Assembly: GCA_000635495.1 (NCBI GenBank)
Contig: JFLW01000001.1
Span: 186,001 to 250,000, forward strand
DNA: 64,000 bases
Direction: 5' to 3'
Source of the DNA: Prochlorococcus sp. scB243_495K23
Lineage (GTDB): Bacteria; Cyanobacteriota; Cyanobacteriia; PCC-6307; Cyanobiaceae
Below are positions 1 through 64,000 of this stretch, piece by piece. Both the position numbers and the translations under genes were made by a program. Positions within the stretch are counted from its first letter, which is position 1; each line of letters opens with the position of its first letter. The notes below the pieces were generated by a model. The model made no database searches. It saw nothing but the letters and a program-made list of their open reading frames with translations, and was not told the origin of the DNA.

Positions 1-330
1 GTCTTCAGCACCGACAAAGTTAATTACATTTGGAGTACTTTTAACAGCCATCATTGTATCTTCATCCAAAATCATTCTTACGAGGACATAACCTGGGAAA
101 ACTTTTTCTTCAGTAGTTTGTCTGCTTCCATCTTTTTTTAATTTAATTCCTGGAGTTTGGGGAATTTCAATTTCAATGATTCTATTATTAACTCCTAAAG
201 TTACTGATCTCTGCTCAAGAGTCGCTTTTACTTTTTTTTCACAGCTAGATGCTACTTGAACTGCATACCATCTTGCGATGCTTGTATTTGCTTTTGAAGA
301 AGCAAGGTTTGTAGTTAATTCATTACTCAT
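1..330 (-). CDS. nusG: Transcription termination/antitermination factor NusG (3' end outside window)
   Basis: NusG binds RNA polymerase and couples elongation to termination and translation. The first 110 codons are visible from the ATG at 328-330. The translation contains the NGN-domain hallmarks RWYAVQVASSCEKKV near residues 20-35 and FPGYVLVRM near 79-87. The C-terminal KOW domain lies beyond the left edge. It follows secE on the same strand after about 50 bases, the usual secE-nusG order ahead of ribosomal protein genes. The gene is cut by the window, not broken. Identification is firm from the NGN motif plus secE linkage. Confidence 0.95.
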   Translation of the reverse strand, partial: MSNELTTNLASSKANTSIARWYAVQVASSCEKKVKATLEQRSVTLGVNNRIIEIEIPQTPGIKLKKDGSRQTTEEKVFPGYVLVRMILDEDTMMAVKSTPNVINFVGAED

Positions 331-381
331 TTTTCTGGAAGCTTAATTGAGATCTTTATTAATGGATATTCGGGAGATAAT

Positions 382-624
382 TCAACCAAAAATTTGCGAG
401 GCTGCCCACCCATAGAATCTGCTAACAGAAGCAATGGCTGCAGCAGAAAAAGATACCATAATTATAACTGCAACTGATTCGCTAAAAAGTTGTTGTTTGT
501 TAGGCCACACGACAAGTTTAAGCTCATCGTAGGTAGATCTAAAAAAATTATTCTTTTTTTTAGGCTCTTCAACTCCAGGAGAATCCTTTTTAAGAGGTTC
601 TTTATTAGTAGTAGGACTTGTCAC
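382..624 (-). CDS. secE: Preprotein translocase subunit SecE
   Basis: SecE is the small clamp subunit of the SecYEG translocon in the thylakoid and plasma membranes. The 80-residue product has a charged N-terminus, the conserved amphipathic stretch ending in ELKLVVWPNKQQL (about 35-47), and one membrane helix (about 49-70). This is the short single-helix form usual in cyanobacteria. It sits between clpB2 (upstream, about 60 bases) and nusG (downstream), all on the minus strand, so co-transcription is likely. The start is the only ATG before the conserved helix. Confidence 0.93.
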   Translation of the reverse strand: MTSPTTNKEPLKKDSPGVEEPKKKNNFFRSTYDELKLVVWPNKQQLFSESVAVIIMVSFSAAAIASVSRFYGWAASQIFG

Positions 625-685
625 AAAATTTTTTTGAAATTAAGCTTTATGCTTTAGTAATTATTTTAGCTTATTGATTTACTAC

Positions 686-3463
686 TCAGCTAGGTTTGAA
701 AACTATCTCATCTTTTTTAGCAGGGTTAAGTTTAATTGTTATATTTTTTTTATTTTTGAAGTTATCCTCTAAAAGTTTTGCAGCTAAGGGATTTTCTATT
801 TGTCTTCTAAGTTCCCTGCTAAGTGGCCTAGCACCATATTCAGGTTCGTAAGAATCGTTTGCAATTTTGTTGATAACTTTTTTGTCTATAGCGATATTTA
901 TTTTCTGCTCAAGTAATAGGTTCTTTAAATCTTCTGTTTGTAGAATAATTATTTTTTGAAGTTCATCAATAGATAATGGATTAAACTTTACCACTTCGTC
1001 AATTCTATTTAAAAATTCAGGTCTAAAAATTGAAGACAATGCATTAGTAATTGAATCATCAAGAGTTTGTTTATCTTTTTCTAACTCTCCCTCATTTTTA
1101 GAAATCTTTTGTGAATACTCCAGTATAGATTTACCAGCTAAGTTACTTGTCATAATGATTACCGTATTTTTAAAATCTACGGTCCTTCCCTGAGAGTCCG
1201 TTAATCTTCCTTCATCTAAGACCTGCAGAAGGATATTAAATACTTCTGCATGTGCTTTTTCTATCTCATCAAGAAGTATTACTGAATAGGGTTTACGTCT
1301 TACAGCTTCAGTTAATTGACCTCCCTCTTCATAACCAACATAACCTGGGGGAGCTCCTAAAAGTCTTGCTACGGCATTTTTCTCCATATATTCACTCATA
1401 TCTAATCTTAAAAGTGCGTCTTCTTCATCAAATAAAGCTGTTGCAAGAGATTTTGCTAATTCTGTTTTGCCAACACCAGTAGGACCCATAAATAAAAAAG
1501 ATCCAATAGGTCTTTTAGGACTTTTCATACCAACTCGAGCTCTTCTAATTGCAGCAGAAACAGCTTCTATGGCTTTTGCTTGTCCAATAACTTTTTCACT
1601 TAGTTCTGTTTCTAGATTAACTAATTTCTTACGTTCATTTGAAACTACCTTAGAAATTGGAATACCTGTGATTTTTGATATAACATCTGCAATATCATCA
1701 GGTTCAACTTGATATTTAAAAGGGAAATTTCTATTTTTCTTTATTTTATTAAAATTCTCTTCAACTTTTTGTATGTCATTCTCTATTTCACTTAACTCTT
1801 CTTCAAGCTTTTCTAAATAATCTAGATCATTATCAATATAATCTAGATCATTATCAATTTCGCGATTTGATTTATCTTTAATTTGTTTGGCTAGCTTATC
1901 TTCTTCTTTCATTAAACTAGATAATTCCTCCATTTCTTCTCGTAAATTGTTCCAATTTTCCAAAAGAACGTTCAATTTTGCCTCTGATTGTTTTCTATTA
2001 TTCAATAGTTTTTCTTGAGCTTCGATATTTTCTCCTTGCAAATTATTCAATTTTTCATCAATATTATTAAGTTGGTTTTCTTGTTGGAGAATGATTTGAG
2101 GCATATTATTAGACTCGATTTTCAACTGTGCAGCTGCTTCATCAATTAAATCTATTGCACTATCAGGGAGACATTTATCGCTGATGTATCTATCGGCCAA
2201 TTTCGCAGAATAGTTTACAGCCTCTTCAGAAATTTTTATGCCATGATGTAATTCATATTTCTTTTTGATTCCTTGTAATATTTTTGCGCTTAATTCTACT
2301 GAAGGTTCATTAACAGCTATCTTTTGAAAGCAATTATTTAATGCTTGATCTTTTTCAATAGTTTCACGAAATTTCTCAGGTGTTGTTGTACCGATACATC
2401 TAAGTTCTCCTTCAGCTAGTAAAGGTTTTAAGATATTACTGATGTCGGTAGAAGATCTGTCAGAACTTAATATTGAGTGAATTTCATCAATAAATAGAAT
2501 CATTCCTTGGTTTGGATTATTTAGTTCCTGCATTATTAAGCTTAGTCTTTCCTCTAGTTGACCTCTAAATTTGGTCCCAGAAACTAATGCACCTAAGTCA
2601 AGTGAAATAATTTTTAAGTCCTTTAAAGTATCAGGAACTTTTTTGTCTACAATTAATTGAGCAAGTAATTTTGCAATTGAGGTTTTACCAACTCCAGGAT
2701 TCCCAATAAGTATAGGGTTATTTTTGTTTCTTCTGCAGAGTACCCTCATTAAATTATTGATCTCATTTTCTCTTCCTAAAACGGGATCCAATAAGCCTTT
2801 TTTAGCTGATTCTGTTAAATCTTTTCCATAAATTGAAAGAGCATTTTCATCTTTTCCAACTTGTTTTTTGGTTTCAATTTGAAGTTCACTTTTCGGTAAT
2901 GGAACAATAGCTTTTTTCAATTTTTCTTCTTTAACTAAAGTTTCTTTGTCGGATTCAAAATTAGATTGATTATTTATTTCAATTACATTCCCATAATTAA
3001 AAGAATCTTTTGATTGATTAATATTTGGGTAAAACTTCAACTCTTCCTCTAATTTTTCAATTGAAAGGTTTCCTTCTTCAAAAACATAATTTCCAATTCT
3101 TAAATCTCTTCCAAGAGCAATTAGTAAATGAGGGATTTCTATTAATCTAGAGCCCCATTGAGTTTTAATCTGATTCGCATTATCTAATAAAATTTCTAAA
3201 TCTTCTCCGATAGTAAAAATATCTGACTCATTTGTTGGTGTCTCTTCTAAAAAATCTTCTGTTATGTCTAAAACTGTATCTTGGTCGATGGATAATTTTT
3301 CAATGAAAGCAAAGAATTCACTTGATGAGAACAATGTATGAATTATGTGTTCAATATTAAATTCGCTATGATCCCATTTTTTTGCGGTTTCTTCCCCTAA
3401 TAAAAGAAGGTTCCAACTGATATCGCTAAATAGTTCAGGACTAGATGTAAGGGTTTCTCTCAT
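686..3463 (-). CDS. clpB2: AAA+ unfoldase ClpB2 (Hsp100 family)
   Basis: A 925-residue two-ring Hsp100 ATPase. The first AAA module has Walker A GNPGVGKT (about 254-261) and Walker B LFIDEI (about 322-327). The middle coiled coil runs roughly 450-580. The second module has GPTGVGKT (about 658-665), VILLDEIEKA, and the ClpB-type C-terminal block with GARPLSRELRR. The N-domain is weakly conserved, and the protein is longer than typical ClpB (about 860), mostly through the N-terminal linker and middle coil. The coil contains a tandem IDNDLDY heptad (residues 536-549). The linkage clpB2-secE-nusG and the divergent N-domain point to the cyanobacterial ClpB2 paralogue, which in Synechococcus is reported as essential and not heat-induced. 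ClpC is less likely because of the long middle domain. Confidence 0.88.
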   Translation of the reverse strand: MRETLTSSPELFSDISWNLLLLGEETAKKWDHSEFNIEHIIHTLFSSSEFFAFIEKLSIDQDTVLDITEDFLEETPTNESDIFTIGEDLEILLDNANQIKTQWGSRLIEIPHLLIALGRDLRIGNYVFEEGNLSIEKLEEELKFYPNINQSKDSFNYGNVIEINNQSNFESDKETLVKEEKLKKAIVPLPKSELQIETKKQVGKDENALSIYGKDLTESAKKGLLDPVLGRENEINNLMRVLCRRNKNNPILIGNPGVGKTSIAKLLAQLIVDKKVPDTLKDLKIISLDLGALVSGTKFRGQLEERLSLIMQELNNPNQGMILFIDEIHSILSSDRSSTDISNILKPLLAEGELRCIGTTTPEKFRETIEKDQALNNCFQKIAVNEPSVELSAKILQGIKKKYELHHGIKISEEAVNYSAKLADRYISDKCLPDSAIDLIDEAAAQLKIESNNMPQIILQQENQLNNIDEKLNNLQGENIEAQEKLLNNRKQSEAKLNVLLENWNNLREEMEELSSLMKEEDKLAKQIKDKSNREIDNDLDYIDNDLDYLEKLEEELSEIENDIQKVEENFNKIKKNRNFPFKYQVEPDDIADVISKITGIPISKVVSNERKKLVNLETELSEKVIGQAKAIEAVSAAIRRARVGMKSPKRPIGSFLFMGPTGVGKTELAKSLATALFDEEDALLRLDMSEYMEKNAVARLLGAPPGYVGYEEGGQLTEAVRRKPYSVILLDEIEKAHAEVFNILLQVLDEGRLTDSQGRTVDFKNTVIIMTSNLAGKSILEYSQKISKNEGELEKDKQTLDDSITNALSSIFRPEFLNRIDEVVKFNPLSIDELQKIIILQTEDLKNLLLEQKINIAIDKKVINKIANDSYEPEYGARPLSRELRRQIENPLAAKLLEDNFKNKKNITIKLNPAKKDEIVFKPS
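1819..1860. repeat. 21-bp tandem duplication inside clpB2 (two units, 20/21 identical)
   Basis: Units 1819-1839 and 1840-1860 differ only at one base near the end. On the minus strand each encodes IDNDLDY, so the protein carries the same seven residues twice (536-542 and 543-549). The repeat keeps frame and adds exactly one heptad to the middle-domain coiled coil. Confidence 0.9.
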
Positions 3464-3721
3464 AAACTATAAAACTACAGTTGATTATTAATTAATATTC
3501 TAAATAGGATCTGCATTAATAATCATCCAATAATTTTCAAATTGTAAGATGAATTTCAAAAATATTTTTATGAGAGGGGTTGCAGGGGCTTTGGAATTAA
3601 TAAAAGTATTAACTAATATCTAAACTTTTATGAAATAAAAAATTATAATTTTTTAACATATATATTTCAGATATTAGCCAAATAGTTCAGCTATTAATAG
3701 GATTTAAATAGTAATAATTAA

Positions 3722-5017
<1,296 letters not shown>

Positions 5018-5020
5018 TTT

Positions 5021-6688
5021 TTAGCGCTTAAGTTTTTCTAAACGTGAGCCTTTTCTCATACTTAATTGGCACTTTATCCAATCAATACTTATTGGTAGTG
5101 CAAAAAAAAGTGGCAACAATGCAAAATTATTTTGTTTATTGGTTACAAGTAAAGCAGATGCAATTGATAAGCTTCCTATAAGAATTGAATGACCTAAAGT
5201 TTTTTGAGCAGTAAACATTTTTTTGAATTGCCTATCAGACTCTCCCATTCTTATTTGCAATTGTAAATCGCCCTGTTCTAATCTTTCTAAACTTTCATCT
5301 ATTCTTTTGGGAATGCCAACAGCTTTCGATCCTAGTTCACCTACTTGCCTTCCAAATTGGTTAATTAAATCGTTGGGAGTTTGATTATTTGAAGTCATAA
5401 GTTCTATTAAATAAGGCTTTGTAACTGATACAAGGTTAAACCCTGGATCAAGCATTCTACCAACTCCTTCAAAAGTTGATAAAGCTCTCATCACAAAGAT
5501 TAAATCTACTGGTAGTTGAAATGGTGTTTCATAAACAAGTTCATATAAATCTCCAGATAATTTTTCAATAATATTTGGACTAAATGGTGGAGTTAAGGCT
5601 TCTTTAAGCATCAATCTGACTAATCTTCTGACTGGTCCTACATCAATATCTTTTGAAATTAGCCCAGCTTGTTGTAATTGACTGACAAGTGATGAGGCGT
5701 CTCTTAACGCAGCAGCCTTAACCATCCCCCCTAATCTTGTTTGGAGATTATTTGAGATATTGCCCATCATTCCAAAATCATAAAAAATTAATTTACCTTC
5801 ATTTGAAACTGCTAGATTCCCTGGATGAGGGTCTGCATGAAAAAAACCGTAATTTACTAATTGTTTTAGATAACTGATGGCGCCTATTTCTGCAATTTTA
5901 GGTAAATCAATCTCTTGTGATTGTAATTTTTCTAAATCGCTTATTTTTGTTCCTTCTAGATAACTTAAACAAAGGACTTTTTCACTGCTCATATCCCAAA
6001 TTACTTCAGGAACTTCAACATTTTCATCATCAAGAAATTGCTGTCTAAATCTTGCGGCATATTGTGCTTCACAATTAAAATCAAGTTCCTTCATTAGAAC
6101 TTTCCTACACTCTTTAGCAATCTCAACCCAGTTTCTACCTCGACTCCAATTCTTATTTTTCTGCAATAATCCTGCTATTTGTTGCATTATGCCCAAATCT
6201 ATAATAAACAATCCTTTTAAATTAGGTCTTTGAACTTTAAATACTACTTTCTTACCATCTTTTAAAGTCGCCCTATGGACCTGAGCTAGTGATGCTGATC
6301 CAACCGGATCACGTATTATTTGATCTATTTCATTAAACTTAGATCCTAATTCATCTCGTATAGTGTCTTGAACTTGTAAAAATGAAAAATTAGGTACTTG
6401 ATCCTGCAATTTAGACAATTCCTGTATCCAGGTATTAGGAATTAAATCAGGTCTGGCTGATAATAATTGTCCAATTTTAATAAATGCTGATCCAAGCTTT
6501 ATTAATTCATTAGTAAACCACCTAGCTCTTTTAATTTGGACCCTACTTTTTTCATTGTTCTTAGTTTGGAAAATTGTAAATCTAATATTATCTATCCATA
6601 AATTTATTAAAAGCGAAATCAGAGTTATCCAAATAAGAAAGGCCCTCTTAAATTTTTTTAAACGATAATGAAAAATGTAATAACTCAT
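5021..6688 (-). CDS. ABC1/UbiB-family atypical kinase
   Basis: A 555-residue member of the ABC1K/UbiB family, protein-kinase-like ATPases linked to quinone and prenyl-lipid metabolism. Visible family features are the QLLSARPDLIP segment (N-terminal KxGQ-like region), the AxxxQVHxA-type motif reading ASLAQVHRA with VVFKVQRPN, the catalytic HADPHPGNL, and the metal-binding YDFGMMG. Two hydrophobic segments occur: one near the N-terminus and a pair near the C-terminus (about 495-535). The start ATG overlaps the stop of the upstream small ORF by four bases (ATGA), indicating translational coupling. The substrate cannot be read from sequence; plastoquinone or tocopherol-related roles are inferences from plastid relatives. 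Confidence 0.88.
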   Translation of the reverse strand: MSYYIFHYRLKKFKRAFLIWITLISLLINLWIDNIRFTIFQTKNNEKSRVQIKRARWFTNELIKLGSAFIKIGQLLSARPDLIPNTWIQELSKLQDQVPNFSFLQVQDTIRDELGSKFNEIDQIIRDPVGSASLAQVHRATLKDGKKVVFKVQRPNLKGLFIIDLGIMQQIAGLLQKNKNWSRGRNWVEIAKECRKVLMKELDFNCEAQYAARFRQQFLDDENVEVPEVIWDMSSEKVLCLSYLEGTKISDLEKLQSQEIDLPKIAEIGAISYLKQLVNYGFFHADPHPGNLAVSNEGKLIFYDFGMMGNISNNLQTRLGGMVKAAALRDASSLVSQLQQAGLISKDIDVGPVRRLVRLMLKEALTPPFSPNIIEKLSGDLYELVYETPFQLPVDLIFVMRALSTFEGVGRMLDPGFNLVSVTKPYLIELMTSNNQTPNDLINQFGRQVGELGSKAVGIPKRIDESLERLEQGDLQLQIRMGESDRQFKKMFTAQKTLGHSILIGSLSIASALLVTNKQNNFALLPLFFALPISIDWIKCQLSMRKGSRLEKLKR

Positions 6689-7002
6689 TTAATTTGATTA
6701 TTCATAGTTTTATTGACGAGATCAATTTGATTATTGATAGCTGTAATTTCATTTAAAGCTTTTTTTATTTTGGAATCTTGATAAGTATTTGTAGACTCAT
6801 TTTCTTGATTATTTTCGGCTTTTTCCAGTCTTGATGCTTCTTCGATTATGGATTCTTTTAAACTATCAAATTCTTTTTTGAGAATTTCAGGAGCATCCTG
6901 AGCAATATGTGTTGCTTCTTCAATTTTTTCAACCAATATTTCGTTTAATTTTTCGGTTACTTTCTTAATGGCAGCTTTTAAAAGGTAATCAGAGTTGGTC
7001 AT
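6685..7002 (-). CDS. Small coiled-coil protein of unknown function, coupled to UbiB-family kinase
   Basis: The product is 105 residues, highly charged (Lys/Glu-rich), without membrane segments or Cys. Its hydrophobic spacing suggests a long amphipathic helix or coiled coil through most of the length (for example EILVEKIEEATHIAQ). I do not recognise a named family. Its stop codon overlaps the start of the ABC1/UbiB gene by four bases, so the two are probably made together; a partner or adaptor role for the kinase is inference. The start ATG at 7002 is the first in frame. Confidence 0.6.
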   Translation of the reverse strand: MTNSDYLLKAAIKKVTEKLNEILVEKIEEATHIAQDAPEILKKEFDSLKESIIEEASRLEKAENNQENESTNTYQDSKIKKALNEITAINNQIDLVNKTMNNQIK

Positions 7003-7042
7003 GAAAAATATAATGTTTCAACGGCAATTGATTTTTCGATAT

Positions 7043-7058
7043 GATCTAATAATAGATC
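7043..7058. repeat. Inverted repeat between divergent genes
   Basis: GATCTA, four-base spacer, TAGATC. A 6-bp perfect dyad in the 253-base divergent region upstream of the coiled-coil/UbiB pair and the thioredoxin-reductase-like gene. It could be an operator. No regulator is identifiable. Confidence 0.3.
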
Positions 7059-7237
7059 AATACAGAACATTTCACGTAACTGATCATTTTTAATAATTAA
7101 TTTTTTATGTTTTTCCTATGTAAGTTTGTTTCTATATTAAGCTTTTTTCTCTTTTTTCTTTTAACTTATATCTATATAACGGTTCAGGTATTTACTTTAA
7201 AAATATCTTCTAACCAAGAACTCATCTAATTAACTAC

Positions 7238-7245
7238 AAAAGGAG
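7238..7245 (+). promoter_or_regulatory. Strong Shine-Dalgarno that fixes a TTG start
   Basis: AAAGGAG ends 10 bases before the TTG at 7256. Such a good ribosome site is rare in this AT-rich window. It supports the unusual TTG initiation codon, because no ATG or GTG precedes the FAD-binding motif. Confidence 0.75.
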
Positions 7246-7255
7246 TTTTTAAAAA

Positions 7256-8212
7256 TTGGAAATCATCGAGTCAGATGTAGTTATTATCGGAGGAGGCCCA
7301 GCCGGATGTACTTGCGCACTTTATACATCTCGTTCAAATTTAAAGACGGTAATTTTAGATAAAAATCCATCTGTTGGCGCCTTAGCAATAACTCATCAAA
7401 TAGCTAATTATCCAGGGGTTCCTGTTGATATAAGTGGAGAAAAATTACTTACCCTAATGAGAGAACAGGCTGTGCAATACGGCACAGATTATAGAAGAGC
7501 GCAAGTGTTTGGAATAGACGCTAGTGGAGAATGGAAAATGGTTTACACGCCCGAAGGCACTTTTAAAGCTAAAGCACTTGTACTTGCAAGTGGAGCCATG
7601 GGTAGGCCCGCATCATTTAAGGGAGAAGCAGATTTTCTAGGTAAAGGGGTAAGTTATTGTGCTACATGTGATGGGGCTTTTTATAAAAATAGAGAGGTTG
7701 CCGTTGTTGGAGTAAACAAGGAGGCAATTGAAGAGGCAACTGTTCTAACTAAATTCGCATCAACCGTGCATTGGATTACATCAAGTGATCCTAAATCAGA
7801 TAACGAAGAAGCTATGGAATTGATGGATAATTCAAATATAAAACATTGGAGTAGAACAAGATTATTAGAAATATTGGGAGATGATATGGGTGTTAATGGG
7901 GTCGTTGTAAAAAATAAGCAAGAGGAAAATCCTATCAATTTAAATTTAGATGGAGTGTTTGTCTATATGAGTGGTTCGAAGCCGATTACTGATTTTTTAG
8001 GGAATCAAATTGCTTTAAAAGAAGATGGAGGAGTTATTGTGGATGACTTTATGTCTACAAATTCTGATGGTGTATGGGCTATTGGAGATATAAGAAACAC
8101 ACCATTTAAGCAAGCCGTAGTTGCAGCTTCTGACGGATGTATTGCTGCAATGTCAATTGATAGATATTTAAATAGTAGAAAAAATATTAGAGTGGATTGG
8201 ATTCATTCTTAA
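7256..8212 (+). CDS. Thioredoxin-reductase-like flavoprotein lacking NADPH motifs (DTR/DDOR-like)
   Basis: A 318-residue flavoprotein of the low-molecular-weight thioredoxin reductase fold. Seen: the FAD dinucleotide motif IIGGGPAGCTCA (10-21), the redox-active CATC (135-138), and the C-terminal FAD block GVWAIGDIRNTPFKQ. Where NADPH-dependent enzymes have GGGDSAxEE and HRRxxxR, this protein has VVGVNKEAIEEA and WITSSDPKS, so both the glycine/serine motif and the 2'-phosphate-binding arginines are gone. It ends in a short extension with a Trp (DWIHS). Pyridine-nucleotide-independent relatives (called DTR or DDOR) are known from Gloeobacter and marine cyanobacteria, some with ferredoxin as donor. 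I infer the same class here. The electron donor and partner are not visible. It diverges from the UbiB pair and converges with sbtB. Confidence 0.85.
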   Translation: MEIIESDVVIIGGGPAGCTCALYTSRSNLKTVILDKNPSVGALAITHQIANYPGVPVDISGEKLLTLMREQAVQYGTDYRRAQVFGIDASGEWKMVYTPEGTFKAKALVLASGAMGRPASFKGEADFLGKGVSYCATCDGAFYKNREVAVVGVNKEAIEEATVLTKFASTVHWITSSDPKSDNEEAMELMDNSNIKHWSRTRLLEILGDDMGVNGVVVKNKQEENPINLNLDGVFVYMSGSKPITDFLGNQIALKEDGGVIVDDFMSTNSDGVWAIGDIRNTPFKQAVVAASDGCIAAMSIDRYLNSRKNIRVDWIHS

Positions 8213-8233
8213 ATAAAATATTTCTTCTTTGAT

Positions 8234-8515
8234 CTAAAGGGGTGTTGCTTCAGAAATATAAGCGACTCCTCCGTAATAGCTCAAATCGTCCCTGATGTTA
8301 TCTCTCATTTTATCTATTAATTCTTGCTCGCAAAAAACAATTACATGAGCATTCGCTCCTAATCCTGTAAATTCCATATCTTCAGTAACAACTCTTTCAG
8401 GTCCTCTGCCTGTAGCGTGTTTCATAATTGTATATCCAGGAACATTAGCTTTTTCTAATGTTTTAATGATTGCATCTAGTTCTCTTTCACTAAATATCAA
8501 GTCTAATCTTTTCAT
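8234..8515 (-). CDS. sbtB: PII-like signalling protein SbtB
   Basis: A 93-residue PII-fold protein. The core MKRLDLIFSERELDAI, followed by a T-loop-like GYTIMKHATGRGPERV and VIVFCEQELIDKM, matches SbtB, the adenyl-nucleotide-sensing partner of the bicarbonate transporter SbtA. It lies two bases downstream of sbtA on the same strand. Compared with the roughly 110-residue Synechocystis protein it ends early (YISEATPL) and lacks the C-terminal loop with its Cys pair, so redox or apyrase control through that loop should be absent. Classical GlnB is excluded by the short length and missing Tyr-51 T-loop region. Confidence 0.85.
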   Translation of the reverse strand: MKRLDLIFSERELDAIIKTLEKANVPGYTIMKHATGRGPERVVTEDMEFTGLGANAHVIVFCEQELIDKMRDNIRDDLSYYGGVAYISEATPL

Positions 8516-8517
8516 TT

Positions 8518-9516
8518 TTATAAAGGGGATAGTGGGATAATAGTATTTACTAAACTCATATATATGGGAATGCCGAGAACTATATTGAATGGAAAAGTTA
8601 GACCTAGTGTAGTTGAAATATAATAACTAGATTTAGCTTCTGGAACCGTCATCCTCATTGCTGCAGGAACTGCTAAATAAGAGGCGCTTGCACATAAAAC
8701 CACAAATAAAAGTGCGTTGCCAGGTCCTAAAGATAAAAATCTTGCAACGAAAACACCAATAAATGCGTTAAATAAAGGCATAAAAATGGCAAATCCAATC
8801 AAGAATGAACCTGCATTTTTCAGCCTCGGCAATCTTTGAGCAGCAACTATTCCCATATCTAACAAGAAGAAGCATTCTGCTCCATAGAATAATTGTCCAG
8901 TAAAAGGCTCCATTTTTTCAATTCCTGAGGGATTACTGGAAGCAGTGAGAAATCCTACAATCAAGCTTGAGAGCAATAAATAAACTGATCCATTCAAAAG
9001 TGATTCGTGTAATATTGCACTTAGATGCATTTTTCTTGATTTTGGTCTATTTTTTGGAGCTGCAAATTTCACAAGTAATAATCCAACAATTATTGCAGGA
9101 GATTCCATTAAAGCTAAAGCGCCAACCATAAACCCATCAAAAGCTATTTTTTGACTTTCTAAAAAACTTTCTGCAGAGATAAATGTAACAGCACTAATTG
9201 AACCGTATGCTGCTGCTATCGCGGCTGAATTAAAGACATCAAACTTAAATCTTAAAATTAAAAATCCAATCAGTGGGATTACTAGTGACATCAGTATTGC
9301 AGCACTTAAAGTAGGCAATACTTGATCTGTAAAACCACTTTTCTGTATCTCTATACCTCCTTTAAAACCAATAGCTAGGAGTAGGTATAAGGAGAAGAGT
9401 TTAGGTAATGGAGCTGGTATCTCTAAATCAGATTTAAAGAGTACTGATATTGCTCCAATCAAAAAGAAAAGAACTGGCGGGGCTAATACATTTTGCAGAA
9501 TTGGACTTATTTCCAT
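8518..9516 (-). CDS. sbtA: Sodium-dependent bicarbonate transporter SbtA
   Basis: A 332-residue membrane protein with about ten hydrophobic segments in two related halves, typical of the SBT (DUF897) family. The N-terminal PVLFFLIGAISVLFKSDLEIP and LLAIGFKGGIEI are family signatures. SbtA is a high-affinity sodium/bicarbonate symporter of the plasma membrane that feeds the carboxysome. It lies between the SulP transporter gene (6-base gap) and sbtB (2-base gap), all minus strand, so this is one carbon-uptake operon. It is shorter than freshwater SbtA (about 370), mainly in the central cytoplasmic loop after LLVKFAAPKNRPKS. Confidence 0.88.
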   Translation of the reverse strand: MEISPILQNVLAPPVLFFLIGAISVLFKSDLEIPAPLPKLFSLYLLLAIGFKGGIEIQKSGFTDQVLPTLSAAILMSLVIPLIGFLILRFKFDVFNSAAIAAAYGSISAVTFISAESFLESQKIAFDGFMVGALALMESPAIIVGLLLVKFAAPKNRPKSRKMHLSAILHESLLNGSVYLLLSSLIVGFLTASSNPSGIEKMEPFTGQLFYGAECFFLLDMGIVAAQRLPRLKNAGSFLIGFAIFMPLFNAFIGVFVARFLSLGPGNALLFVVLCASASYLAVPAAMRMTVPEAKSSYYISTTLGLTFPFNIVLGIPIYMSLVNTIIPLSPL

Positions 9517-9522
9517 AAATTA

Positions 9523-11175
9523 TTAGGCTATTTCATTTAGAGCAGTTTCTAAAGCTTCTTTTCTTGTTTCAATAATCCCTTCAACTCCAAACTTAGCTAA
9601 TCTATCTTTTACTTTTTCATTAGCACCTGCAACAAATGCTTTTCTGGAATTATTTTTTGCTTCTTGCATCATATCTTCTATTGCCAGAGTCGCGGTCACT
9701 CCAAGTCTTGGAACATCAGTGATATCTAATATCAAAACTTTGTAGTTTCTTACAAGCATCATTCTCTCAGATATACCTTTAGCTGCTCCAAAACTAAGTG
9801 GTCCTTTAAGTCTAAATAGCATTACTTCTCCTGAACATCTATCTAGTAGTGCTTTTTCATCAGCAGGTAATGCATTTTTAGCTTGATCATCTTTTGATAA
9901 AGGATTATCCTCATCCATACCTTCTAGTTGAGTTTCAGTTATTGAATCGATAGTGAGCATATTTGCTATGAATACACCTACTAAAACTGCCCAAATTAAA
10001 TCCCAAAAAACTGTCATCAAAAGTACGCCATACATTACTACTGAAGTTTTTAAAGATAATTTGTGAGCCCTCCTTAAAAATCCCCAATCAATAATATCTA
10101 AACCTACTTTTATAAGGATTCCTGCTAGTAACGCAGTTGGTATTTGCTCAGCTAAAGGTCCCGCACCAACTAAAACTATCAACAATACAACTGAGTGAAC
10201 CATACCAGAGATAGGAGTTGATCCTCCAGATTTAACATTTATGACTGTTCTCATTGTTGCTCCTGCTCCAGGTAAACCTGAAAAAAGACCTGCAACTGCA
10301 TTTCCTATCCCTTGACCAATAAGTTCTCTATCAGAATTATGTTTTGTTTGAGAGATATTGTCTGCTACTAGAGATGTCAGTAAGGAGTCAATTGCGCCAA
10401 GTACTGCTAGGACTAATCCTGCTTTGAAAATAATTGGGAAATATTGATTAAAACTTGGGAAATTTAAAGATGGAACTCCCCTTGGAATTTCTCCAATTCT
10501 ATCAATTGCTCCATCTCCAAAAATTAATATTGATATTGGAGTAACTATTAAGAGGGCCAAGAGAGGAGAAGGTACCCACTGACTTATTTTTCTAGGAGTA
10601 AGGAATACTATACCTAGTGTCATTATTGCAACTCCAATAGCAGCACCATTTGGCTGGAAATTTGAAAATACAGTAGTTAAAGATTCGACTACTCCACCTC
10701 GAGTGCTAATTCCAAGTAATGGTCCAATCTGAAGCGCAATGATTATTACTCCAATACCAGACATAAATCCTGAAACAACAGAATATGGAACTAAAGTAAT
10801 GTATTTACCTAGTTTTAGAATCCCGAATAATATTTGCAGTAAGCCGCCAATGACTACCGCTGCCATAACTAAAGGTAAAATTTGTCCTGCAGAAAGATCT
10901 CTTGGAACCCCTACTGCGGCCAAGCCTGCTACTACACCTGCAACAGTTACACTCATGGGACCGGTAGGTCCACTAACTTGAGCAGGTGTTCCGCCGAATA
11001 ATGCGGCTAAAAAACCAACTACTACTGCTCCATAAAGTCCATAAATTGCTCCGCCAGGTCCTAACGCAGCATTTCCAAAAGCAAGAGCGAGAGGTAAAGC
11101 CACTACTGCGGCTGTGATGCCTCCTAGAATATCGCCTCTTACATTTTTCAGATGAAATCCATTAATTATGTTCAA
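9523..11175 (-). CDS. bicA: SulP-family anion transporter, BicA-like bicarbonate transporter
   Basis: A SulP/SLC26 carrier of about 550 residues, with a membrane domain (to about residue 405) and a C-terminal STAS domain (from about 445, VMLFRLKGPLSFGAAKGI). The N-terminal GGITAAVVALPLALAFGNAAL and QVSGPTGPMSVTVAG are SulP signatures. Cyanobacterial members include BicA, a sodium-dependent bicarbonate carrier; co-location with sbtA-sbtB supports bicarbonate over sulfate. No ATG is available. A TTG at 11173-11175 is preceded by GAGGAAA at good spacing and gives MNIINGFHLKN. A TTG at 11190 would add five residues but has no ribosome site. First gene of the carbon operon. Confidence 0.82.
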   Translation of the reverse strand: MNIINGFHLKNVRGDILGGITAAVVALPLALAFGNAALGPGGAIYGLYGAVVVGFLAALFGGTPAQVSGPTGPMSVTVAGVVAGLAAVGVPRDLSAGQILPLVMAAVVIGGLLQILFGILKLGKYITLVPYSVVSGFMSGIGVIIIALQIGPLLGISTRGGVVESLTTVFSNFQPNGAAIGVAIMTLGIVFLTPRKISQWVPSPLLALLIVTPISILIFGDGAIDRIGEIPRGVPSLNFPSFNQYFPIIFKAGLVLAVLGAIDSLLTSLVADNISQTKHNSDRELIGQGIGNAVAGLFSGLPGAGATMRTVINVKSGGSTPISGMVHSVVLLIVLVGAGPLAEQIPTALLAGILIKVGLDIIDWGFLRRAHKLSLKTSVVMYGVLLMTVFWDLIWAVLVGVFIANMLTIDSITETQLEGMDEDNPLSKDDQAKNALPADEKALLDRCSGEVMLFRLKGPLSFGAAKGISERMMLVRNYKVLILDITDVPRLGVTATLAIEDMMQEAKNNSRKAFVAGANEKVKDRLAKFGVEGIIETRKEALETALNEIA

Positions 11176-11397
11176 AGATGCTTTCCTCAAAATAAATACT
11201 TAACTAAAAGATATTATCTCTAAATGATGTAAATTTGTGAAAAATGAAGATTGTGCAAAATATTTTTGTAACTTTTTTTGCTCTTATTAAATAAATTTTA
11301 GTTAATTTTCCTGAACAAAAGTAGTCTCTGATTGATTTATGTGCGAGGCAAGCGATTAATGTATTAGGTAAATATTTTTTAATTTAATAATATTCAA

Positions 11398-12399
11398 ATG
11401 AATTCGATTATTCGTCCAAGAAGATTAAGAAGAACTGAGGCAATTAGAGAAATGGTTAGAGAAAACCATTTGGCGGCATCGGACTTTATCTATCCATTAT
11501 TTATTCATGAAAAAGATTTTAAAGAGGAAATTTCCGCAATGCCCGGAACTTACAGATGGGATATTAATGGCTTATTAGAGGAGGTTACTAGGGCATGGGA
11601 ATTGGGCATTAGATGTGTGGTTCTTTTCCCAAAAATTAACGATAGCTTAAAGACTGAAGATGGAGCAGAATGTTTTAATGAGGACGGTTTAATACCTAAA
11701 GCTATTCGAATATTAAAAAAAGAGATTCCAGAAATGGCAATAATGACAGATGTTGCCTTGGATCCATACTCTTGTGATGGTCATGATGGCTTAGTTGATG
11801 AAACTGGAAACATATTGAATGATGAAACAATTGCAATTTTAAAAAAACAAGCTTTAACTCAAGCTAGAGCTGGAGCAGATTTTATTGGCCCTAGTGACAT
11901 GATGGATGGGAGAGTTGGAGCAATTAGAACTGCTCTTGATAGTGAAGGATTTAGTGATGTAGGTATTATTAGTTATACAGCTAAATATTCATCTGCTTAT
12001 TATGGTCCGTTTAGAACTGCTTTAGATTCGGCTCCTAGAGAAAATAGTAAGAAAGTAATTCCAGACAATAAGTCTACATATCAAATGGACCCTGCCAATT
12101 CAAAAGAGGCTTTAATTGAATCTGCATTGGATCAGTATGAAGGAGCTGATATTTTGATGGTAAAACCAGGAATTTCATATTTGGATATTGTTTATAGACT
12201 AAGCACATTTTCAAATAAGCCCATAGCTGCATACAACGTTAGTGGGGAGTATTCCATGGTAAAGTCTGCTGCTATGAAGAACTGGATTAACGAAAAAGAT
12301 ATTGTTTTAGAGACATTGCTTAGTTTTAAAAGAGCAGGAGCAAAATTAATACTCACTTATCATGCTTGTGATGCATCTCAATGGTTGCAGGATACTTAA
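11398..12399 (+). CDS. hemB: Delta-aminolevulinic acid dehydratase (porphobilinogen synthase)
   Basis: Condenses two aminolevulinate molecules to porphobilinogen for haem, chlorophyll and corrinoid synthesis. 333 residues, normal length. The active-site lysine segments are YTAKYSSAYYGPF and ILMVKPGISYLDIV. The metal region reads DVALDPYSCDGHDG, the Asp-rich magnesium type of plants and cyanobacteria, not the three-Cys zinc site. The allosteric Arg-rich N-terminus (RPRRLRRTEAIR) is intact. It is divergent from the SulP transporter with about 210 bases between and is followed by the VOC-family gene. Confidence 0.96.
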   Translation: MNSIIRPRRLRRTEAIREMVRENHLAASDFIYPLFIHEKDFKEEISAMPGTYRWDINGLLEEVTRAWELGIRCVVLFPKINDSLKTEDGAECFNEDGLIPKAIRILKKEIPEMAIMTDVALDPYSCDGHDGLVDETGNILNDETIAILKKQALTQARAGADFIGPSDMMDGRVGAIRTALDSEGFSDVGIISYTAKYSSAYYGPFRTALDSAPRENSKKVIPDNKSTYQMDPANSKEALIESALDQYEGADILMVKPGISYLDIVYRLSTFSNKPIAAYNVSGEYSMVKSAAMKNWINEKDIVLETLLSFKRAGAKLILTYHACDASQWLQDT

Positions 12400-12461
12400 A
12401 AACTCATTATTAACAAAAATTTGGTTTATTCTTAGGTAAGTAATAAATTAATTGCTTTGTT

Positions 12462-12848
12462 TTGAAGTTTTCACAAGCAGTAAATAGGATTGGTCACATT
12501 GCACTTAGGGTAGAGAATCTCGAAAGGGCGAAATCTTTTTATATTAAGCTGGGTATGAAATTGGTTTGGGATGATAAAGATTGGTCTTATTTAGAGGCAG
12601 GTAAAGGGAAAGATGGACTTGCGTTGTTAGGCCCTAGCTACAAAGCTGCGGGACCTCACTTTGCTTTTCATTTTGAAAATAAAAAAGAAGTGGAAAATAT
12701 TCAAAATGATTTCAAAAATTCTGGTGTAAAAGTTGGTCCTTTACATGAGCATAGAGATGGAACAGCATCTTTTTATATGAAGGATACTGAAGGAAACTGG
12801 CTTGAGATGCTTTATGTTCCTCCTGAGGGTATTCAATCGAATACTTGA
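12462..12848 (+). CDS. Glyoxalase/bleomycin-resistance (VOC) family protein
   Basis: A 128-residue vicinal-oxygen-chelate protein with one repeated beta-alpha-beta pair: IGHIALRVENLERAKSFYIKLGMKL at the N-terminus and FYMKDTEGNWLEMLYV at the C-terminus. His near residue 13 and Glu in NWLEM occupy usual metal-ligand positions. It resembles lactoylglutathione lyase (GloA), but the substrate is not certain. The start is TTG at 12462; the preceding frame has no ATG. mutS2 begins 13 bases after its stop, so the two are probably co-transcribed. Confidence 0.75.
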   Translation: MKFSQAVNRIGHIALRVENLERAKSFYIKLGMKLVWDDKDWSYLEAGKGKDGLALLGPSYKAAGPHFAFHFENKKEVENIQNDFKNSGVKVGPLHEHRDGTASFYMKDTEGNWLEMLYVPPEGIQSNT

Positions 12849-12861
12849 TTCTTTTTTTTGT

Positions 12862-15273
12862 ATGCAAGAGAAAAGTTATTCTAAAAAATCATATTCAGAT
12901 AACACCTTAGAAGAAGAATCTATAAACCTTTTAGAGTGGGATTCATTAAAAACGCATTTATCTTCCTTCGCCTCAACGGAAATGGGTAAACGATCAATTT
13001 TAAGTTTTGTTATACCTTCAGAATACGAGTCATCTAAAAGACTTTTGAATGAAACTGTTGAAATTAATGAGCTAGAAAAAAATTTAGATAAATCAATTAG
13101 TTTTTCTGGTGTTTTTGATATTAGTAGAAATATTGAAATTTGTTCGAAGGGAGGTGTAATTTCATCTTCTGAATTGTTAGAAATAGCGAAAACAATTTCT
13201 GCAGCAAGAAATTTAAAAAAAATCTTATTAGATTTTGAACAAAGGCCTTATATTTCATCATTTGCAAAAAATTTAATTGACCATCAGAATATTGAAACGA
13301 TTTTTAAAAAAGGTATTGAATCGAATGGAAGGATTTCAGACAATGCTAGTAATGAACTATCTATTCTAAGAAAAGAATTTTTATCTAAGAAACTTGAAAG
13401 AAAAATATTAGTTGAAAAATTTATTCAAAAGAATTTAGCTTATTTGCAAGATACTACTATTGGAGATCGATATGGAAGGCCTGTTTTAGCAGTGAAAGTT
13501 AATTATGTAGATAAATTTAAAGGAATAATTCATGACTCTTCATCTTCAGGAAATACAGTATATTTTGAGCCTGAAAGTGTAGTAACTAAAGGTAATAAGA
13601 TTGCTTCTTTAGAGGCTAGGATCACAGCAGAAGAATTTAAATTACTTAAGAAATGGTCCCAGGTTGTTAGTGATAATTCAGAAAATCTTATTGAAATGGC
13701 ATCCATTTTATTGAGATTAGAAAATGCTCTAACTCGTTCAAGATATTCGAAATGGATTGGAGGCAAAACTCCTACTTTTGAGAAAAGTCCTATTATTTCT
13801 TTAATTGGTTTTTCTCATCCGTTATTGATTTGGGAACATAAGAAAAAAGGAGCCCCTCCACCAGTAGCTGTCGATTTTTATATAAATAGGAATATTAAAG
13901 TTGTAGCTATTACAGGTCCAAATACAGGAGGTAAAACAGCAGCTTTAAAAGGTTTGGGCTTGTCTTTACTTATGGCTAGAGCAGGATTATTGATACCTTC
14001 AACTAATAATCCTATTATCCCTTTTTGTCCAAATATATATGTGGATATAGGAGATAATCAATCATTAGAAGAAAATTTATCTACCTTCAGTGGGCACATA
14101 TCCCGCATTAAAGAAATATTAGATTCACTTGATTATAAGAAAGGATTGTCGGTTGTTTTGCTAGATGAGATTGGATCTGGCACAGATCCTCTTGAAGGAA
14201 GTGCTCTTGCGATGGCTTTATTAAAAGAATTTGCAAATAAATCTGATATCACTTTTGCAACTACACATTATGGAGATATTAAGGCGTTAAAATATAACGA
14301 CTCAAGATTTGAAAACGTATCAGTTGCCTTTGATGAGGATTCTTTGAAGCCAAAATATATACTCAACTGGGGTATTCCTGGGAGAAGTAATGCTTTGTCA
14401 ATTTCAAAGAGAATTGGTCTCGATGAAAGCATACTCAATGAAGCTGCAAATTATCTAAAGCCAAAAGAAGTTGACAATATTAACAGTATTATCAAAGGAC
14501 TTGAGGAAGAGAAGATTAAACAACAAAATTCTGCAGAAGCTGCTGCAGAATTGATTGCAAGAACTGAAATATTACATGATGAACTGAAGAGAAATTATGA
14601 ATATCAAAAAATAAATGCTGAAAAAATCCAGGAAATTGAAAGGTCTAAATTATCAAAACATATTGTATCCGCTAAAAAAGAGGTGATAGATTTGATTAAA
14701 AAATTAAGAGATAAAAATGTAAATGGAGAAGATACGAGAATTATTGGAAAAAGATTAAAGGAAATTGAAACGGAACATTTAACCCAAAAAAAATCTGAAA
14801 AGTCAATATTGTGGAACCCTCAGGTAGGTGATTTTGTAAAAATTAAAAGTCTAAATAGTACGGGACAAATTGTAGATTTTGATAAAAAAGGTGGTTTTTA
14901 TGAAATTAAATGTGGTTCATTTAGAAGCACATTATCTGTAAATGACTTTGAAGGTATTAATGGAGAAAAGCCTAATTTCAAAAGTTCAAAAATTGAGATC
15001 AAGTCTACAAGAGAAGATTTTTCTTTTTCTAAAATTAGAACGAGTAAAAATACAATTGACGTAAGAGGGTTAAGAGTCCATGAAGCCGAAATAATTATTG
15101 AAGAGAAAATTAGAAAATTTCATGGACCGCTATGGATTGTTCATGGAATTGGCACAGGAAAATTAAAAAAAGGACTAAGAAATTGGTTATCAGGTTTAAA
15201 TTATGTTGATAAGATTGAAGATGCAGCCAACAACGAGGGTGGCCCTGGTTGCAGTATTGCGTGGATAAAATAA
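12862..15273 (+). CDS. mutS2: Endonuclease MutS2
   Basis: An 803-residue MutS2: clamp/core region, ATPase with Walker A TGPNTGGKT (about 351-359) and Walker B VVLLDEIGSGTDP, a long coiled coil (about 540-660), a KOW-like segment (PQVGDFVKIKSLNSTGQIV), and a C-terminal Smr nuclease domain with IDVRGLRVHEAE and HGIGTGKLK. MutS2 acts on branched DNA and suppresses recombination; it is also reported on stalled ribosomes. I place the start at the ATG 12862. The frame stays open back to 12802, but that would overlap the VOC gene and add 20 non-conserved residues. Confidence 0.92.
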   Translation: MQEKSYSKKSYSDNTLEEESINLLEWDSLKTHLSSFASTEMGKRSILSFVIPSEYESSKRLLNETVEINELEKNLDKSISFSGVFDISRNIEICSKGGVISSSELLEIAKTISAARNLKKILLDFEQRPYISSFAKNLIDHQNIETIFKKGIESNGRISDNASNELSILRKEFLSKKLERKILVEKFIQKNLAYLQDTTIGDRYGRPVLAVKVNYVDKFKGIIHDSSSSGNTVYFEPESVVTKGNKIASLEARITAEEFKLLKKWSQVVSDNSENLIEMASILLRLENALTRSRYSKWIGGKTPTFEKSPIISLIGFSHPLLIWEHKKKGAPPPVAVDFYINRNIKVVAITGPNTGGKTAALKGLGLSLLMARAGLLIPSTNNPIIPFCPNIYVDIGDNQSLEENLSTFSGHISRIKEILDSLDYKKGLSVVLLDEIGSGTDPLEGSALAMALLKEFANKSDITFATTHYGDIKALKYNDSRFENVSVAFDEDSLKPKYILNWGIPGRSNALSISKRIGLDESILNEAANYLKPKEVDNINSIIKGLEEEKIKQQNSAEAAAELIARTEILHDELKRNYEYQKINAEKIQEIERSKLSKHIVSAKKEVIDLIKKLRDKNVNGEDTRIIGKRLKEIETEHLTQKKSEKSILWNPQVGDFVKIKSLNSTGQIVDFDKKGGFYEIKCGSFRSTLSVNDFEGINGEKPNFKSSKIEIKSTREDFSFSKIRTSKNTIDVRGLRVHEAEIIIEEKIRKFHGPLWIVHGIGTGKLKKGLRNWLSGLNYVDKIEDAANNEGGPGCSIAWIK

Positions 15274-15313
15274 AATTTAAAATACCTAGAAAACAATTTA
15301 ATAAGCGTATTAA

Positions 15314-16297
15314 GTGCAATTTATTGATCAAGCTAACATTATTCTTAAAGCAGGAAAAGGTGGAAATGGAATAGTTTCATTTAGAAGAGAAAAATTCGTT
15401 CCTGCTGGAGGACCTTCGGGGGGAAATGGTGGAAGAGGGGGTTCAGTTATTTTGATGGCTGATAATAACCTTCAAACATTATTAGATTTCAAATTCAAAC
15501 GTGAAATAATTGCTGAAGATGGATGCAAGGGAGGTCCGAATAAGAGATCAGGTGCTTCAGGTGAGGATAGAATCCTTAAAGTCCCCTGCGGTACAGAAAT
15601 AAGGGATATTAAATCCGGCATCATTTTAGGAGACTTAACTAAAGATAAACAAAGTTTAACTATTGCCATTGGAGGAAGAGGTGGACATGGTAATGCTTAC
15701 TATTTAAGTAATCAAAATAGAGCCCCTGAATCATTCACTGAAGGAAAAGATGGTGAGATATGGGAGGTTCAATTAGAACTAAAACTTCTTGCAGAGGTTG
15801 GGATTATAGGCCTTCCAAATGCTGGAAAAAGTACTTTGATTTCCGTTGTATCATCTGCCCGTCCGAAAATCGCAAATTATCCTTTCACTACTCTAATACC
15901 TAACTTAGGTGTAGTAAGAAAAATTGATGGGAATGGTTGCCTTTTTGCGGATATTCCTGGATTAATATCAGGTGCAGCTGATGGCGTAGGTTTAGGCCAT
16001 GATTTTTTAAGGCACATCCAAAGAACGAAGATACTTGTTCACTTAATTGATGCAATTGCAGAAAATCCTTTAAATGATTTTGAGATTATTGAGCAGGAAT
16101 TAAAAAAATATGGGAAAGGTCTTTTAGATAAAGAGAGGATAATAGTGTTAAATAAGATGGAGCTGGTAGACGATGATTATTTGAAAATAATTACAAAAAA
16201 GTTAGAAGATTTATCAAAAAAGAAAGTTTTAGTTATTTCTTCATCTTTAAAAAAAGGTTTATCCTCACTGCTTTCTGAAGTGTGGAAAAGGATCTAA
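15314..16297 (+). CDS. obg: GTPase Obg (CgtA)
   Basis: Obg is a ribosome-associated GTPase needed for 50S maturation and stringent control. The 327-residue product has the glycine-rich Obg domain (about 1-158, with [11 protein letters not shown]) and a G domain with G1 GLPNAGKST (about 165-173), G3 DIPGLI, and G4 LNKMEL. It stops right after the G domain, so the C-terminal OCT domain of longer homologues is missing. The start is GTG at 15314. It follows mutS2 by 40 bases on the same strand. Confidence 0.93.
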
Positions 16298-16383
16298 CTT
16301 AAATTTAAAATTTTTTTGTAAATTAATCTACTTGATTTAATAATGAAAATTAGCCATAAATAAGATAATTCTTTAAACCTAAT

Positions 16384-16566
16384 ATGAATTTCTACAGTTG
16401 TTTTGATAAACAAGGAAAAATAATAGCTAGATGTCAAACCATACAAGATATTGAGGTTCTTAAGAAAATGGGAAGACCGATTGTAGAAGTTAAGGAAATG
16501 AAAAATGAAGAGTCGGTGGTATGTTCTCTGACAGGTAGCCCATCAGATTTCAATATGGATTACTAA
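16384..16566 (+). CDS. Conserved small cyanobacterial protein
   Basis: A 60-residue protein with no membrane segment. It begins MNFYSCFDKQGKIIARCQT and contains KKMGRPIVEVKEM. Two early Cys (6 and 17) and one late Cys are visible. I do not recognise a function. It looks real: it has normal codon use, an ATG start and a strong intrinsic terminator 15 bases after the stop. Confidence 0.6.
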   Translation: MNFYSCFDKQGKIIARCQTIQDIEVLKKMGRPIVEVKEMKNEESVVCSLTGSPSDFNMDY

Positions 16567-16581
16567 AAGAATTCAAGAATT

Positions 16582-16610
16582 AAAAAAAGGGCTTTTTGAG
16601 CCCTTTTTTT
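16582..16610. terminator. Bidirectional intrinsic terminator
   Basis: Stem GGGCT/AGCCC (16589-16593 with 16599-16603) with a TTTTG loop, preceded by seven A and followed by seven T. It can end both the small plus-strand gene and cp12 on the minus strand. Confidence 0.85.
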
Positions 16611-16634
16611 GCATTATCTAATAATTAAATAAAC

Positions 16635-16853
16635 TTAATCATCATAAACAAGACATTCTGGTTCATCTGGGTTTGCGTCGCAAAATAATTCCAAAGCATT
16701 AGGATCATGTTTATCTTCTGGATGATGATCCTTATATTCTTCGAGTTCTTTTAGCTCTTCAGTTAAATGTCTGACCTTTGGAAGATTGCCCTCTGCTTTT
16801 GCAGATTCGATTTCCGATTGATCTTTTTGGATGTGTTCGTCAATGGATTTCAT
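16635..16853 (-). CDS. cp12: CP12, redox switch of the Calvin cycle
   Basis: A 72-residue, acidic, probably disordered protein. The C-terminus ELFCDANPDEPECLVYDD has the CP12 Cys pair (58 and 67, C-x8-C) and the terminal acidic insert that enters the GAPDH active site. CP12 ties GAPDH and phosphoribulokinase into an inactive complex in the dark. The N-terminal Cys pair of plant CP12 is absent and the AWDxVEEL core is replaced by a Glu/Lys-rich helix (VRHLTEELKELEEY), as in several cyanobacterial forms. So only the GAPDH-side disulfide can form. Monocistronic, converging with the upstream small gene at a shared terminator. Confidence 0.88.
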   Translation of the reverse strand: MKSIDEHIQKDQSEIESAKAEGNLPKVRHLTEELKELEEYKDHHPEDKHDPNALELFCDANPDEPECLVYDD

Positions 16854-16970
16854 TTTAAGCTTTTCGTACTTTAGTAGACATACATAACATAGTTAATTTC
16901 TAATGAAATTGCATTATCTATGAACTAAATAAGTGTTCATTACAACATCATTTTTTTTGGGAATTGATTT

Positions 16971-17924
16971 TTATATTTTTTCGGACTCTAATCTCATTAT
17001 TTGCTCTAGCGATGGTAAAACTGGGATTAGTTGATTTGGGTTTAAAGGGAATAAAGCTTTGTAGTAATCTTTTTTCCACTCGTTGTCGAAGCATGTCCTA
17101 TTTACATTAGATAATTTAAAAAAATTTAGTCTCCATTCAATAATTTTCTTGAAATTTGATAGTTCTTGTTCAGTACATTTGAAAAGTTTGCTATATATCA
17201 ATTCCCATCTTATAAGCGTTGGAAAAAGGTAAATATCTGCGTAGGTTAACTCTTCTCCAAATATCCAGTCACCTTTGTTTTTTTGTAGAAAATTTTCAAC
17301 TTCATTTATAGCTGCGAAAAGATTTTGACTTGCATTTTCGTAAGCTAACTGGTTTCTGGCGAAACCACATTTATATACTCCATCATTAATGCGGTTATTA
17401 ATTAAATCTAAAAATTTTTGATTACAGTCCTTAATAGTTAATATCTGAATTTCTGATTGAATTTTTATTGAATTGAGTAATCTTATAATTTGTGAACTTT
17501 CATTAGACAAAATATTTACTTCATTTTTTACAAAACTAATTAAAAGAGGTAAAGTCGCTCTAAAAATAATCTTTTTATGAGCTTTTTTGTAAAGGTCTGA
17601 AAGTCTCATGCATCCCTTAAACTTTCTATTGAAAATCCATTCGCCATGCTCAAGATCTGCTTTTAAAAAAATAACTTTAACTTTTTTAGATAAATGTTTT
17701 ATTGCGTGGACGAGTAAAGTTCTTTGACACCATGGGCAAGAATTCCCTACCAATAAATAAATTTGTCTATTCTCATTATTAATATCGTATTCACTATCAA
17801 TTGTTATACCTTTAGGCCTTTTGTAGTTACCATGTAAATCTGATGGTGCGAAGCCATTCATTAGTTGGGTCCAAAACCAAAACCAGAATTTTCTGGTGGC
17901 TTTTATAAGGTATTTATTTTGCAT
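16971..17924 (-). CDS. Glutathione S-transferase, glutathionyl-hydroquinone-reductase-like
   Basis: A 317-residue protein with a thioredoxin-fold N-domain carrying NSCPWCQRTLL (active CPWC, about 57-67) and an all-helical C-terminal GST domain with DWIFGEELTYADIYLFPTLIRWE. The CPWC motif, length and C-terminal signature suit the Omega/Xi class (ECM4/YqjG) that reduces glutathionyl-hydroquinones. The substrate is inferred. It is divergent from the aspartoacylase-like gene, with only 23 bases between start codons. Confidence 0.75.
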   Translation of the reverse strand: MQNKYLIKATRKFWFWFWTQLMNGFAPSDLHGNYKRPKGITIDSEYDINNENRQIYLLVGNSCPWCQRTLLVHAIKHLSKKVKVIFLKADLEHGEWIFNRKFKGCMRLSDLYKKAHKKIIFRATLPLLISFVKNEVNILSNESSQIIRLLNSIKIQSEIQILTIKDCNQKFLDLINNRINDGVYKCGFARNQLAYENASQNLFAAINEVENFLQKNKGDWIFGEELTYADIYLFPTLIRWELIYSKLFKCTEQELSNFKKIIEWRLNFFKLSNVNRTCFDNEWKKDYYKALFPLNPNQLIPVLPSLEQIMRLESEKI

Positions 17925-17947
17925 AAAATTTAATTTTTAATGAAAAA

Positions 17948-18853
17948 ATGACTGTTCAAAGAATACTTATCGTTTCAGGAACTCATGGGAATGAAATTAA
18001 TCCTGTTTGGGCGGTTAAGAAATTTAATAGAGAGGAAAATATTTTAAATCATGGTATCGAGTATGAGTACATAATAGGAAATCCTGTTGCCTATGAAAAA
18101 GGTTACAGATATATAGATGTAGATTTAAATAGATCTTTTAAAAAAATTAAAAATCATGATCAATACAATAATAGTGTTTATGAAATTGATAGAGCTAATT
18201 TTTTAGTCGATCAATTTGGAATCCATGGATCTAAGCCCTGTCAAATTGCAATTGATTTGCATACTACTACTGCAAATATGGGAACAAGCATTGTTTTGTA
18301 TGGGAGGAGATTCAAAGATTTTTGTTTAGCTGCATTACTTCAGAACAAATTTGGGTTGCCTATTTATTTGCACGAAAAGGACAAAGCTCAAACAGGCTTT
18401 CTTGTAGAAGCTTGGCCATGTGGTTTAGTTATTGAAATAGGAGCTGTCGCACAAAATTTTTATGATCCAAAAATCATAGATAGATTCTTAATAATCATTA
18501 GATCTTTAAGAGAAGAGATAGATAAATTAAAAAACAACCTTATAGAACTTCCAAAGGAATTGGTTGTTCATGTTCATCAAGGGAGTGTAGATTATCCAAG
18601 AGATGAAAAAGGATATATTGATGGCCTAATACATCCTGAAAGAATAAACCAAGATTGGAAAATGATTAAAAAAGGAGATCCATTATTTCTTGATAGCCAA
18701 GGAATAATACATAAATATAATGGAGGAGAATTGATTTGGCCTGTTTTTATTGGCGAAGTTGCCTACAAGGAAAAAAACATTGCCATGAGCTATACGAAGA
18801 AAGAAGTTATTAGTTCTAACAATCAATGGATATATGAGTTTGAAAGCCTTTAA
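17948..18853 (+). CDS. Aspartoacylase / AstE-AspA family zinc hydrolase
   Basis: A 301-residue zinc carboxypeptidase-fold hydrolase. Zinc ligands are visible in SGTHGNEINP (His and Glu) and in DLHTTTANMG (His); the catalytic Glu is in VIEIGAVAQ. Substrate-binding DVDLNRSF is also present. Family members cleave N-acyl-aspartate to aspartate. Marine picocyanobacteria commonly carry this gene, and its natural substrate there is not established. It is the last protein gene before the psbA upstream region. Confidence 0.78.
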   Translation: MTVQRILIVSGTHGNEINPVWAVKKFNREENILNHGIEYEYIIGNPVAYEKGYRYIDVDLNRSFKKIKNHDQYNNSVYEIDRANFLVDQFGIHGSKPCQIAIDLHTTTANMGTSIVLYGRRFKDFCLAALLQNKFGLPIYLHEKDKAQTGFLVEAWPCGLVIEIGAVAQNFYDPKIIDRFLIIIRSLREEIDKLKNNLIELPKELVVHVHQGSVDYPRDEKGYIDGLIHPERINQDWKMIKKGDPLFLDSQGIIHKYNGGELIWPVFIGEVAYKEKNIAMSYTKKEVISSNNQWIYEFESL

Positions 18854-18970
18854 ATTAAGAAACAAGGGCAGTAAATTGATGAAAACTAATAAGGATTTTT
18901 TATTTAAAAGATAAGTTTATTTAATATTTAATGCTCTTATTTTTTTTGTTAAGTTTTCATCCTTAAAACC

Positions 18971-19099
18971 TTAAATTCTTTCGCTCCAGTAAATAACAGC
19001 TCCAAAAGCCTCTAATTGCAGTCTTCTATGCTTAGCCTCTCTTAAGGAAACCACCTCTTTCGATCTTTTTCCGTTAAGAAGCCATTCGATTATTACCAA
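18971..19099 (-). CDS. Candidate 42-residue protein in the psbA upstream region
   Basis: The 435 bases between the aspartoacylase-like gene and psbA contain one open frame on the minus strand, from TTG at 19097-19099 to TAA at 18971-18973. The peptide is basic with an amphipathic helix (SKEVVSLREAKHRRLQLEA) and ends GAVIYWSERI. The base composition is richer in GC than the flanking spacer, which suggests coding. No good Shine-Dalgarno is visible and an in-frame TGA lies four codons upstream of the TTG. I do not recognise a family. The rest of the spacer holds the psbA promoter and leader. Confidence 0.5.
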   Translation of the reverse strand: MVIIEWLLNGKRSKEVVSLREAKHRRLQLEAFGAVIYWSERI

Positions 19100-19189
19100 G
19101 TTAAATCTTCAATAACAAAGAAAATATTAAGACATGGAGGTTCTTTTTTTCGATTTAGCAAAAAATAAGTTTACTTAAAGAAAAAAAAA

Positions 19190-19220
19190 TTACACATTTT
19201 TAGCAATTTTGGTCTAAAAT
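19190..19220 (+). promoter_or_regulatory. Candidate psbA promoter
   Basis: A -10-like TAAAAT at 19215-19220, with TTACAC at 19190-19195 as a possible -35 (19-base spacing, slightly long). Predicted transcription start is near 19227, which would put both hairpins described next in the 5' leader. Confidence 0.35.
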
Positions 19221-19228
19221 CTTCGAAG

Positions 19229-19273
19229 CGGAGTTAATTCTCCGTTTTTATTTACACGTCTCACTTTAGAGAC
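19229..19273 (+). promoter_or_regulatory. Two hairpins in the psbA leader
   Basis: Hairpin 1: CGGAG, loop TTAATT, CTCCG (19229-19244). Hairpin 2: GTCTC, loop ACTTTA, GAGAC (19258-19273), ending 15 bases before the psbA ATG. Both stems are perfect 5-bp with 6-base loops. GAGAC also contains the only purine-rich segment that could serve as ribosome site, so hairpin 2 could mask it. Light- or stability-linked control is inferred from psbA leaders in general. Confidence 0.5.
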
Positions 19274-19288
19274 ATACTTTACGAACTC

Positions 19289-20371
19289 ATGACAACTATT
19301 CAGCAGCAGCGTTCTTCGCTGTTAAAAGGTTGGCCACAGTTTTGTGAGTGGGTAACATCAACTAACAACAGAATTTATGTTGGTTGGTTCGGCGTCTTAA
19401 TGATTCCATGCCTTCTTACAGCAGCGGCTTGCTTCATCGTTGCATTCATCGCAGCACCACCAGTAGACATCGACGGAATTAGAGAGCCAGTTGCTGGTTC
19501 ATTCCTATATGGAAACAACATCATCTCAGGTGCAGTTGTTCCTTCATCTAACGCTATTGGTCTACACTTCTACCCAATTTGGGAAGCAGCTACTGTAGAT
19601 GAGTGGTTATACAACGGTGGTCCTTACCAGCTTGTAATTTTCCACTTCCTAATTGGTATTTCAGCATACATGGGAAGACAGTGGGAGCTTTCATACCGTC
19701 TAGGTATGCGTCCTTGGATCTGTGTTGCATACTCTGCACCAGTTTCAGCAGCTTTCGCAGTATTTCTTGTATACCCATTTGGTCAAGGTTCATTCTCTGA
19801 CGGAATGCCTCTAGGTATCTCTGGAACATTCAACTTCATGTTTGTTTTCCAGGCAGAGCACAACATTCTTATGCACCCATTCCACATGGCTGGTGTTGCT
19901 GGTATGTTCGGAGGATCTTTATTCTCAGCTATGCATGGTTCACTTGTTACTTCATCTCTAATCAGAGAAACAACTGAGACAGAGTCTCAGAACTATGGTT
20001 ACAAGTTCGGACAAGAAGAAGAAACATACAACATCGTTGCAGCTCATGGCTACTTCGGTCGTTTGATCTTCCAATATGCTTCATTCAACAACAGCAGAAG
20101 TCTTCACTTCTTCCTAGCTGTATTCCCAGTTGTTTGTGTATGGTTAACTTCAATGGGTATCTGCACAATGGCATTCAACCTTAACGGTTTCAACTTCAAC
20201 CAGTCAGTTGTTGATGCAAACGGTAAGATTGTTCCTACATGGGGTGACGTTCTTAACAGAGCAAACCTAGGTATGGAAGTAATGCACGAGCGTAACGCTC
20301 ACAACTTCCCACTTGATCTAGCAGCAGCTGAGTCTACAACAGTAGCTCTTTCAGCTCCAGCTATCGGTTAA
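19289..20371 (+). CDS. psbA: Photosystem II reaction-centre protein D1
   Basis: D1 binds P680, pheophytin, QB and the Mn cluster in the thylakoid. 360 residues with five membrane helices. Visible landmarks: [22 protein letters not shown], the QB pocket [19 protein letters not shown], and the Mn-ligand C-terminus [13 protein letters not shown] followed by a 15-residue tail removed by CtpA. The residue equivalent to D1-130 is Gln (low-light/D1:1 type). Codon use is shifted to C-ending codons (TTC, AAC, TAC) unlike its neighbours, as expected for a very highly expressed gene. A single copy lies in this window, followed by a strong terminator. Confidence 0.99.
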
Positions 20372-20392
20372 GCTTAAAGTTCTTAAACTTAC

Positions 20393-20419
20393 AAGCCCCC
20401 TTTTTGGGGGCTTTTTTTT
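20393..20419 (+). terminator. psbA intrinsic terminator
   Basis: AAGCCCCC, loop TTTTT, GGGGGCTT followed by a T-run. An 8-bp stem, the strongest terminator in the window. Confidence 0.92.
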
Positions 20420-20479
20420 GTTTAATTTTCAATTGGTTTCATATAATGTTTATATATAGATAAAACATTTGATATTTCT

Positions 20480-21577
20480 ATGAGTAGTAGTTTTGGAAAA
20501 ATTTTTCGTGTTAGTACTTTTGGAGAATCACATGGTGGTGCAGTGGGAGTTATCCTTGATGGATGTCCACCTAAGTTAAAAATAGATATAAATCTGATAC
20601 AAAATGAATTAGATAGGCGCAGACCTGGCCAAAGTGACATTACAACGCCCAGAAATGAAGAAGATAAAATTGAAATATTAAGTGGGATAAAGGAAGGGTT
20701 AACACTTGGAACTCCGATAGCAATGTTGGTAAGAAATAAGGATCAAAGACCAGGAGATTATAATAATTTGGAGCAGGTATTTAGACCTTCTCATGCAGAT
20801 GGTACATATCATCTGAAATATGGAATTCAAGCAAGTTCTGGTGGTGGAAGAGCTTCTGCTAGAGAAACAATTGGGAGAGTAGCTGCTGGTGCTGTAGCAA
20901 AACAATTATTAAAAACCTTCTGTGACACTGAAATACTATCTTGGGTAAAGCGTATACATGATATTGATTCTGATATAAATAAAGAGAAGATTTCTCTCAA
21001 AAAAATAGATTCTAATATTGTTAGATGTCCTGATGAAAAGGTATCAATAGAAATGATCGAGAGAATTAAGGAATTAAAGCGTCTAGGAGACTCTTGTGGC
21101 GGTGTTATTGAATGTCTAGTAAGAAATGTTCCTTCTGGTCTTGGAATGCCTGTTTTTGATAAATTAGAAGCTGATTTAGCAAAGGCTTTGATGTCTTTGC
21201 CTGCCACGAAAGGCTTTGAAATAGGTTCAGGTTTCTCTGGAACTTATTTAAAAGGAAGCGAACATAATGATGCCTTCATCAAGTCTGATGATATTAGTAA
21301 GTTAAGAACAACATCAAACAATTCAGGAGGTATACAGGGCGGAATAAGTAATGGTGAAAATATCGAGATGAAAATAGCTTTTAAACCCACAGCAACCATC
21401 GGGAAAGAACAGAAAACAGTAAATGCTGAAGGTAAAGAAGTACTTATGAAAGCAAAAGGGAGACACGATCCATGCGTTCTACCAAGAGCAGTTCCCATGG
21501 TTGATGCTATGGTAGCTTTAGTACTTGCTGATCATTTGCTTTTAAATCATGCTCAATGTGACTTAATAAATAAGTAG
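20480..21577 (+). CDS. aroC: Chorismate synthase
   Basis: Makes chorismate from EPSP, the last step of the shikimate pathway; needs reduced FMN. The 365 residues are full length, with family signatures [17 protein letters not shown] (about 15-31), the [21 protein letters not shown] block, and the C-terminal [18 protein letters not shown]. The start ATG at 20480 is clear. It lies alone between the psbA terminator and the convergent eda gene (34 bases between stops). Confidence 0.97.
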
Positions 21578-21611
21578 TAGTGTTGTTGAATAAATAATAT
21601 TTATCCTTAAC

Positions 21612-22238
21612 TTAATTATTTTTGAGCCATTCATATATTTTTGGATCAAATTTTTTATTTTTGATACCGTTATCTCCAATTACAACTGCTTTATACCCTA
21701 AAGATTTATAAGTTTTTAAATCATTAATTGATAGTCCTCCAGCAGCAATGAAATCAACATTTTTATAGTTGAGTATATTTATCGAACTATCTTTACTTTT
21801 TATTGGGTAAATTTTGATAATTTTGCAATTTAAATCTATCGCTTCCTTAAGATCTTTTAAATTATTAATTCCAGGAATTAATAAATAATTATTTGACTGC
21901 GCATAATTGAAAAGATCTTTATCCCAAAATTTCATCATCGAAAAATTTAATCCAATTTTTAAAGAATCTTCTATTGATTGCTTATTAACTATGGAGGCAG
22001 AGCCTAAATTAATTCTTGGATATTTAATTTTGATATAGGATACAAAATCGAACCAATTTTCGTTGTTGGACCAACTTATTTCAATATTATTTAATCCTAA
22101 TTTTACTAAGTTTTCTAATTCTTCAAAAAATGAATTTCTTATAGAGGTATTTGAGTAAATATTATCTTCAGGTTTTATAAGTAAAAAAAAAGATTCAATT
22201 TTCAGGAACTCCGAAAAAGAATCTTCTTTATTATTCAT
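21612..22238 (-). CDS. eda: KDPG/KHG aldolase-like protein (Entner-Doudoroff)
   Basis: A 208-residue class I aldolase-like TIM barrel. The Schiff-base lysine lies in KIIKIYPIKSK, matching the KFFPA position of Eda. DFIAAGGLS and the phosphate-binding VVIGDNGI are also present. The N-terminal active-site Glu falls in NIEISWSNNE. Eda splits 2-keto-3-deoxy-6-phosphogluconate into pyruvate and glyceraldehyde 3-phosphate. The protein is divergent from proteobacterial Eda, so activity is inferred. ftsH lies 20 bases upstream on the same strand. Confidence 0.72.
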   Translation of the reverse strand: MNNKEDSFSEFLKIESFFLLIKPEDNIYSNTSIRNSFFEELENLVKLGLNNIEISWSNNENWFDFVSYIKIKYPRINLGSASIVNKQSIEDSLKIGLNFSMMKFWDKDLFNYAQSNNYLLIPGINNLKDLKEAIDLNCKIIKIYPIKSKDSSINILNYKNVDFIAAGGLSINDLKTYKSLGYKAVVIGDNGIKNKKFDPKIYEWLKNN

Positions 22239-22258
22239 TAAAAATTTAAAATTCCGCG

Positions 22259-24112
22259 TTAAATATAGTTTGCGACTTTAACTTCTGAGCGGTTGAGCAA
22301 GTCTTGGATATCTTCAGTATCTATAGTTTCTCTTTCAATTAGCATTTGAGCCATTTCGTCAAGAACCGTTCTATTGTCTGTTAAAACTTTTGTCGCTCTC
22401 TTATAGGCAACATCAACAAGTTCTGAAACCTCTACATCAATTGTTGCTGCTGTGTCTTCAGAGAAGTCTCTTGTAGAACTCATATCTCTTCCAAGAAACA
22501 TTCCACCTTGAGATTGACCTAGAGCAACTGGACCTATTTTGTCACTCATACCGAATTTAGTGATCATTTGTCTTGCTACATTGGCAACTTGTTGTAAATC
22601 ATTTGAAGCTCCGGTTGTTACTTCTTCTTCGCCATAGACTATTTCTTCAGCAACTCTTCCACCAAGAGCTACTGCCATTTGATTTTGAAGGTAAGAACGA
22701 GAGTAAAGACCGGATTCCATTCTTTCTTCACTTGGAGTAAAGAAAGTTAGACCCCCAGCTTGACCTCTTGGAATGATTGAGACTTTTGCTACTGGATCAT
22801 AATCAGGCATTAATGCTCCAACGAGTGCATGACCGGCTTCGTGATAAGCAACTAATTCTTTTTTCTTATCACTGATTACTCTATCTTTCTTTTCTGGGCC
22901 AGCCATAACTCTTTCAATGGCATCACCGACTTCATCGTTGCTTACCTTATCTAAATCTTTTCTAGCTGCTAGTATTGCTGCTTCATTTAGAAGATTAGCT
23001 AAATCTGCACCAGTAAATCCTGGTGTTCTTCTGGCGACTTTATCTAAATCAACGTCTTTTGAGAGAGTTTTATCTTTCGCATGAACATTTAATATTTGCA
23101 ATCTTCCAGCATAATCTGGACGATCTACTGTTACCTGTCTATCGAATCTTCCAGGACGCATTAAAGCTGAATCTAAAACATCTGGTCTGTTGGTTGCAGC
23201 AACTATTATTATTCCTGAATTACCTTCAAAACCATCCATTTCGGTTAATAGTTGATTTAATGTTTGTTCTCTTTCATCATTTCCTCCGCCCATACCAGCT
23301 CCCCTTTGTCTTCCAACTGCATCTATTTCGTCAATAAAAACAATACAAGGAGCATTCTTTTTTGCTTGTTCAAAAAGATCTCTAACTCTGCTAGCTCCAA
23401 CCCCAACAAACATCTCTACAAATTCTGAACCAGATATTGAGAAAAAAGGTACACCTGCTTCTCCAGCTACTGCTTTTGCTAGTAATGTTTTTCCTGTACC
23501 AGGAGGGCCAACAAGAAGAACCCCTTTTGGAATTTTTGCTCCGACTGCGGTAAATCTATCTGGACTCTTAAGAAAATCTACAACTTCTGTGAGTTCTAAT
23601 TTAGCACCTTCAACACCAGCAACATCAGAAAAAGTTACTTGTGTAGATGGTTCCATTTGAAGTCTAGCTTTGCTTTTGCCAAAACTCATGGCTGGGTTGC
23701 CACCCCCAGCATTACCACTTTGGGATCTTCTGAAAAGAAAAAATAGGCCTCCAATCAAAAGTACTGGGAAAATTAAGCTACTTAAAGCCTGTTGCCATGG
23801 ATTGGCTAATTTTGTAGGAGTTACAGCTATATCTACATTATTCTCAGTAAGTATTTTTAATAAATCTTTGTCAGGGGCTAAATTGACCTCAGACCTGCTC
23901 CCATCATTTTCAACAACTTGAGCTGTGGCATTATCTGGAGATATTAGGACTCTACTGATTTCTTTATCCTGTACTGCCTCTATAAAATCACTATATCTCA
24001 AGGTCTTTGTAGAACTTTCAGTACTAGGTTTATCAAAAACTGAAGTACCAATGAAAATTACAGTAATAACAGCTAGAACATAAAGTCCTACGTTTCTCCA
24101 ACGTTTGTTCAC
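22259..24112 (-). CDS. ftsH: ATP-dependent zinc metalloprotease FtsH
   Basis: A 617-residue membrane-anchored AAA+ protease: an N-terminal membrane helix (about 8-24), a periplasmic/lumenal domain, a second helix (about 108-126), the AAA domain with GPPGTGKT (about 203-210) and [13 protein letters not shown], the SRH segment RPGRFDRQ, and the zinc site HEAGH (about 425). FtsH hexamers remove damaged D1 from thylakoid PSII in cyanobacteria. The gene lies 2 kb from psbA and 1.3 kb from psbO, but which of the cyanobacterial FtsH paralogues this is cannot be settled by eye. Confidence 0.95.
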
Positions 24113-24158
24113 GATAAAAAATCTTTAATAAATCTATAATACTAATAATAAAACAATA

Positions 24159-25334
24159 TTAAGAGCGTCTTAGAACATCTACTACACTTTTGAATGCAAA
24201 CCATTCAGGAATTGGTTCCCCATTCCTCAATTTCTTTCTAAATTCAGTACCACTAAGTTTCATAATTTCATAATTAAATTCTTTAGCTTCTTCAGCTGTT
24301 ATATATCCTTTTTCCTTCGTATAAACTAAATTTTTTGAAGGAACAGTTTGCATCATCAATTCATCTGCACACTTATTCGCAAAATTCTGGGCGTCATATG
24401 GACCATAAAAATCTTCACCAGTTGATGAAGACTTACAACCAGCCATATCTCTACCAATAATAAAGTGGGTGCAGCCATAATTTCTTCTGATTATCATATG
24501 TTGAAGAGCTTCTCTTGGCCCTGCCATATGCATTGAATAAGGTAAAAAAGCCCATTTTATTCTTTCATCAGATATTTCCTCTTCTAATTCTTTATAGGTT
24601 AAATATCTAACTTTTCCAGGGATATCATCTTGTTGAGTTGGTCCACAAGTTGGATGAACTAAAACAACTGAGTTAGAGGAGACATTATCTGAAAGTAAGG
24701 CATTAGTAAATAATTCATAATGTGCTCTATGAATTGGATTTCTGCATTGAAATGCAACTACATCATGGTTTGATGGCAGTGTAGATCTAACTTCTTCTGG
24801 GGTTTTGCAGGGGAATTCTCTAATTGGTAGTTCGAAACCATAAACTCTTCCTCCTATATAAAATCTCCCTCTCTCGTTAAAAATCATCTTAACAGCAGGA
24901 TGATCTAAAGAATTAGTACCATAACAAAGTTTAGCTTCTAAGGATTTGTCAGGCTCCCATTTAGAGCTAACTTCTAAAACTGCTATGTTTTGTTTTTTAT
25001 AAGTAAGCAATATTGTTTCTCCAGCTTTTACTTTTTCATTATTTGAATCAAATACTATAGGCAAGCCAAAAAGCAACCCATTTGTATTTCTATTATTTTT
25101 AATTACCGAATTGTAGTTATTTTCATCCATAAATCCTTCCAATGGAGAAAAAGCTCCAACCATCAAAAGTTCTACATCGCATGCATTTCTCTCGCTACAT
25201 TCAAACTCATAATTAGCTTTAGAGATAAGATCATTTTTAAGGTTTTTATCTTTGATAATTAAATTTTTTAGTTCCCCTCCATAAGGCGGTATTAGTCCAT
25301 TATTATCTGTTTTAGTTTTTTGTTGTAATTCCAT
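24159..25334 (-). CDS. sat: ATP sulfurylase (sulfate adenylyltransferase)
   Basis: Activates sulfate with ATP to APS, the first step of assimilation. 391 residues, the single-domain form without an APS kinase. Visible: the PUA-like N-domain with GAFSPLEGFM, the nucleotide-binding QCRNPIHRAHYE (HxxH), and HFIIGRDMAG. It lies between psbO (upstream) and ftsH (downstream) on the minus strand; the psbO terminator separates it from psbO. Confidence 0.95.
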   Translation of the reverse strand: MELQQKTKTDNNGLIPPYGGELKNLIIKDKNLKNDLISKANYEFECSERNACDVELLMVGAFSPLEGFMDENNYNSVIKNNRNTNGLLFGLPIVFDSNNEKVKAGETILLTYKKQNIAVLEVSSKWEPDKSLEAKLCYGTNSLDHPAVKMIFNERGRFYIGGRVYGFELPIREFPCKTPEEVRSTLPSNHDVVAFQCRNPIHRAHYELFTNALLSDNVSSNSVVLVHPTCGPTQQDDIPGKVRYLTYKELEEEISDERIKWAFLPYSMHMAGPREALQHMIIRRNYGCTHFIIGRDMAGCKSSSTGEDFYGPYDAQNFANKCADELMMQTVPSKNLVYTKEKGYITAEEAKEFNYEIMKLSGTEFRKKLRNGEPIPEWFAFKSVVDVLRRS

Positions 25335-25361
25335 TTTTTAAATTGATAAAGAAAAATTTTG

Positions 25362-25390
25362 AAAAAAAAAAAGGGGTTTAACCCCCTTTT
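25362..25390 (-). terminator. psbO intrinsic terminator
   Basis: On the minus strand a stem GGGGTT/AACCCC with a 2-base loop is followed by a run of T. It begins 16 bases after the psbO stop and ends before the sat start. Confidence 0.85.
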
Positions 25391-25405
25391 CCCTTAAAGT
25401 AGGAT

Positions 25406-26200
25406 TTATGCCTTCCTTCCGTAAAGCTCCCCAATTATTTTTACATCAAGTGGATCCTTTGAACCCATATCTGTATCTGAAGGTTGGATTGCTTCAAAAG
25501 TACCAGCAAATTCGTCTGTGTCAGAATCTACATTGTTGATTGAAAGAGTAATAACGCCAGTACCATTTACATCAACTTTAATATTTTCTTTTGCAAGTTC
25601 TTCGTCATCGCCTCCCAATGCAACTAAACCTTGAGCATATTCAACACCAGTATTTTTAGCTCTTGCCTTAGGATCTAGAAAGTCACCAGTTCTGTAGTTG
25701 GGTGTAAATGTTGAACCACTAACCTCAGTGCCTGGCTCGATTGATGAAGGTAAATCAGCTGTAAGATCTTTTGCTGAGAATGCAAAGGGCACCTCTAAAC
25801 CACCAGGAGTTAATACAGTAATAAGTTGAAAATCAATTCCACCCTTTTCAGTGAAAGTTCCTGAATCTATATCTCCATAAACTTCTGTCACTGTGGTGTT
25901 ATTTCTAGGACTAATAATTTTTGTAGAAACAAATTCTGCAGCTTTCCGTTTTGTCCCTGGCACTTTTACATAAACTTCTGTTGGATGCATACATATTCCT
26001 CTAAGGCTATCTCCATTTCCCAGAGATATTGATCCGACAAGAGATGAGTCTAATGTAGGGCAATCATTAGCTTTTCCTGTGTTAACAACATCTGTGAATT
26101 GTGCATTTCCTCTTTCAGAAAAAGCAAATGTTTTAACAGGTACGAAAGCAAAAGTTATACAAATTGAAATAACAAAAGCTAAGAAAGAACGAATTCTCAT
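25406..26200 (-). CDS. psbO: PSII manganese-stabilising protein PsbO
   Basis: The 33-kDa lumenal subunit that stabilises the Mn cluster. From the ATG at 26198-26200 the product has 264 residues, the usual size, and starts with a signal peptide (MRIRSFLAFVISICITFAF, ending near the Ala before FSERG). The conserved Cys pair is present in DCPTLDSS and GICMHPTEVYVK, and GGIDFQLITVLTPGG is a family block. The frame is open 15 codons further to 26245, but this would put extra residues before the signal peptide. Single gene with its own terminator. Confidence 0.94.
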   Translation of the reverse strand: MRIRSFLAFVISICITFAFVPVKTFAFSERGNAQFTDVVNTGKANDCPTLDSSLVGSISLGNGDSLRGICMHPTEVYVKVPGTKRKAAEFVSTKIISPRNNTTVTEVYGDIDSGTFTEKGGIDFQLITVLTPGGLEVPFAFSAKDLTADLPSSIEPGTEVSGSTFTPNYRTGDFLDPKARAKNTGVEYAQGLVALGGDDEELAKENIKVDVNGTGVITLSINNVDSDTDEFAGTFEAIQPSDTDMGSKDPLDVKIIGELYGRKA

Positions 26201-26417
26201 AATTAAAGTTGCAGTAAAGTTCTGTGACGATAGATTAAAGGTCATCTAATAAGTTCAGTACGGATATTACAAGGGAAAGGACCATAAAAGATAGGACTAT
26301 TAAATCCTCGAAACAACCCGTAGCTTTTTAGATTTTAAAAAACTGGAATTATTTTAAGCTATCTCATTATTTTTAATGATTAAGATTACAAAAAAATACA
26401 AATTAAAAAAATTTTTT

Positions 26418-27674
26418 TTATTTTTTTAATGAAATAATTTGGGTTATTAATTTATTTGCTAAATCAATTTTTGATGTTTTGTTAATGTAGTGTTCCATAT
26501 TATTAGTATCGAATAACCAACCTTCATTTTGTGCCAAAAAGCCAAATCCTTGGCCTTCAAGATCAATTGGATTTGCGAATAGATAATCACAACCCTTTTG
26601 GATAATCTTTTCTTTAATTGTCATTCGTGCTTCTTCTATAGATCCTGTAAAGGCACAAAAGCCTACAAAAACTTGGTTATCTTTTTTTGATTTACTAATT
26701 GTTTTTAAAATATCTGGGACTAGCTCAAAGTTTTGATTCAAATGAGCATTAATTTGATTTTTTGGAATTTTAGCTGAAGTATCAGAGGTTATTTTGAAAT
26801 CAGATACTGCTGCATTCATGAAAAAATAATCGCAATTTGATATTTCATTATTAAGTGCCCTAATTAAATCAACACTAGTTTCAATTTCATATCTTTTTAT
26901 TCCATCTGTAAGATTCTTATCTATTTTCAGAGGACCATGAACATACTTTACTTGTGCTCCCCTGAACCTTGCTACTTGAGAAAGAAGTAGGCCCATAGCT
27001 CCAGAACTTTTGTTAGTAATGTGTCTTGCCGCGTCAATTTTCTCTGAGGTACACCCTCCAGTTATTAAAATTTCTTTATTAAGTAAATCCTTGCGATATT
27101 CATTTTGTTTATGTGAAGCTATAAATTCAAGAGCTAATTGGATTAGATCATTAGGAGGTATCTTACCGATGCCAATAGCATCACATGCTAAGAGGCCTTC
27201 ACTTGGTTGCAAAGACAAAACATTTTCGTAATTCTGTAAATTCTTATAATTTTTTTGGACAGCTTTATTTAGCCACATTTGTGTATTCATTGCTGGTGCA
27301 ACAATAATTGGCTTTATATTTGCTATTAAGATGCTTGGGATCAATCCCTCTGCATTTCCAGTTACCCATTTTGCTAATGTTGTCGCTGTTAAAGGGGCGA
27401 TGATTAAAATATTAGCCCAATTACCTAGTTCTATGTGAAGAGGTGTTGATTGACCATCAGACCATTGATCATTTTCTAAAATGCACGGGTTTCTACTTAA
27501 TATAGAAAGAGAAAGCGGCTTTATTAATTTTTCTGCATTTTTTGATAAAACGCATCTTATTTCATAATTTTCTTTTGCTAATTGGCTAACTAATAATGGA
27601 ATTCTTACAGCTGCGATACTTCCAGTTATTAATAAAAGAACTTTTATTTTGGAGTCCTTACTTTTAGTTTTCAT
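26418..27674 (-). CDS. coaBC: Bifunctional phosphopantothenoylcysteine decarboxylase/synthetase CoaBC
   Basis: Two steps of coenzyme A synthesis in one 418-residue chain. The N-terminal CoaC flavoprotein part has LLLITGSIAAVRIP, the substrate-recognition PAMNTQMW and the Cys-bearing SEGLLACDAIGIGK. The C-terminal CoaB part has LITGGCTSEKIDAARHITNKSSG. Its start overlaps the end of the DUF2555 gene by 11 bases, so the two are translated together. Confidence 0.93.
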   Translation of the reverse strand: MKTKSKDSKIKVLLLITGSIAAVRIPLLVSQLAKENYEIRCVLSKNAEKLIKPLSLSILSRNPCILENDQWSDGQSTPLHIELGNWANILIIAPLTATTLAKWVTGNAEGLIPSILIANIKPIIVAPAMNTQMWLNKAVQKNYKNLQNYENVLSLQPSEGLLACDAIGIGKIPPNDLIQLALEFIASHKQNEYRKDLLNKEILITGGCTSEKIDAARHITNKSSGAMGLLLSQVARFRGAQVKYVHGPLKIDKNLTDGIKRYEIETSVDLIRALNNEISNCDYFFMNAAVSDFKITSDTSAKIPKNQINAHLNQNFELVPDILKTISKSKKDNQVFVGFCAFTGSIEEARMTIKEKIIQKGCDYLFANPIDLEGQGFGFLAQNEGWLFDTNNMEHYINKTSKIDLANKLITQIISLKK

Positions 27675-27885
27675 CGAAAGGTTCCTGATCGAGGAGATGG
27701 GTATAATTAGTTGTTAATTCAGGCCTATTAATTGCAAGAGCTCTCAGTAAGTGCCAGTCTTTTAAACCATCAAATGGAGTATTATAATTGTCTTCCTCTA
27801 GCCTTTTAGCGAGCTCAAATGTCATTTCTTCATCAAAAGAATTTACTAGTTCCTCACTAATTTTATTTTCAGAAATGAATTTCAT
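27664..27885 (-). CDS. DUF2555-family small cyanobacterial protein
   Basis: A 73-residue soluble protein with the conserved block FELAKRLEEDNYNTPFDGLKDWHLLRALAINRPEL characteristic of a cyanobacteria-only family (DUF2555). Function unknown. The ATG at 27883-27885 is preferred over an upstream TTG at 27900. It overlaps coaBC by 11 bases. Confidence 0.75.
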   Translation of the reverse strand: MKFISENKISEELVNSFDEEMTFELAKRLEEDNYNTPFDGLKDWHLLRALAINRPELTTNYTHLLDQEPFDEN

Positions 27886-28101
27886 ATTGAGTAAAGTCAA
27901 TATACTCTAATAATAAAGCCTCAAGTAATTATTTAAAATTGATATAAGAATTAAGTACATATTTTCAAGGATATGATGATTTTCAATTTTCATAATCTTT
28001 TCAAATTGTTGTTAAGTCATTTATCTTCATTCTCAGTCATAAATATGCAAACTCTCCTTTTCAAAAATATTCTTCCTTAAAATATATAAAAAATTTATAT
28101 C

Positions 28102-28302
28102 ATGTCGCAAACAAAAAGAGAGCAAGTCATTAGTCACATTCGCTATTTAAGACAAGAGCTCAGAGAAATGCATTTAGGAATAAAAGAAGATGATCTTTTC
28201 CCTGAGCCAGGCGAATTAAGAGGGTTAATGGCTCAGTTGGAAGCATTACTTGAATTAATAGAAGGAAATACTAAAATTCAATCAAACTCTGAAGCGGCTT
28301 AG
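28102..28302 (+). CDS. Conserved small cyanobacterial protein
   Basis: 66 residues, predominantly helical and charged, with REQVISHIRYLRQELREMHLG and a Leu-rich second helix GLMAQLEALLELIE. No membrane segment or Cys. I do not recognise a function. It precedes ycf20 by 11 bases on the same strand, so they are likely co-transcribed. Confidence 0.65.
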   Translation: MSQTKREQVISHIRYLRQELREMHLGIKEDDLFPEPGELRGLMAQLEALLELIEGNTKIQSNSEAA

Positions 28303-28313
28303 TTTAATGCAAA

Positions 28314-28655
28314 ATGGTTGTTAAACCTCAAAAGACAAAATTTCAGCTAAAAATTGTGGAAAATATTCAGACATTAAGTATTTGGGCTAATAATCCATGG
28401 CGAAGATATTCAATATCGTTGATTACACTTTTAATCGGATACTTTTTTGGAAGTTCTCTTGGTATGGTAAGTGCCGTTGTGGAACTCATGGATCCTGTAG
28501 CCGCTTTTTTATCAGTAGTTTTTATTGAGTTTTTAATAGTTTTGAGAAGAAATTTTAGATTTGAAAGGAAAAAGAAATTTTTAGTACTTTTATTAGATTC
28601 TTTAAGATTGGGATTATTTTATGGTTTCTTTACTGAAAGTCTTAAGTTGCTATAA
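28314..28655 (+). CDS. ycf20: Ycf20 family protein (DUF565)
   Basis: 113 residues with two or three membrane segments (about 33-52, 60-80 and a C-terminal one) and the family block NPWRRYSISLITLLIGYFFGSSLG. Plastid relatives affect non-photochemical quenching in green algae; the function in cyanobacteria is unknown. It converges with pyrB with a 2-base gap. Confidence 0.8.
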   Translation: MVVKPQKTKFQLKIVENIQTLSIWANNPWRRYSISLITLLIGYFFGSSLGMVSAVVELMDPVAAFLSVVFIEFLIVLRRNFRFERKKKFLVLLLDSLRLGLFYGFFTESLKLL

Positions 28656-28657
28656 AT

Positions 28658-29674
28658 TTACTTGTTGTGTTTCTGAAGTAGATAAAGCAAAGCCATTCTT
28701 ATAGGGATGCCATTTGCAACTTGATTATTAATTAAGCAATTAGGATATCGATCTACCACTGAACTACTAATTTCGATATCTCTGTTAATGGGACCGGGAT
28801 GTAGAATTGGAATTTCTTTATTATTTAAAGATAATTTCTCTGGGGTTAAGCCATAATCCAAACTATATGAATCAATGCTACTTAGTAAATTTTCCATCAT
28901 TCTCTCTTTCTGGAGTCTTAAAACAATAATCGCATCTGCAATTTTTATTGATTCTTCCAATGATCTAGAAATTGTTATGGACCCTCTTGATTTAACAGGA
29001 TCTTCTGTTTGATTTGGCGCGGGGGTTTTTAAAAAATTGAAAAATTCATCAGGTATTAATTTCTTAGGACCACATAAAATTATATCAGCACCGAATGCGC
29101 TCAAAGCCCAAAGATTTGACCTGGCAACCCTTGAATGATTAACGTCGCCAATTATTAAAATCTTTTTGGAATTTAAAACATCTGGATTCAGTGTTTTTGG
29201 GGAAAAGAATTTTATCAATGTATAGATGTCAAGCAATCCTTGGCTTGGATGACTATGTAATCCATCTCCCGCATTAAGAACCGAAGTCTTGGCATTTATT
29301 GCATCAAGTTTTTTGGCGATCTCAAAGGTTATGTAACTTGATGAATGTCTGATAACTAATGTATCTGCCCCCATAGCAGAATAAGTTATGGCTGTATCAA
29401 TTATTGTTTCGCCTTTTGTTAAAGAGCTGGAAGATGGAGCAAACGTTTGGACATCAGCAGAAAGTCTTTTTGCTGCAAGCTCAAAACTATTTTTTGTTCT
29501 TGTACTAGCTTCAAAAAATAAAGACGTTACCAAAGTCCCTTGTAAGGCCGGTATCTTTTTTGTTCCTGCATTTTTTAGTGCATCAAATCTTTTAGCTAAT
29601 TCAAATACTGACTCATAATCTTTAATTGAAAAATTAGCTAGTGTGTGGATATGTTTATGAGGCCAAATTTGCAT
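28658..29674 (-). CDS. pyrB: Aspartate carbamoyltransferase, catalytic chain
   Basis: First committed step of pyrimidine synthesis. 338 residues with the carbamoyl-phosphate site [19 protein letters not shown] (about 53-71), the [12 protein letters not shown] loop, and [11 protein letters not shown] near the C-terminus. No regulatory PyrI gene is nearby. It is preceded by the alkyladenine glycosylase gene on the same strand after 22 bases. Confidence 0.96.
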
Positions 29675-29696
29675 TACGCTTTAAAAAGATAAATGA

Positions 29697-30281
29697 TTAT
29701 TGAAATTTAGGTGTTCTGTCACCTTTTAATCTTTTACTTACACTCCTACTATTTTTGAGATACCAACGCCATTTTATATTTTTTGCCTTTGATATGCCAA
29801 TTCTCGTAGTTTGAATAAGATCTTTTTCTTCTAGAGTGGAGTCTCGTGGAGAAATCCATAAAGATTTGTTATTAAGAATTTCAAGTGAGTTAAATGAAAT
29901 GTCTACATTGAATGTTTTTGTTACTAGGCCAGGTCCAGAAGCTAATCTTTCATTCTTATTAGAGATAAAAACTGATCTTATCAAAACACCACTCGCAAAG
30001 TTTTCTTTATCAGTAACTATGTTTAAACAATGATGAATGCCATAAGATTTGTAAATATAAAATGTACCAGCTTTACCAAATAATGATTTGTTTGATTCAG
30101 TCATTTTTCGGTAGCCATGACAGGCCTCTTCTTCCTGTGAATAAGCTTCAGTTTCAACAATAACCCCTTTAACTTGATCTATCTCATTATTTTTTTTTAT
30201 GAGGTAACAGCCTATTAAATCAGGAGCAACAAGTTTAGAGTGCCGATAAAAAAAATTTTTTGGAAAGAATTCTTCTTCTAT
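29697..30281 (-). CDS. mpg: 3-methyladenine (alkyladenine) DNA glycosylase, non-canonical start
   Basis: Base-excision repair glycosylase of the AAG/MPG family. The reading frame is open from just after a TGA at 30285-30287 to 29697, giving 194 residues, the normal size. The N-terminus contains FYRHSKLVAPDLIGCYL and the catalytic segment VIVETEAYSQEEEACHG; the later part has GKAGTFYIYKSYGIHHCLNI and LASGPGLVTKTF. There is no ATG, GTG or TTG in frame before an internal Met at 30104, and starting there would remove the catalytic Glu. The only candidate near the right place is ATA at 30279-30281. Either AUA is used, or the start was lost by mutation or sequence error. Confidence 0.72.
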   Translation of the reverse strand: MEEEFFPKNFFYRHSKLVAPDLIGCYLIKKNNEIDQVKGVIVETEAYSQEEEACHGYRKMTESNKSLFGKAGTFYIYKSYGIHHCLNIVTDKENFASGVLIRSVFISNKNERLASGPGLVTKTFNVDISFNSLEILNNKSLWISPRDSTLEEKDLIQTTRIGISKAKNIKWRWYLKNSRSVSKRLKGDRTPKFQ

Positions 30282-30451
30282 TTTTCAATATCTATCTAAT
30301 AACATATTTAGCTGAGAAAAATACTTAAGGCTATTAATTGATATTGATTTTCAAAAAGATGTGATTATTTTTTAAATTATTTGAAATTCAAAGGATATGT
30401 AAATAAGTTGTTCTTAATAAACTATTATTTAATTAGAAAGATATCAAATGT

Positions 30452-30745
30452 ATGACTAAAATAACTAAAGATGAAGTAAAAAAAGTTGCTCATTTAGCGA
30501 GATTAGAACTTAACGAGAATGAAATTAATAATCACGCAGAACAATTAGAAAAGATATTGGATTATATAAGACAACTTGAAAAAATAAATACGGATGATGT
30601 CCCCTCCACAACGAGAGCTATAGAGGTTGTAAATGTATTTAGAAAAGACGAAAAGAAAAATTCTGATTGCAATGAAGAACTTTTAGAATTGGGTCCATCG
30701 AAAGAAGGTAAATATTTTAAAGTACCAAAAATTATTAATGAATGA
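30452..30745 (+). CDS. gatC: Aspartyl/glutamyl-tRNA amidotransferase subunit C
   Basis: The small subunit of GatCAB, which amidates Glu-tRNA(Gln) and Asp-tRNA(Asn). 97 residues with the conserved start VKKVAHLARLELNENE and the C-terminal FRKDEKK...YFKVPKII segment. gatA and gatB are elsewhere. It converges with crtR, stops 5 bases apart. Confidence 0.93.
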   Translation: MTKITKDEVKKVAHLARLELNENEINNHAEQLEKILDYIRQLEKINTDDVPSTTRAIEVVNVFRKDEKKNSDCNEELLELGPSKEGKYFKVPKIINE

Positions 30746-30750
30746 TTAAG

Positions 30751-31770
30751 TTAGTTGCTTCCAATAAATGTTTTGTTGACTATCTTTAATAAAAATTTTT
30801 TTATCTTAAAGCCTGGATATAAATTTATGATTTTTCTTATTTTCCCCCTCTTCTTGCTATGACTCCTTACACCTATTAATAAATCATAAATAAAGTTAAA
30901 AATGTCTTCTTTACTTTCAAATATCCCAACCCTTTGAGGAGAGCCTTTTTTATCCAATAAAGGCTTAGTTTTTTCATAAGCTATTTTGTATTCAAACCAA
31001 GGAATCGAAGGCCATAGATGATGTATGAGATGGTAATTTTGTCCCATTATTAATAAATTCATAAATTTGCTTGGATAAACTCGAGAATTTATCCATTTAT
31101 TTCTTGATCGAAATGGTCTATGGGGTAAATAATCAAAAAATATTCCTAAAGTGACACCTACCATTAATGCAGGGCCGAACCATAAATTATAAATTAAATT
31201 CATAAAGTCAAATTTCAAACCTGCCAAGATAATTGTTATGAATATGGATCTTTCAATTCCCCATTGAAGTAATTCATATCTTCGCCATAGTTTTCTTTGA
31301 AAGAAAAAAACCTCATGATAAAAAAATCTTGGAGCAATTAGCCAAATTGGACCAAAAGTACTGACAATATGATCCGGATCATTTTTGGGGTGATTTACGT
31401 GGATATGATGTTGTAAATGAACTCTTGTAAAAACTGGGAAGCTAAACCCTAATAGAATAGCTGAGCCATGGCCCATTGCTTGATTTATCCAAGGAACTGG
31501 ATGAGCAGCTTTATGACAGGCATCATGAATAACAGTACCTTCAATATGTAAAGCTAAAAAAGCAGTGGCTACAAGTAAAGGTAAAGGCCAAACACCTCTA
31601 TACCATTGCCATATGCTAAGAAAAGCGAGAAAATAACCGCCAAAAAATAAACCTAATGTTGGATTCCAAAAACTTGGCGGATCTACGTAATTTTTAATCT
31701 CTTTTAGCCAATTAAGTGTTTTTGAAGAATTAGTATTTTTCGTTGTATTTTTACTGGTTAAGTTTGAAAT
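30751..31770 (-). CDS. crtR: Beta-carotene hydroxylase CrtR, non-canonical start
   Basis: A membrane di-iron hydroxylase that turns beta-carotene into zeaxanthin, the main photoprotective carotenoid here. Histidine boxes: HDACHKAAH, HLQHHIHVNHP and HLIHHLWP. At least four hydrophobic stretches. The conserved N-terminus (LNWLKEIKNYVDPPSFWNP) is open back to a TAA at 31786-31788, but contains no ATG, GTG or TTG. The first in-frame Met is at 31476, after the first histidine box. Candidates are ATT at 31768-31770 (339 residues, used here) or ATA at 31780-31782 (343). The true start is unresolved. Confidence 0.8.
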   Translation of the reverse strand: MSNLTSKNTTKNTNSSKTLNWLKEIKNYVDPPSFWNPTLGLFFGGYFLAFLSIWQWYRGVWPLPLLVATAFLALHIEGTVIHDACHKAAHPVPWINQAMGHGSAILLGFSFPVFTRVHLQHHIHVNHPKNDPDHIVSTFGPIWLIAPRFFYHEVFFFQRKLWRRYELLQWGIERSIFITIILAGLKFDFMNLIYNLWFGPALMVGVTLGIFFDYLPHRPFRSRNKWINSRVYPSKFMNLLIMGQNYHLIHHLWPSIPWFEYKIAYEKTKPLLDKKGSPQRVGIFESKEDIFNFIYDLLIGVRSHSKKRGKIRKIINLYPGFKIKKFLLKIVNKTFIGSN

Positions 31771-31939
31771 CGTTTCTTTTATTCTTTAAATAATATAACT
31801 AATATTTTAAGATGATTGCATGCTTAAACATAAAAAATTTCTTTTGAGAGATTTTTAATTCAATTTTAATGTGTCAAATTAATCATCTTAAGAAAAAAAA
31901 TTTTTAAAATAAACCTCTTTCAATTATTATCATATTTGA

Positions 31940-32021
31940 GCGGTCGTGGCGGAATTGGTAGACGCGCGAGTTTTAGGTACTCGTATCTTCGGGTGTGGGA
32001 GTTCAAGTCTCCCCGACCGCA
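31940..32021 (+). tRNA. tRNA-Leu(UAG)
   Basis: An 82-nt class II tRNA. Acceptor stem GCGGTCG pairs with CGACCGC and the discriminator is A. The D-arm contains the A-box-like GGCGGAATTGG. The anticodon stem is CGAGT/ACTCG with loop TTTAGGT, so the anticodon is TAG. A variable arm of about 11 nt and a T-arm GTTCAAG are present. CCA is not encoded. Confidence 0.95.
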
Positions 32022-32092
32022 CTTAAGGAAATTCTGATGGATAGTTTGTTTATTGATATCAACTCTTATAATTTAATTAAAGAGTTAATTTA

Positions 32093-32542
32093 ATGAATAG
32101 TTTTATATTTTATTTGGGAACTTTTTATATTTTGGTAGGGACCATTTTTTTAACTGTACCGATAATTTATCTTGAGCTCGGTAAACCAAAAGACTTAATA
32201 AAAGCTTTTTTAAATTTATTAATAGGTTTGATATTAATAATTAAAAATAAAACATTAGATGAATCATTTTTTGTAATTTTCCTTTTTTTTACAGTACTAG
32301 TTATTTTTTATCTAGTGGAGATTTTTTTATCTAGATGGTGCCAATTGACAGATAACGAAAAGAAAAAATTAAGAACCTTTTTGGAGTTTAAAAATAACTT
32401 TTTGAAAATATTAGAATCTATAAATTTGGTATTTGGTGATTTCACGAAACCTTCTAATTTATTTAATTTTGGTAGTAATAATAAAAATACAACCCAAAAA
32501 AAGTGGGTAAGAAATGATAAAAATGATAATATAAAAATCTGA
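32093..32542 (+). CDS. Small membrane protein, possibly Ycf66 family
   Basis: 149 residues with three hydrophobic segments (about 5-26, 40-52, 58-77) and a charged C-terminal tail rich in Asn and Lys. ELGKPKDLIKAFLNLLIGL and CQLTDNEKKKL are reminiscent of the cyanobacterial/plastid Ycf66 group, but I cannot confirm this by eye. It lies between tRNA-Leu and ileS. Confidence 0.55.
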   Translation: MNSFIFYLGTFYILVGTIFLTVPIIYLELGKPKDLIKAFLNLLIGLILIIKNKTLDESFFVIFLFFTVLVIFYLVEIFLSRWCQLTDNEKKKLRTFLEFKNNFLKILESINLVFGDFTKPSNLFNFGSNNKNTTQKKWVRNDKNDNIKI

Positions 32543-32663
32543 AATCAAATAATTTGGTTATTTGAAACATCCCAAAAAAACTACAGGTCAATTAAGAAAG
32601 AATATAATGAATTAGATTTATTTAAATAATTCTTTTGATCACCAATATTTCTTATATCGTCGT

Positions 32664-35570
32664 ATGAAATCTCAAAATAACAAAGAACAAAAATCAGACT
32701 TTTCTTATAAAGAAACTTTAAATTTATTAAAAACTGACTTCTCAATGCGCGCTAACTCAGTTGTAAGAGAACCTGAGATACAGAATTTTTGGGCTAATAA
32801 TGATATTGATTTCAAATTAGGTTCAAAAAATTCAGGCGAAATATTTACCTTACATGATGGCCCACCTTATGCAAATGGAGCTCTTCATATGGGTCATGCC
32901 CTTAATAAAGTTTTAAAAGACATAATAAATAAGTACAAAACCTTAAGAGGATTTAGGGTTCATTTCGTACCTGGTTGGGACTGTCATGGATTACCTATTG
33001 AATTAAAAGTTCTTCAGAATTTAAAATCTGATGAAAGAAAGAATCTTGACACCCTAAATTTAAGAAAAAAAGCAACAGATTATGCCCATATCCAAATTAA
33101 TAATCAGAAGGAGGGTTTCAAAAGGTGGGGCATATGGGGAGATTGGAATAATCCTTACTTAACTCTTAAGAAAAGTTATGAATCTGCTCAGATTGGAGTA
33201 TTTGGGAAAATGTTTTTAAATGGCTATATATATCGAGGTCTTAAACCTGTTCATTGGAGTCCAAGTTCAAGGACTGCACTTGCAGAAGCAGAATTAGAAT
33301 ACCCTGATGGACATTATTCAAAAAGTATTTATGTTTCATTAAAAATCACTAACATACCTGAGGAAATTCTATTTAATTTCATCCAAGAAAACCTTAATAT
33401 CAAAAAAGATTATTTTTTTAATAATTCTTTCATAACTATTTGGACCACTACTCCTTGGACCATACCTGCAAATGAAGCAGTTGCAGTAAATCCAAAAATA
33501 AACTACGTTTTTGCTATCGATGAAGAGAAGAAAATTTACCTTTTTGCTGAGGATTTATCTTCTGAAATAAGTAAGAAACTTAATAAAGATTTCAAGGTGC
33601 TATTAGAGGTTATAGGCTCAAAATTGGAAAATATCGAATATCAACATCCTTCTAAGAATAAAAATTGCAGAATTGTAATTGGAGGAGATTACATTACTAC
33701 AGAATCAGGAACTGGAATTGTTCATACTGCTCCTGGTCATGGGATAGATGATTTTAATGTGGGTCAAAAATATGATTTACCAATAACATGTGTCGTTGAT
33801 GAAAAAGGTAACTTAAATAAATATTCTGGTCAATTCGAGGGATCAAATGTCCTGAAAGATGCAAATGATTTAATTATTGAACATTTAAAAGGAAATAATT
33901 TGCTTCTATTACAAGAAAATTATATGCATAGATATCCGTATGATTGGAGAACTAAAAAACCAACTATTTTTAGGGCAACAGAACAATGGTTTGCATCTGT
34001 AAATGGCTTTAGATCATCTGCATTAAAGGCAATCGAAGATGTTGAATGGATGCCAGAGACTGGAAAAAAAAGAATTTATTCTATGGTTGTTGGTAGAGGA
34101 GATTGGTGTATTTCTAGACAAAGGTCATGGGGAGTACCTATTCCAGTTTTTTATAAAAAAAATGGTAATGACATTCTCCTTAACAAAGAGATAATTAATC
34201 ATATTCAAGAACTTTTTAGTGAACATGGAGCAGATATTTGGTGGAATTGGGATGTTAAGAATCTTTTGCCAGAAAATTATGCAAAAGAATCTGATCTTTG
34301 GAAAAAAGGAACAGATACAATGGATGTCTGGTTCGATTCAGGATCCAGCTGGGCCGCAGTATGTGAACTAAGAAGTGAATTAAAGTATCCAGCAGATCTT
34401 TATTTAGAGGGCTCAGATCAACATCGAGGATGGTTTCAGTCTTCTTTGTTAACATCTGTTGCAGTCAATAATAAACCTCCATATAAGAAAGTTTTAACTC
34501 ATGGTTTTGCACTTGATGAAAATGGAAGAAAAATGAGCAAATCTTTAGGAAATGTTGTTGATCCAAATATAATTATTAATGGAGGTAATAATAAAAAAAC
34601 TGATCCTGCTTATGGTGCTGATGTTTTAAGGCTATGGGTTAGCTCTGTAGATTATTCAGTAGATGTTCCAATTGGTTCAAATATACTCAAGCAACTTGCA
34701 GATGTTTATCGAAAAGTTCGTAATACTGCAAGATATCTTTTAGGTAATATTCATGATTATGATCCTAAAATTGATAGTTTTGAAATTGATCAATTGCCTC
34801 TCTTAGATCAATGGATGTTAGGTAGATTAGTTGAGGTTACAGACCAAATATCAAATGCTTATGAAAATTATGAATTTTCAAAGTTTTTCCAAATTTTGCA
34901 AAGTTTTTGCGTTGTAGATCTATCAAATTTTTATTTGGATATTGCGAAGGATAGGTTATATGTAAGTTCTAAATCCCAATTTAGGAGAAGATCTTGTCAG
35001 TTTGTCATGTCAAAAGTAGTTGAAAATTTAGCCGTACTTATTTCTCCAGTACTTTGTCACATGGCTGAAGATATTTGGCAGAATATTCCATACTCAACTG
35101 AAGAAAAATCAGTCTTTCAAAGAGGATGGCCAATCTTTTCGAAGTCATGGAAAAATCAAATACTTAATGAGCACATTGCAAATTTAAGAAATTTGAGAGT
35201 TGAAATTAACAAGGCTATAGAAGGATGTAGGAATAAACAAATAATTGGAGCAGCTTTGGAAACTGAAGTTAATTATTTACCTGAAGATAAAGCTTTAAAA
35301 GAGTCACTTACTTGGCTAAAAGAATTTGGCAATCAAGATGTAGATTTATTTAGAGACTGGCTTATAGTATCAAAATTCCAAGTGGTATCCAATTTGGCGG
35401 AAAATTCTCTGATTATTGATAACAATGCACTTGGTAAAATTCAAATAAATAAAGCTCAAGGTCAAAAATGTGATAGATGTTGGCACTATCAAAAAGAAAC
35501 TTTTAATGGAATCCAAAATACAAAATTATGCAAAAGATGTTCAAATATTATTAATTCTGAATCTATTTAA
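32664..35570 (+). CDS. ileS: Isoleucyl-tRNA synthetase
   Basis: 968-residue class I synthetase: the HIGH motif as HMGH in [12 protein letters not shown] (about 75), the CP1 editing domain with [28 protein letters not shown], and KMSKSLGN (about 623). The C-terminal zinc finger is CDRCWHY...CKRC. It is full length and bacterial-type. The neighbouring tRNA-Leu is unrelated. Its stop overlaps the end of the convergent small gene by four bases. Confidence 0.97.
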
Positions 35571-35875
35571 ATCCAGTTTTTTTGATTCAAAAAGAAAACT
35601 GAGTTTTGATTTTCTCTTATAAAATTTTCTTCGGTTTCTGTTAACGGTGATTTATAAAGTTTAAAGTTTGTAATTCTATAAGAAAAAGTTATTACTTTTT
35701 TTTCTGAATCTATTTCAATTGGATGGGTTGTTGAGCTACTGAAACCTCTGAAAATAAGTATTTCTAATTTTTCTTTTTGATTTTCTTTTAGAATGAATCC
35801 CTCTAGTTTAAGTATCCTATCAGGTATCTCGGAACTTAATTTTTCAAGACTATTTATTAAATCAATTTTTGCCAT
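35567..35875 (-). CDS. Conserved cyanobacterial protein of unknown function
   Basis: 102 residues from the ATG at 35873-35875; the frame is open to 35902. Alternating hydrophobic pattern ([28 protein letters not shown]) suggests a small beta-rich fold. No membrane segment, no Cys. I do not recognise a characterised function. It overlaps the end of the upstream DUF3177-like gene by about 14 bases, so the two are coupled. Confidence 0.6.
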
Positions 35876-36485
35876 TTTCTGAGAAGCAGGAGTTTCTTCC
35901 ATTTTTAGGTAATTTGATTATTGACCATTGAATAAGGCCTAAAATATAGATTAATAATGAAAATAATCCTAAGAATTTTGATATTGGCTGGGTAAAGTTA
36001 GCTCCAAAGAAAAAATTAAATAAATTTTTTATAGTAATATATAAATCTGAAGAAGGCTGAAGCCATATTGCACACGCATTCGAATTAATAAATGAAAAGC
36101 AGTTGAAGTTTTGTAAACTTTGAATAAAGAAATTGAGAGATATAAAAGTTATCGTCCATCTCCATATTTTTGTTGTTGTGGTAAGGGAGTAAGAAAAATC
36201 ATATTCTCTTAATTCATCATTAATATCGTTCCAAAACCAAACTGAAACTGTCATTAATAATGTTGAAATATTTGTAATCACAAGGGCATAATTAAACTTT
36301 CCTATTAAAAGTAGAAGGCTTATAAAAAATAAAAGGGATACTTTCCAATAAATTGATAAAAGTTTAATAACTGCTTTATTTCTTTTTTTAATTGACCAGA
36401 AAGATAGAGTCACAGGAATACCAATAAGGAAAATTATTGAAAGTTGAAAGGATAGCCAAATAGAAAGTTGATTAAAAACGTTCAA
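35862..36485 (-). CDS. Membrane protein, DUF3177-like
   Basis: 207 residues with five hydrophobic segments (about 8-30, 45-62, 66-86, 110-122, 165-190). Aromatic-rich, with VSVWFWNDINDELREYDFSY between helices. It resembles a cyanobacteria-only membrane family (DUF3177); no function is known. It overlaps the following gene. Confidence 0.6.
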   Translation of the reverse strand: MNVFNQLSIWLSFQLSIIFLIGIPVTLSFWSIKKRNKAVIKLLSIYWKVSLLFFISLLLLIGKFNYALVITNISTLLMTVSVWFWNDINDELREYDFSYSLTTTTKIWRWTITFISLNFFIQSLQNFNCFSFINSNACAIWLQPSSDLYITIKNLFNFFFGANFTQPISKFLGLFSLLIYILGLIQWSIIKLPKNGRNSCFSENGKN

Positions 36486-36608
36486 AACTTTTTCTTTTTA
36501 AACACATAATAATTAAACATCAAACTGTTACTTTTGAACTTACTATTGTCATAGTTATGAATATTATGCATCCTTAATATTATTGCCTAGGAATATATTG
36601 ATAATTGT

Positions 36609-37238
36609 ATGAGACAGCATGTTAATCCCCTTAGTAGTAATTTCAATCAAATTGAGAGAATACCTTCTTTGAGCGAAATGTTTGATGATTCTAAATCGAA
36701 TCTTCATTTGGATATAGGTTGTGCTGCTGGCGAGTTTCTATTTGATTTAGCTTTACTTAATACTAGTTGGAATTATTTAGGAATTGAAATCCGTGAGAAA
36801 TTAGTCAAAAATGCTAAATTAAAAGTTATTGAACGAGAAATTAAAAATCTATATTTTATATTTGGTAATGCTAATAATATTTTGAATGATGTCCAAAATA
36901 AATTTATTATCAAAAATCTAAAAAGTATTTCTTTTAATTTTCCTGATCCTTGGTTTAAAAAGAGGCATTATAAGAGGCGTGTAATTCAGCCAGGATTTAT
37001 TAATATGCTCTCAGATTCATTGCAAAAAGGAACCTTAATTTTTATAAAAACAGATGTAAAGGATTTATTCGATTATATGGATTGGACTATATCAAGTAAT
37101 TTTCATTTTAAAACAATAGATAAAAAAGATTTTAATTGTTCCGAAAGTTTTAATCCAATTAAAGTTAAAACTAATAGGGAAAAGTACGTAATTGTTAACC
37201 AACTTGATATTTATGAAAAAATTTATATAAAAATTTAA
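36609..37238 (+). CDS. trmB: tRNA (guanine-N7-)-methyltransferase TrmB
   Basis: Methylates G46 of tRNA using S-adenosylmethionine. 209 residues with the SAM motif [17 protein letters not shown] (about 32-48), the GIEIREKLV acidic-loop segment, and the family signature [20 protein letters not shown]. It converges with glmM with a 1-base gap. Confidence 0.94.
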
Positions 37239-37239
37239 T

Positions 37240-38598
37240 TCATCGTTGATTTGTTATTTTATCAACTTCTAAAAAGAGTTTGTTTGTTATTTCGCTTGAT
37301 AAAGAATGAACTTCCTTATGATTTTTGGCCTCAACAAGAACTCTGATTACAGGTTCTGTACCGCTAGGCCTAATATAAACTCTACAATTTTTTGAATAAA
37401 TTTCCTGAAAATTTTTTATAGATTCATCAATTAAGATTTTGTTTTTTGGATTTAACTTATTAATATTAAAATCTAATTTAATATTAGTTAGTTTTTGAGG
37501 AAATGGCTCGAAACTACTTTTAAGCCAATCATTTAAATTAATATTTTTCTTTTTACAAAATTTAGAAATTTGAAGTGCAGTCAATATTCCATCACCAGAA
37601 AAGTTATTAATTTTTGAAAGTATATGACCTGACTGCTCACCTCCTAAAACAGCTCTTTTTTTCTTAATTTCGTCATGAACATATTTATCTCCTACATCAG
37701 TTCTATGTAAAATTCCTCCAATTTTATTCCAGGACTTTTCGAAACCTAAGTTTGCCATTTGCGTTGATACTAGTAAATTATTGGTGAGAATTTTTTGTTC
37801 CATAAGTTCTCTACCCCAAAGAAAAAGAATATGATCTCCATCTAGCACATTACCCTCTGAATCGATTCCAATTACTCTATCGGCATCTCCATCGAAGCTG
37901 AATCCCATATCTGCCGGACTTTCTCTTAATGCTTTTTTTAATGGTTCGAGGTTAGTAGAACCACAATTCAAATTAATTTTCAAACCATTTTTAGAATTAT
38001 TGATAACTTTTACATCAGCACCAAGAGACTGAAAAATTTTTTTTGCGCAAGTTGTCGCTGATCCATAGCATGTGTCTAATATTATTCTCAACCCGCTTAA
38101 ACTTTCTCCACCCATTGTTTGGATTAGGCTTTTAATATAAATATCCATAAGATCTTTGTTTGTATTTAGGGGAACCACTTTTGTAGGAATTGATATATTT
38201 TGTTTTGACTCTTCAATTATTTTTTGAATATTACTCTCAAAATTTTTAGTAATTTTTTGACCATTATGATCAAAAATTTTTATTCCATTATATTCTGGAG
38301 GATTATGACTTGCAGATATCATGACACCACTGCTCAGGTTCTCTTGTTTGATTAAAAAAGGTATAGCTGGGGTTGGACAGATTCCAAGATTTATAAATTT
38401 TGTGCCACTTTCATATATACCTTGTGTTATTGCCTGAAGAAGAATATCACCACTAATTCTTGTATCTCTTCCAATTAATATTGGATTTTTGTCTTCCAAA
38501 GTTGAACCTAGAGCATAACCTACTTTGTAGGCTAGAGAATAAGTTATCTCTTTATTGTATCTTCCCCTTATTCCATCAGTTCCAAAGATTGATTGCAT
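37240..38598 (-). CDS. glmM: Phosphoglucosamine mutase
   Basis: Converts glucosamine-6-phosphate to the 1-phosphate for UDP-GlcNAc. 452 residues, the GlmM length. Signatures: FGTDGIRG at the N-terminus, the phosphoserine loop [18 protein letters not shown] (about 98-115), the metal loop [12 protein letters not shown], and the C-terminal phosphate loop [11 protein letters not shown]. Length and the ISASHNPP motif favour GlmM over phosphomannomutase. Confidence 0.92.
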
Positions 38599-38736
38599 AA
38601 TTAGATTTCGGAAATCAAAGTAAATTTTGATAACTATTCATTCCTTATTTTATCAGTTGATTAAAAGCTTATAGATTTTAATTCTCTTTATTTGTTTAAC
38701 TTATTTAAGATAACTTTAGTTAGTGTTACCTTAATA

Positions 38737-39282
38737 GTGCAATCTGAAAATCGAGAGCCAATTTTTAAGACAAATTTAAAAATAATGCTCGTTTTGATTA
38801 TATCTATTGTTATTATTTCAATGCTTTTGTTTAAAAATCTATTTTTTAAATCAACTTATCTTCTAAAGAGTTTTGGAGAATTATCTGTTGACCCTGAAAT
38901 AGCTTTTACAAATAATAAGCCTACGTTTTTGGAATTTTATGCTGAGTGGTGTGAAGTCTGCAAAGAAATGGCTCCACAAGTTTCTGCTTTTAAAGATGAA
39001 TACGAAAAAGATATTAATTTTGTTTTTTTAAATGTTGATAATCAAAAATGGTCTAATTACATCCAAAAGTTTGCTGTCAACGGGATTCCTCAAGTTAATC
39101 TTTTTGATAAAAAGGGTAATCTAATATCTACTTTTATTGGTAAACAAGATGAAATGAAAATAAGAAAATCCATTAATAATTTAGAGAAAGAGGAGAAACC
39201 TTATGAGGAAATTATTAATGCTGAATTTTCAACAATTCAAGAAAATAAAAATTATGAGGTTAATCCTCGTAGTCATGGTTAA
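38737..39282 (+). CDS. txlA: Membrane-anchored thioredoxin-like protein (TxlA/HCF164-like)
   Basis: One N-terminal membrane helix (IMLVLIISIVIISMLLF) followed by a thioredoxin domain with active site EWCEVCKEM. NGIPQVNLFDKKG carries the conserved cis-Pro. HCF164/TxlA-type proteins pass reducing equivalents across thylakoids for cytochrome b6f and other assembly; this role is inferred. I choose GTG at 38737 as the start; a TTG at 38692 and an ATG at 38788 are alternatives. It converges with thyX, 3 bases apart. Confidence 0.8.
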   Translation: MQSENREPIFKTNLKIMLVLIISIVIISMLLFKNLFFKSTYLLKSFGELSVDPEIAFTNNKPTFLEFYAEWCEVCKEMAPQVSAFKDEYEKDINFVFLNVDNQKWSNYIQKFAVNGIPQVNLFDKKGNLISTFIGKQDEMKIRKSINNLEKEEKPYEEIINAEFSTIQENKNYEVNPRSHG

Positions 39283-39285
39283 TTT

Positions 39286-39918
39286 TTACCATTCTAAAGA
39301 TTTTGATACAATAGGAAAACTTTTTTTAAAAATAGACTTGCAATTTTGGGCTATGGACTTGTGTTCTTTTTGGGTGCCGTGAGCTGATCTTAAATGAATG
39401 TAATGGATCCATGATCTGCATGATCCAGACATATAGATTCTTGTTGGAGTCGCTAATGGTAAAACAAATCTCGCACATTCTTTGGCTACACCTTCTGCAA
39501 GTAAATCTTCATATAATTCTGAAGCAGCCTGAAAATGTAAACCAATTTTTTCATTAAATCTTTTTTTTAACTCATCAGGGAGATCAGGAATTGAATTTTG
39601 CCTGTTTTTAAAATCTTGACGTCTTAACTCTGGTAAGGGGATATTACCCAATTGAGTACTATCGGCATATCTCTGAGAAAATTCCTGGAAAGTAAATGAT
39701 CTATGTCTTAAAATTTGAGCAGCGATTCCTCTGTTAGTTTCTATTTGCAATGTCATAAATGACTGTTCAAAAACACTCCAATGTTCATTTTTAATGCAAT
39801 AACTCAATAATTTCGAATAGTCTTCATTTTCCTGATTTTTGGGATTACTCACTCTTGCAATGTAAGCCATTGTTTTTTCTGCATCAGGAGTTAGCGAAAT
39901 TAGTTCAACTTTACTCAT
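39286..39918 (-). CDS. thyX: Flavin-dependent thymidylate synthase ThyX
   Basis: Makes dTMP from dUMP using FAD. 210 residues from the ATG at 39916-39918. The ThyX motif RHRxxSxxxxSxR is present in shifted form as RHRSFTFQEFSQRYAD. Prochlorococcus uses ThyX in place of ThyA. It begins one base after the dcd stop, so the two are one transcription unit of dTTP synthesis. Confidence 0.95.
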   Translation of the reverse strand: MSKVELISLTPDAEKTMAYIARVSNPKNQENEDYSKLLSYCIKNEHWSVFEQSFMTLQIETNRGIAAQILRHRSFTFQEFSQRYADSTQLGNIPLPELRRQDFKNRQNSIPDLPDELKKRFNEKIGLHFQAASELYEDLLAEGVAKECARFVLPLATPTRIYMSGSCRSWIHYIHLRSAHGTQKEHKSIAQNCKSIFKKSFPIVSKSLEW

Positions 39919-39919
39919 T

Positions 39920-40513
39920 CTAGATCTTAGCAAGAGTTACTTTTTCTGGTTGGTTTTGATATTTACCTCTTCTATCTTCATAGGTTGTAGAGCACGGATC
40001 ACCTTCAAAAAAGAGTAGTTGGCAAATACCTTCTTCAGCATATATTCTGCAATCTGCACCTGAACTATTACTAAACTCTAAAGTTAGATGACCTTCCCAC
40101 CCTGCCTCTGCAGGCGTTGTATTAACAATAATTCCAAGTCGAGCATAAGTACTTTTCCCTATACAGATTACAGTTATATTTTCTGGAACTTTCATCTTTT
40201 CTAATGCAACTCCTAAACCATAGGAGTGAGCAGGAAGAATAAAAAAGTCTCCATCATCATCATGGTGAAGAATAGTTTTTTCTAAATTATTAGGATTAAA
40301 CTTTTTGGGGTTCATCACAGTCCCAGGGATATGTCTGAAAATTAAGAATTCTTTTGATGAAAGTCTTAAATCATAACCATAAGATGAACATCCGTAACTC
40401 AAAACTGGTTTTTGTTTATTATTAGGCTCAAGATGTCTCACCAAATTTGATTGAAAGGGTTTTATCATACCTTCCGAAGCTTTTTGATTTATCCAGAGAT
40501 CATTTTTTAGCAT
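39920..40513 (-). CDS. dcd: dCTP deaminase
   Basis: Deaminates dCTP to dUTP, supplying dUMP for ThyX. 197 residues with the trimer/catalytic segments STYARLGIIVNTTPAEAGWEGHLTLEFSN (Arg and Glu, given here as the 110-140 region) and the N-terminal SYGCSSYGYDLRLS. It lies between the CobO-like gene (4-base gap) and thyX. Confidence 0.93.
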   Translation of the reverse strand: MLKNDLWINQKASEGMIKPFQSNLVRHLEPNNKQKPVLSYGCSSYGYDLRLSSKEFLIFRHIPGTVMNPKKFNPNNLEKTILHHDDDGDFFILPAHSYGLGVALEKMKVPENITVICIGKSTYARLGIIVNTTPAEAGWEGHLTLEFSNSSGADCRIYAEEGICQLLFFEGDPCSTTYEDRRGKYQNQPEKVTLAKI

Positions 40514-40517
40514 TGTT

Positions 40518-41099
40518 TTATGAGCGAAGTTCGGTGATTTGGTTAGCCATTAGTAATAAATCTTTAGGTATATCTGTACCAGTAAGGATTACATCTCCTG
40601 ATATAAATCGGTTTTCAAGTGTTGAAATCAAATCATCTTTATCGATAATTCTCATGTCAATAGCTAAAAAAATCTCATCAAGTATGATTTGGTCATTCTC
40701 TCCAGACTGTAGTTCTCTTTTACAAAAATTCCATAATTCAGTAGTAGATTCATGAATAGATTTTTTTAAATTTTTATTATTTTCAATTGCTTCAGAATTA
40801 TATTGATCAAAGGAATGTGATGATCTTAACCAAGTTAAATTACCGCATAGCTTTACAGCATGATCAACTCCTTGATTCACCCCTCCTTTCATAAATTGTA
40901 TTAGTAGCACTTTCCTGCCAAGAGCAGCATTTCTTAGAGAGTCTCTAATGACAGATGTGTAGCTACCTCTATATGAAGATTGATAGATTTGAATTTGTCC
41001 GTTTTGTGAAAAATTTTTTACGTTAATTTTTTTAGCAGGATTTGTTTTTACAAGATCAAGATTACGTTTGGAATAAATATGAGATGAACTAATAACCAT
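40518..41099 (-). CDS. CobO/BtuR-like corrinoid adenosyltransferase homologue without P-loop
   Basis: 193 residues. From about residue 35 the fold matches BtuR/CobO: IQIYQSSYRGSYTSVIRDSLRNAALGRKVLLIQFMKGG, then NDQIILDEIFLAIDM and GDVILTGTDIPKDLLLMA. True CobO has a Walker A GxGKTTAA at the start; here the equivalent positions read YRGSYTSV, with no GK[ST]. Whether it still transfers adenosyl to cobalamin is open. The gene heads a thyX-dcd unit, and cobS lies elsewhere in the window; adenosylcobalamin is needed by class II ribonucleotide reductase. Confidence 0.7.
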   Translation of the reverse strand: MVISSSHIYSKRNLDLVKTNPAKKINVKNFSQNGQIQIYQSSYRGSYTSVIRDSLRNAALGRKVLLIQFMKGGVNQGVDHAVKLCGNLTWLRSSHSFDQYNSEAIENNKNLKKSIHESTTELWNFCKRELQSGENDQIILDEIFLAIDMRIIDKDDLISTLENRFISGDVILTGTDIPKDLLLMANQITELRS

Positions 41100-41236
41100 T
41101 ATTTGGATTCTTTCTACATGCAGTATAATTAGAATCTAATGACACTGCATATAGTGTAATTTTACTTAAAAAAGGGTTAAGTAATTTGAAATTGACTGAA
41201 AAAAGCTTGTTGATAAACTGATAAGAATTGAAAATT

Positions 41237-41278
41237 GTTACTGTTGATACAAGATATTTCAGGGTGGCTCCTTAAATT
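41237..41278 (+). promoter_or_regulatory. NtcA-type promoter of ntcA
   Basis: GTT-N8-TAC at 41237-41250, one base from the GTA-N8-TAC consensus and matching GT-N10-AC. A TAAATT (TA-N3-T) -10 box follows at 41273-41278 exactly 22 bases later. This is the classical activated-promoter layout and implies autoregulation. A second candidate -10, TATAAT, occurs at 41124-41129. Confidence 0.7.
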
Positions 41279-41298
41279 TTTTAATAGTCAAGATATTT

Positions 41299-42033
41299 AT
41301 GATACCTGCTTCACGAGGATTCAACCGCTTTAGTTCGCAACATTCCGGACAAAGTAAAGTCAACTCCGTTGGAGAACGTTTTCCAATAAATAGAACTTTA
41401 ATGGAAGTGATTAAAGGTCTAGATGGTGCAAGCACAGAAATGGTAGAGAGGTCTAAAACAATATTCTTCCCTGGAGATCCTGCTGAAAGGGTTTATCTTA
41501 TAAGAAGAGGAGCAGTAAGACTTTCAAGAGTTTATGAGTCAGGTGAAGAAATAACTGTTGCTCTTTTAAGAGAGAATAGTCTCTTTGGTGTTTTATCTCT
41601 TCTAACAGGCCATAGATCCGATCGTTTTTACCATTCCATAGCATTCACAAGAGTTGAAATGATAACAGCACCTGCTAATTCTGTTTTAAGAGCGATAGAG
41701 GAAGATGCATCAGTGGGACTATTACTTTTACAAGGGCTATCAAGTAGGATCCTGCAAACTGAAACAATGATAGAAACTCTTACACATAGAGATATGTCTT
41801 CTCGTTTAGTAAGTTTTTTAATGGTCCTTTGTAGAGACTTTGGAGTTGCTGGTGAAAAAGGTATTACGATAGATTTAAGGCTTTCACATCAGGCAATTGC
41901 TGAAGCCATTGGTTCTACAAGAGTAACCATTACAAGATTATTGGGAGATTTAAAGGATTCAGGGCTTCTTAATATTGAAAGAAAAAAGATCACAGTGTTT
42001 GATCCAATTGCTCTTGCAAAAAGATTTAATTGA
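41299..42033 (+). CDS. ntcA: Global nitrogen regulator NtcA
   Basis: CRP/FNR-family activator that senses 2-oxoglutarate and PII/PipX. 244 residues: a cyclic-nucleotide-like sensor domain ([22 protein letters not shown]), a dimer helix, and a C-terminal winged helix with [24 protein letters not shown], the strongly conserved NtcA recognition helix. The N-terminal tail of about 30 residues before INRTL is variable. It stands behind its own NtcA-type box and is followed by the DUF3084 gene after about 40 bases. Confidence 0.97.
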
Positions 42034-42072
42034 TTCATTATAAATTATGATGTACTGAGTATATGCAAAAGT

Positions 42073-43038
42073 GTGGCTTGGATTTTAATTGTTTTTTTAA
42101 TATTATTAGGGGGATTAATTGCACCATTTGGGGATATTCTTGGAACAAAGATTGGTAAAGCAAGATTTAGCATCTTAAAATTAAGACCGAAAAAAACAGC
42201 AACTATTATTACTATTATTACTGGTGGGTTTATTAGTTCAATATCAATAGGGTTATTGATTTTAGTAAGCGAAGAATTCAGACAAAGGCTTTTTGTTGAT
42301 ATTCCTTTTTTGCAAAAAACTTTAGATGAAAGCAAAAAGGCTTTAATCCCTTTACAGCAAGAGCAAGAGGAACTTGAAGGTAAAATTATTCAAAAAGAAA
42401 AGGAGTTGAATCAATTAAAAAATAATATTAAAGAATTTAGGAGAGGAAATGTTGTTATTAAAAGAGGACAGACTTTATTTATAGCTGAAATCAACTCTAA
42501 CTCAAATGTAAAACGAGACTTTCCAAAAATCTACAATGAAGCTGATAAATTTGTTAGGAAAATTGTTACTCCAACTAATAAAGAAGCAAAAAATATTCTT
42601 TTGTGGAGACCCAGTGATATTTCAAAAATTCAGACAATAGCTTCTAATGGTGGTAATTGGATTTTACTAATCAAATCAGCAACAAATGTCTTAAAAGGTG
42701 ATAACTATGTTTTTGTATCTCCTGATTTATTAGAGAATAAACTAATAGTCAAAAAAGGAGATCTTATTACAAGTTCAATACTGGGGGAAAGTGATTTAAA
42801 TCTTAAATCAATAGATTTACAAATTAAATCAATGCTTAGAGAAACAAGGGATAAAATTAAGTCAAAAGGATCACAAGTAACTGAAATAAAAACAAATGGA
42901 AATTTTATAAAAAAAATTAGAGACTTTCTTCAAGAAAATCAAAATATCAAATTTAAGTTAGAAGTAGTATCTTTGAGAGATAGTAAAACTGTAGAACCCA
43001 TAGTAGTTGAAATCAATATTTTAAAGATTGCATCTTAA
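42073..43038 (+). CDS. DUF3084-family membrane/coiled-coil protein
   Basis: 321 residues with two N-terminal membrane helices (about 2-20 and 37-60), an ILGTKIGKARFSILKLRPKKTATI signature between them, a coiled coil (about 85-130), and a soluble C-terminal domain. This is a cyanobacteria-specific family (DUF3084), function unknown. The start is GTG at 42073. The YqgF-like gene starts directly after its stop, so the pair is an operon. Confidence 0.8.
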   Translation: MAWILIVFLILLGGLIAPFGDILGTKIGKARFSILKLRPKKTATIITIITGGFISSISIGLLILVSEEFRQRLFVDIPFLQKTLDESKKALIPLQQEQEELEGKIIQKEKELNQLKNNIKEFRRGNVVIKRGQTLFIAEINSNSNVKRDFPKIYNEADKFVRKIVTPTNKEAKNILLWRPSDISKIQTIASNGGNWILLIKSATNVLKGDNYVFVSPDLLENKLIVKKGDLITSSILGESDLNLKSIDLQIKSMLRETRDKIKSKGSQVTEIKTNGNFIKKIRDFLQENQNIKFKLEVVSLRDSKTVEPIVVEINILKIAS

Positions 43039-43476
43039 ATGCCAAGAGTTATAACTATTGATCCTGGGAAAAGTAAATGCGGCTTAGTAATAGCTGAAAT
43101 AAGTGAAAAAAAAGTTTATAAAGCGATTATTCTTAAAAGTGAATTACTAGAGAATTATGTCAGACATTTAATTGCCGCTGAGGATATATCACAAATTATT
43201 ATTGGCAATGGTACTACCAGTAAAGAAATCAAAGAAAAACTAATTTTTTTTAAAAAAGAAATAATAACTTTTGAGGAAAAAAATACTACCTTCAGGGCTA
43301 AAGCAAGATATTTCGAACTTTTTCCAATTAGTGGCCTGAAGTTTTTAGTTCCTAGAGAGGTTTTTATTCTTAATAAAAACCTTGATGCGATATCAGCATT
43401 GATAATTTTAGAAGATTATTGCAAAACGAAGTTTACTTTGAATCAAAATATAGATTTTAAAACTTGGCTGAAATAG
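43039..43476 (+). CDS. RNase H-fold YqgF/RuvX-like nuclease
   Basis: 145 residues of RNase H-like fold: the N-terminal MPRVITIDPGKSKCGLVIAE carries the first catalytic Asp and Gly, IIIGNGTTSKEI and a C-terminal NLDAISALIIL Asp complete the triad. It resembles YqgF/RuvX (pre-16S rRNA nuclease) but is not the canonical form. The start ATG abuts the DUF3084 stop. The last 20 bases overlap the convergent DUF3146 gene. Confidence 0.7.
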   Translation: MPRVITIDPGKSKCGLVIAEISEKKVYKAIILKSELLENYVRHLIAAEDISQIIIGNGTTSKEIKEKLIFFKKEIITFEEKNTTFRAKARYFELFPISGLKFLVPREVFILNKNLDAISALIILEDYCKTKFTLNQNIDFKTWLK

Positions 43477-43714
43477 TGAACTTATATTCATTCCCTGTTT
43501 CTAATTCATAATCTTTTTTCAGTAAAAATTTCAATAAAGCATTTTCAATTAATGCTCTTCCTAATGGTGGATTTACCTTTAATAGACCTTTATTAAAGGA
43601 GTATGTAAAAGTCCATTTAAATTGACTAGCTTCCACAACACCCTGAATTTGCTTTTTTGAGAAGCAATATTCCTTAACACTTACATTTGCAATAGTTTCA
43701 GGTTTTGAACGCAT
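43457..43714 (-). CDS. DUF3146-family protein
   Basis: 85 residues with the family pattern KKQIQGVVEASQFKWTFTYSF, LKVNPPLGRALIENAL and YELETGNEYKFTI. A cyanobacteria-only family of unknown function, probably a small beta fold. It overlaps the 3' end of the YqgF-like gene and follows pth after 3 bases. Confidence 0.78.
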   Translation of the reverse strand: MRSKPETIANVSVKEYCFSKKQIQGVVEASQFKWTFTYSFNKGLLKVNPPLGRALIENALLKFLLKKDYELETGNEYKFTISAKF

Positions 43715-43717
43715 TTG

Positions 43718-44320
43718 TTAAGGTTGGTCTTTGTCAAAAGAGTTTAATTCATTAATTATATATTCTTCTTTTTTAGTATTTAGTTGTTCGAGTGATTCTA
43801 TTACTCTCTTGTATACTTTATCCAATATTGATTTTTCTTCTAGAGAAATATTTCCTAATACATGTGAAATGGTATTGATATTATTTTTTCCTTTTATTAG
43901 AGGAGGTGATCCAATACCAATTCTTATTCTTTTAAAGTTTTGTGTCTGTAATTGTTCAATGATACTTTTCAGCCCGTTATGTCCACCTGAGCTTCCTTTT
44001 CTTCTAAATCTTATTTTTCCAAGGGGAAGATCTTTATCATCGACTATTATGAAAATCTGATCTAAATTTATTTTGTACCAATCAACTATTGCTCTGACAG
44101 CATCACCACTGTTGTTCATAAACGTATTTGGTAAAAATAGCCTGAAATTAGAATCATTGATTTGAAATTCCGAGCAAGAACTTTTAAGCTTATCTTTTAA
44201 TAAAAAATTTGAATTATATTTTTTCGAAAAATTTTCAAGCAGTAAAAAACCTATATTATGCCTACTTTTTGAGTATTTTTTACCAGGATTTCCCAATCCA
44301 ATTAAAAATATTTCTTTCAT
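43718..44320 (-). CDS. pth: Peptidyl-tRNA hydrolase
   Basis: Frees tRNA from drop-off peptidyl-tRNA. 200 residues with GLGNPGKKYSKSRHNIGF (catalytic His about 22), PNTFMNNSGDAV, and DDKDLPLGKIRFRRKGSSGGHNGL. It lies downstream of psbH on the same strand, separated by the psbH terminator. Confidence 0.95.
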   Translation of the reverse strand: MKEIFLIGLGNPGKKYSKSRHNIGFLLLENFSKKYNSNFLLKDKLKSSCSEFQINDSNFRLFLPNTFMNNSGDAVRAIVDWYKINLDQIFIIVDDKDLPLGKIRFRRKGSSGGHNGLKSIIEQLQTQNFKRIRIGIGSPPLIKGKNNINTISHVLGNISLEEKSILDKVYKRVIESLEQLNTKKEEYIINELNSFDKDQP

Positions 44321-44393
44321 TTTTTATTTCTAAATCTCTTTTTTTTGAGAATTATGAATATATACAAACTATAACTGATTAATAAAAACAAAA

Positions 44394-44437
44394 ATAAAAA
44401 AAGTTATTTGGCAATTTTCACATTAACCAAATAACTT
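44394..44437 (-). terminator. psbH intrinsic terminator
   Basis: On the minus strand AAGTTATTTGG pairs with CCAAATAACTT (44427-44437 with 44401-44411) around a 15-base loop and runs into a T-rich tract. An 11-bp stem, 20 bases after the psbH stop. Confidence 0.8.
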
Positions 44438-44457
44438 CTTAAGAAAATTTCAGAAAT

Positions 44458-44658
44458 CTAGTTTCCGTTCCAATCTACTGAAAAACCTTGTAGCAGTAAG
44501 GATTGGTTATAGATTTGTAGAAGAATAACTAAGAATACCAAAAGTAGTAGACCAATTACTGTCATGACAGGAACTGCTCCCCAACCAGGTACAACTTTTC
44601 CTTGACCAGAATTGCCGATTGCTTTTAAAAGACTTCCTAATGCTGTTTTTTGACCCAT
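44458..44658 (-). CDS. psbH: Photosystem II protein PsbH
   Basis: 66 residues with one membrane helix (about 30-50) and the conserved N-terminal [26 protein letters not shown]. It stabilises PSII assembly and the QB site. It lacks the N-terminal phosphothreonine extension of plants. Divergent from psbN with 80 bases between starts. Confidence 0.96.
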
Positions 44659-44738
44659 GTTAAATTCACAAAATCAGATATTATTTCGCTATTGTATAAG
44701 AACTAATACATAAATTGTTTACAAACTTAGCAAAATTG

Positions 44739-44891
44739 ATGCAAACTTTATCATCAGCTCCTGATCCTGCAGTTTCTATAGCTGTAACAATTCTTGCCCT
44801 ACTTTTAGCTTTGACCGGTTTTGGTCTTTGGACTGCCTTTGGACCTAAAGCCGCAAAGCTTACTGATCCTTGGGATGATCATGATGATTAA
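44739..44891 (+). CDS. psbN: PsbN, PSII assembly factor
   Basis: 50 residues: one membrane helix (VSIAVTILALLLALTGFGLW) and the typical tail FGPKAAKLTDPWDDHDD. PsbN is a thylakoid protein needed for PSII reaction-centre assembly and repair and is normally divergent from psbH, as here. Too short for most automatic calls; the ATG and stop are unambiguous. Confidence 0.96.
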   Translation: MQTLSSAPDPAVSIAVTILALLLALTGFGLWTAFGPKAAKLTDPWDDHDD

Positions 44892-44999
44892 TATCTCTTA
44901 AAGTATTTCAAAATTTACCAAAAATACAAAAAGTAAACAATTAATCATAGTTTAATTATAAATTTAATAAAATATAAATCTGTCAGCACTTGTAATTCC

Positions 45000-45128
45000 A
45001 TGCTCGCCTTAAAAATTTCTGTTTACACTATCGTCTTTTTCTTTGTTGGAATATTTCTTTTCGGATTTTTAGCAAGTGACCCAACAAGAACCCCAAACAG
45101 AAAAGACCTAGAAAGTCCTCAGGATTAA
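45000..45128 (+). CDS. psbI: Photosystem II protein PsbI
   Basis: 42 residues starting [19 protein letters not shown], one membrane helix, and the stromal tail [16 protein letters not shown]. PsbI contacts D1 and CP43. The ATG is at 45000-45002. It follows psbN by about 110 bases and precedes the OstA-like gene by 22 bases. Confidence 0.96.
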
Positions 45129-45150
45129 TTTTTTTAATTAAATTCTTAAA

Positions 45151-47154
45151 TTGATTTTAGGTATATCAAAAAAAGTAATATTTTTCTCTTTTCTTTTTAT
45201 TAATTTTATTCAGCCATCAAGATCAGCTGAATTATCAACAATTAATAAAGATATCAATAATCGGAATATAAAGTTAACTTCATCAAAAGCATCTAATTTT
45301 GATAATTCATCAAATTATCAAGATAAATCTCTTAGTAATAATTTTGATGATTTTAACGATTATGTAAAATTTTTAAAGAAAAAAACAGATTCACTTTTGG
45401 TTGCTAAAGTCGAAAATCAACAAGAGTTAATAATTCAATCGGATAAACAGTCCGAAATAAGTGATGTTATTTATGCAGAGGGCAATGTGTCCGTTTCTTA
45501 TAAAGGCAAACTTTTCAAAGCTGATAAATTAATATACGACAAGTTAAATCAAAAAATTGAAGCAAGAGGCAATATAACATTCATATTAGGAGATCAAATC
45601 TTTAGAGTTTCACAACTTGAATACAGCTTTATTAGTGAAAAAGGTTATCTATTAGATGTTAAGGGCGTTATTAATACCAATACCTTGATTAATGACATAT
45701 CTTCAAATTTCAGCTTATCAGATTCTAAAAAGTTAGAAAATTTAATTGATTTAAATAAAAAGGAAGTTATAAATACTCCTGAAAATGTGCAGAATTGGTT
45801 GTTTTTTACAGAAAAAATGACCATAGATGGAGATAAGTGGAAGAGTAAGAAGGCTATTTTTAGTAATGATTTACTTGAATTTAAACAAGCAAAATTAGCA
45901 ATAAATTCATTGGAAGTTTTTCCTATTAATGAAAAACTTAGATTTAAATCCTCATTAAATTATTTAATACTTGACGAAAAAGTATCAATCCCCTTTTGGT
46001 TAGGAAGTAGAAATTTTGATTTTAAAAAGGTTCAACCTGCAAATACATGGAACTTTGGATATGAAAATTTAGATAAGGATGGGTATTTTATCGGGAGGAG
46101 AATTAACTCAATAGACATTTATGATGATTTTGTTCTTGATTTAGAACCTCAATTCTTGATTCAACGCTCACTAAAAGGCTATACAAAAAGTTTTGTAAAT
46201 AAGGGGGAATCAATAACTTCAGATAGGGTTAAGAGAAATTCAAGTTTTGAAGATTATTTTGCTCTAAAATCCCAGATAAAAGGCACGTTAAAAAATTGGG
46301 ATTTAGAAATAGAAAAGAATTTAAATTCTCTTGATTTTAATAAATTTTCAGATGCATTTAGATTTAACACCAAATTGAGTAAAGAAATTGATTTATTAGA
46401 TTCAGTATGGGAAAAAAGTTTTTTTGGAGTTTATAGAGAGAGGATTTGGAATGGTTCATTAGGTGAAGCAGAAATTTACTCTGGTTATGGTTCAAGATTG
46501 CAAAAAGAAAATACTTGGATTACTGATGGCATCAAAAAGTCAGAATTTTTATCTTTAGTTTTGGCCAACATAACAGCAGAGGCTTTAAATACAAAAAATC
46601 TTGTAACTAACCTAAAAGGTAATTTGTTTTATTCTCTTGATCAGAAATTTCCAATTAGTATTGTAAATCCTGAAAAGAAATCTATTGATATTTCATATAA
46701 GTACATTCCTGAACCAATCTCTAAAGGATTAAGTCTTAATACAAGATTAGAAGCATCATATTCTTTCTATGAAAATGGACATCATCAAGAATATTTAGGG
46801 CTAGGTGTAGGCCCAGAATTAACATTTGGTAATTTTAAAAACAAAACTTTTGACTATACTCGTATAAGTCTTTTACCTTTTTATAAATTTGATAGTGGCG
46901 CAAGTGTTTTTAAGTTTGATCAGAATTATGAGAACTTAACCTTAAATATTTCTTATGATCAGCAATTATATGGACCAATTATTCTCAAAAGTTTTGGAAT
47001 TTTGAATTTAACAAAAGATTCAAATGATTATGGTGAATTTATAGATTCTAAAATTTCTTTAAATTGGAAAAAAAGATCCTATGAAGTTGGTATTTTTTAT
47101 CAACCTCATAACCAAGCAGGGGGAATCTCTTTCAAGTTATTTGGATTTAAATAG
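45151..47154 (+). CDS. OstA/LptD-like outer-membrane protein (DUF3769)
   Basis: 667 residues with a signal peptide (ISKKVIFFSFLFINFIQPSRSA), an LptA/OstA-like beta-jellyroll (about 90-190, with VIYAEGNVSVSYKGKLFKADKLIY and IEARGNITF), and a long C-terminal region of alternating beta strands ending in the outer-membrane-type FKLFGFK. The cyanobacterial relatives carry DUF3769 and are proposed to take part in LPS export. The start is TTG at 45151; no ATG is available near the signal peptide. Confidence 0.75.
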   Translation: MILGISKKVIFFSFLFINFIQPSRSAELSTINKDINNRNIKLTSSKASNFDNSSNYQDKSLSNNFDDFNDYVKFLKKKTDSLLVAKVENQQELIIQSDKQSEISDVIYAEGNVSVSYKGKLFKADKLIYDKLNQKIEARGNITFILGDQIFRVSQLEYSFISEKGYLLDVKGVINTNTLINDISSNFSLSDSKKLENLIDLNKKEVINTPENVQNWLFFTEKMTIDGDKWKSKKAIFSNDLLEFKQAKLAINSLEVFPINEKLRFKSSLNYLILDEKVSIPFWLGSRNFDFKKVQPANTWNFGYENLDKDGYFIGRRINSIDIYDDFVLDLEPQFLIQRSLKGYTKSFVNKGESITSDRVKRNSSFEDYFALKSQIKGTLKNWDLEIEKNLNSLDFNKFSDAFRFNTKLSKEIDLLDSVWEKSFFGVYRERIWNGSLGEAEIYSGYGSRLQKENTWITDGIKKSEFLSLVLANITAEALNTKNLVTNLKGNLFYSLDQKFPISIVNPEKKSIDISYKYIPEPISKGLSLNTRLEASYSFYENGHHQEYLGLGVGPELTFGNFKNKTFDYTRISLLPFYKFDSGASVFKFDQNYENLTLNISYDQQLYGPIILKSFGILNLTKDSNDYGEFIDSKISLNWKKRSYEVGIFYQPHNQAGGISFKLFGFK

Positions 47155-47778
47155 TTAAGAATAATGAGAGTTAAATTTAATATAAGGTAATTGGTTAAAT
47201 TTATTTTCTATTAAATTTTCATTGTCAAGTAGTGTTGAAGTAGCATCCCATTCTCCCGATAAAAACATTTTTCTTGAGCTTTCCCTAATCTCAAGATTTA
47301 AATTTAAATCTTTTGATTTTGCTAGGGATTTTTTCAGATCAATTTCTAAAAATAAAAATTGATTATCGCAATAGTTTTGCATTTCTTCTATGGATTTTTT
47401 AGGTAACGTAAAACATGGAATTCCGATTGCAATACAGTTACTGTAAAAAATATCGGCGAAACTCTCTCCTATAATTGCTTTTATACCCCATCTCATAAGC
47501 GCTTGGGGAGCATGTTCTCTGCTTGAACCACATCCAAAATTGCTATTAACAATTAGTATTGATGCATTTTTGTTTTCCTCAAGATCAAAAGGATGCCTTC
47601 CTTTTAAAGTTTTTCTATCGTCTTCAAAAACAGATTCACCCAATGAATCAAAGTTAACACACTTTAAAAAACGCGCTGGAATTATTCGATCTGTATCAAT
47701 GTCATTACCAATCAACGGGATACATTGCCCGTTAATATTTGAAATTTTTCCAATTGGCTGGGTAAACTCTGATTTCAT
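47155..47778 (-). CDS. leuD: 3-isopropylmalate dehydratase small subunit
   Basis: With LeuC it isomerises 2-isopropylmalate to 3-isopropylmalate in leucine synthesis. 207 residues with IPLIGNDIDTDRIIPARFLK and the NFGCGSSREHAPQAL swivel-domain motif. The start overlaps the leuC stop by one base (TAATG), so translation is coupled. Confidence 0.95.
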   Translation of the reverse strand: MKSEFTQPIGKISNINGQCIPLIGNDIDTDRIIPARFLKCVNFDSLGESVFEDDRKTLKGRHPFDLEENKNASILIVNSNFGCGSSREHAPQALMRWGIKAIIGESFADIFYSNCIAIGIPCFTLPKKSIEEMQNYCDNQFLFLEIDLKKSLAKSKDLNLNLEIRESSRKMFLSGEWDATSTLLDNENLIENKFNQLPYIKFNSHYS

Positions 47779-49184
47779 TATTTAATAAATTCTCTAACGT
47801 CACTGACTTTGCCATTAATTGCAGCAGCAGCAACCATTGCTGGACTCATGAGAAGTGTTCTTCCACTGGGAGATCCTTGCCTACCCTTGAAATTTCTATT
47901 ACTAGAACTAGCACTAACTTGATTACCTATTAGCTTATCTGAATTCATTGCTAAACACATTGAGCAGCCAGGCTCTCTCCATTGAAATCCAGAATCCTTA
48001 AATATCTGATCAAGACCCTCTTGTTTTGCTTTAGTGGCTACTTTTTCTGAACCTGGAACTACAAATGCTTTGACATTCTTGGATACTTTTTTGTTTTTTA
48101 ATACTTTGGCGGCAACTCTTAAGTCACTGATTCTTCCATTTGTGCAACTACCTATGAAACAAACATCAACAGGAGTATCTTTGATATATTGCCCTGGCTT
48201 GAAACTCATATATTCATAAGCCTCTTTTGCAACTAATTTATCATTCGGGGACAAGTCATCTAAAAGAGGAATTTGTTGATTAATGCTTATACTCTGGCCA
48301 GGAGTAATCCCCCAGGTTACAGTTGGCTCCACTTTAGAAGCATCTAATTTAATTACATCATCATAAATTGAATTTTCATCGCTTTTTAATGATTTCCACC
48401 ATGTGATCGCTTTATCCCAATGCTCACTTTTTGGAGCACATAATTTGTTTTTAATGTAACTAAATGTCTTTTCATCGGGGTTAATGTAGCCGCATCTTGC
48501 TCCTCCTTCAATAGACATATTACATATAGTCATCCTCTCTTCCATTGATAATTCATCTATCGCAGGCCCCGCGAATTCATATGCGAAACCTACTCCTGCC
48601 TTTACACCAAGTTCATTAATGATATGAAGTACTAAATCCTTAGCAAAAACACCCTTAGATAATTTTTTGTCACACCAAATTTGCCTCACTTTCAATTTGT
48701 TGATAGCGATGGTTTGGGAAGCCAGAACATCTCTTACTTGACTAGTGCCTATCCCAAAAGCAATTGACCCAAATGCCCCATGAGTTGAAGTATGAGAATC
48801 TCCGCAAGCGATTGTCATTCCTGGTTGAGTCAGCCCTAATTCTGGTGCTACTACATGAACTATTCCTTGATTACCACTACCAATATTAAAAAATTTTATT
48901 TTATGTTCTAAGCAATTCCTCTCAAGTGTTTCAATCATCTGTTCAGCGAGATTATCTTTGAAAGGCCTGCTCTGATTATCTGTTGGCACAATATGATCAA
49001 CAGTAGCAACAGTTCTTTCAGGGAATTTTACTTTTAAGTTTTTGTCCTTTAAAGCACCAAATGCTTGAGGACTCGTCACTTCATGGATAAGATGAAGACC
49101 AATAAATATCTGATCAGATCCTCCTGGAAGACTTGAAACTTTATGTAAATCCCAAACTTTATCAAATAGGGTATCTTGACTCAA
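47778..49184 (-). CDS. leuC: 3-isopropylmalate dehydratase large subunit
   Basis: Aconitase-fold subunit with a 4Fe-4S cluster. 468 residues; cluster Cys are in FIGSCTNGR and [26 protein letters not shown] is also present. cinA is 13 bases upstream on the same strand. Confidence 0.96.
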
Positions 49185-49197
49185 TTTGTAAAAATAG

Positions 49198-50472
49198 TTA
49201 CTTACTATTCGATAATAGGATTAATCTGAGACTGTTCAAACATACATTTACACTTAGTGTTTGTATTTCTTTTCTATTTCGGGTTGAGTTAAATAGTTTT
49301 TTTATATTAGTTATATGATTATTTGGTCCTGAAATAGAGATATAGACAAGTCCAACTGGTTTATCCTGACTTCCTCCGTTAGGACCAGCTATTCCACTAA
49401 CTGCTATTGCCCAATCTGCTCCTAATTTCTCTTTTACATTAATTGCCATAGCCTTACAAACTTCTTCAGAAACAGCTCCATATTTTGTAAGCTTTTCTTC
49501 AGAAATATTTAATAATGAATTTTTTAGTTTATTACTATAGGAAACAATACTACCTAGAAAAACTTGAGATGAGCCTGATATTGAGGTTAGTGATGAAGAT
49601 AGAAGGCCTCCGGTGCAGGATTCAGCAAAAACAATTGTTTGATTCCTCTCTGCTAATTCTTTTATTAAAACGCTAGGAAGAGTATCATTATCCTCTCCAA
49701 AAATAAATTTCGAAAACTCTTTTTTTAATTTTTCTTTTACAGGCTTAATTATATTTTTTGCTTCTAGGTCATTCTTTGCTCGCGCGGTAATTCTAAGTTT
49801 AACCTCTCCTATGTTTGCATATGGTGCAACTGTCGGGTTCTTAAGATTTAATAGATCATTAATTTTTTCTGCAACGCTAGATTCTCCAATGCCTGAAAAT
49901 TTAAGAGTATTTGAAAAAAAAGAATAACTATCTGAGAATTTGTTTTTAATGAAATCATACGCCGTTTCTTCCCACATAGTTTTCATTTCACTTGGTACTC
50001 CAGGGAAAGTAAGAATAGTAAACCCTTTTACTGGTTCCCAAATCATTCCTGGGGCAGTGCCCCTAGGATTTTTTATAATTTGCGCATTTTGAGGGAAGAA
50101 ACATTGTTTCCTTAAGCTAGAGGAATCGTCCTGGAGCTTTGAGTTTGTTAGTTTTTGTTTAATTTCATCCCATAAGTGTGGTCTTTCAAAAAGAGATGCA
50201 TTAAAAGATCTAGCTATTGCTGCAGTAGTTAAATCATCTGGGGTGGGCCCTAAGCCACCAGTTGTAATTAAAAGATTACTTCTTTTCGATATTTCTTGAA
50301 TTACTTTTACAATTCGATCATAATTATCACCGACAGTTGATTGCCTAAAGTGATTTAAGCCTAATTGAGATAACTGTTCAGAAATCCATTGAGCATTTGT
50401 ATTTATTATATTTCCTAAGAGTAGCTCTGTTCCAATAGAAAGAATTTCAACTCCCTTGGAGTTAGGACTCAT
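49198..50472 (-). CDS. cinA: CinA-family protein
   Basis: 424 residues: an N-terminal MoCF/COG1058 domain ([36 protein letters not shown]) and a C-terminal PncC domain ([30 protein letters not shown]). Members act in NMN deamidation and pyridine nucleotide salvage, and are called competence-damage-induced in some species. Its ATG overlaps the glyA stop by four bases. Confidence 0.93.
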
Positions 50473-51740
50473 TTAATTGATGCTTCAAGTTTGCCTTCAT
50501 AAAGAGGAAAATGATTACATAAGGTTAATACTCTTTCTTTACATTTACTTTCAATCAGTGAATCGTCTGGATTAAGTAATCTATCAGCAATAATTTCGCC
50601 AACTTCAGCAAAAGCATTCTCATTAAATCCTCTAGTAGTTAGAGCAGCAGTTCCCAACCTTAGACCGCTGGTTACAAAGGGTGATTCAGGGTCAAATGGA
50701 ACAGTATTTTTATTAGCAGTGATATTCACTTCACTTACAAGTAAGTCAGCAATTTTACCAGTCATATTGATACTTCTTAAATCGAGTAAAACAATATGGT
50801 TATCAGTGCCTCCACTCACAATATTGATACCTCTATTTATTAAAGTTGAAGCTAGAACTTTTGCATTTTTTATTACTTGTTGGGAATAATTAACGAAATC
50901 TCGCTGCAAGGCTTCTCCAAATGCAACTGCTTTAGCGGCAATAATATGTTCGAGTGGCCCACCTTGAGTTCCAGGGAAAACAGATTTATCAAATTTCTTT
51001 CCAAATTCTGCATCTTTACATAAGATAAGTCCCCCTCTAGGCCCTCTTAATGTTTTATGAGTAGTCGTAGTTACTACATCACAATAGGGTATTGGATTTG
51101 GGTGAAGTTTACTTGCTACAAGACCGGCAATGTGTGCAATATCAGCCATTAAGAAAGCACCAACTTCATCTGCAATATTTCTAAATGATTCAAAATCGAT
51201 TGTTCTTGGATAAGCAGAATATCCGCATATGATCAATTTTGGTTTTGTTTCAAGTGCTATCTCTCTTATTTCATCAAAATTTAATTCACTAGTTTCTTTA
51301 TTTACACCATAGTGAACTGCATTGAACCACTTACCACTCATATTTACTGGAGACCCATGAGTTAGGTGTCCACCATGAGATAAATCCATCCCCATGATTG
51401 TGTCGCCAGGTTTAAGTAGGCTTAGGAAAACAGCAGCATTTGCCTGTGCTCCGCTATGGGGTTGAACATTAGCCCAATTTGCATTAAATAATTTTTTTGC
51501 TCTCTGAATAGCTAATTCTTCAATTTCATCAACAAATTCACATCCCCCGTAATATCTTTTTTGAGGTAAACCCTCGGCGTATTTATTTGTAAGGACGGAT
51601 CCTTGTGCCTGCATAACGGCAATTGATGCGAAATTTTCACTTGCGATTAACTCAAGATGAGTTTCCTGCCTATTTTTTTCAGAGTTGATATAGTTTGATA
51701 TTACTGGATCACTTTCTTTAAGATTTTGAAGGATATTCAT
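50469..51740 (-). CDS. glyA: Serine hydroxymethyltransferase
   Basis: PLP enzyme that interconverts serine and glycine and feeds one-carbon units to ThyX, PurH and others. 423 residues with [12 protein letters not shown], the PLP-lysine segment [16 protein letters not shown], and [11 protein letters not shown]. It is followed by cinA, leuC and leuD on the same strand with very short gaps. Confidence 0.97.
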
Positions 51741-51816
51741 TGAATTTGATTAGTTATACCCACAATATAGACGATATTTTAAGAAAAATATAAAAAGAAT
51801 ATTTCATAATTTTAAA

Positions 51817-51890
51817 CGCGCCTGGAGAGATTCGAACTCCCGACACCCTGATCCGTAGTCAGGTGCTCTAATCCACTGAGCTACAGGCGC
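51817..51890 (-). tRNA. tRNA-Arg(ACG)
   Basis: 74 nt on the minus strand. Acceptor GCGCCTG pairs with CAGGCGC, discriminator G. The anticodon stem CCTGA/TCAGG holds loop CTACGGA, so the anticodon is ACG (read as ICG). The T-arm has GTTCGAATC. CCA is not encoded. Confidence 0.96.
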
Positions 51891-51946
51891 ATAATTATGT
51901 AATATCTCTGTTTCAGGGTCTCTTAGTCAACTAGATTTCGGGTAAA

Positions 51947-52228
51947 ATGTCTATTATTAACAATCTAATTATTAATATGCCTATAAAGTGGTACGGAAAT
52001 GGTGATTCAGAAGATCCTATTTATAAACATTTTTCACGAATAGTAAATTTTGTTATTCATTGCATGATATTTACTGCGATTGTAAGTGGCACGTGGCTTT
52101 TAAAAGAGATTAAATATGAAATCAGATATTTTAATAATTTTGCAATTGTCTGGTCAGTTCTTTTGGCCTCCCATTTACTTTTCGTAATTATAAAAAAACC
52201 TAAAGATACTTCAAAACAATCAACTTAA
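51947..52228 (+). CDS. Small membrane protein of unknown function
   Basis: 93 residues, or 83 from the alternative ATG at 51977 (MPIKWYGNG). Two membrane helices: IVNFVIHCMIFTAIVSGTW and IVWSVLLASHLLFVII. I recognise no family. It lies between tRNA-Arg and the DUF3181 gene, with which it is probably co-transcribed (14-base gap). Confidence 0.6.
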   Translation: MSIINNLIINMPIKWYGNGDSEDPIYKHFSRIVNFVIHCMIFTAIVSGTWLLKEIKYEIRYFNNFAIVWSVLLASHLLFVIIKKPKDTSKQST

Positions 52229-52242
52229 ATCAATTTATATTT

Positions 52243-52533
52243 ATGGACTCTCAGATACGTATAAGTGATCTAGAAAATGTTATTTCCGAAAAGGTTTTTA
52301 TTAAAATAGAAAAGTGGAATCTGTATCTTGGAGACGCTGGCCTAGCTAGACATCTTGCTATTGAATGTATCAGCAATAAAGATCAAGGCCCATTGGAGGC
52401 TGCAAAATTAAGTTTGAAAGCAATAAAAGTAAAAGTAGGGGATGGTTTTAATAGTATTCCACTGATTAATTTAATCACTAACTCACAAATTCTTGAATTA
52501 GAGGAGATTTTGGAAAGTTTTTTTAAAAACTAA
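52243..52533 (+). CDS. DUF3181-family protein
   Basis: 96 residues, soluble, helical, with WNLYLGDAGLARHLAIECI as the recognisable block. A cyanobacteria-only family of unknown function (DUF3181). Its stop overlaps the end of convergent murJ by four bases. Confidence 0.72.
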   Translation: MDSQIRISDLENVISEKVFIKIEKWNLYLGDAGLARHLAIECISNKDQGPLEAAKLSLKAIKVKVGDGFNSIPLINLITNSQILELEEILESFFKN

Positions 52534-54152
52534 ATCTCTTTTTTTGAAACTTTAAATTTATTTACTTTCAAGAATTTTGTAAGTAAAAAATAAATCACAA
52601 AAAAAGTTACTGTTCCAAATATTAATAATGAAAATTCCGCGAGATTTGAATTGTAGTTATTCGTAGTTTGGAGAATTGTAAAACATAGTGTGCTGTCTAT
52701 AAATGCTGCTAATGACATGAGACTAATTTTCCTCAATAATTCAAAGTTAGGCAAAATGATATTTGCATTGCGCAGATTGAAAGAAAGAAAAATACAAACT
52801 ATAAAGTTGACTATTACTGAAGATAAAATTATTCCCACGACTCCAAAATTATAAGGAGAAAGATTCCCAAAATTCTTAATTGGGGCACCAATTAAAAACC
52901 AATCAAAAAAAATATTAAATATTATCCCTGCAAAAGAAGATTTAAAAGGGAAGTTTGTTTTTTCTATTGAATAGTAAGTTCTTACTAATAAATCTCTATA
53001 AAGATAAAAGGGTATGCCAACTGCATAAGCAATTAATATATTTTTTACTTTCAAAGTTGCTGAATAATCAAAAGATCCTCTTTGAAAAACTAATTGTACG
53101 ATTTGATTATTGAATGTTATGAAAAATCCAGTTAATAAAATAGCTGTCAAGAAACAGTACTCTATCCCTGAGATCAATTTTTTTTGGAGACCTCTTTCGT
53201 CTTTTTTACTTCTCAATTTAGAGAATTTTGGAAGTAATGGCAGAATCAAGGAGTTAGATAATATGCCCAAGGGGGCTTGTATAAGAAAGTTTCCGTAAGC
53301 TAGTCCAGAGGCTGCGCCTTGAAAACTTGAAGCGAAAAACATATCGATAAAAACATTAATTTGACCTAGACCTGATGAGATAGAAGCTGGGATAATGAGT
53401 TTAAAAATCCTCCTCTCTTCATCTCTAAATAAGTTGAAGGTTGACTCTAATCTCAAGAGACCAATTTTATTTATTTCCAAAATTTGAACAACAAACTGAA
53501 TTAAAGTTCCTGTCAAAGTTGCAAATGCTAGTAATCCCTTGTAAGTAAAAAAATTAGAAGATGTATTTTCTTGGTTGAAAATCCAACTTAATAAAATAAA
53601 AAAAATAATAGTTACGCTTGTTATTGCTGGACTTATACTTGATAAAAAGAATTTTCTTTGGGAATTTAAGGCTCCATAGCTTAAACCTATGAAGCCGGAT
53701 AAAGGGATGCAAGGTGTAAGTATTTGTAATTGGTATGTGGCAATAGATTTAGCTTCGTAACTTAAATTCGGGGCCAATAAATCAATTAATAAACGGGAAT
53801 TTGAGTAAATCAATATGGCTAAAATTATTAATAATATTGAAAGTTTTATGCTTACTTGAGTTAAAATAATCCCTCCATTTTTTTTGTTAAGCGGAGTTAG
53901 AACTGCAACAACTGCGTTATGCAAGGGACCATTAATACCCCCAATGATTATTAGCAAAAAACTAGGAATTATATATGCATAATTAAACGCGTCGTACGTT
54001 ACACCAACCCCAAAAGCAGCAGCTATAAATATTTGTCTTACACATCCAGCTAATTTACTTAGACTAGTACCAAACGAAATTGAAAAAACATTATTTTTTA
54101 AAAATGAATGCATTTGGAATTGTCTAAATTTTTCAATGAGTTTAAGTTTCAA
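52530..54152 (-). CDS. murJ: Lipid II flippase MurJ (MviN)
   Basis: 540 residues with about 13-14 membrane segments. SKLAGCVRQIFIAAAFGVGVTYDAFNYAY at the N-terminus is the MviN signature (conserved Arg of the RexR motif), and ILTPCIPLSGF is also present. It flips peptidoglycan precursor to the periplasmic side. An alternative start is the Met at residue 14 (MHSFLKNN). Confidence 0.93.
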   Translation of the reverse strand: MKLKLIEKFRQFQMHSFLKNNVFSISFGTSLSKLAGCVRQIFIAAAFGVGVTYDAFNYAYIIPSFLLIIIGGINGPLHNAVVAVLTPLNKKNGGIILTQVSIKLSILLIILAILIYSNSRLLIDLLAPNLSYEAKSIATYQLQILTPCIPLSGFIGLSYGALNSQRKFFLSSISPAITSVTIIFFILLSWIFNQENTSSNFFTYKGLLAFATLTGTLIQFVVQILEINKIGLLRLESTFNLFRDEERRIFKLIIPASISSGLGQINVFIDMFFASSFQGAASGLAYGNFLIQAPLGILSNSLILPLLPKFSKLRSKKDERGLQKKLISGIEYCFLTAILLTGFFITFNNQIVQLVFQRGSFDYSATLKVKNILIAYAVGIPFYLYRDLLVRTYYSIEKTNFPFKSSFAGIIFNIFFDWFLIGAPIKNFGNLSPYNFGVVGIILSSVIVNFIVCIFLSFNLRNANIILPNFELLRKISLMSLAAFIDSTLCFTILQTTNNYNSNLAEFSLLIFGTVTFFVIYFLLTKFLKVNKFKVSKKEI

Positions 54153-54183
54153 TTATATTTGATTTCTAACCAACGACATATTT

Positions 54184-54936
54184 ATGAATGATCGGTTAAT
54201 TGATTTTGATCCATTAATTGAAGGGGTTTTAATTAAGAGGTATAAAAGGTTTCTTGCAGATATTGAATTAGAGAGTGGAGAGGTAGTAACTGCTCATTGT
54301 GCTAATACTGGCCCAATGAGGGGACTTTTGAGTCAGGGAGCAAAAGTAAGAATAAGTGTTTCCCCTTCTCCAAAAAGAAAATTACCTTTTACTTGGGAAC
54401 AGATATGTGTTGTTAATGCAAAAAATGAGGAGGTTTGGGTAGGTATTAATACTCTATTTGCAAACAAGTTAATCAAAAAGGTTATTGAAAAAAATCTTCT
54501 AATAGAAAGAATAGGTGAAATAGAGATAATCAAATCTGAAGTTCCTTATGGAAAAGATAAAAAAAGCAGAATTGACTTTTTTTTAACCCCAAAATCTTCA
54601 AATCCTGATAAACGTAACATTTACATAGAGGTTAAAAATACGACTTGGATTAAAGAAAATGTAGCTCTATTCCCAGATACAGTAACGAAAAGAGGTCAAA
54701 AACACCTCATAGAATTAAAGGAATTAATTCCTTCAAGTAAAAGTGTTTTAGTACTTTGTATTACGAGAAAAGATGCTTGTTTTTTTGCTCCTGGAGATGA
54801 TGCAGATCCCTTATACGGCAGTCTTTTTAGAGAATCTTTAAGTGCAGGAATGATAACTATCCCATGTTCTTTTGAATTTCATAAAGATCATGTATCATGG
54901 AAAGGAATTAAACCTTTGAAAAAAATAAAATCTTGA
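54184..54936 (+). CDS. sfsA: SfsA-family DNA-binding nuclease-like protein
   Basis: 250 residues with the family blocks [18 protein letters not shown]-like N-terminus ([12 protein letters not shown]), [14 protein letters not shown], and the nuclease-like core IDFFL...IYIEVKNTT with [13 protein letters not shown]. SfsA is known as a sugar-fermentation stimulation protein in E. coli; the biochemical role is unsettled. Divergent from murJ with 31 bases between. Confidence 0.92.
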
Positions 54937-55007
54937 TAATTTGAAATTTGAAAAAAAAAATTTTTTAAATGTAACAGATATAGTTTTAAGATGCAACTAT
55001 AAAATTG

Positions 55008-55050
55008 GTAACAACGACTACTAGACACTAATAAGTTTTTTGAGCAAAAT
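55008..55050 (+). promoter_or_regulatory. NtcA-type promoter of amt1
   Basis: A perfect GTA-N8-TAC box (55008-55021). A -10-like CAAAAT follows at 55045-55050 after 23 bases. This predicts NtcA-activated transcription starting about 45 bases before the amt1 ATG. Confidence 0.75.
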
Positions 55051-55104
55051 TGAATATGAAAGGAAACAGCACAAACTGTTTTTTTGCAGATCTAATTTTT
55101 TTTT

Positions 55105-56565
55105 ATGACCACTGCTTTGCAAACGCCTCAAAGGCGCTCTAGGTCCAAATTACAAGATGCAAGTCTTGTTAATGGACCTATGCTCCTTTTGAGGAGTATT
55201 CGAGGATTTAGTTCAAACCGCTCTATGTTGTGGCTTGCAACTGTTCCTTTAGCTTTGTTTGGTTTAGGTATTTTTAATCTTTCAGCTCATGCAGCTGATT
55301 TACCTGAGTTGAATGCAGCTTTTCTTGCTAACAATTTATGGCTTTTGATCGCTACTATCTTAGTGATCTTCATGAACGCTGGTTTCGCTATGGTTGAGGC
55401 AGGTATGTGTCGTTCTAAGAACGCAGTAAACATCCTTGCTAAAAACCTCTTTGTATTTGCTCTAGCTGTAACTTCTTATTGGTTTATTGGCTATTCATTA
55501 ATGTACGGAGGAAGTGTTGCTGACGGATGGCTTTATTTTGGAGGCTTATTCTTTGATCCAACAGTCACCGCTGATATGGTTACTGATGCTGGATTAGTCC
55601 CAACTGTTGATTTCTTGTTCCAGTCTGCATTCGCAGGAACTGCAGCAACTATCGTTTCCGGTCTTGTTGCTGAAAGAGTTAAATTTGGAGAATTTGTTGT
55701 TTTTGCTGTTGTATTAACTGCATTTATATATCCAATTGCTGGTAGCTGGAAATGGAATGGTGGTTGGCTTGATTCTTTAGGTTTTGTTGACTTCGCCGGT
55801 TCTTCAATTGTTCACTCAGTTGGAGCATGGGCGGGTCTTGTAGGAGCTATGCTTCTTGGGCCAAGAATTGGCAAATACTCTGATGGGAAACCACAAGCTA
55901 TGCCAGGACACAATATGGCTATAGCTACTCTAGGTGCATTAGTCCTATGGATAGGTTGGTATGGATTTAACCCCGGTTCTCAACTTGCTATGGATCAATG
56001 GGTTCCATATGTTGCTGTAACAACTACTTTGGCAGCAGCAGCTGGAGCTATTGGTGCAACTATTGTTTCAACATTAACTTCTGGTAAGCCTGATCTTACA
56101 ATGATAATTAACGGAATCCTTGCTGGTTTGGTTAGTATCACTGCTGGTTGTGGTGATATGACTCTTGCTGGAGCCTGGTTCGCAGGACTAGTAGGGGGAA
56201 TTATAGTTGTATTTTCTGTTGCAGCACTTGATGCCGCTGAGATCGATGATCCTGTAGGTGCATTCTCTGTTCACGGAGTTTGTGGTGTATGGGGTACTGT
56301 AGTTATCGGTCTTTGGGGTACAGCTGTACAAGGTGATGGAGCAGGTATGGGATTGTTCAATGGTGGAGGCATTACCCTTCTTCTAGTTCAAGCTCTTGGT
56401 GCCGCAGCTTATGCTATCTGGACGCTAGTTACTTGCTGGATTGCCTGGTCTGTAATTGGAGGATTATTCGGTGGAATCCGAGTATCTGAAGAGGAAGAAA
56501 CTCAAGGCTTAGATATAGGAGAGCATGGAATGGAAGCATATCCAGACTTTGCATCTGCTAAATAA
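55105..56565 (+). CDS. amt1: Ammonium transporter
   Basis: A 486-residue Amt/MEP/Rh channel with about 11 membrane helices after a signal-like N-terminus (cleavage suggested near HAADLPE, about 63). Signatures: MNAGFAMVEAGMCRSKN (about 92-108), the substrate-pore Trp/His residues in FAGSSIVHSVGAWAGLVGA, and the second His in FSVHGVCGVWGTV. It imports ammonium, the main nitrogen source in this group. It stands alone, behind a perfect NtcA box and before a strong terminator. Confidence 0.96.
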   Translation: MTTALQTPQRRSRSKLQDASLVNGPMLLLRSIRGFSSNRSMLWLATVPLALFGLGIFNLSAHAADLPELNAAFLANNLWLLIATILVIFMNAGFAMVEAGMCRSKNAVNILAKNLFVFALAVTSYWFIGYSLMYGGSVADGWLYFGGLFFDPTVTADMVTDAGLVPTVDFLFQSAFAGTAATIVSGLVAERVKFGEFVVFAVVLTAFIYPIAGSWKWNGGWLDSLGFVDFAGSSIVHSVGAWAGLVGAMLLGPRIGKYSDGKPQAMPGHNMAIATLGALVLWIGWYGFNPGSQLAMDQWVPYVAVTTTLAAAAGAIGATIVSTLTSGKPDLTMIINGILAGLVSITAGCGDMTLAGAWFAGLVGGIIVVFSVAALDAAEIDDPVGAFSVHGVCGVWGTVVIGLWGTAVQGDGAGMGLFNGGGITLLLVQALGAAAYAIWTLVTCWIAWSVIGGLFGGIRVSEEEETQGLDIGEHGMEAYPDFASAK

Positions 56566-56584
56566 TCTAATTGACAATTGATTT

Positions 56585-56620
56585 AAGAAACCTGACTTAT
56601 GTCAGGTTTCTTTTTTTTTT
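56585..56620 (+). terminator. amt1 intrinsic terminator
   Basis: Stem AAGAAACCTGAC pairs with GTCAGGTTTCTT (12 bp) around a TTAT loop, followed by T-run. It separates amt1 from ispH. Confidence 0.9.
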
Positions 56621-56654
56621 CGAAAAATTATTTAAAACGTTGTAATATAGGAAG

Positions 56655-57851
56655 ATGGATACTCAAGCTTTTAGAAGATCCCTTCATCATTCTGATAGAT
56701 ACAATAGAAGGGGTTTCGATTCTCCAACAAAAAGAGCTCAAGCGTTAGAAGAAGCTTACCAAAGTGATTTGATAAGTTCTATTCGGGATAATAATTTTAC
56801 CTATACTAAAGGCAGACTAAATATAAAGTTGGCCCAAGCCTTCGGTTTCTGTTGGGGAGTTGAAAGAGCTGTTGCAATGGCTTATGAAACTAGAAGACAT
56901 TATCCAAATGAGAATATTTGGATAACAAACGAAATAATTCATAATCCCTCGGTTAATGATCATTTAAGAAAAATGAATGTGAAATTCATCTCAGCTAAAA
57001 ATGGAATTAAAGATTTTTCTCTAGTTTCTAATGGGGATGTTGTTATACTTCCTGCTTTCGGAGCTACTGTTCAAGAAATGAAACTCTTGCATGAGAAAGG
57101 TTGTCATATTATTGATACAACTTGTCCATGGGTTTCTAAGGTTTGGCATACAGTTGAAAAACATAAAAAACATATTTTCACATCTATTATTCACGGAAAA
57201 TTTAAACATGAAGAGACTCTCGCTACAAGTTCATTCGCAGGTAAATATTTAGTTGTACTTGATCTAGAAGAAGCGAACTACGTTTCTGAATATATTCAGG
57301 GGAGAGGTAATAGGAATGAGTTTATGAACAAATTTGCTAAAGCTTGTTCTAATGGATTTGATCCTGATAAAGATTTAGATAGAGTAGGAGTCGCAAATCA
57401 GACAACTATGCTTAAGAGCGAGACTGAAGAAATTGGAAAGGTTTTTGAAAGGACAATGTTAAAGAAATTTGGACCAGAAAACTTAAATAGTCACTTTTTA
57501 GCTTTTAATACTATTTGTGATGCAACTGAAGAAAGGCAAGATGCAATGTTCTCTCTGGTTGATGAAGACCTTGATATTTTAGTAGTTATTGGAGGCTTCA
57601 ATTCTTCGAATACTACTCACCTACAAGAAATAGCAATTAATAAAAATATTTCATCTTTTCACATTGATACCCCAGAGAGGATATCAGTTAAAGAAAACTC
57701 AATATTTCATAAACCACTAGGATCAGACTTAGAACTTAAAAATAATTTTCTACCTAGTGGAAAAATTAATGTTGGAATTACCTCAGGTGCATCCACTCCT
57801 GATAAAGTTGTTGCAGATGTTATTGAAAAGTTAATTGATATTGCTTCCTGA
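56655..57851 (+). CDS. ispH: 4-hydroxy-3-methylbut-2-enyl diphosphate reductase
   Basis: Last step of the MEP isoprenoid pathway, a 4Fe-4S enzyme probably fed by ferredoxin. 398 residues, the longer cyanobacterial/plastid form with an N-terminal extension of about 55 residues. Cluster Cys are in [24 protein letters not shown], and [21 protein letters not shown]-like (AFGATVQEM) and [10 protein letters not shown] are also present. Confidence 0.95.
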
Positions 57852-57954
57852 ATTTGTTATTCATTTAAAAATTTGCTTAGTTTTTTTAATTTATTAGTCA
57901 GATAATTCCAAAAGATCTACTTTATTAACTAGAATAATGAAAAATTATTGAAGT

Positions 57955-58515
57955 ATGGAAGACAAAGCACAAACTAATCAGGTTCAAACTGCAAGTATGA
58001 ATAGAACTAAAGCGCCCCAAAAAGTTGAAGTTGTAGTTGCCAATTCATCTTCAGGGTCAGAAGTAAATATCCTTGGTGAACTATCGATTTTTATTTTAAG
58101 AATAGGTTTTTGTGCTTTAATGATTCATCATGGCCTAGAAAAACTTCAGGATCCGCAAGGTTTTGCAGAGTTTGTAGTCGGTAAATATTTCCCATTTTTG
58201 CCTGGTGATCCTGTTATTTGGACTTTTGGAGCAGCAATTACTCAACTGGTATGCCCAGTTGGGTTGGCTTTAGGGATTTTTGCGAGGCTTTCTTCTCTTG
58301 GTCTGTTCTCCACAATGGCTTTTGCAGTTTATTTTCATCTCCTTGATACTGGACTGGAAGGCTTTCCTCTTGCAGTGGTTGAAGGTCATAATTATGCTTT
58401 CGAATTATCTTTTATATATGGGGCTATTTCTTTATACTTTCTATGTGCAGGTCCAGGTAGGCTATCTTTATTCAGAAAAACTAACAAGATTACATATTAT
58501 CCAAAATCAACATAA
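57955..58515 (+). CDS. DoxX-family membrane protein
   Basis: 186 residues with a polar 45-residue N-terminus and four membrane helices (about 45-65, 85-105, 112-132, 150-165). LRIGFCALMIHHGLEKLQDPQGFAEFV and FPFLPGDPVIWTFGAAI fit the DoxX/SURF4-like family. Quinone- or redox-linked roles have been proposed for the family; none can be assigned here. Confidence 0.75.
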   Translation: MEDKAQTNQVQTASMNRTKAPQKVEVVVANSSSGSEVNILGELSIFILRIGFCALMIHHGLEKLQDPQGFAEFVVGKYFPFLPGDPVIWTFGAAITQLVCPVGLALGIFARLSSLGLFSTMAFAVYFHLLDTGLEGFPLAVVEGHNYAFELSFIYGAISLYFLCAGPGRLSLFRKTNKITYYPKST

Positions 58516-58516
58516 T

Positions 58517-60070
58517 TCAATGTAAAAAGTGTCTTTTTTGGGTAAATACCATTGAAATTCCTTTTGAATTACACATATCAATACTTTCTTGGTCTCTTAG
58601 ACTTCCTCCAGGTTGAATAATAGCTTTTATTCCATATTTATTTGCAAGTTCTACAGTATCTGCAAATGGAAAAAACCCATCGCTGGCCAAAACAGCATCA
58701 GTACATAATCTTCCAGCTGCTTCTAATGCGATTTTTGCTGCTCCAACTCTATTCATTTGTCCAGCTCCAATACCAATAGTTTTTTGGTCTTTTGCAATAA
58801 CAATGGCATTAGATTTCACGTGTTTGCAAATTTTCCATGCAAAATTTAGATCTAAGTTAATTTGATTACTAGGATTTTTATTAGTTACTGAAATCCAATT
58901 TTCAGTTTTTTCTTCACTATCGTCAGTATTTTGAACTAGTAATCCTCCCATTATTGACTTAGTAGAATTTTGATTCTTTTTTGGAAGTTGATCTTTTGAA
59001 AACTTTAAAATTCTTAAATTCTTTTTAATTTTTAAAATTTCTAAAGCTTCCTCATCAAAAGATGGAGCGACGACACACTCTAAGAAAATATCTTTGAGGT
59101 GAATTGCGGTCTCACTATCAACATTTGAATTAAAAGCAACTATTCCTCCAAATGCACTAATTGAGTCGCATTCCAAAGCATTCAAAAATGCTTTGGAAGC
59201 TGAATTACTTATAGAGGCACCACAAGGATTATTGTGTTTTAAAATAACAGAGGCAAAGATGTTGTTTGTAAGTTCATCTTTTTCTGAGTAGCCAAATTCT
59301 AAAACTGTTGAAAGTGCCGACTCTAGATCTAATAGATTGTTATAACTTAAGTCTTTTCCTTGTAATTGTTCTGCTGAGTTCCATCCAATGTTACTTAAAC
59401 CATACCAGAAAGCTTTTTGATGTGGATTTTCCCCATATCTTAAGGTTTTGATTAGTGGATAAGATTCAATATATTTGGAAGATTGTAAATCTCTTTCTTT
59501 TCTTATCCAATTAGATATTGCAGTGTCATAGTCTGCTGTATGTTGAAAAGCTTCAAGGGCTAATTTTGCTTTATATGAGTCTTTCAATTCACCTTTTTTA
59601 CTTTCTTCAAGAAAATTTTGATACTGACTAGGATCTACTAAAACGGAGACATCTCTATGATTTTTAGCAGCAGAACGAATCATAGATGGCCCTCCGATAT
59701 CTATATTTTCAATAGCATCTTCCCATTTAGCTCCCTGATCTATAGTTTTTTTAAAAGGATATAAATTTACAACTACTAAGTCTATTAATTCAAGATTGTT
59801 AGCTTCTATATCTTTTTTATGTTCCTCATCAGTTCTTTTAGCTAATATTCCCCCGTGTATTTTTGGATGTAAAGTTTTAACTCTTCCCCCAAGAATTTCT
59901 GGAGAATTAGTAAAATCAGCAACTTTAATAACTGGAATTTTAGCCTCTATAAGATGTTTGGCAGTGCCTCCACTTGATAGAATTTTATAATTCAATTGCT
60001 CTACCAATTCCTTACAAAATGGGATTAAATTTTTTTTATCAGTGACACTTACTAAAGCTAATGGAGACAT
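58517..60070 (-). CDS. purH: Bifunctional AICAR transformylase / IMP cyclohydrolase
   Basis: The last two steps of IMP synthesis. 517 residues. The N-terminal cyclohydrolase part (methylglyoxal-synthase-like fold) has ILSSGGTAKHLIEA and GGRVKTLHPKIHGGIL; the C-terminal transformylase has LRYGENPHQKAFW, KHNNPCGAS and GAGQMNRVGAAKIA. It converges with the DoxX gene with a 1-base gap. Confidence 0.97.
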   Translation of the reverse strand: MSPLALVSVTDKKNLIPFCKELVEQLNYKILSSGGTAKHLIEAKIPVIKVADFTNSPEILGGRVKTLHPKIHGGILAKRTDEEHKKDIEANNLELIDLVVVNLYPFKKTIDQGAKWEDAIENIDIGGPSMIRSAAKNHRDVSVLVDPSQYQNFLEESKKGELKDSYKAKLALEAFQHTADYDTAISNWIRKERDLQSSKYIESYPLIKTLRYGENPHQKAFWYGLSNIGWNSAEQLQGKDLSYNNLLDLESALSTVLEFGYSEKDELTNNIFASVILKHNNPCGASISNSASKAFLNALECDSISAFGGIVAFNSNVDSETAIHLKDIFLECVVAPSFDEEALEILKIKKNLRILKFSKDQLPKKNQNSTKSIMGGLLVQNTDDSEEKTENWISVTNKNPSNQINLDLNFAWKICKHVKSNAIVIAKDQKTIGIGAGQMNRVGAAKIALEAAGRLCTDAVLASDGFFPFADTVELANKYGIKAIIQPGGSLRDQESIDMCNSKGISMVFTQKRHFLH

Positions 60071-60103
60071 TATGGGAAAGTTTACTTACTTAAGAATATA
60101 AAC

Positions 60104-60721
60104 ATGAAATATGCTATCAATCATGAATTTGTCTCGATTAGCTCTCAAACTGCAACTCATAGAATTATTTTGATGCATGGTTGGGGAGCTGATTCAGATG
60201 ACCTTTTAACATTTGGAAAGGAGATGACTGAAAAAATAAATCTTGATTTTGAGGTAATTTCTTTGAGGGCTCCTAGATTACACCCAAGCGGTCAGGGAAG
60301 ACAGTGGTATGGATTATATCCACATGATTGGAATGGAGCTGAGGTTGAAGTAAATAAACTTTTAGTTACATTAAAAAATTTTGATACTGATAAGATTCCA
60401 CTAAGAAAAACAATTTTGTTAGGGTTCTCTCAGGGGGCGGCGATGGCAATTGATGCTGGATTTAAGTTTAATTTTGGATTAATTGTTGCTTGTAGTGGTT
60501 ATCCTCACCCCAACTGGTCCCCAGGAGAAAAATTCTCGCCATTAATTATTAGTCATGGTTTATTTGATGACGTTGTGCCTATAGATGCCTCTAGGACTAT
60601 TTATGAAAAGGTAAAGAATAAGTCTTCTAAATTTTGTGAATTATTAGAATTTGATGGATTTCATCAAATTGATTCAAATTTAATTAATTTTATAAGTTCA
60701 AATATAAGTAATATTTTTTAA
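60104..60721 (+). CDS. Alpha/beta-hydrolase, phospholipase/carboxylesterase family
   Basis: 205 residues with the oxyanion segment ILMHGWGADSDDLL, nucleophile elbow GFSQGAAMA (Ser), Asp in SHGLFDDVVP, and His in FDGFHQI. It matches the acyl-protein thioesterase/carboxylesterase family (YpfH-like). The substrate is unknown. It is divergent from purH with 33 bases between starts. Its stop overlaps the convergent DUF3155 gene by four bases. Confidence 0.8.
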   Translation: MKYAINHEFVSISSQTATHRIILMHGWGADSDDLLTFGKEMTEKINLDFEVISLRAPRLHPSGQGRQWYGLYPHDWNGAEVEVNKLLVTLKNFDTDKIPLRKTILLGFSQGAAMAIDAGFKFNFGLIVACSGYPHPNWSPGEKFSPLIISHGLFDDVVPIDASRTIYEKVKNKSSKFCELLEFDGFHQIDSNLINFISSNISNIF

Positions 60722-61086
60722 ACAAAAGCGTATTCATATTCTTCAATCTCTTCCCAATCATCTGCAGTCAGTTCTAGACCCTCAAATATTTTTTCTTCAC
60801 CAATTCCTTCAACTACAACTTTTAGTGATGGAAATAGAAAATGATTTTCTTCAGCATATTGGGCGCTAAATAATCCTTTTTCACCCCAAAAAAATCTATC
60901 GGTGGTGTGTTCATTTCTTCTTACATTAAAAACTGATGGCGCAGAGAGACCATTTTCAGCTATAAATCTTCTTGCTGCTGTAACTGGTTTATGTTTGCCA
61001 GTTTCGATATGATAAATAGGAACATGTGCCATTACTCTTTGGCCAGCCAATCTTCTTCTGCTGATTCTTTTTCTTTTTTTTGACAT
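60718..61086 (-). CDS. DUF3155-family protein
   Basis: 122 residues with a very basic N-terminus (SKKRKRISRRRLAGQRVMAHVP) and an acidic C-terminus (DDWEEIEEYEYAF). This charge split and the KPVTAARRFIAENG block mark the cyanobacteria-only DUF3155. Nucleic-acid or ribosome binding is a guess from the basic head. Confidence 0.78.
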   Translation of the reverse strand: MSKKRKRISRRRLAGQRVMAHVPIYHIETGKHKPVTAARRFIAENGLSAPSVFNVRRNEHTTDRFFWGEKGLFSAQYAEENHFLFPSLKVVVEGIGEEKIFEGLELTADDWEEIEEYEYAFV

Positions 61087-61185
61087 TGATTGGTACTCCT
61101 GAAATTATTAATGAGATTAGTCTTATTTATTTTTACTAATCTTATATATGTGATTTTAAATTCACTTCAAATTACATAGAGGACC

Positions 61186-61200
61186 CATCAACCCCTGATG
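61186..61200. other. Small hairpin in a GC-richer island of the spacer
   Basis: CATCA, loop ACCCC, TGATG. It lies in the 252-base spacer between the DUF3155 gene and the sensor kinase, next to a second GC-richer block (about 61232-61253). The spacer holds no convincing ORF. Confidence 0.3.
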
Positions 61201-61338
61201 TAGCTTAAAATATGATTAAATATTCATATTTAAGGCTGGCTAACGTCAGACCTCTTTATATATCTTAATACTTTTTTCATATTTTACAAGCCCTTTTTCA
61301 AGTTTTTTTTAAAAAAATTTCTCAAAATTTCATTAATC

Positions 61339-62475
61339 ATGAATCTTTCAAAAAAATTTGAAGAATTAATTTTAAAACAGCTAGAGAGTTTTGGTTGCTC
61401 AATGGGCGTGACTAATTTAGTTATGTATCTTGCTTCAGCTAAGCAAGGAACTAAAGCATCTTTTGAAATGATTGGTCAATGGCCGCAAATTGATCGGATA
61501 CTTACTTCAATAGAAGATGATCCTTCACTAAAGGTTTCATCGCCTAATAGAAGATGGTACCCGCTACAAGAAAACGATATTCTACTTGGTGTCCTTCGGG
61601 TAGAAACTGATTTGAAAGGGGGGAATTGGCCAGTATCTCTCGACTCTAGATTAAAAGCTCTATCAATATCTTTAGCTAAATGTGTCTCTATCGAATTAGA
61701 ACGTCAAAATAAAAATGAAGAAGTCAATTATTTAAAAAATCAGGTCAATGTCATAATTCATCAATTAAGGAATCCATTAGCTGCTATTAGAACATACGCA
61801 AAATTATTAATAAAAAGACTTGGTTCAGATGATGATTCTATTGAAATAGTCGAACGCATGATAATAGAGCAAAAACAAATTAATCAATATATGGATTCTT
61901 TTGCTCAATTTAATTCACCTATTCAACTTCCTCTTGAAATTGGAGAGGAAAGATTATTATTACCACCAAATTTAGATAATAAAAAGGTAATAACTGTTCA
62001 GAGTTTATTAAGGCCAATATTAGAAAGGGGTAAAGCTAATGCGGACTTAGAGAATAGAGATTGGACTGAACCTTCTCTTTGGCCAGATTGGACTATTTCG
62101 CCATTAAAAGCAAAATATGCTGTAATTGCTGAAATTGTGGCAAATCTATTAGAAAATGCGTTTAAATATGCCCAAAAAGATGCTGAAATTGGGCTCGCAA
62201 TTACGAGTAATGGACTCTGTATATTTGATGATGGTAAAAAAATAACCAAAAATGAAAACGAGAAAATTTTTGAAAAAGGTTTTAGAGGATCTGCTGCTAA
62301 AAAAAAGGAAGGCACTGGTGTGGGACTTTTCTTGGCGAGGAAATTAGCAAAACAAATTGGAGGAGATTTGAGATTGCTGGAAAATAACTCGGTAGATAAT
62401 ACTGAGAAATCAAAAAATCTTAAGAAGAAAAATATTTTTTATTTAGAACTACCTATAAAAGAATTGCATGCATAA
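61339..62475 (+). CDS. Sensor histidine kinase, Hik2/CSK-like
   Basis: 378 residues with no membrane segment. A GAF-like sensor domain (about 10-130) is followed by a HisKA helix with phospho-His in VIIHQLRNPLAAIRTYAKLL (about 146) and a HATPase domain: N box EIVANLLENAFKYA, G1 IFDDGKKI, G2 GTGVGLFLARKLAKQIGG. The HQLRNPL H-box and soluble GAF architecture resemble cyanobacterial Hik2, relative of the chloroplast sensor kinase that couples photosynthetic redox state to gene expression. That identity is inferred. No response-regulator gene is adjacent. The last bases overlap the end of cobS. Confidence 0.78.
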   Translation: MNLSKKFEELILKQLESFGCSMGVTNLVMYLASAKQGTKASFEMIGQWPQIDRILTSIEDDPSLKVSSPNRRWYPLQENDILLGVLRVETDLKGGNWPVSLDSRLKALSISLAKCVSIELERQNKNEEVNYLKNQVNVIIHQLRNPLAAIRTYAKLLIKRLGSDDDSIEIVERMIIEQKQINQYMDSFAQFNSPIQLPLEIGEERLLLPPNLDNKKVITVQSLLRPILERGKANADLENRDWTEPSLWPDWTISPLKAKYAVIAEIVANLLENAFKYAQKDAEIGLAITSNGLCIFDDGKKITKNENEKIFEKGFRGSAAKKKEGTGVGLFLARKLAKQIGGDLRLLENNSVDNTEKSKNLKKKNIFYLELPIKELHA

Positions 62476-63193
62476 ATAACATTGCAGTTTCAACTAGAAC
62501 AACACTTGCACCGCATGCATCTCCATTAAAGCCTCCAATTTTATTACCCAGTATGTTTGGGATACAATAGCTTAGAAAAATACCAATCAAAATAAGAATT
62601 AAAAATTTAATTAATATTGCTTGGGATGTAATTGAAACAAATTGGTATGCAATGAAAATTAAAAGAAAAATAATTGAGATCAAAGATTCTTTTTTAAATC
62701 CATTCCAAAACTTTTTGTGACTAACAGATTTTTTCTTATAACTCATATATTTAAACTTTTCTATAAAAAATAAATTTGAAAATCTTCCCCAAAATAAGCA
62801 TATAGGTAAAACAAAAATTACTAGGTTTTGAATCTTCAGTATGCAAGCAATTTGAATTAAAGTTATAAAAACTAAAGCTTGAACGCCAAAGGAACCAACT
62901 TTACTGTCTTTCATGGCTTTTAAACGTTTCTTTTTACCCGCAAAAATACCATCGAAAGTATCCATTAAACCATCAATATGTAGACCACCAGTAATTAAAT
63001 ATCCTGAAGCCAAACAAATTAATGCAGATGCATAAATTGACCAAGAGTTTGTTGTTAAAAAAAGAAAAATATAACTCTGTATTGTTCCAATCAAAAATCC
63101 TAAAGGCGGGGCAAATTGTGCAATATTCTTAAATTCGGGATTAATTAAAGGTATCTTTGGAAATGTTGTATAGAAAATCCAAGATCCTGCCAA
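62453..63193 (-). CDS. cobS: Adenosylcobinamide-GDP ribazoletransferase
   Basis: Joins the lower ligand to adenosylcobinamide-GDP in corrinoid synthesis. 246 residues, about six membrane segments, and the family motif GGLHIDGLMDTFDGIFAGKKKRLKAMKDSKVGSFG, given here as the 70-105 region. Marine picocyanobacteria use this route to make pseudocobalamin. It overlaps the end of the sensor kinase gene by 23 bases, tail-to-tail, and is divergent from tgt. Confidence 0.92.
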   Translation of the reverse strand: MAGSWIFYTTFPKIPLINPEFKNIAQFAPPLGFLIGTIQSYIFLFLTTNSWSIYASALICLASGYLITGGLHIDGLMDTFDGIFAGKKKRLKAMKDSKVGSFGVQALVFITLIQIACILKIQNLVIFVLPICLFWGRFSNLFFIEKFKYMSYKKKSVSHKKFWNGFKKESLISIIFLLIFIAYQFVSITSQAILIKFLILILIGIFLSYCIPNILGNKIGGFNGDACGASVVLVETAMLFMHAILL

Positions 63194-63291
63194 ATTTTTT
63201 ATTAAATATTTTTTGATGAGATAAAAATAGATTCAGTATTAAATAATAGGGTAAATTGATTAAAAAGATTCAAAAAATTTTATAAATTATC

Positions 63292-64000
63292 GTGTTTGAA
63301 TTTGAAATTACATCGAATTGCAGTAATACAGCTGCAAGAACTGGTATATTTCATACACCAAATGGTCAGGTAAACACACCAAAATTTATGCCTGTGGGTA
63401 CTTTGGCAACGGTTAAAGGAATTTCATCTAAGCAGTTAACCTCTACAGGATCAGAAATGATTCTTTCAAATACCTTTCATCTTCATTTACAACCTGGAGA
63501 AAAACTAGTTAAAGAATCTGGCGGAATACATAAGTTCATGAATTGGCCGAAGCCTATTCTTTCTGATTCAGGGGGGTATCAAGTTTTTAGTTTGGCCAAA
63601 TTAAATAATATTTCTGATAAAGGCGTGGAATTTAAAAATCCAAGAGATGGTAGTCATGTTTTCTTATCACCTGAAAAAGTAATACAGATTCAAATGGATC
63701 TTGGATCGGATGTTGCGATGGCTTTTGATCATTGTCCTCCGCATACAGCTAACGAAAATGATATTGAGGACTCTTTACAAAGAACTCATTCATGGTTGCA
63801 AAAATGTGTTGAGACTCATCAGAAATCCAATCAAGCATTATTCGGTATAGTTCAAGGTGGAAAGTATCCTAGATTGAGAGAATACAGTGCAAAATATACA
63901 AGTTCTTTTGATCTTCCTGGAATAGCGGTGGGAGGTGTAAGTGTTGGCGAGGCAGTCGAAGAAATACATAGTGTAATTAATTACGTCCCGAAATTCTTAC
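63292..64000 (+). CDS. tgt: Queuine tRNA-ribosyltransferase (3' end outside window)
   Basis: Exchanges guanine for a queuosine precursor at position 34 of tRNAs. The first 236 codons are visible. [25 protein letters not shown], the active-site [11 protein letters not shown], and [14 protein letters not shown] are family signatures. The start is GTG at 63292, since no ATG precedes the FEFEITS start. The gene is cut by the right edge. Confidence 0.95.

Follow-up and report, generated by a model that had tools for sequence, protein, structure and literature searches.

Which electron donor serves a protein that resembles NADPH thioredoxin reductase (NTR) and lacks both NADPH motifs is the question raised by the gene at positions 7256 to 8212 of the window, the 64,000-nucleotide stretch of Prochlorococcus sp. 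scB243_495K23 DNA that we analyzed. An earlier note on this DNA had described intact FAD motifs and CATC, an NADPH loop reading VVGVNKEAIEE, and a segment reading WITSSDPKS, and all of these were found again in the translation and the alignment. The features on which the following argument draws are given below, with their basis in parentheses.

7238 to 7245, plus strand: strong Shine-Dalgarno-like AAAAGGAG, 10 bases 5' of the TTG start
7250 to 7252, plus strand: in-frame TAA two codons 5' of the TTG, which fixes the start
7256 to 8212, plus strand: predicted FFTR gene, 318 amino acids, TTG start (468.7 bits to 5j60/6xtf, 66% identity over 317 amino acids)
7289 to 7306, plus strand: first FAD motif GGGPAG, residues 12 to 17 (translation, alignment)
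7658 to 7669, plus strand: redox-active CATC, C135 and C138, numbered as in Gloeobacter violaceus FFTR (translation, alignment)
7709 to 7735, plus strand: former NADPH loop, GVNKEAIEE in place of GxGxxA, residues 152 to 160 (translation, alignment)
7772 to 7798, plus strand: former HRRxxxR segment, WITSSDPKS, residues 173 to 181 (translation, alignment)
8084 to 8095, plus strand: second FAD motif GDIR, residues 277 to 280 (alignment)
8171 to 8209, plus strand: FFTR-type C-terminal tail NSRKNIRVDWIHS with Trp315 (alignment, comparison with 5j60)

The TTG start is effectively forced, because the TAA lies just upstream in frame and the next in-frame ATG, GTG, or TTG comes only at codon 68, within the FAD domain. 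Rfam at gathering scores found two tRNAs only in the window. Promoter-like matches were not in excess (5, versus a mean of 7.7 in shuffles), and the two terminator-like matches (mean of 0.7 in shuffles) both lie on the minus strand inside the FFTR gene.

Closest relatives and the missing NADPH motifs

The best solved relative of the window protein is the G. violaceus enzyme (5j60/6xtf), to which it aligns without gaps and with C135, C138, and W315 equally numbered. The other scores were 191.7 bits for the best NTR structure, 118.9 bits for 6gna/6gnb, and 76 and 66 bits for the DDOR sequences; we take 6GNA to be a clostridial FFTR, and 5JRI/5K0A (Slr0600) to be DDOR. According to a table in PMC8469568, 6GNC and 6GND are clostridial FFTR and 5N0J/5ODE are G. 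violaceus DDOR; the same source describes 6XTF as G. violaceus FFTR in complex with ferredoxin, Fdx1, and PDB 5J60 is the G. violaceus enzyme first named DTR and currently named FFTR (PMC9025218, PMC8469568). The earlier note had linked the protein to NAD(P)H-independent flavoproteins of two kinds, DTR and DDOR, and only the DTR part of that link holds. Since the window protein belongs with DTR (= FFTR), ferredoxin is its likely donor, and the guess of the earlier note that electrons come from ferredoxin is borne out by this nearest relative, together with the papers on FFTR.

The best NCBIfam match of the protein, TIGR01292 (thioredoxin-disulfide reductase), would favor an NADPH-dependent reductase whose NADPH residues are unusual, although its 306.7 bits fall under the curated cut-off of 343.45. 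We aligned the window protein and G. violaceus FFTR with 28 further FFTR rows, drawn from the window genus, other genera of the family, and families f17, f11, and f3, and with NTR and NTRC rows. CATC, the FAD motifs, and the DW tail are present, and GxGxxA and HRR are absent, in the window protein, in G. violaceus FFTR, and in 28 of the 28 further FFTR rows. E. coli TrxB and three NTR-like rows (L184 to L186) retain GGGxxA and HRR in the same alignment columns, and the NTRC of the window's own genome retains GGGDSA but has VRS where HRR is expected. The motifs GxGxxA and HRRxxxR, which would mark an NTR, are both lacking in the window protein, and its TIGR01292 score is too low; the same two motifs are used in PMC10880999 for telling NTR from FFTR. 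In a tree of FFTR, NTR, and NTRC rows, with no DDOR, the 30 FFTR rows split from the 5 NTR/NTRC rows with support of 100/100 (L187, with 3 residues in the alignment, was omitted from the trees).

The open frame and the equal absence of the NADPH motifs across FFTR relatives speak for neither chance nor decay but for a genuine feature, and because no aligned FFTR row retains these motifs, their "loss" is a character of the family. The absence noted earlier therefore stands, but not as an oddity of this gene. The 66%-identical G. violaceus enzyme is among the FFTRs reported in PMC12796991 as unable to use NADPH, and an NADPH-dependent reductase is, on this evidence, very improbable. The AlphaFold2 model of the window protein had a mean pLDDT of 33, with an alignment of 18 rows at 99-100% identity that drew on 17 of the 80 loci found among the genome contigs, and was discarded; the proposed lack of an NADPH pocket instead rests on the sequence and on the 66%-identical solved structure.

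DDOR deserves consideration because it is, besides FFTR, the cyanobacterial NTR relative that lacks an NADPH site (PMC9025218). If the window protein were a DDOR, a second FAD would occupy the former NADPH site and electrons would flow from thiols to the flavin, making the protein an oxidant or a sensor. The closest sequence, however, is FFTR at 468.7 bits, versus 76 and 66 bits for DDOR (a comparison of scores, as the tree holds no DDOR rows). A passage of PMC9025218 reports DDOR from all cyanobacterial groups but Prochlorococcus and describes it as lacking the thioredoxin-binding motifs defined there (GKG/FF), yet GKG is present in the aligned window protein. If "FF" is the pair after CATCDG, it reads AF in the window protein and likewise in G. 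violaceus FFTR. We consider a DDOR highly unlikely, and the sensor or disulfide-oxidoreductase role once suggested for this gene finds no support.

We are left with FFTR, which the window protein almost certainly is, passing electrons from reduced ferredoxin through FAD and CATC to thioredoxin. Judged by its sequence, the gene at 7256 to 8212 is a ferredoxin-driven FFTR of the kind already described in the Prochlorococcus group and no new kind of enzyme. The finding is known biology, given the accounts of FFTR in Prochlorococcus in PMC9025218 and PMC12796991.

FFTR and FTR across genomes

The window's own genome (1.62 Mb in 124 contigs, 99.6% complete) was searched for other routes of thioredoxin reduction. 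Neither the catalytic subunit FTRC (PF02943) nor the variable subunit FTRV (PF02941) of FTR was found in it, with control searches positive for both in Synechococcus elongatus. Its 18 Pyr_redox_2 matches include no free NADPH thioredoxin reductase; the five strong ones are FFTR, NTRC, and three others that we take, by eye, to be lipoamide dehydrogenase-like, glutathione reductase-like, and NDH-2-like. No NADPH-linked thioredoxin-type reductase was seen in this genome other than NTRC, in which NTR and thioredoxin are joined in a single 458-amino-acid frame. Five thioredoxin-domain matches, one of them a 108-amino-acid WCGPC protein, and four Fer2 matches were also found, the best of the latter being a 99-amino-acid ferredoxin that we presume to be plant-type and to pair with FFTR. 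The window itself (38692 to 39282, plus strand) encodes a thioredoxin-like protein whose active site reads WCEVC and which, judged by eye, has a hydrophobic stretch at its N terminus.

The best 80 named relatives of the window FFTR are 98-99% identical to it and mostly labeled Prochlorococcus, with three labeled Synechococcaceae (L134, L146, L152). Within the genus, 118 of 121 genomes gave a match, six of them with no more than an NTRC-like E-value (1e-47 to 1e-52), which leaves FFTR in 112 of 121. The nine genomes without FFTR (three with no match and those six) are all less than 90% complete, so that FFTR is present in 41 of the 41 genus genomes that are at least 90% complete.

Across the 201 genomes of the family, FTRC was found in 112 and FFTR in 88: 75 genomes have FFTR only, 99 FTR only, 13 both, and 14 neither. 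Overall, one of FFTR and FTR mostly stands in for the other in this family; by these tallies, at least one of the two is present in 130 of 131 near-complete genomes, and a single genome has neither. In the 13 genomes with both, FFTR is 55-65% identical to the window copy. Where FTR is present as well, the FFTRs (L176 to L183) sit on long end branches (2.27 for L182), as if constraint had been relaxed or changed. G144, of genus g25 and 95% complete, carries a diverged FFTR (L175/L277; 64% identity to the window copy, ATG start), with neither FTR subunit found, and possibly represents a second, separate loss of FTR within the family. In other families, the FFTR-bearing genomes G386, G596, and G321 have FTRC. 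No FTRV was detected in G386 or G271, although both have FTRC, and a missing FTRV alone therefore proves little.

Two origins of FFTR in the family, or horizontal transfer, were suspected because the Synechococcus-type copies of the family are less similar to the window FFTR (55-65% identity) than those of genera g80 and g188 of f17 (69-72%; one partial copy there, 66%). We examined this with a second, 39-row tree, from which L183 was omitted and which took 8 of the 15 full-length f17 rows and 4 of the 6 full-length f11 rows. All 25 family rows fall on one side of a branch (support of 86/95, not starred), which leaves the published single origin of FFTR uncontradicted, and we reject the two-origin suggestion. 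A long branch (length 1.06, support of 100/100) leads to the Synechococcus-type rows and G144. A phage-borne FFTR was likewise considered and none was found: a scan of viral contigs gave no relative, and the 77 of 50,697 phage records that match all do so at less than 60% identity (at best 38.7% among the 20 matches listed).

Start codon, ribosome site, and neighboring genes

The earlier note had also pointed to a rare strong ribosome site with a TTG start. As a control, we took the 121 of 367 reciprocal ortholog pairs between 400 kb of the congener G015 and G130 that have one unambiguous start each (the FFTR pair is not among them), and scored a Shine-Dalgarno site as strong if GGAG, GAGG, or AGGA occurred at -20 to -4. 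The ribosome site is indeed of a rare type, strong sites preceding 7 of the 121 starts in G015 and 15 of the 121 in the G130 partners, but the TTG is not, as 23 of the 121 starts in G015 are TTG.

The note had further held that the translation level seems selected, and here the conservation of the two signals is relevant. Such a setting, additional to the FFTR identity of the protein, would consist of the TTG and the strong Shine-Dalgarno site acting together. TTG is found at 151 of 152 FFTR loci above 70% identity (many near-identical and some genomes counted twice), at 26 of 27 loci at 71-83% identity, and, outside the family, at 13 of the 15 loci from f17 and all 6 from f11. ATG starts the copies of Synechococcus type and that of G144 (9 of 9), and also the f3 locus. 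Only three start-codon changes are placed on the 39-row tree (38 rows coded), whose 27 TTG/GTG rows span 6.29 amino-acid changes per column, whereas TTG in general is kept in 12 of 23 G015-G130 pairs, two of these 12 being 98-99% identical and probably RNA-gene artefacts. The Shine-Dalgarno-like motif precedes FFTR at 123 of 125 loci above 90% identity and at 24 of 27 loci at 71-83% identity. It is kept less widely than the TTG, being missing from 3 of those 27 loci and from 9 of 15 f17 loci (among them 7 of the 13 that start with TTG), and present at 6 of 6 f11 loci and before 1 of 9 Synechococcus-type ATG copies. In addition, the GTG start of enolase near FFTR is conserved in 14 of 15 loci, and a second such gene nearby, the BicA-like gene (9523 to 11175, minus strand), has a TTG/GTG start with a Shine-Dalgarno-like site in 13 of 17 loci. 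A conserved non-ATG start is therefore not peculiar to FFTR, and translational control is no more than a possibility. The rare ribosome site and the widely kept TTG speak for a selected translation level, and the narrower conservation of the site and the GTG of enolase speak against it; the pattern is a weak to moderate hint at tuned translation. Selection may have preserved the TTG across three families of cyanobacteria and the ribosome site across most of the Prochlorococcus lineage, but we regard a deliberate translational setting as doubtful. It is similarly unlikely, though conceivable, that the two signals would fix the amount of this enzyme, the only thioredoxin reductase in Prochlorococcus, or couple it to the light or redox state.

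The neighborhood was compared at 20 divergent family loci and at 10 loci outside this lineage (10-20 kb each for the latter). Convergent P-II-like and Sbt_1 genes follow FFTR at 16 of the 20 family loci, and enolase and an ABC1 kinase precede it at 13 of 20; in G148, G189, G133, and G173, the bicarbonate genes are not at the place after FFTR. At the 10 outside loci, none of 13 other genes tested lay beside FFTR. In the window, the bicarbonate uptake block (P-II-like protein, Sbt_1 transporter, BicA-like transporter) lies at 8234 to 11190 on the minus strand, convergent to FFTR. Enolase, ABC1, Sbt_1, P-II, and the BicA-like protein were named from Pfam/NCBIfam matches, and the neighbor names sbtB, hemB, and mutS2 are our assumption, in part from adjacency. 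Between the ABC1 kinase and FFTR, a 105-amino-acid protein with no Pfam/NCBIfam match (6685 to 7002, minus strand) has counterparts that are 30-41% identical to it in 6 of the 20 divergent loci of the family.

Proposed mechanism and comparison with known systems

We infer that the Prochlorococcus FFTR works as G. violaceus FFTR does. Sequence, motifs, genome content, and distribution come from our analysis, and ferredoxin use, domain movement, and Trp315 stacking from papers on the G. violaceus enzyme. Two reduced [2Fe-2S] ferredoxins would each pass one electron to the FAD; the disulfide domain, a remnant of the NADPH domain that would carry the CxxC without binding NADPH, would swing in, and the reduced FAD would then reduce the C135-C138 disulfide; the domain would swing out again, and the dithiol would reduce TrxA via thiol exchange. 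For the G. violaceus enzyme, an account in PMC12796991 reports ferredoxin use, two single-electron steps, a domain swing with W315 displaced, and potentials of -448 mV for FAD, -424 mV for Fdx1, and -356 mV for the disulfide. Trp315 is reported to stack on the FAD of the partner subunit, and the tail with the conserved Trp is described as a feature of cyanobacterial FFTR (PMC8469568, PMC12796991).

Because neither FTR nor a free NTR was found in the genome, light-linked thioredoxin reduction in this cell would depend on FFTR. This is consistent with passages of PMC9025218 that report FTR absent from Gloeobacter and Prochlorococcus, with FFTR there instead, and with the description of FFTR as the sole thioredoxin-reducing system of Prochlorococcus (PMC9025218, PMC12796991). 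A gene that resembles NTR is in this way confirmed as, almost certainly, the iron-sulfur-free, ferredoxin-driven reductase on which redox control is believed to rest in a phototroph that is very abundant in the ocean. What is new here is of modest weight: the near-complete mutual replacement of FTR and FFTR among 201 genomes of one family, the seemingly independent lack of FTR in G144, and the long-kept TTG.

Among known systems, G. violaceus FFTR/DTR is most like the window protein, with 66% identity, the same positions of C135, C138, and W315, and both NADPH motifs missing in both. It differs in coming from another organism, and the biochemistry is that of the G. violaceus copy, whereas the window copy, with its TTG start, is characterized from sequence. 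P. marinus SS120 FFTR, named in the legend of Fig. 3 (panel B) of PMC9025218, is an FFTR from the same organism group and, by expectation, an ortholog of the window gene. Clostridial FFTR (6GNC, 6GND; TrxB1 of C. difficile in PMC10880999) is likewise a flavin thioredoxin reductase without GxGxxA and HRRxxxR, but it reaches only 109-119 bits and has chains of 288-294 amino acids. DDOR shares the NTR fold, the CxxC, and the missing NADPH site, but is reported to hold two FADs per subunit (PMC9025218), and, at 76 and 66 bits only, it stands well apart from the window protein.
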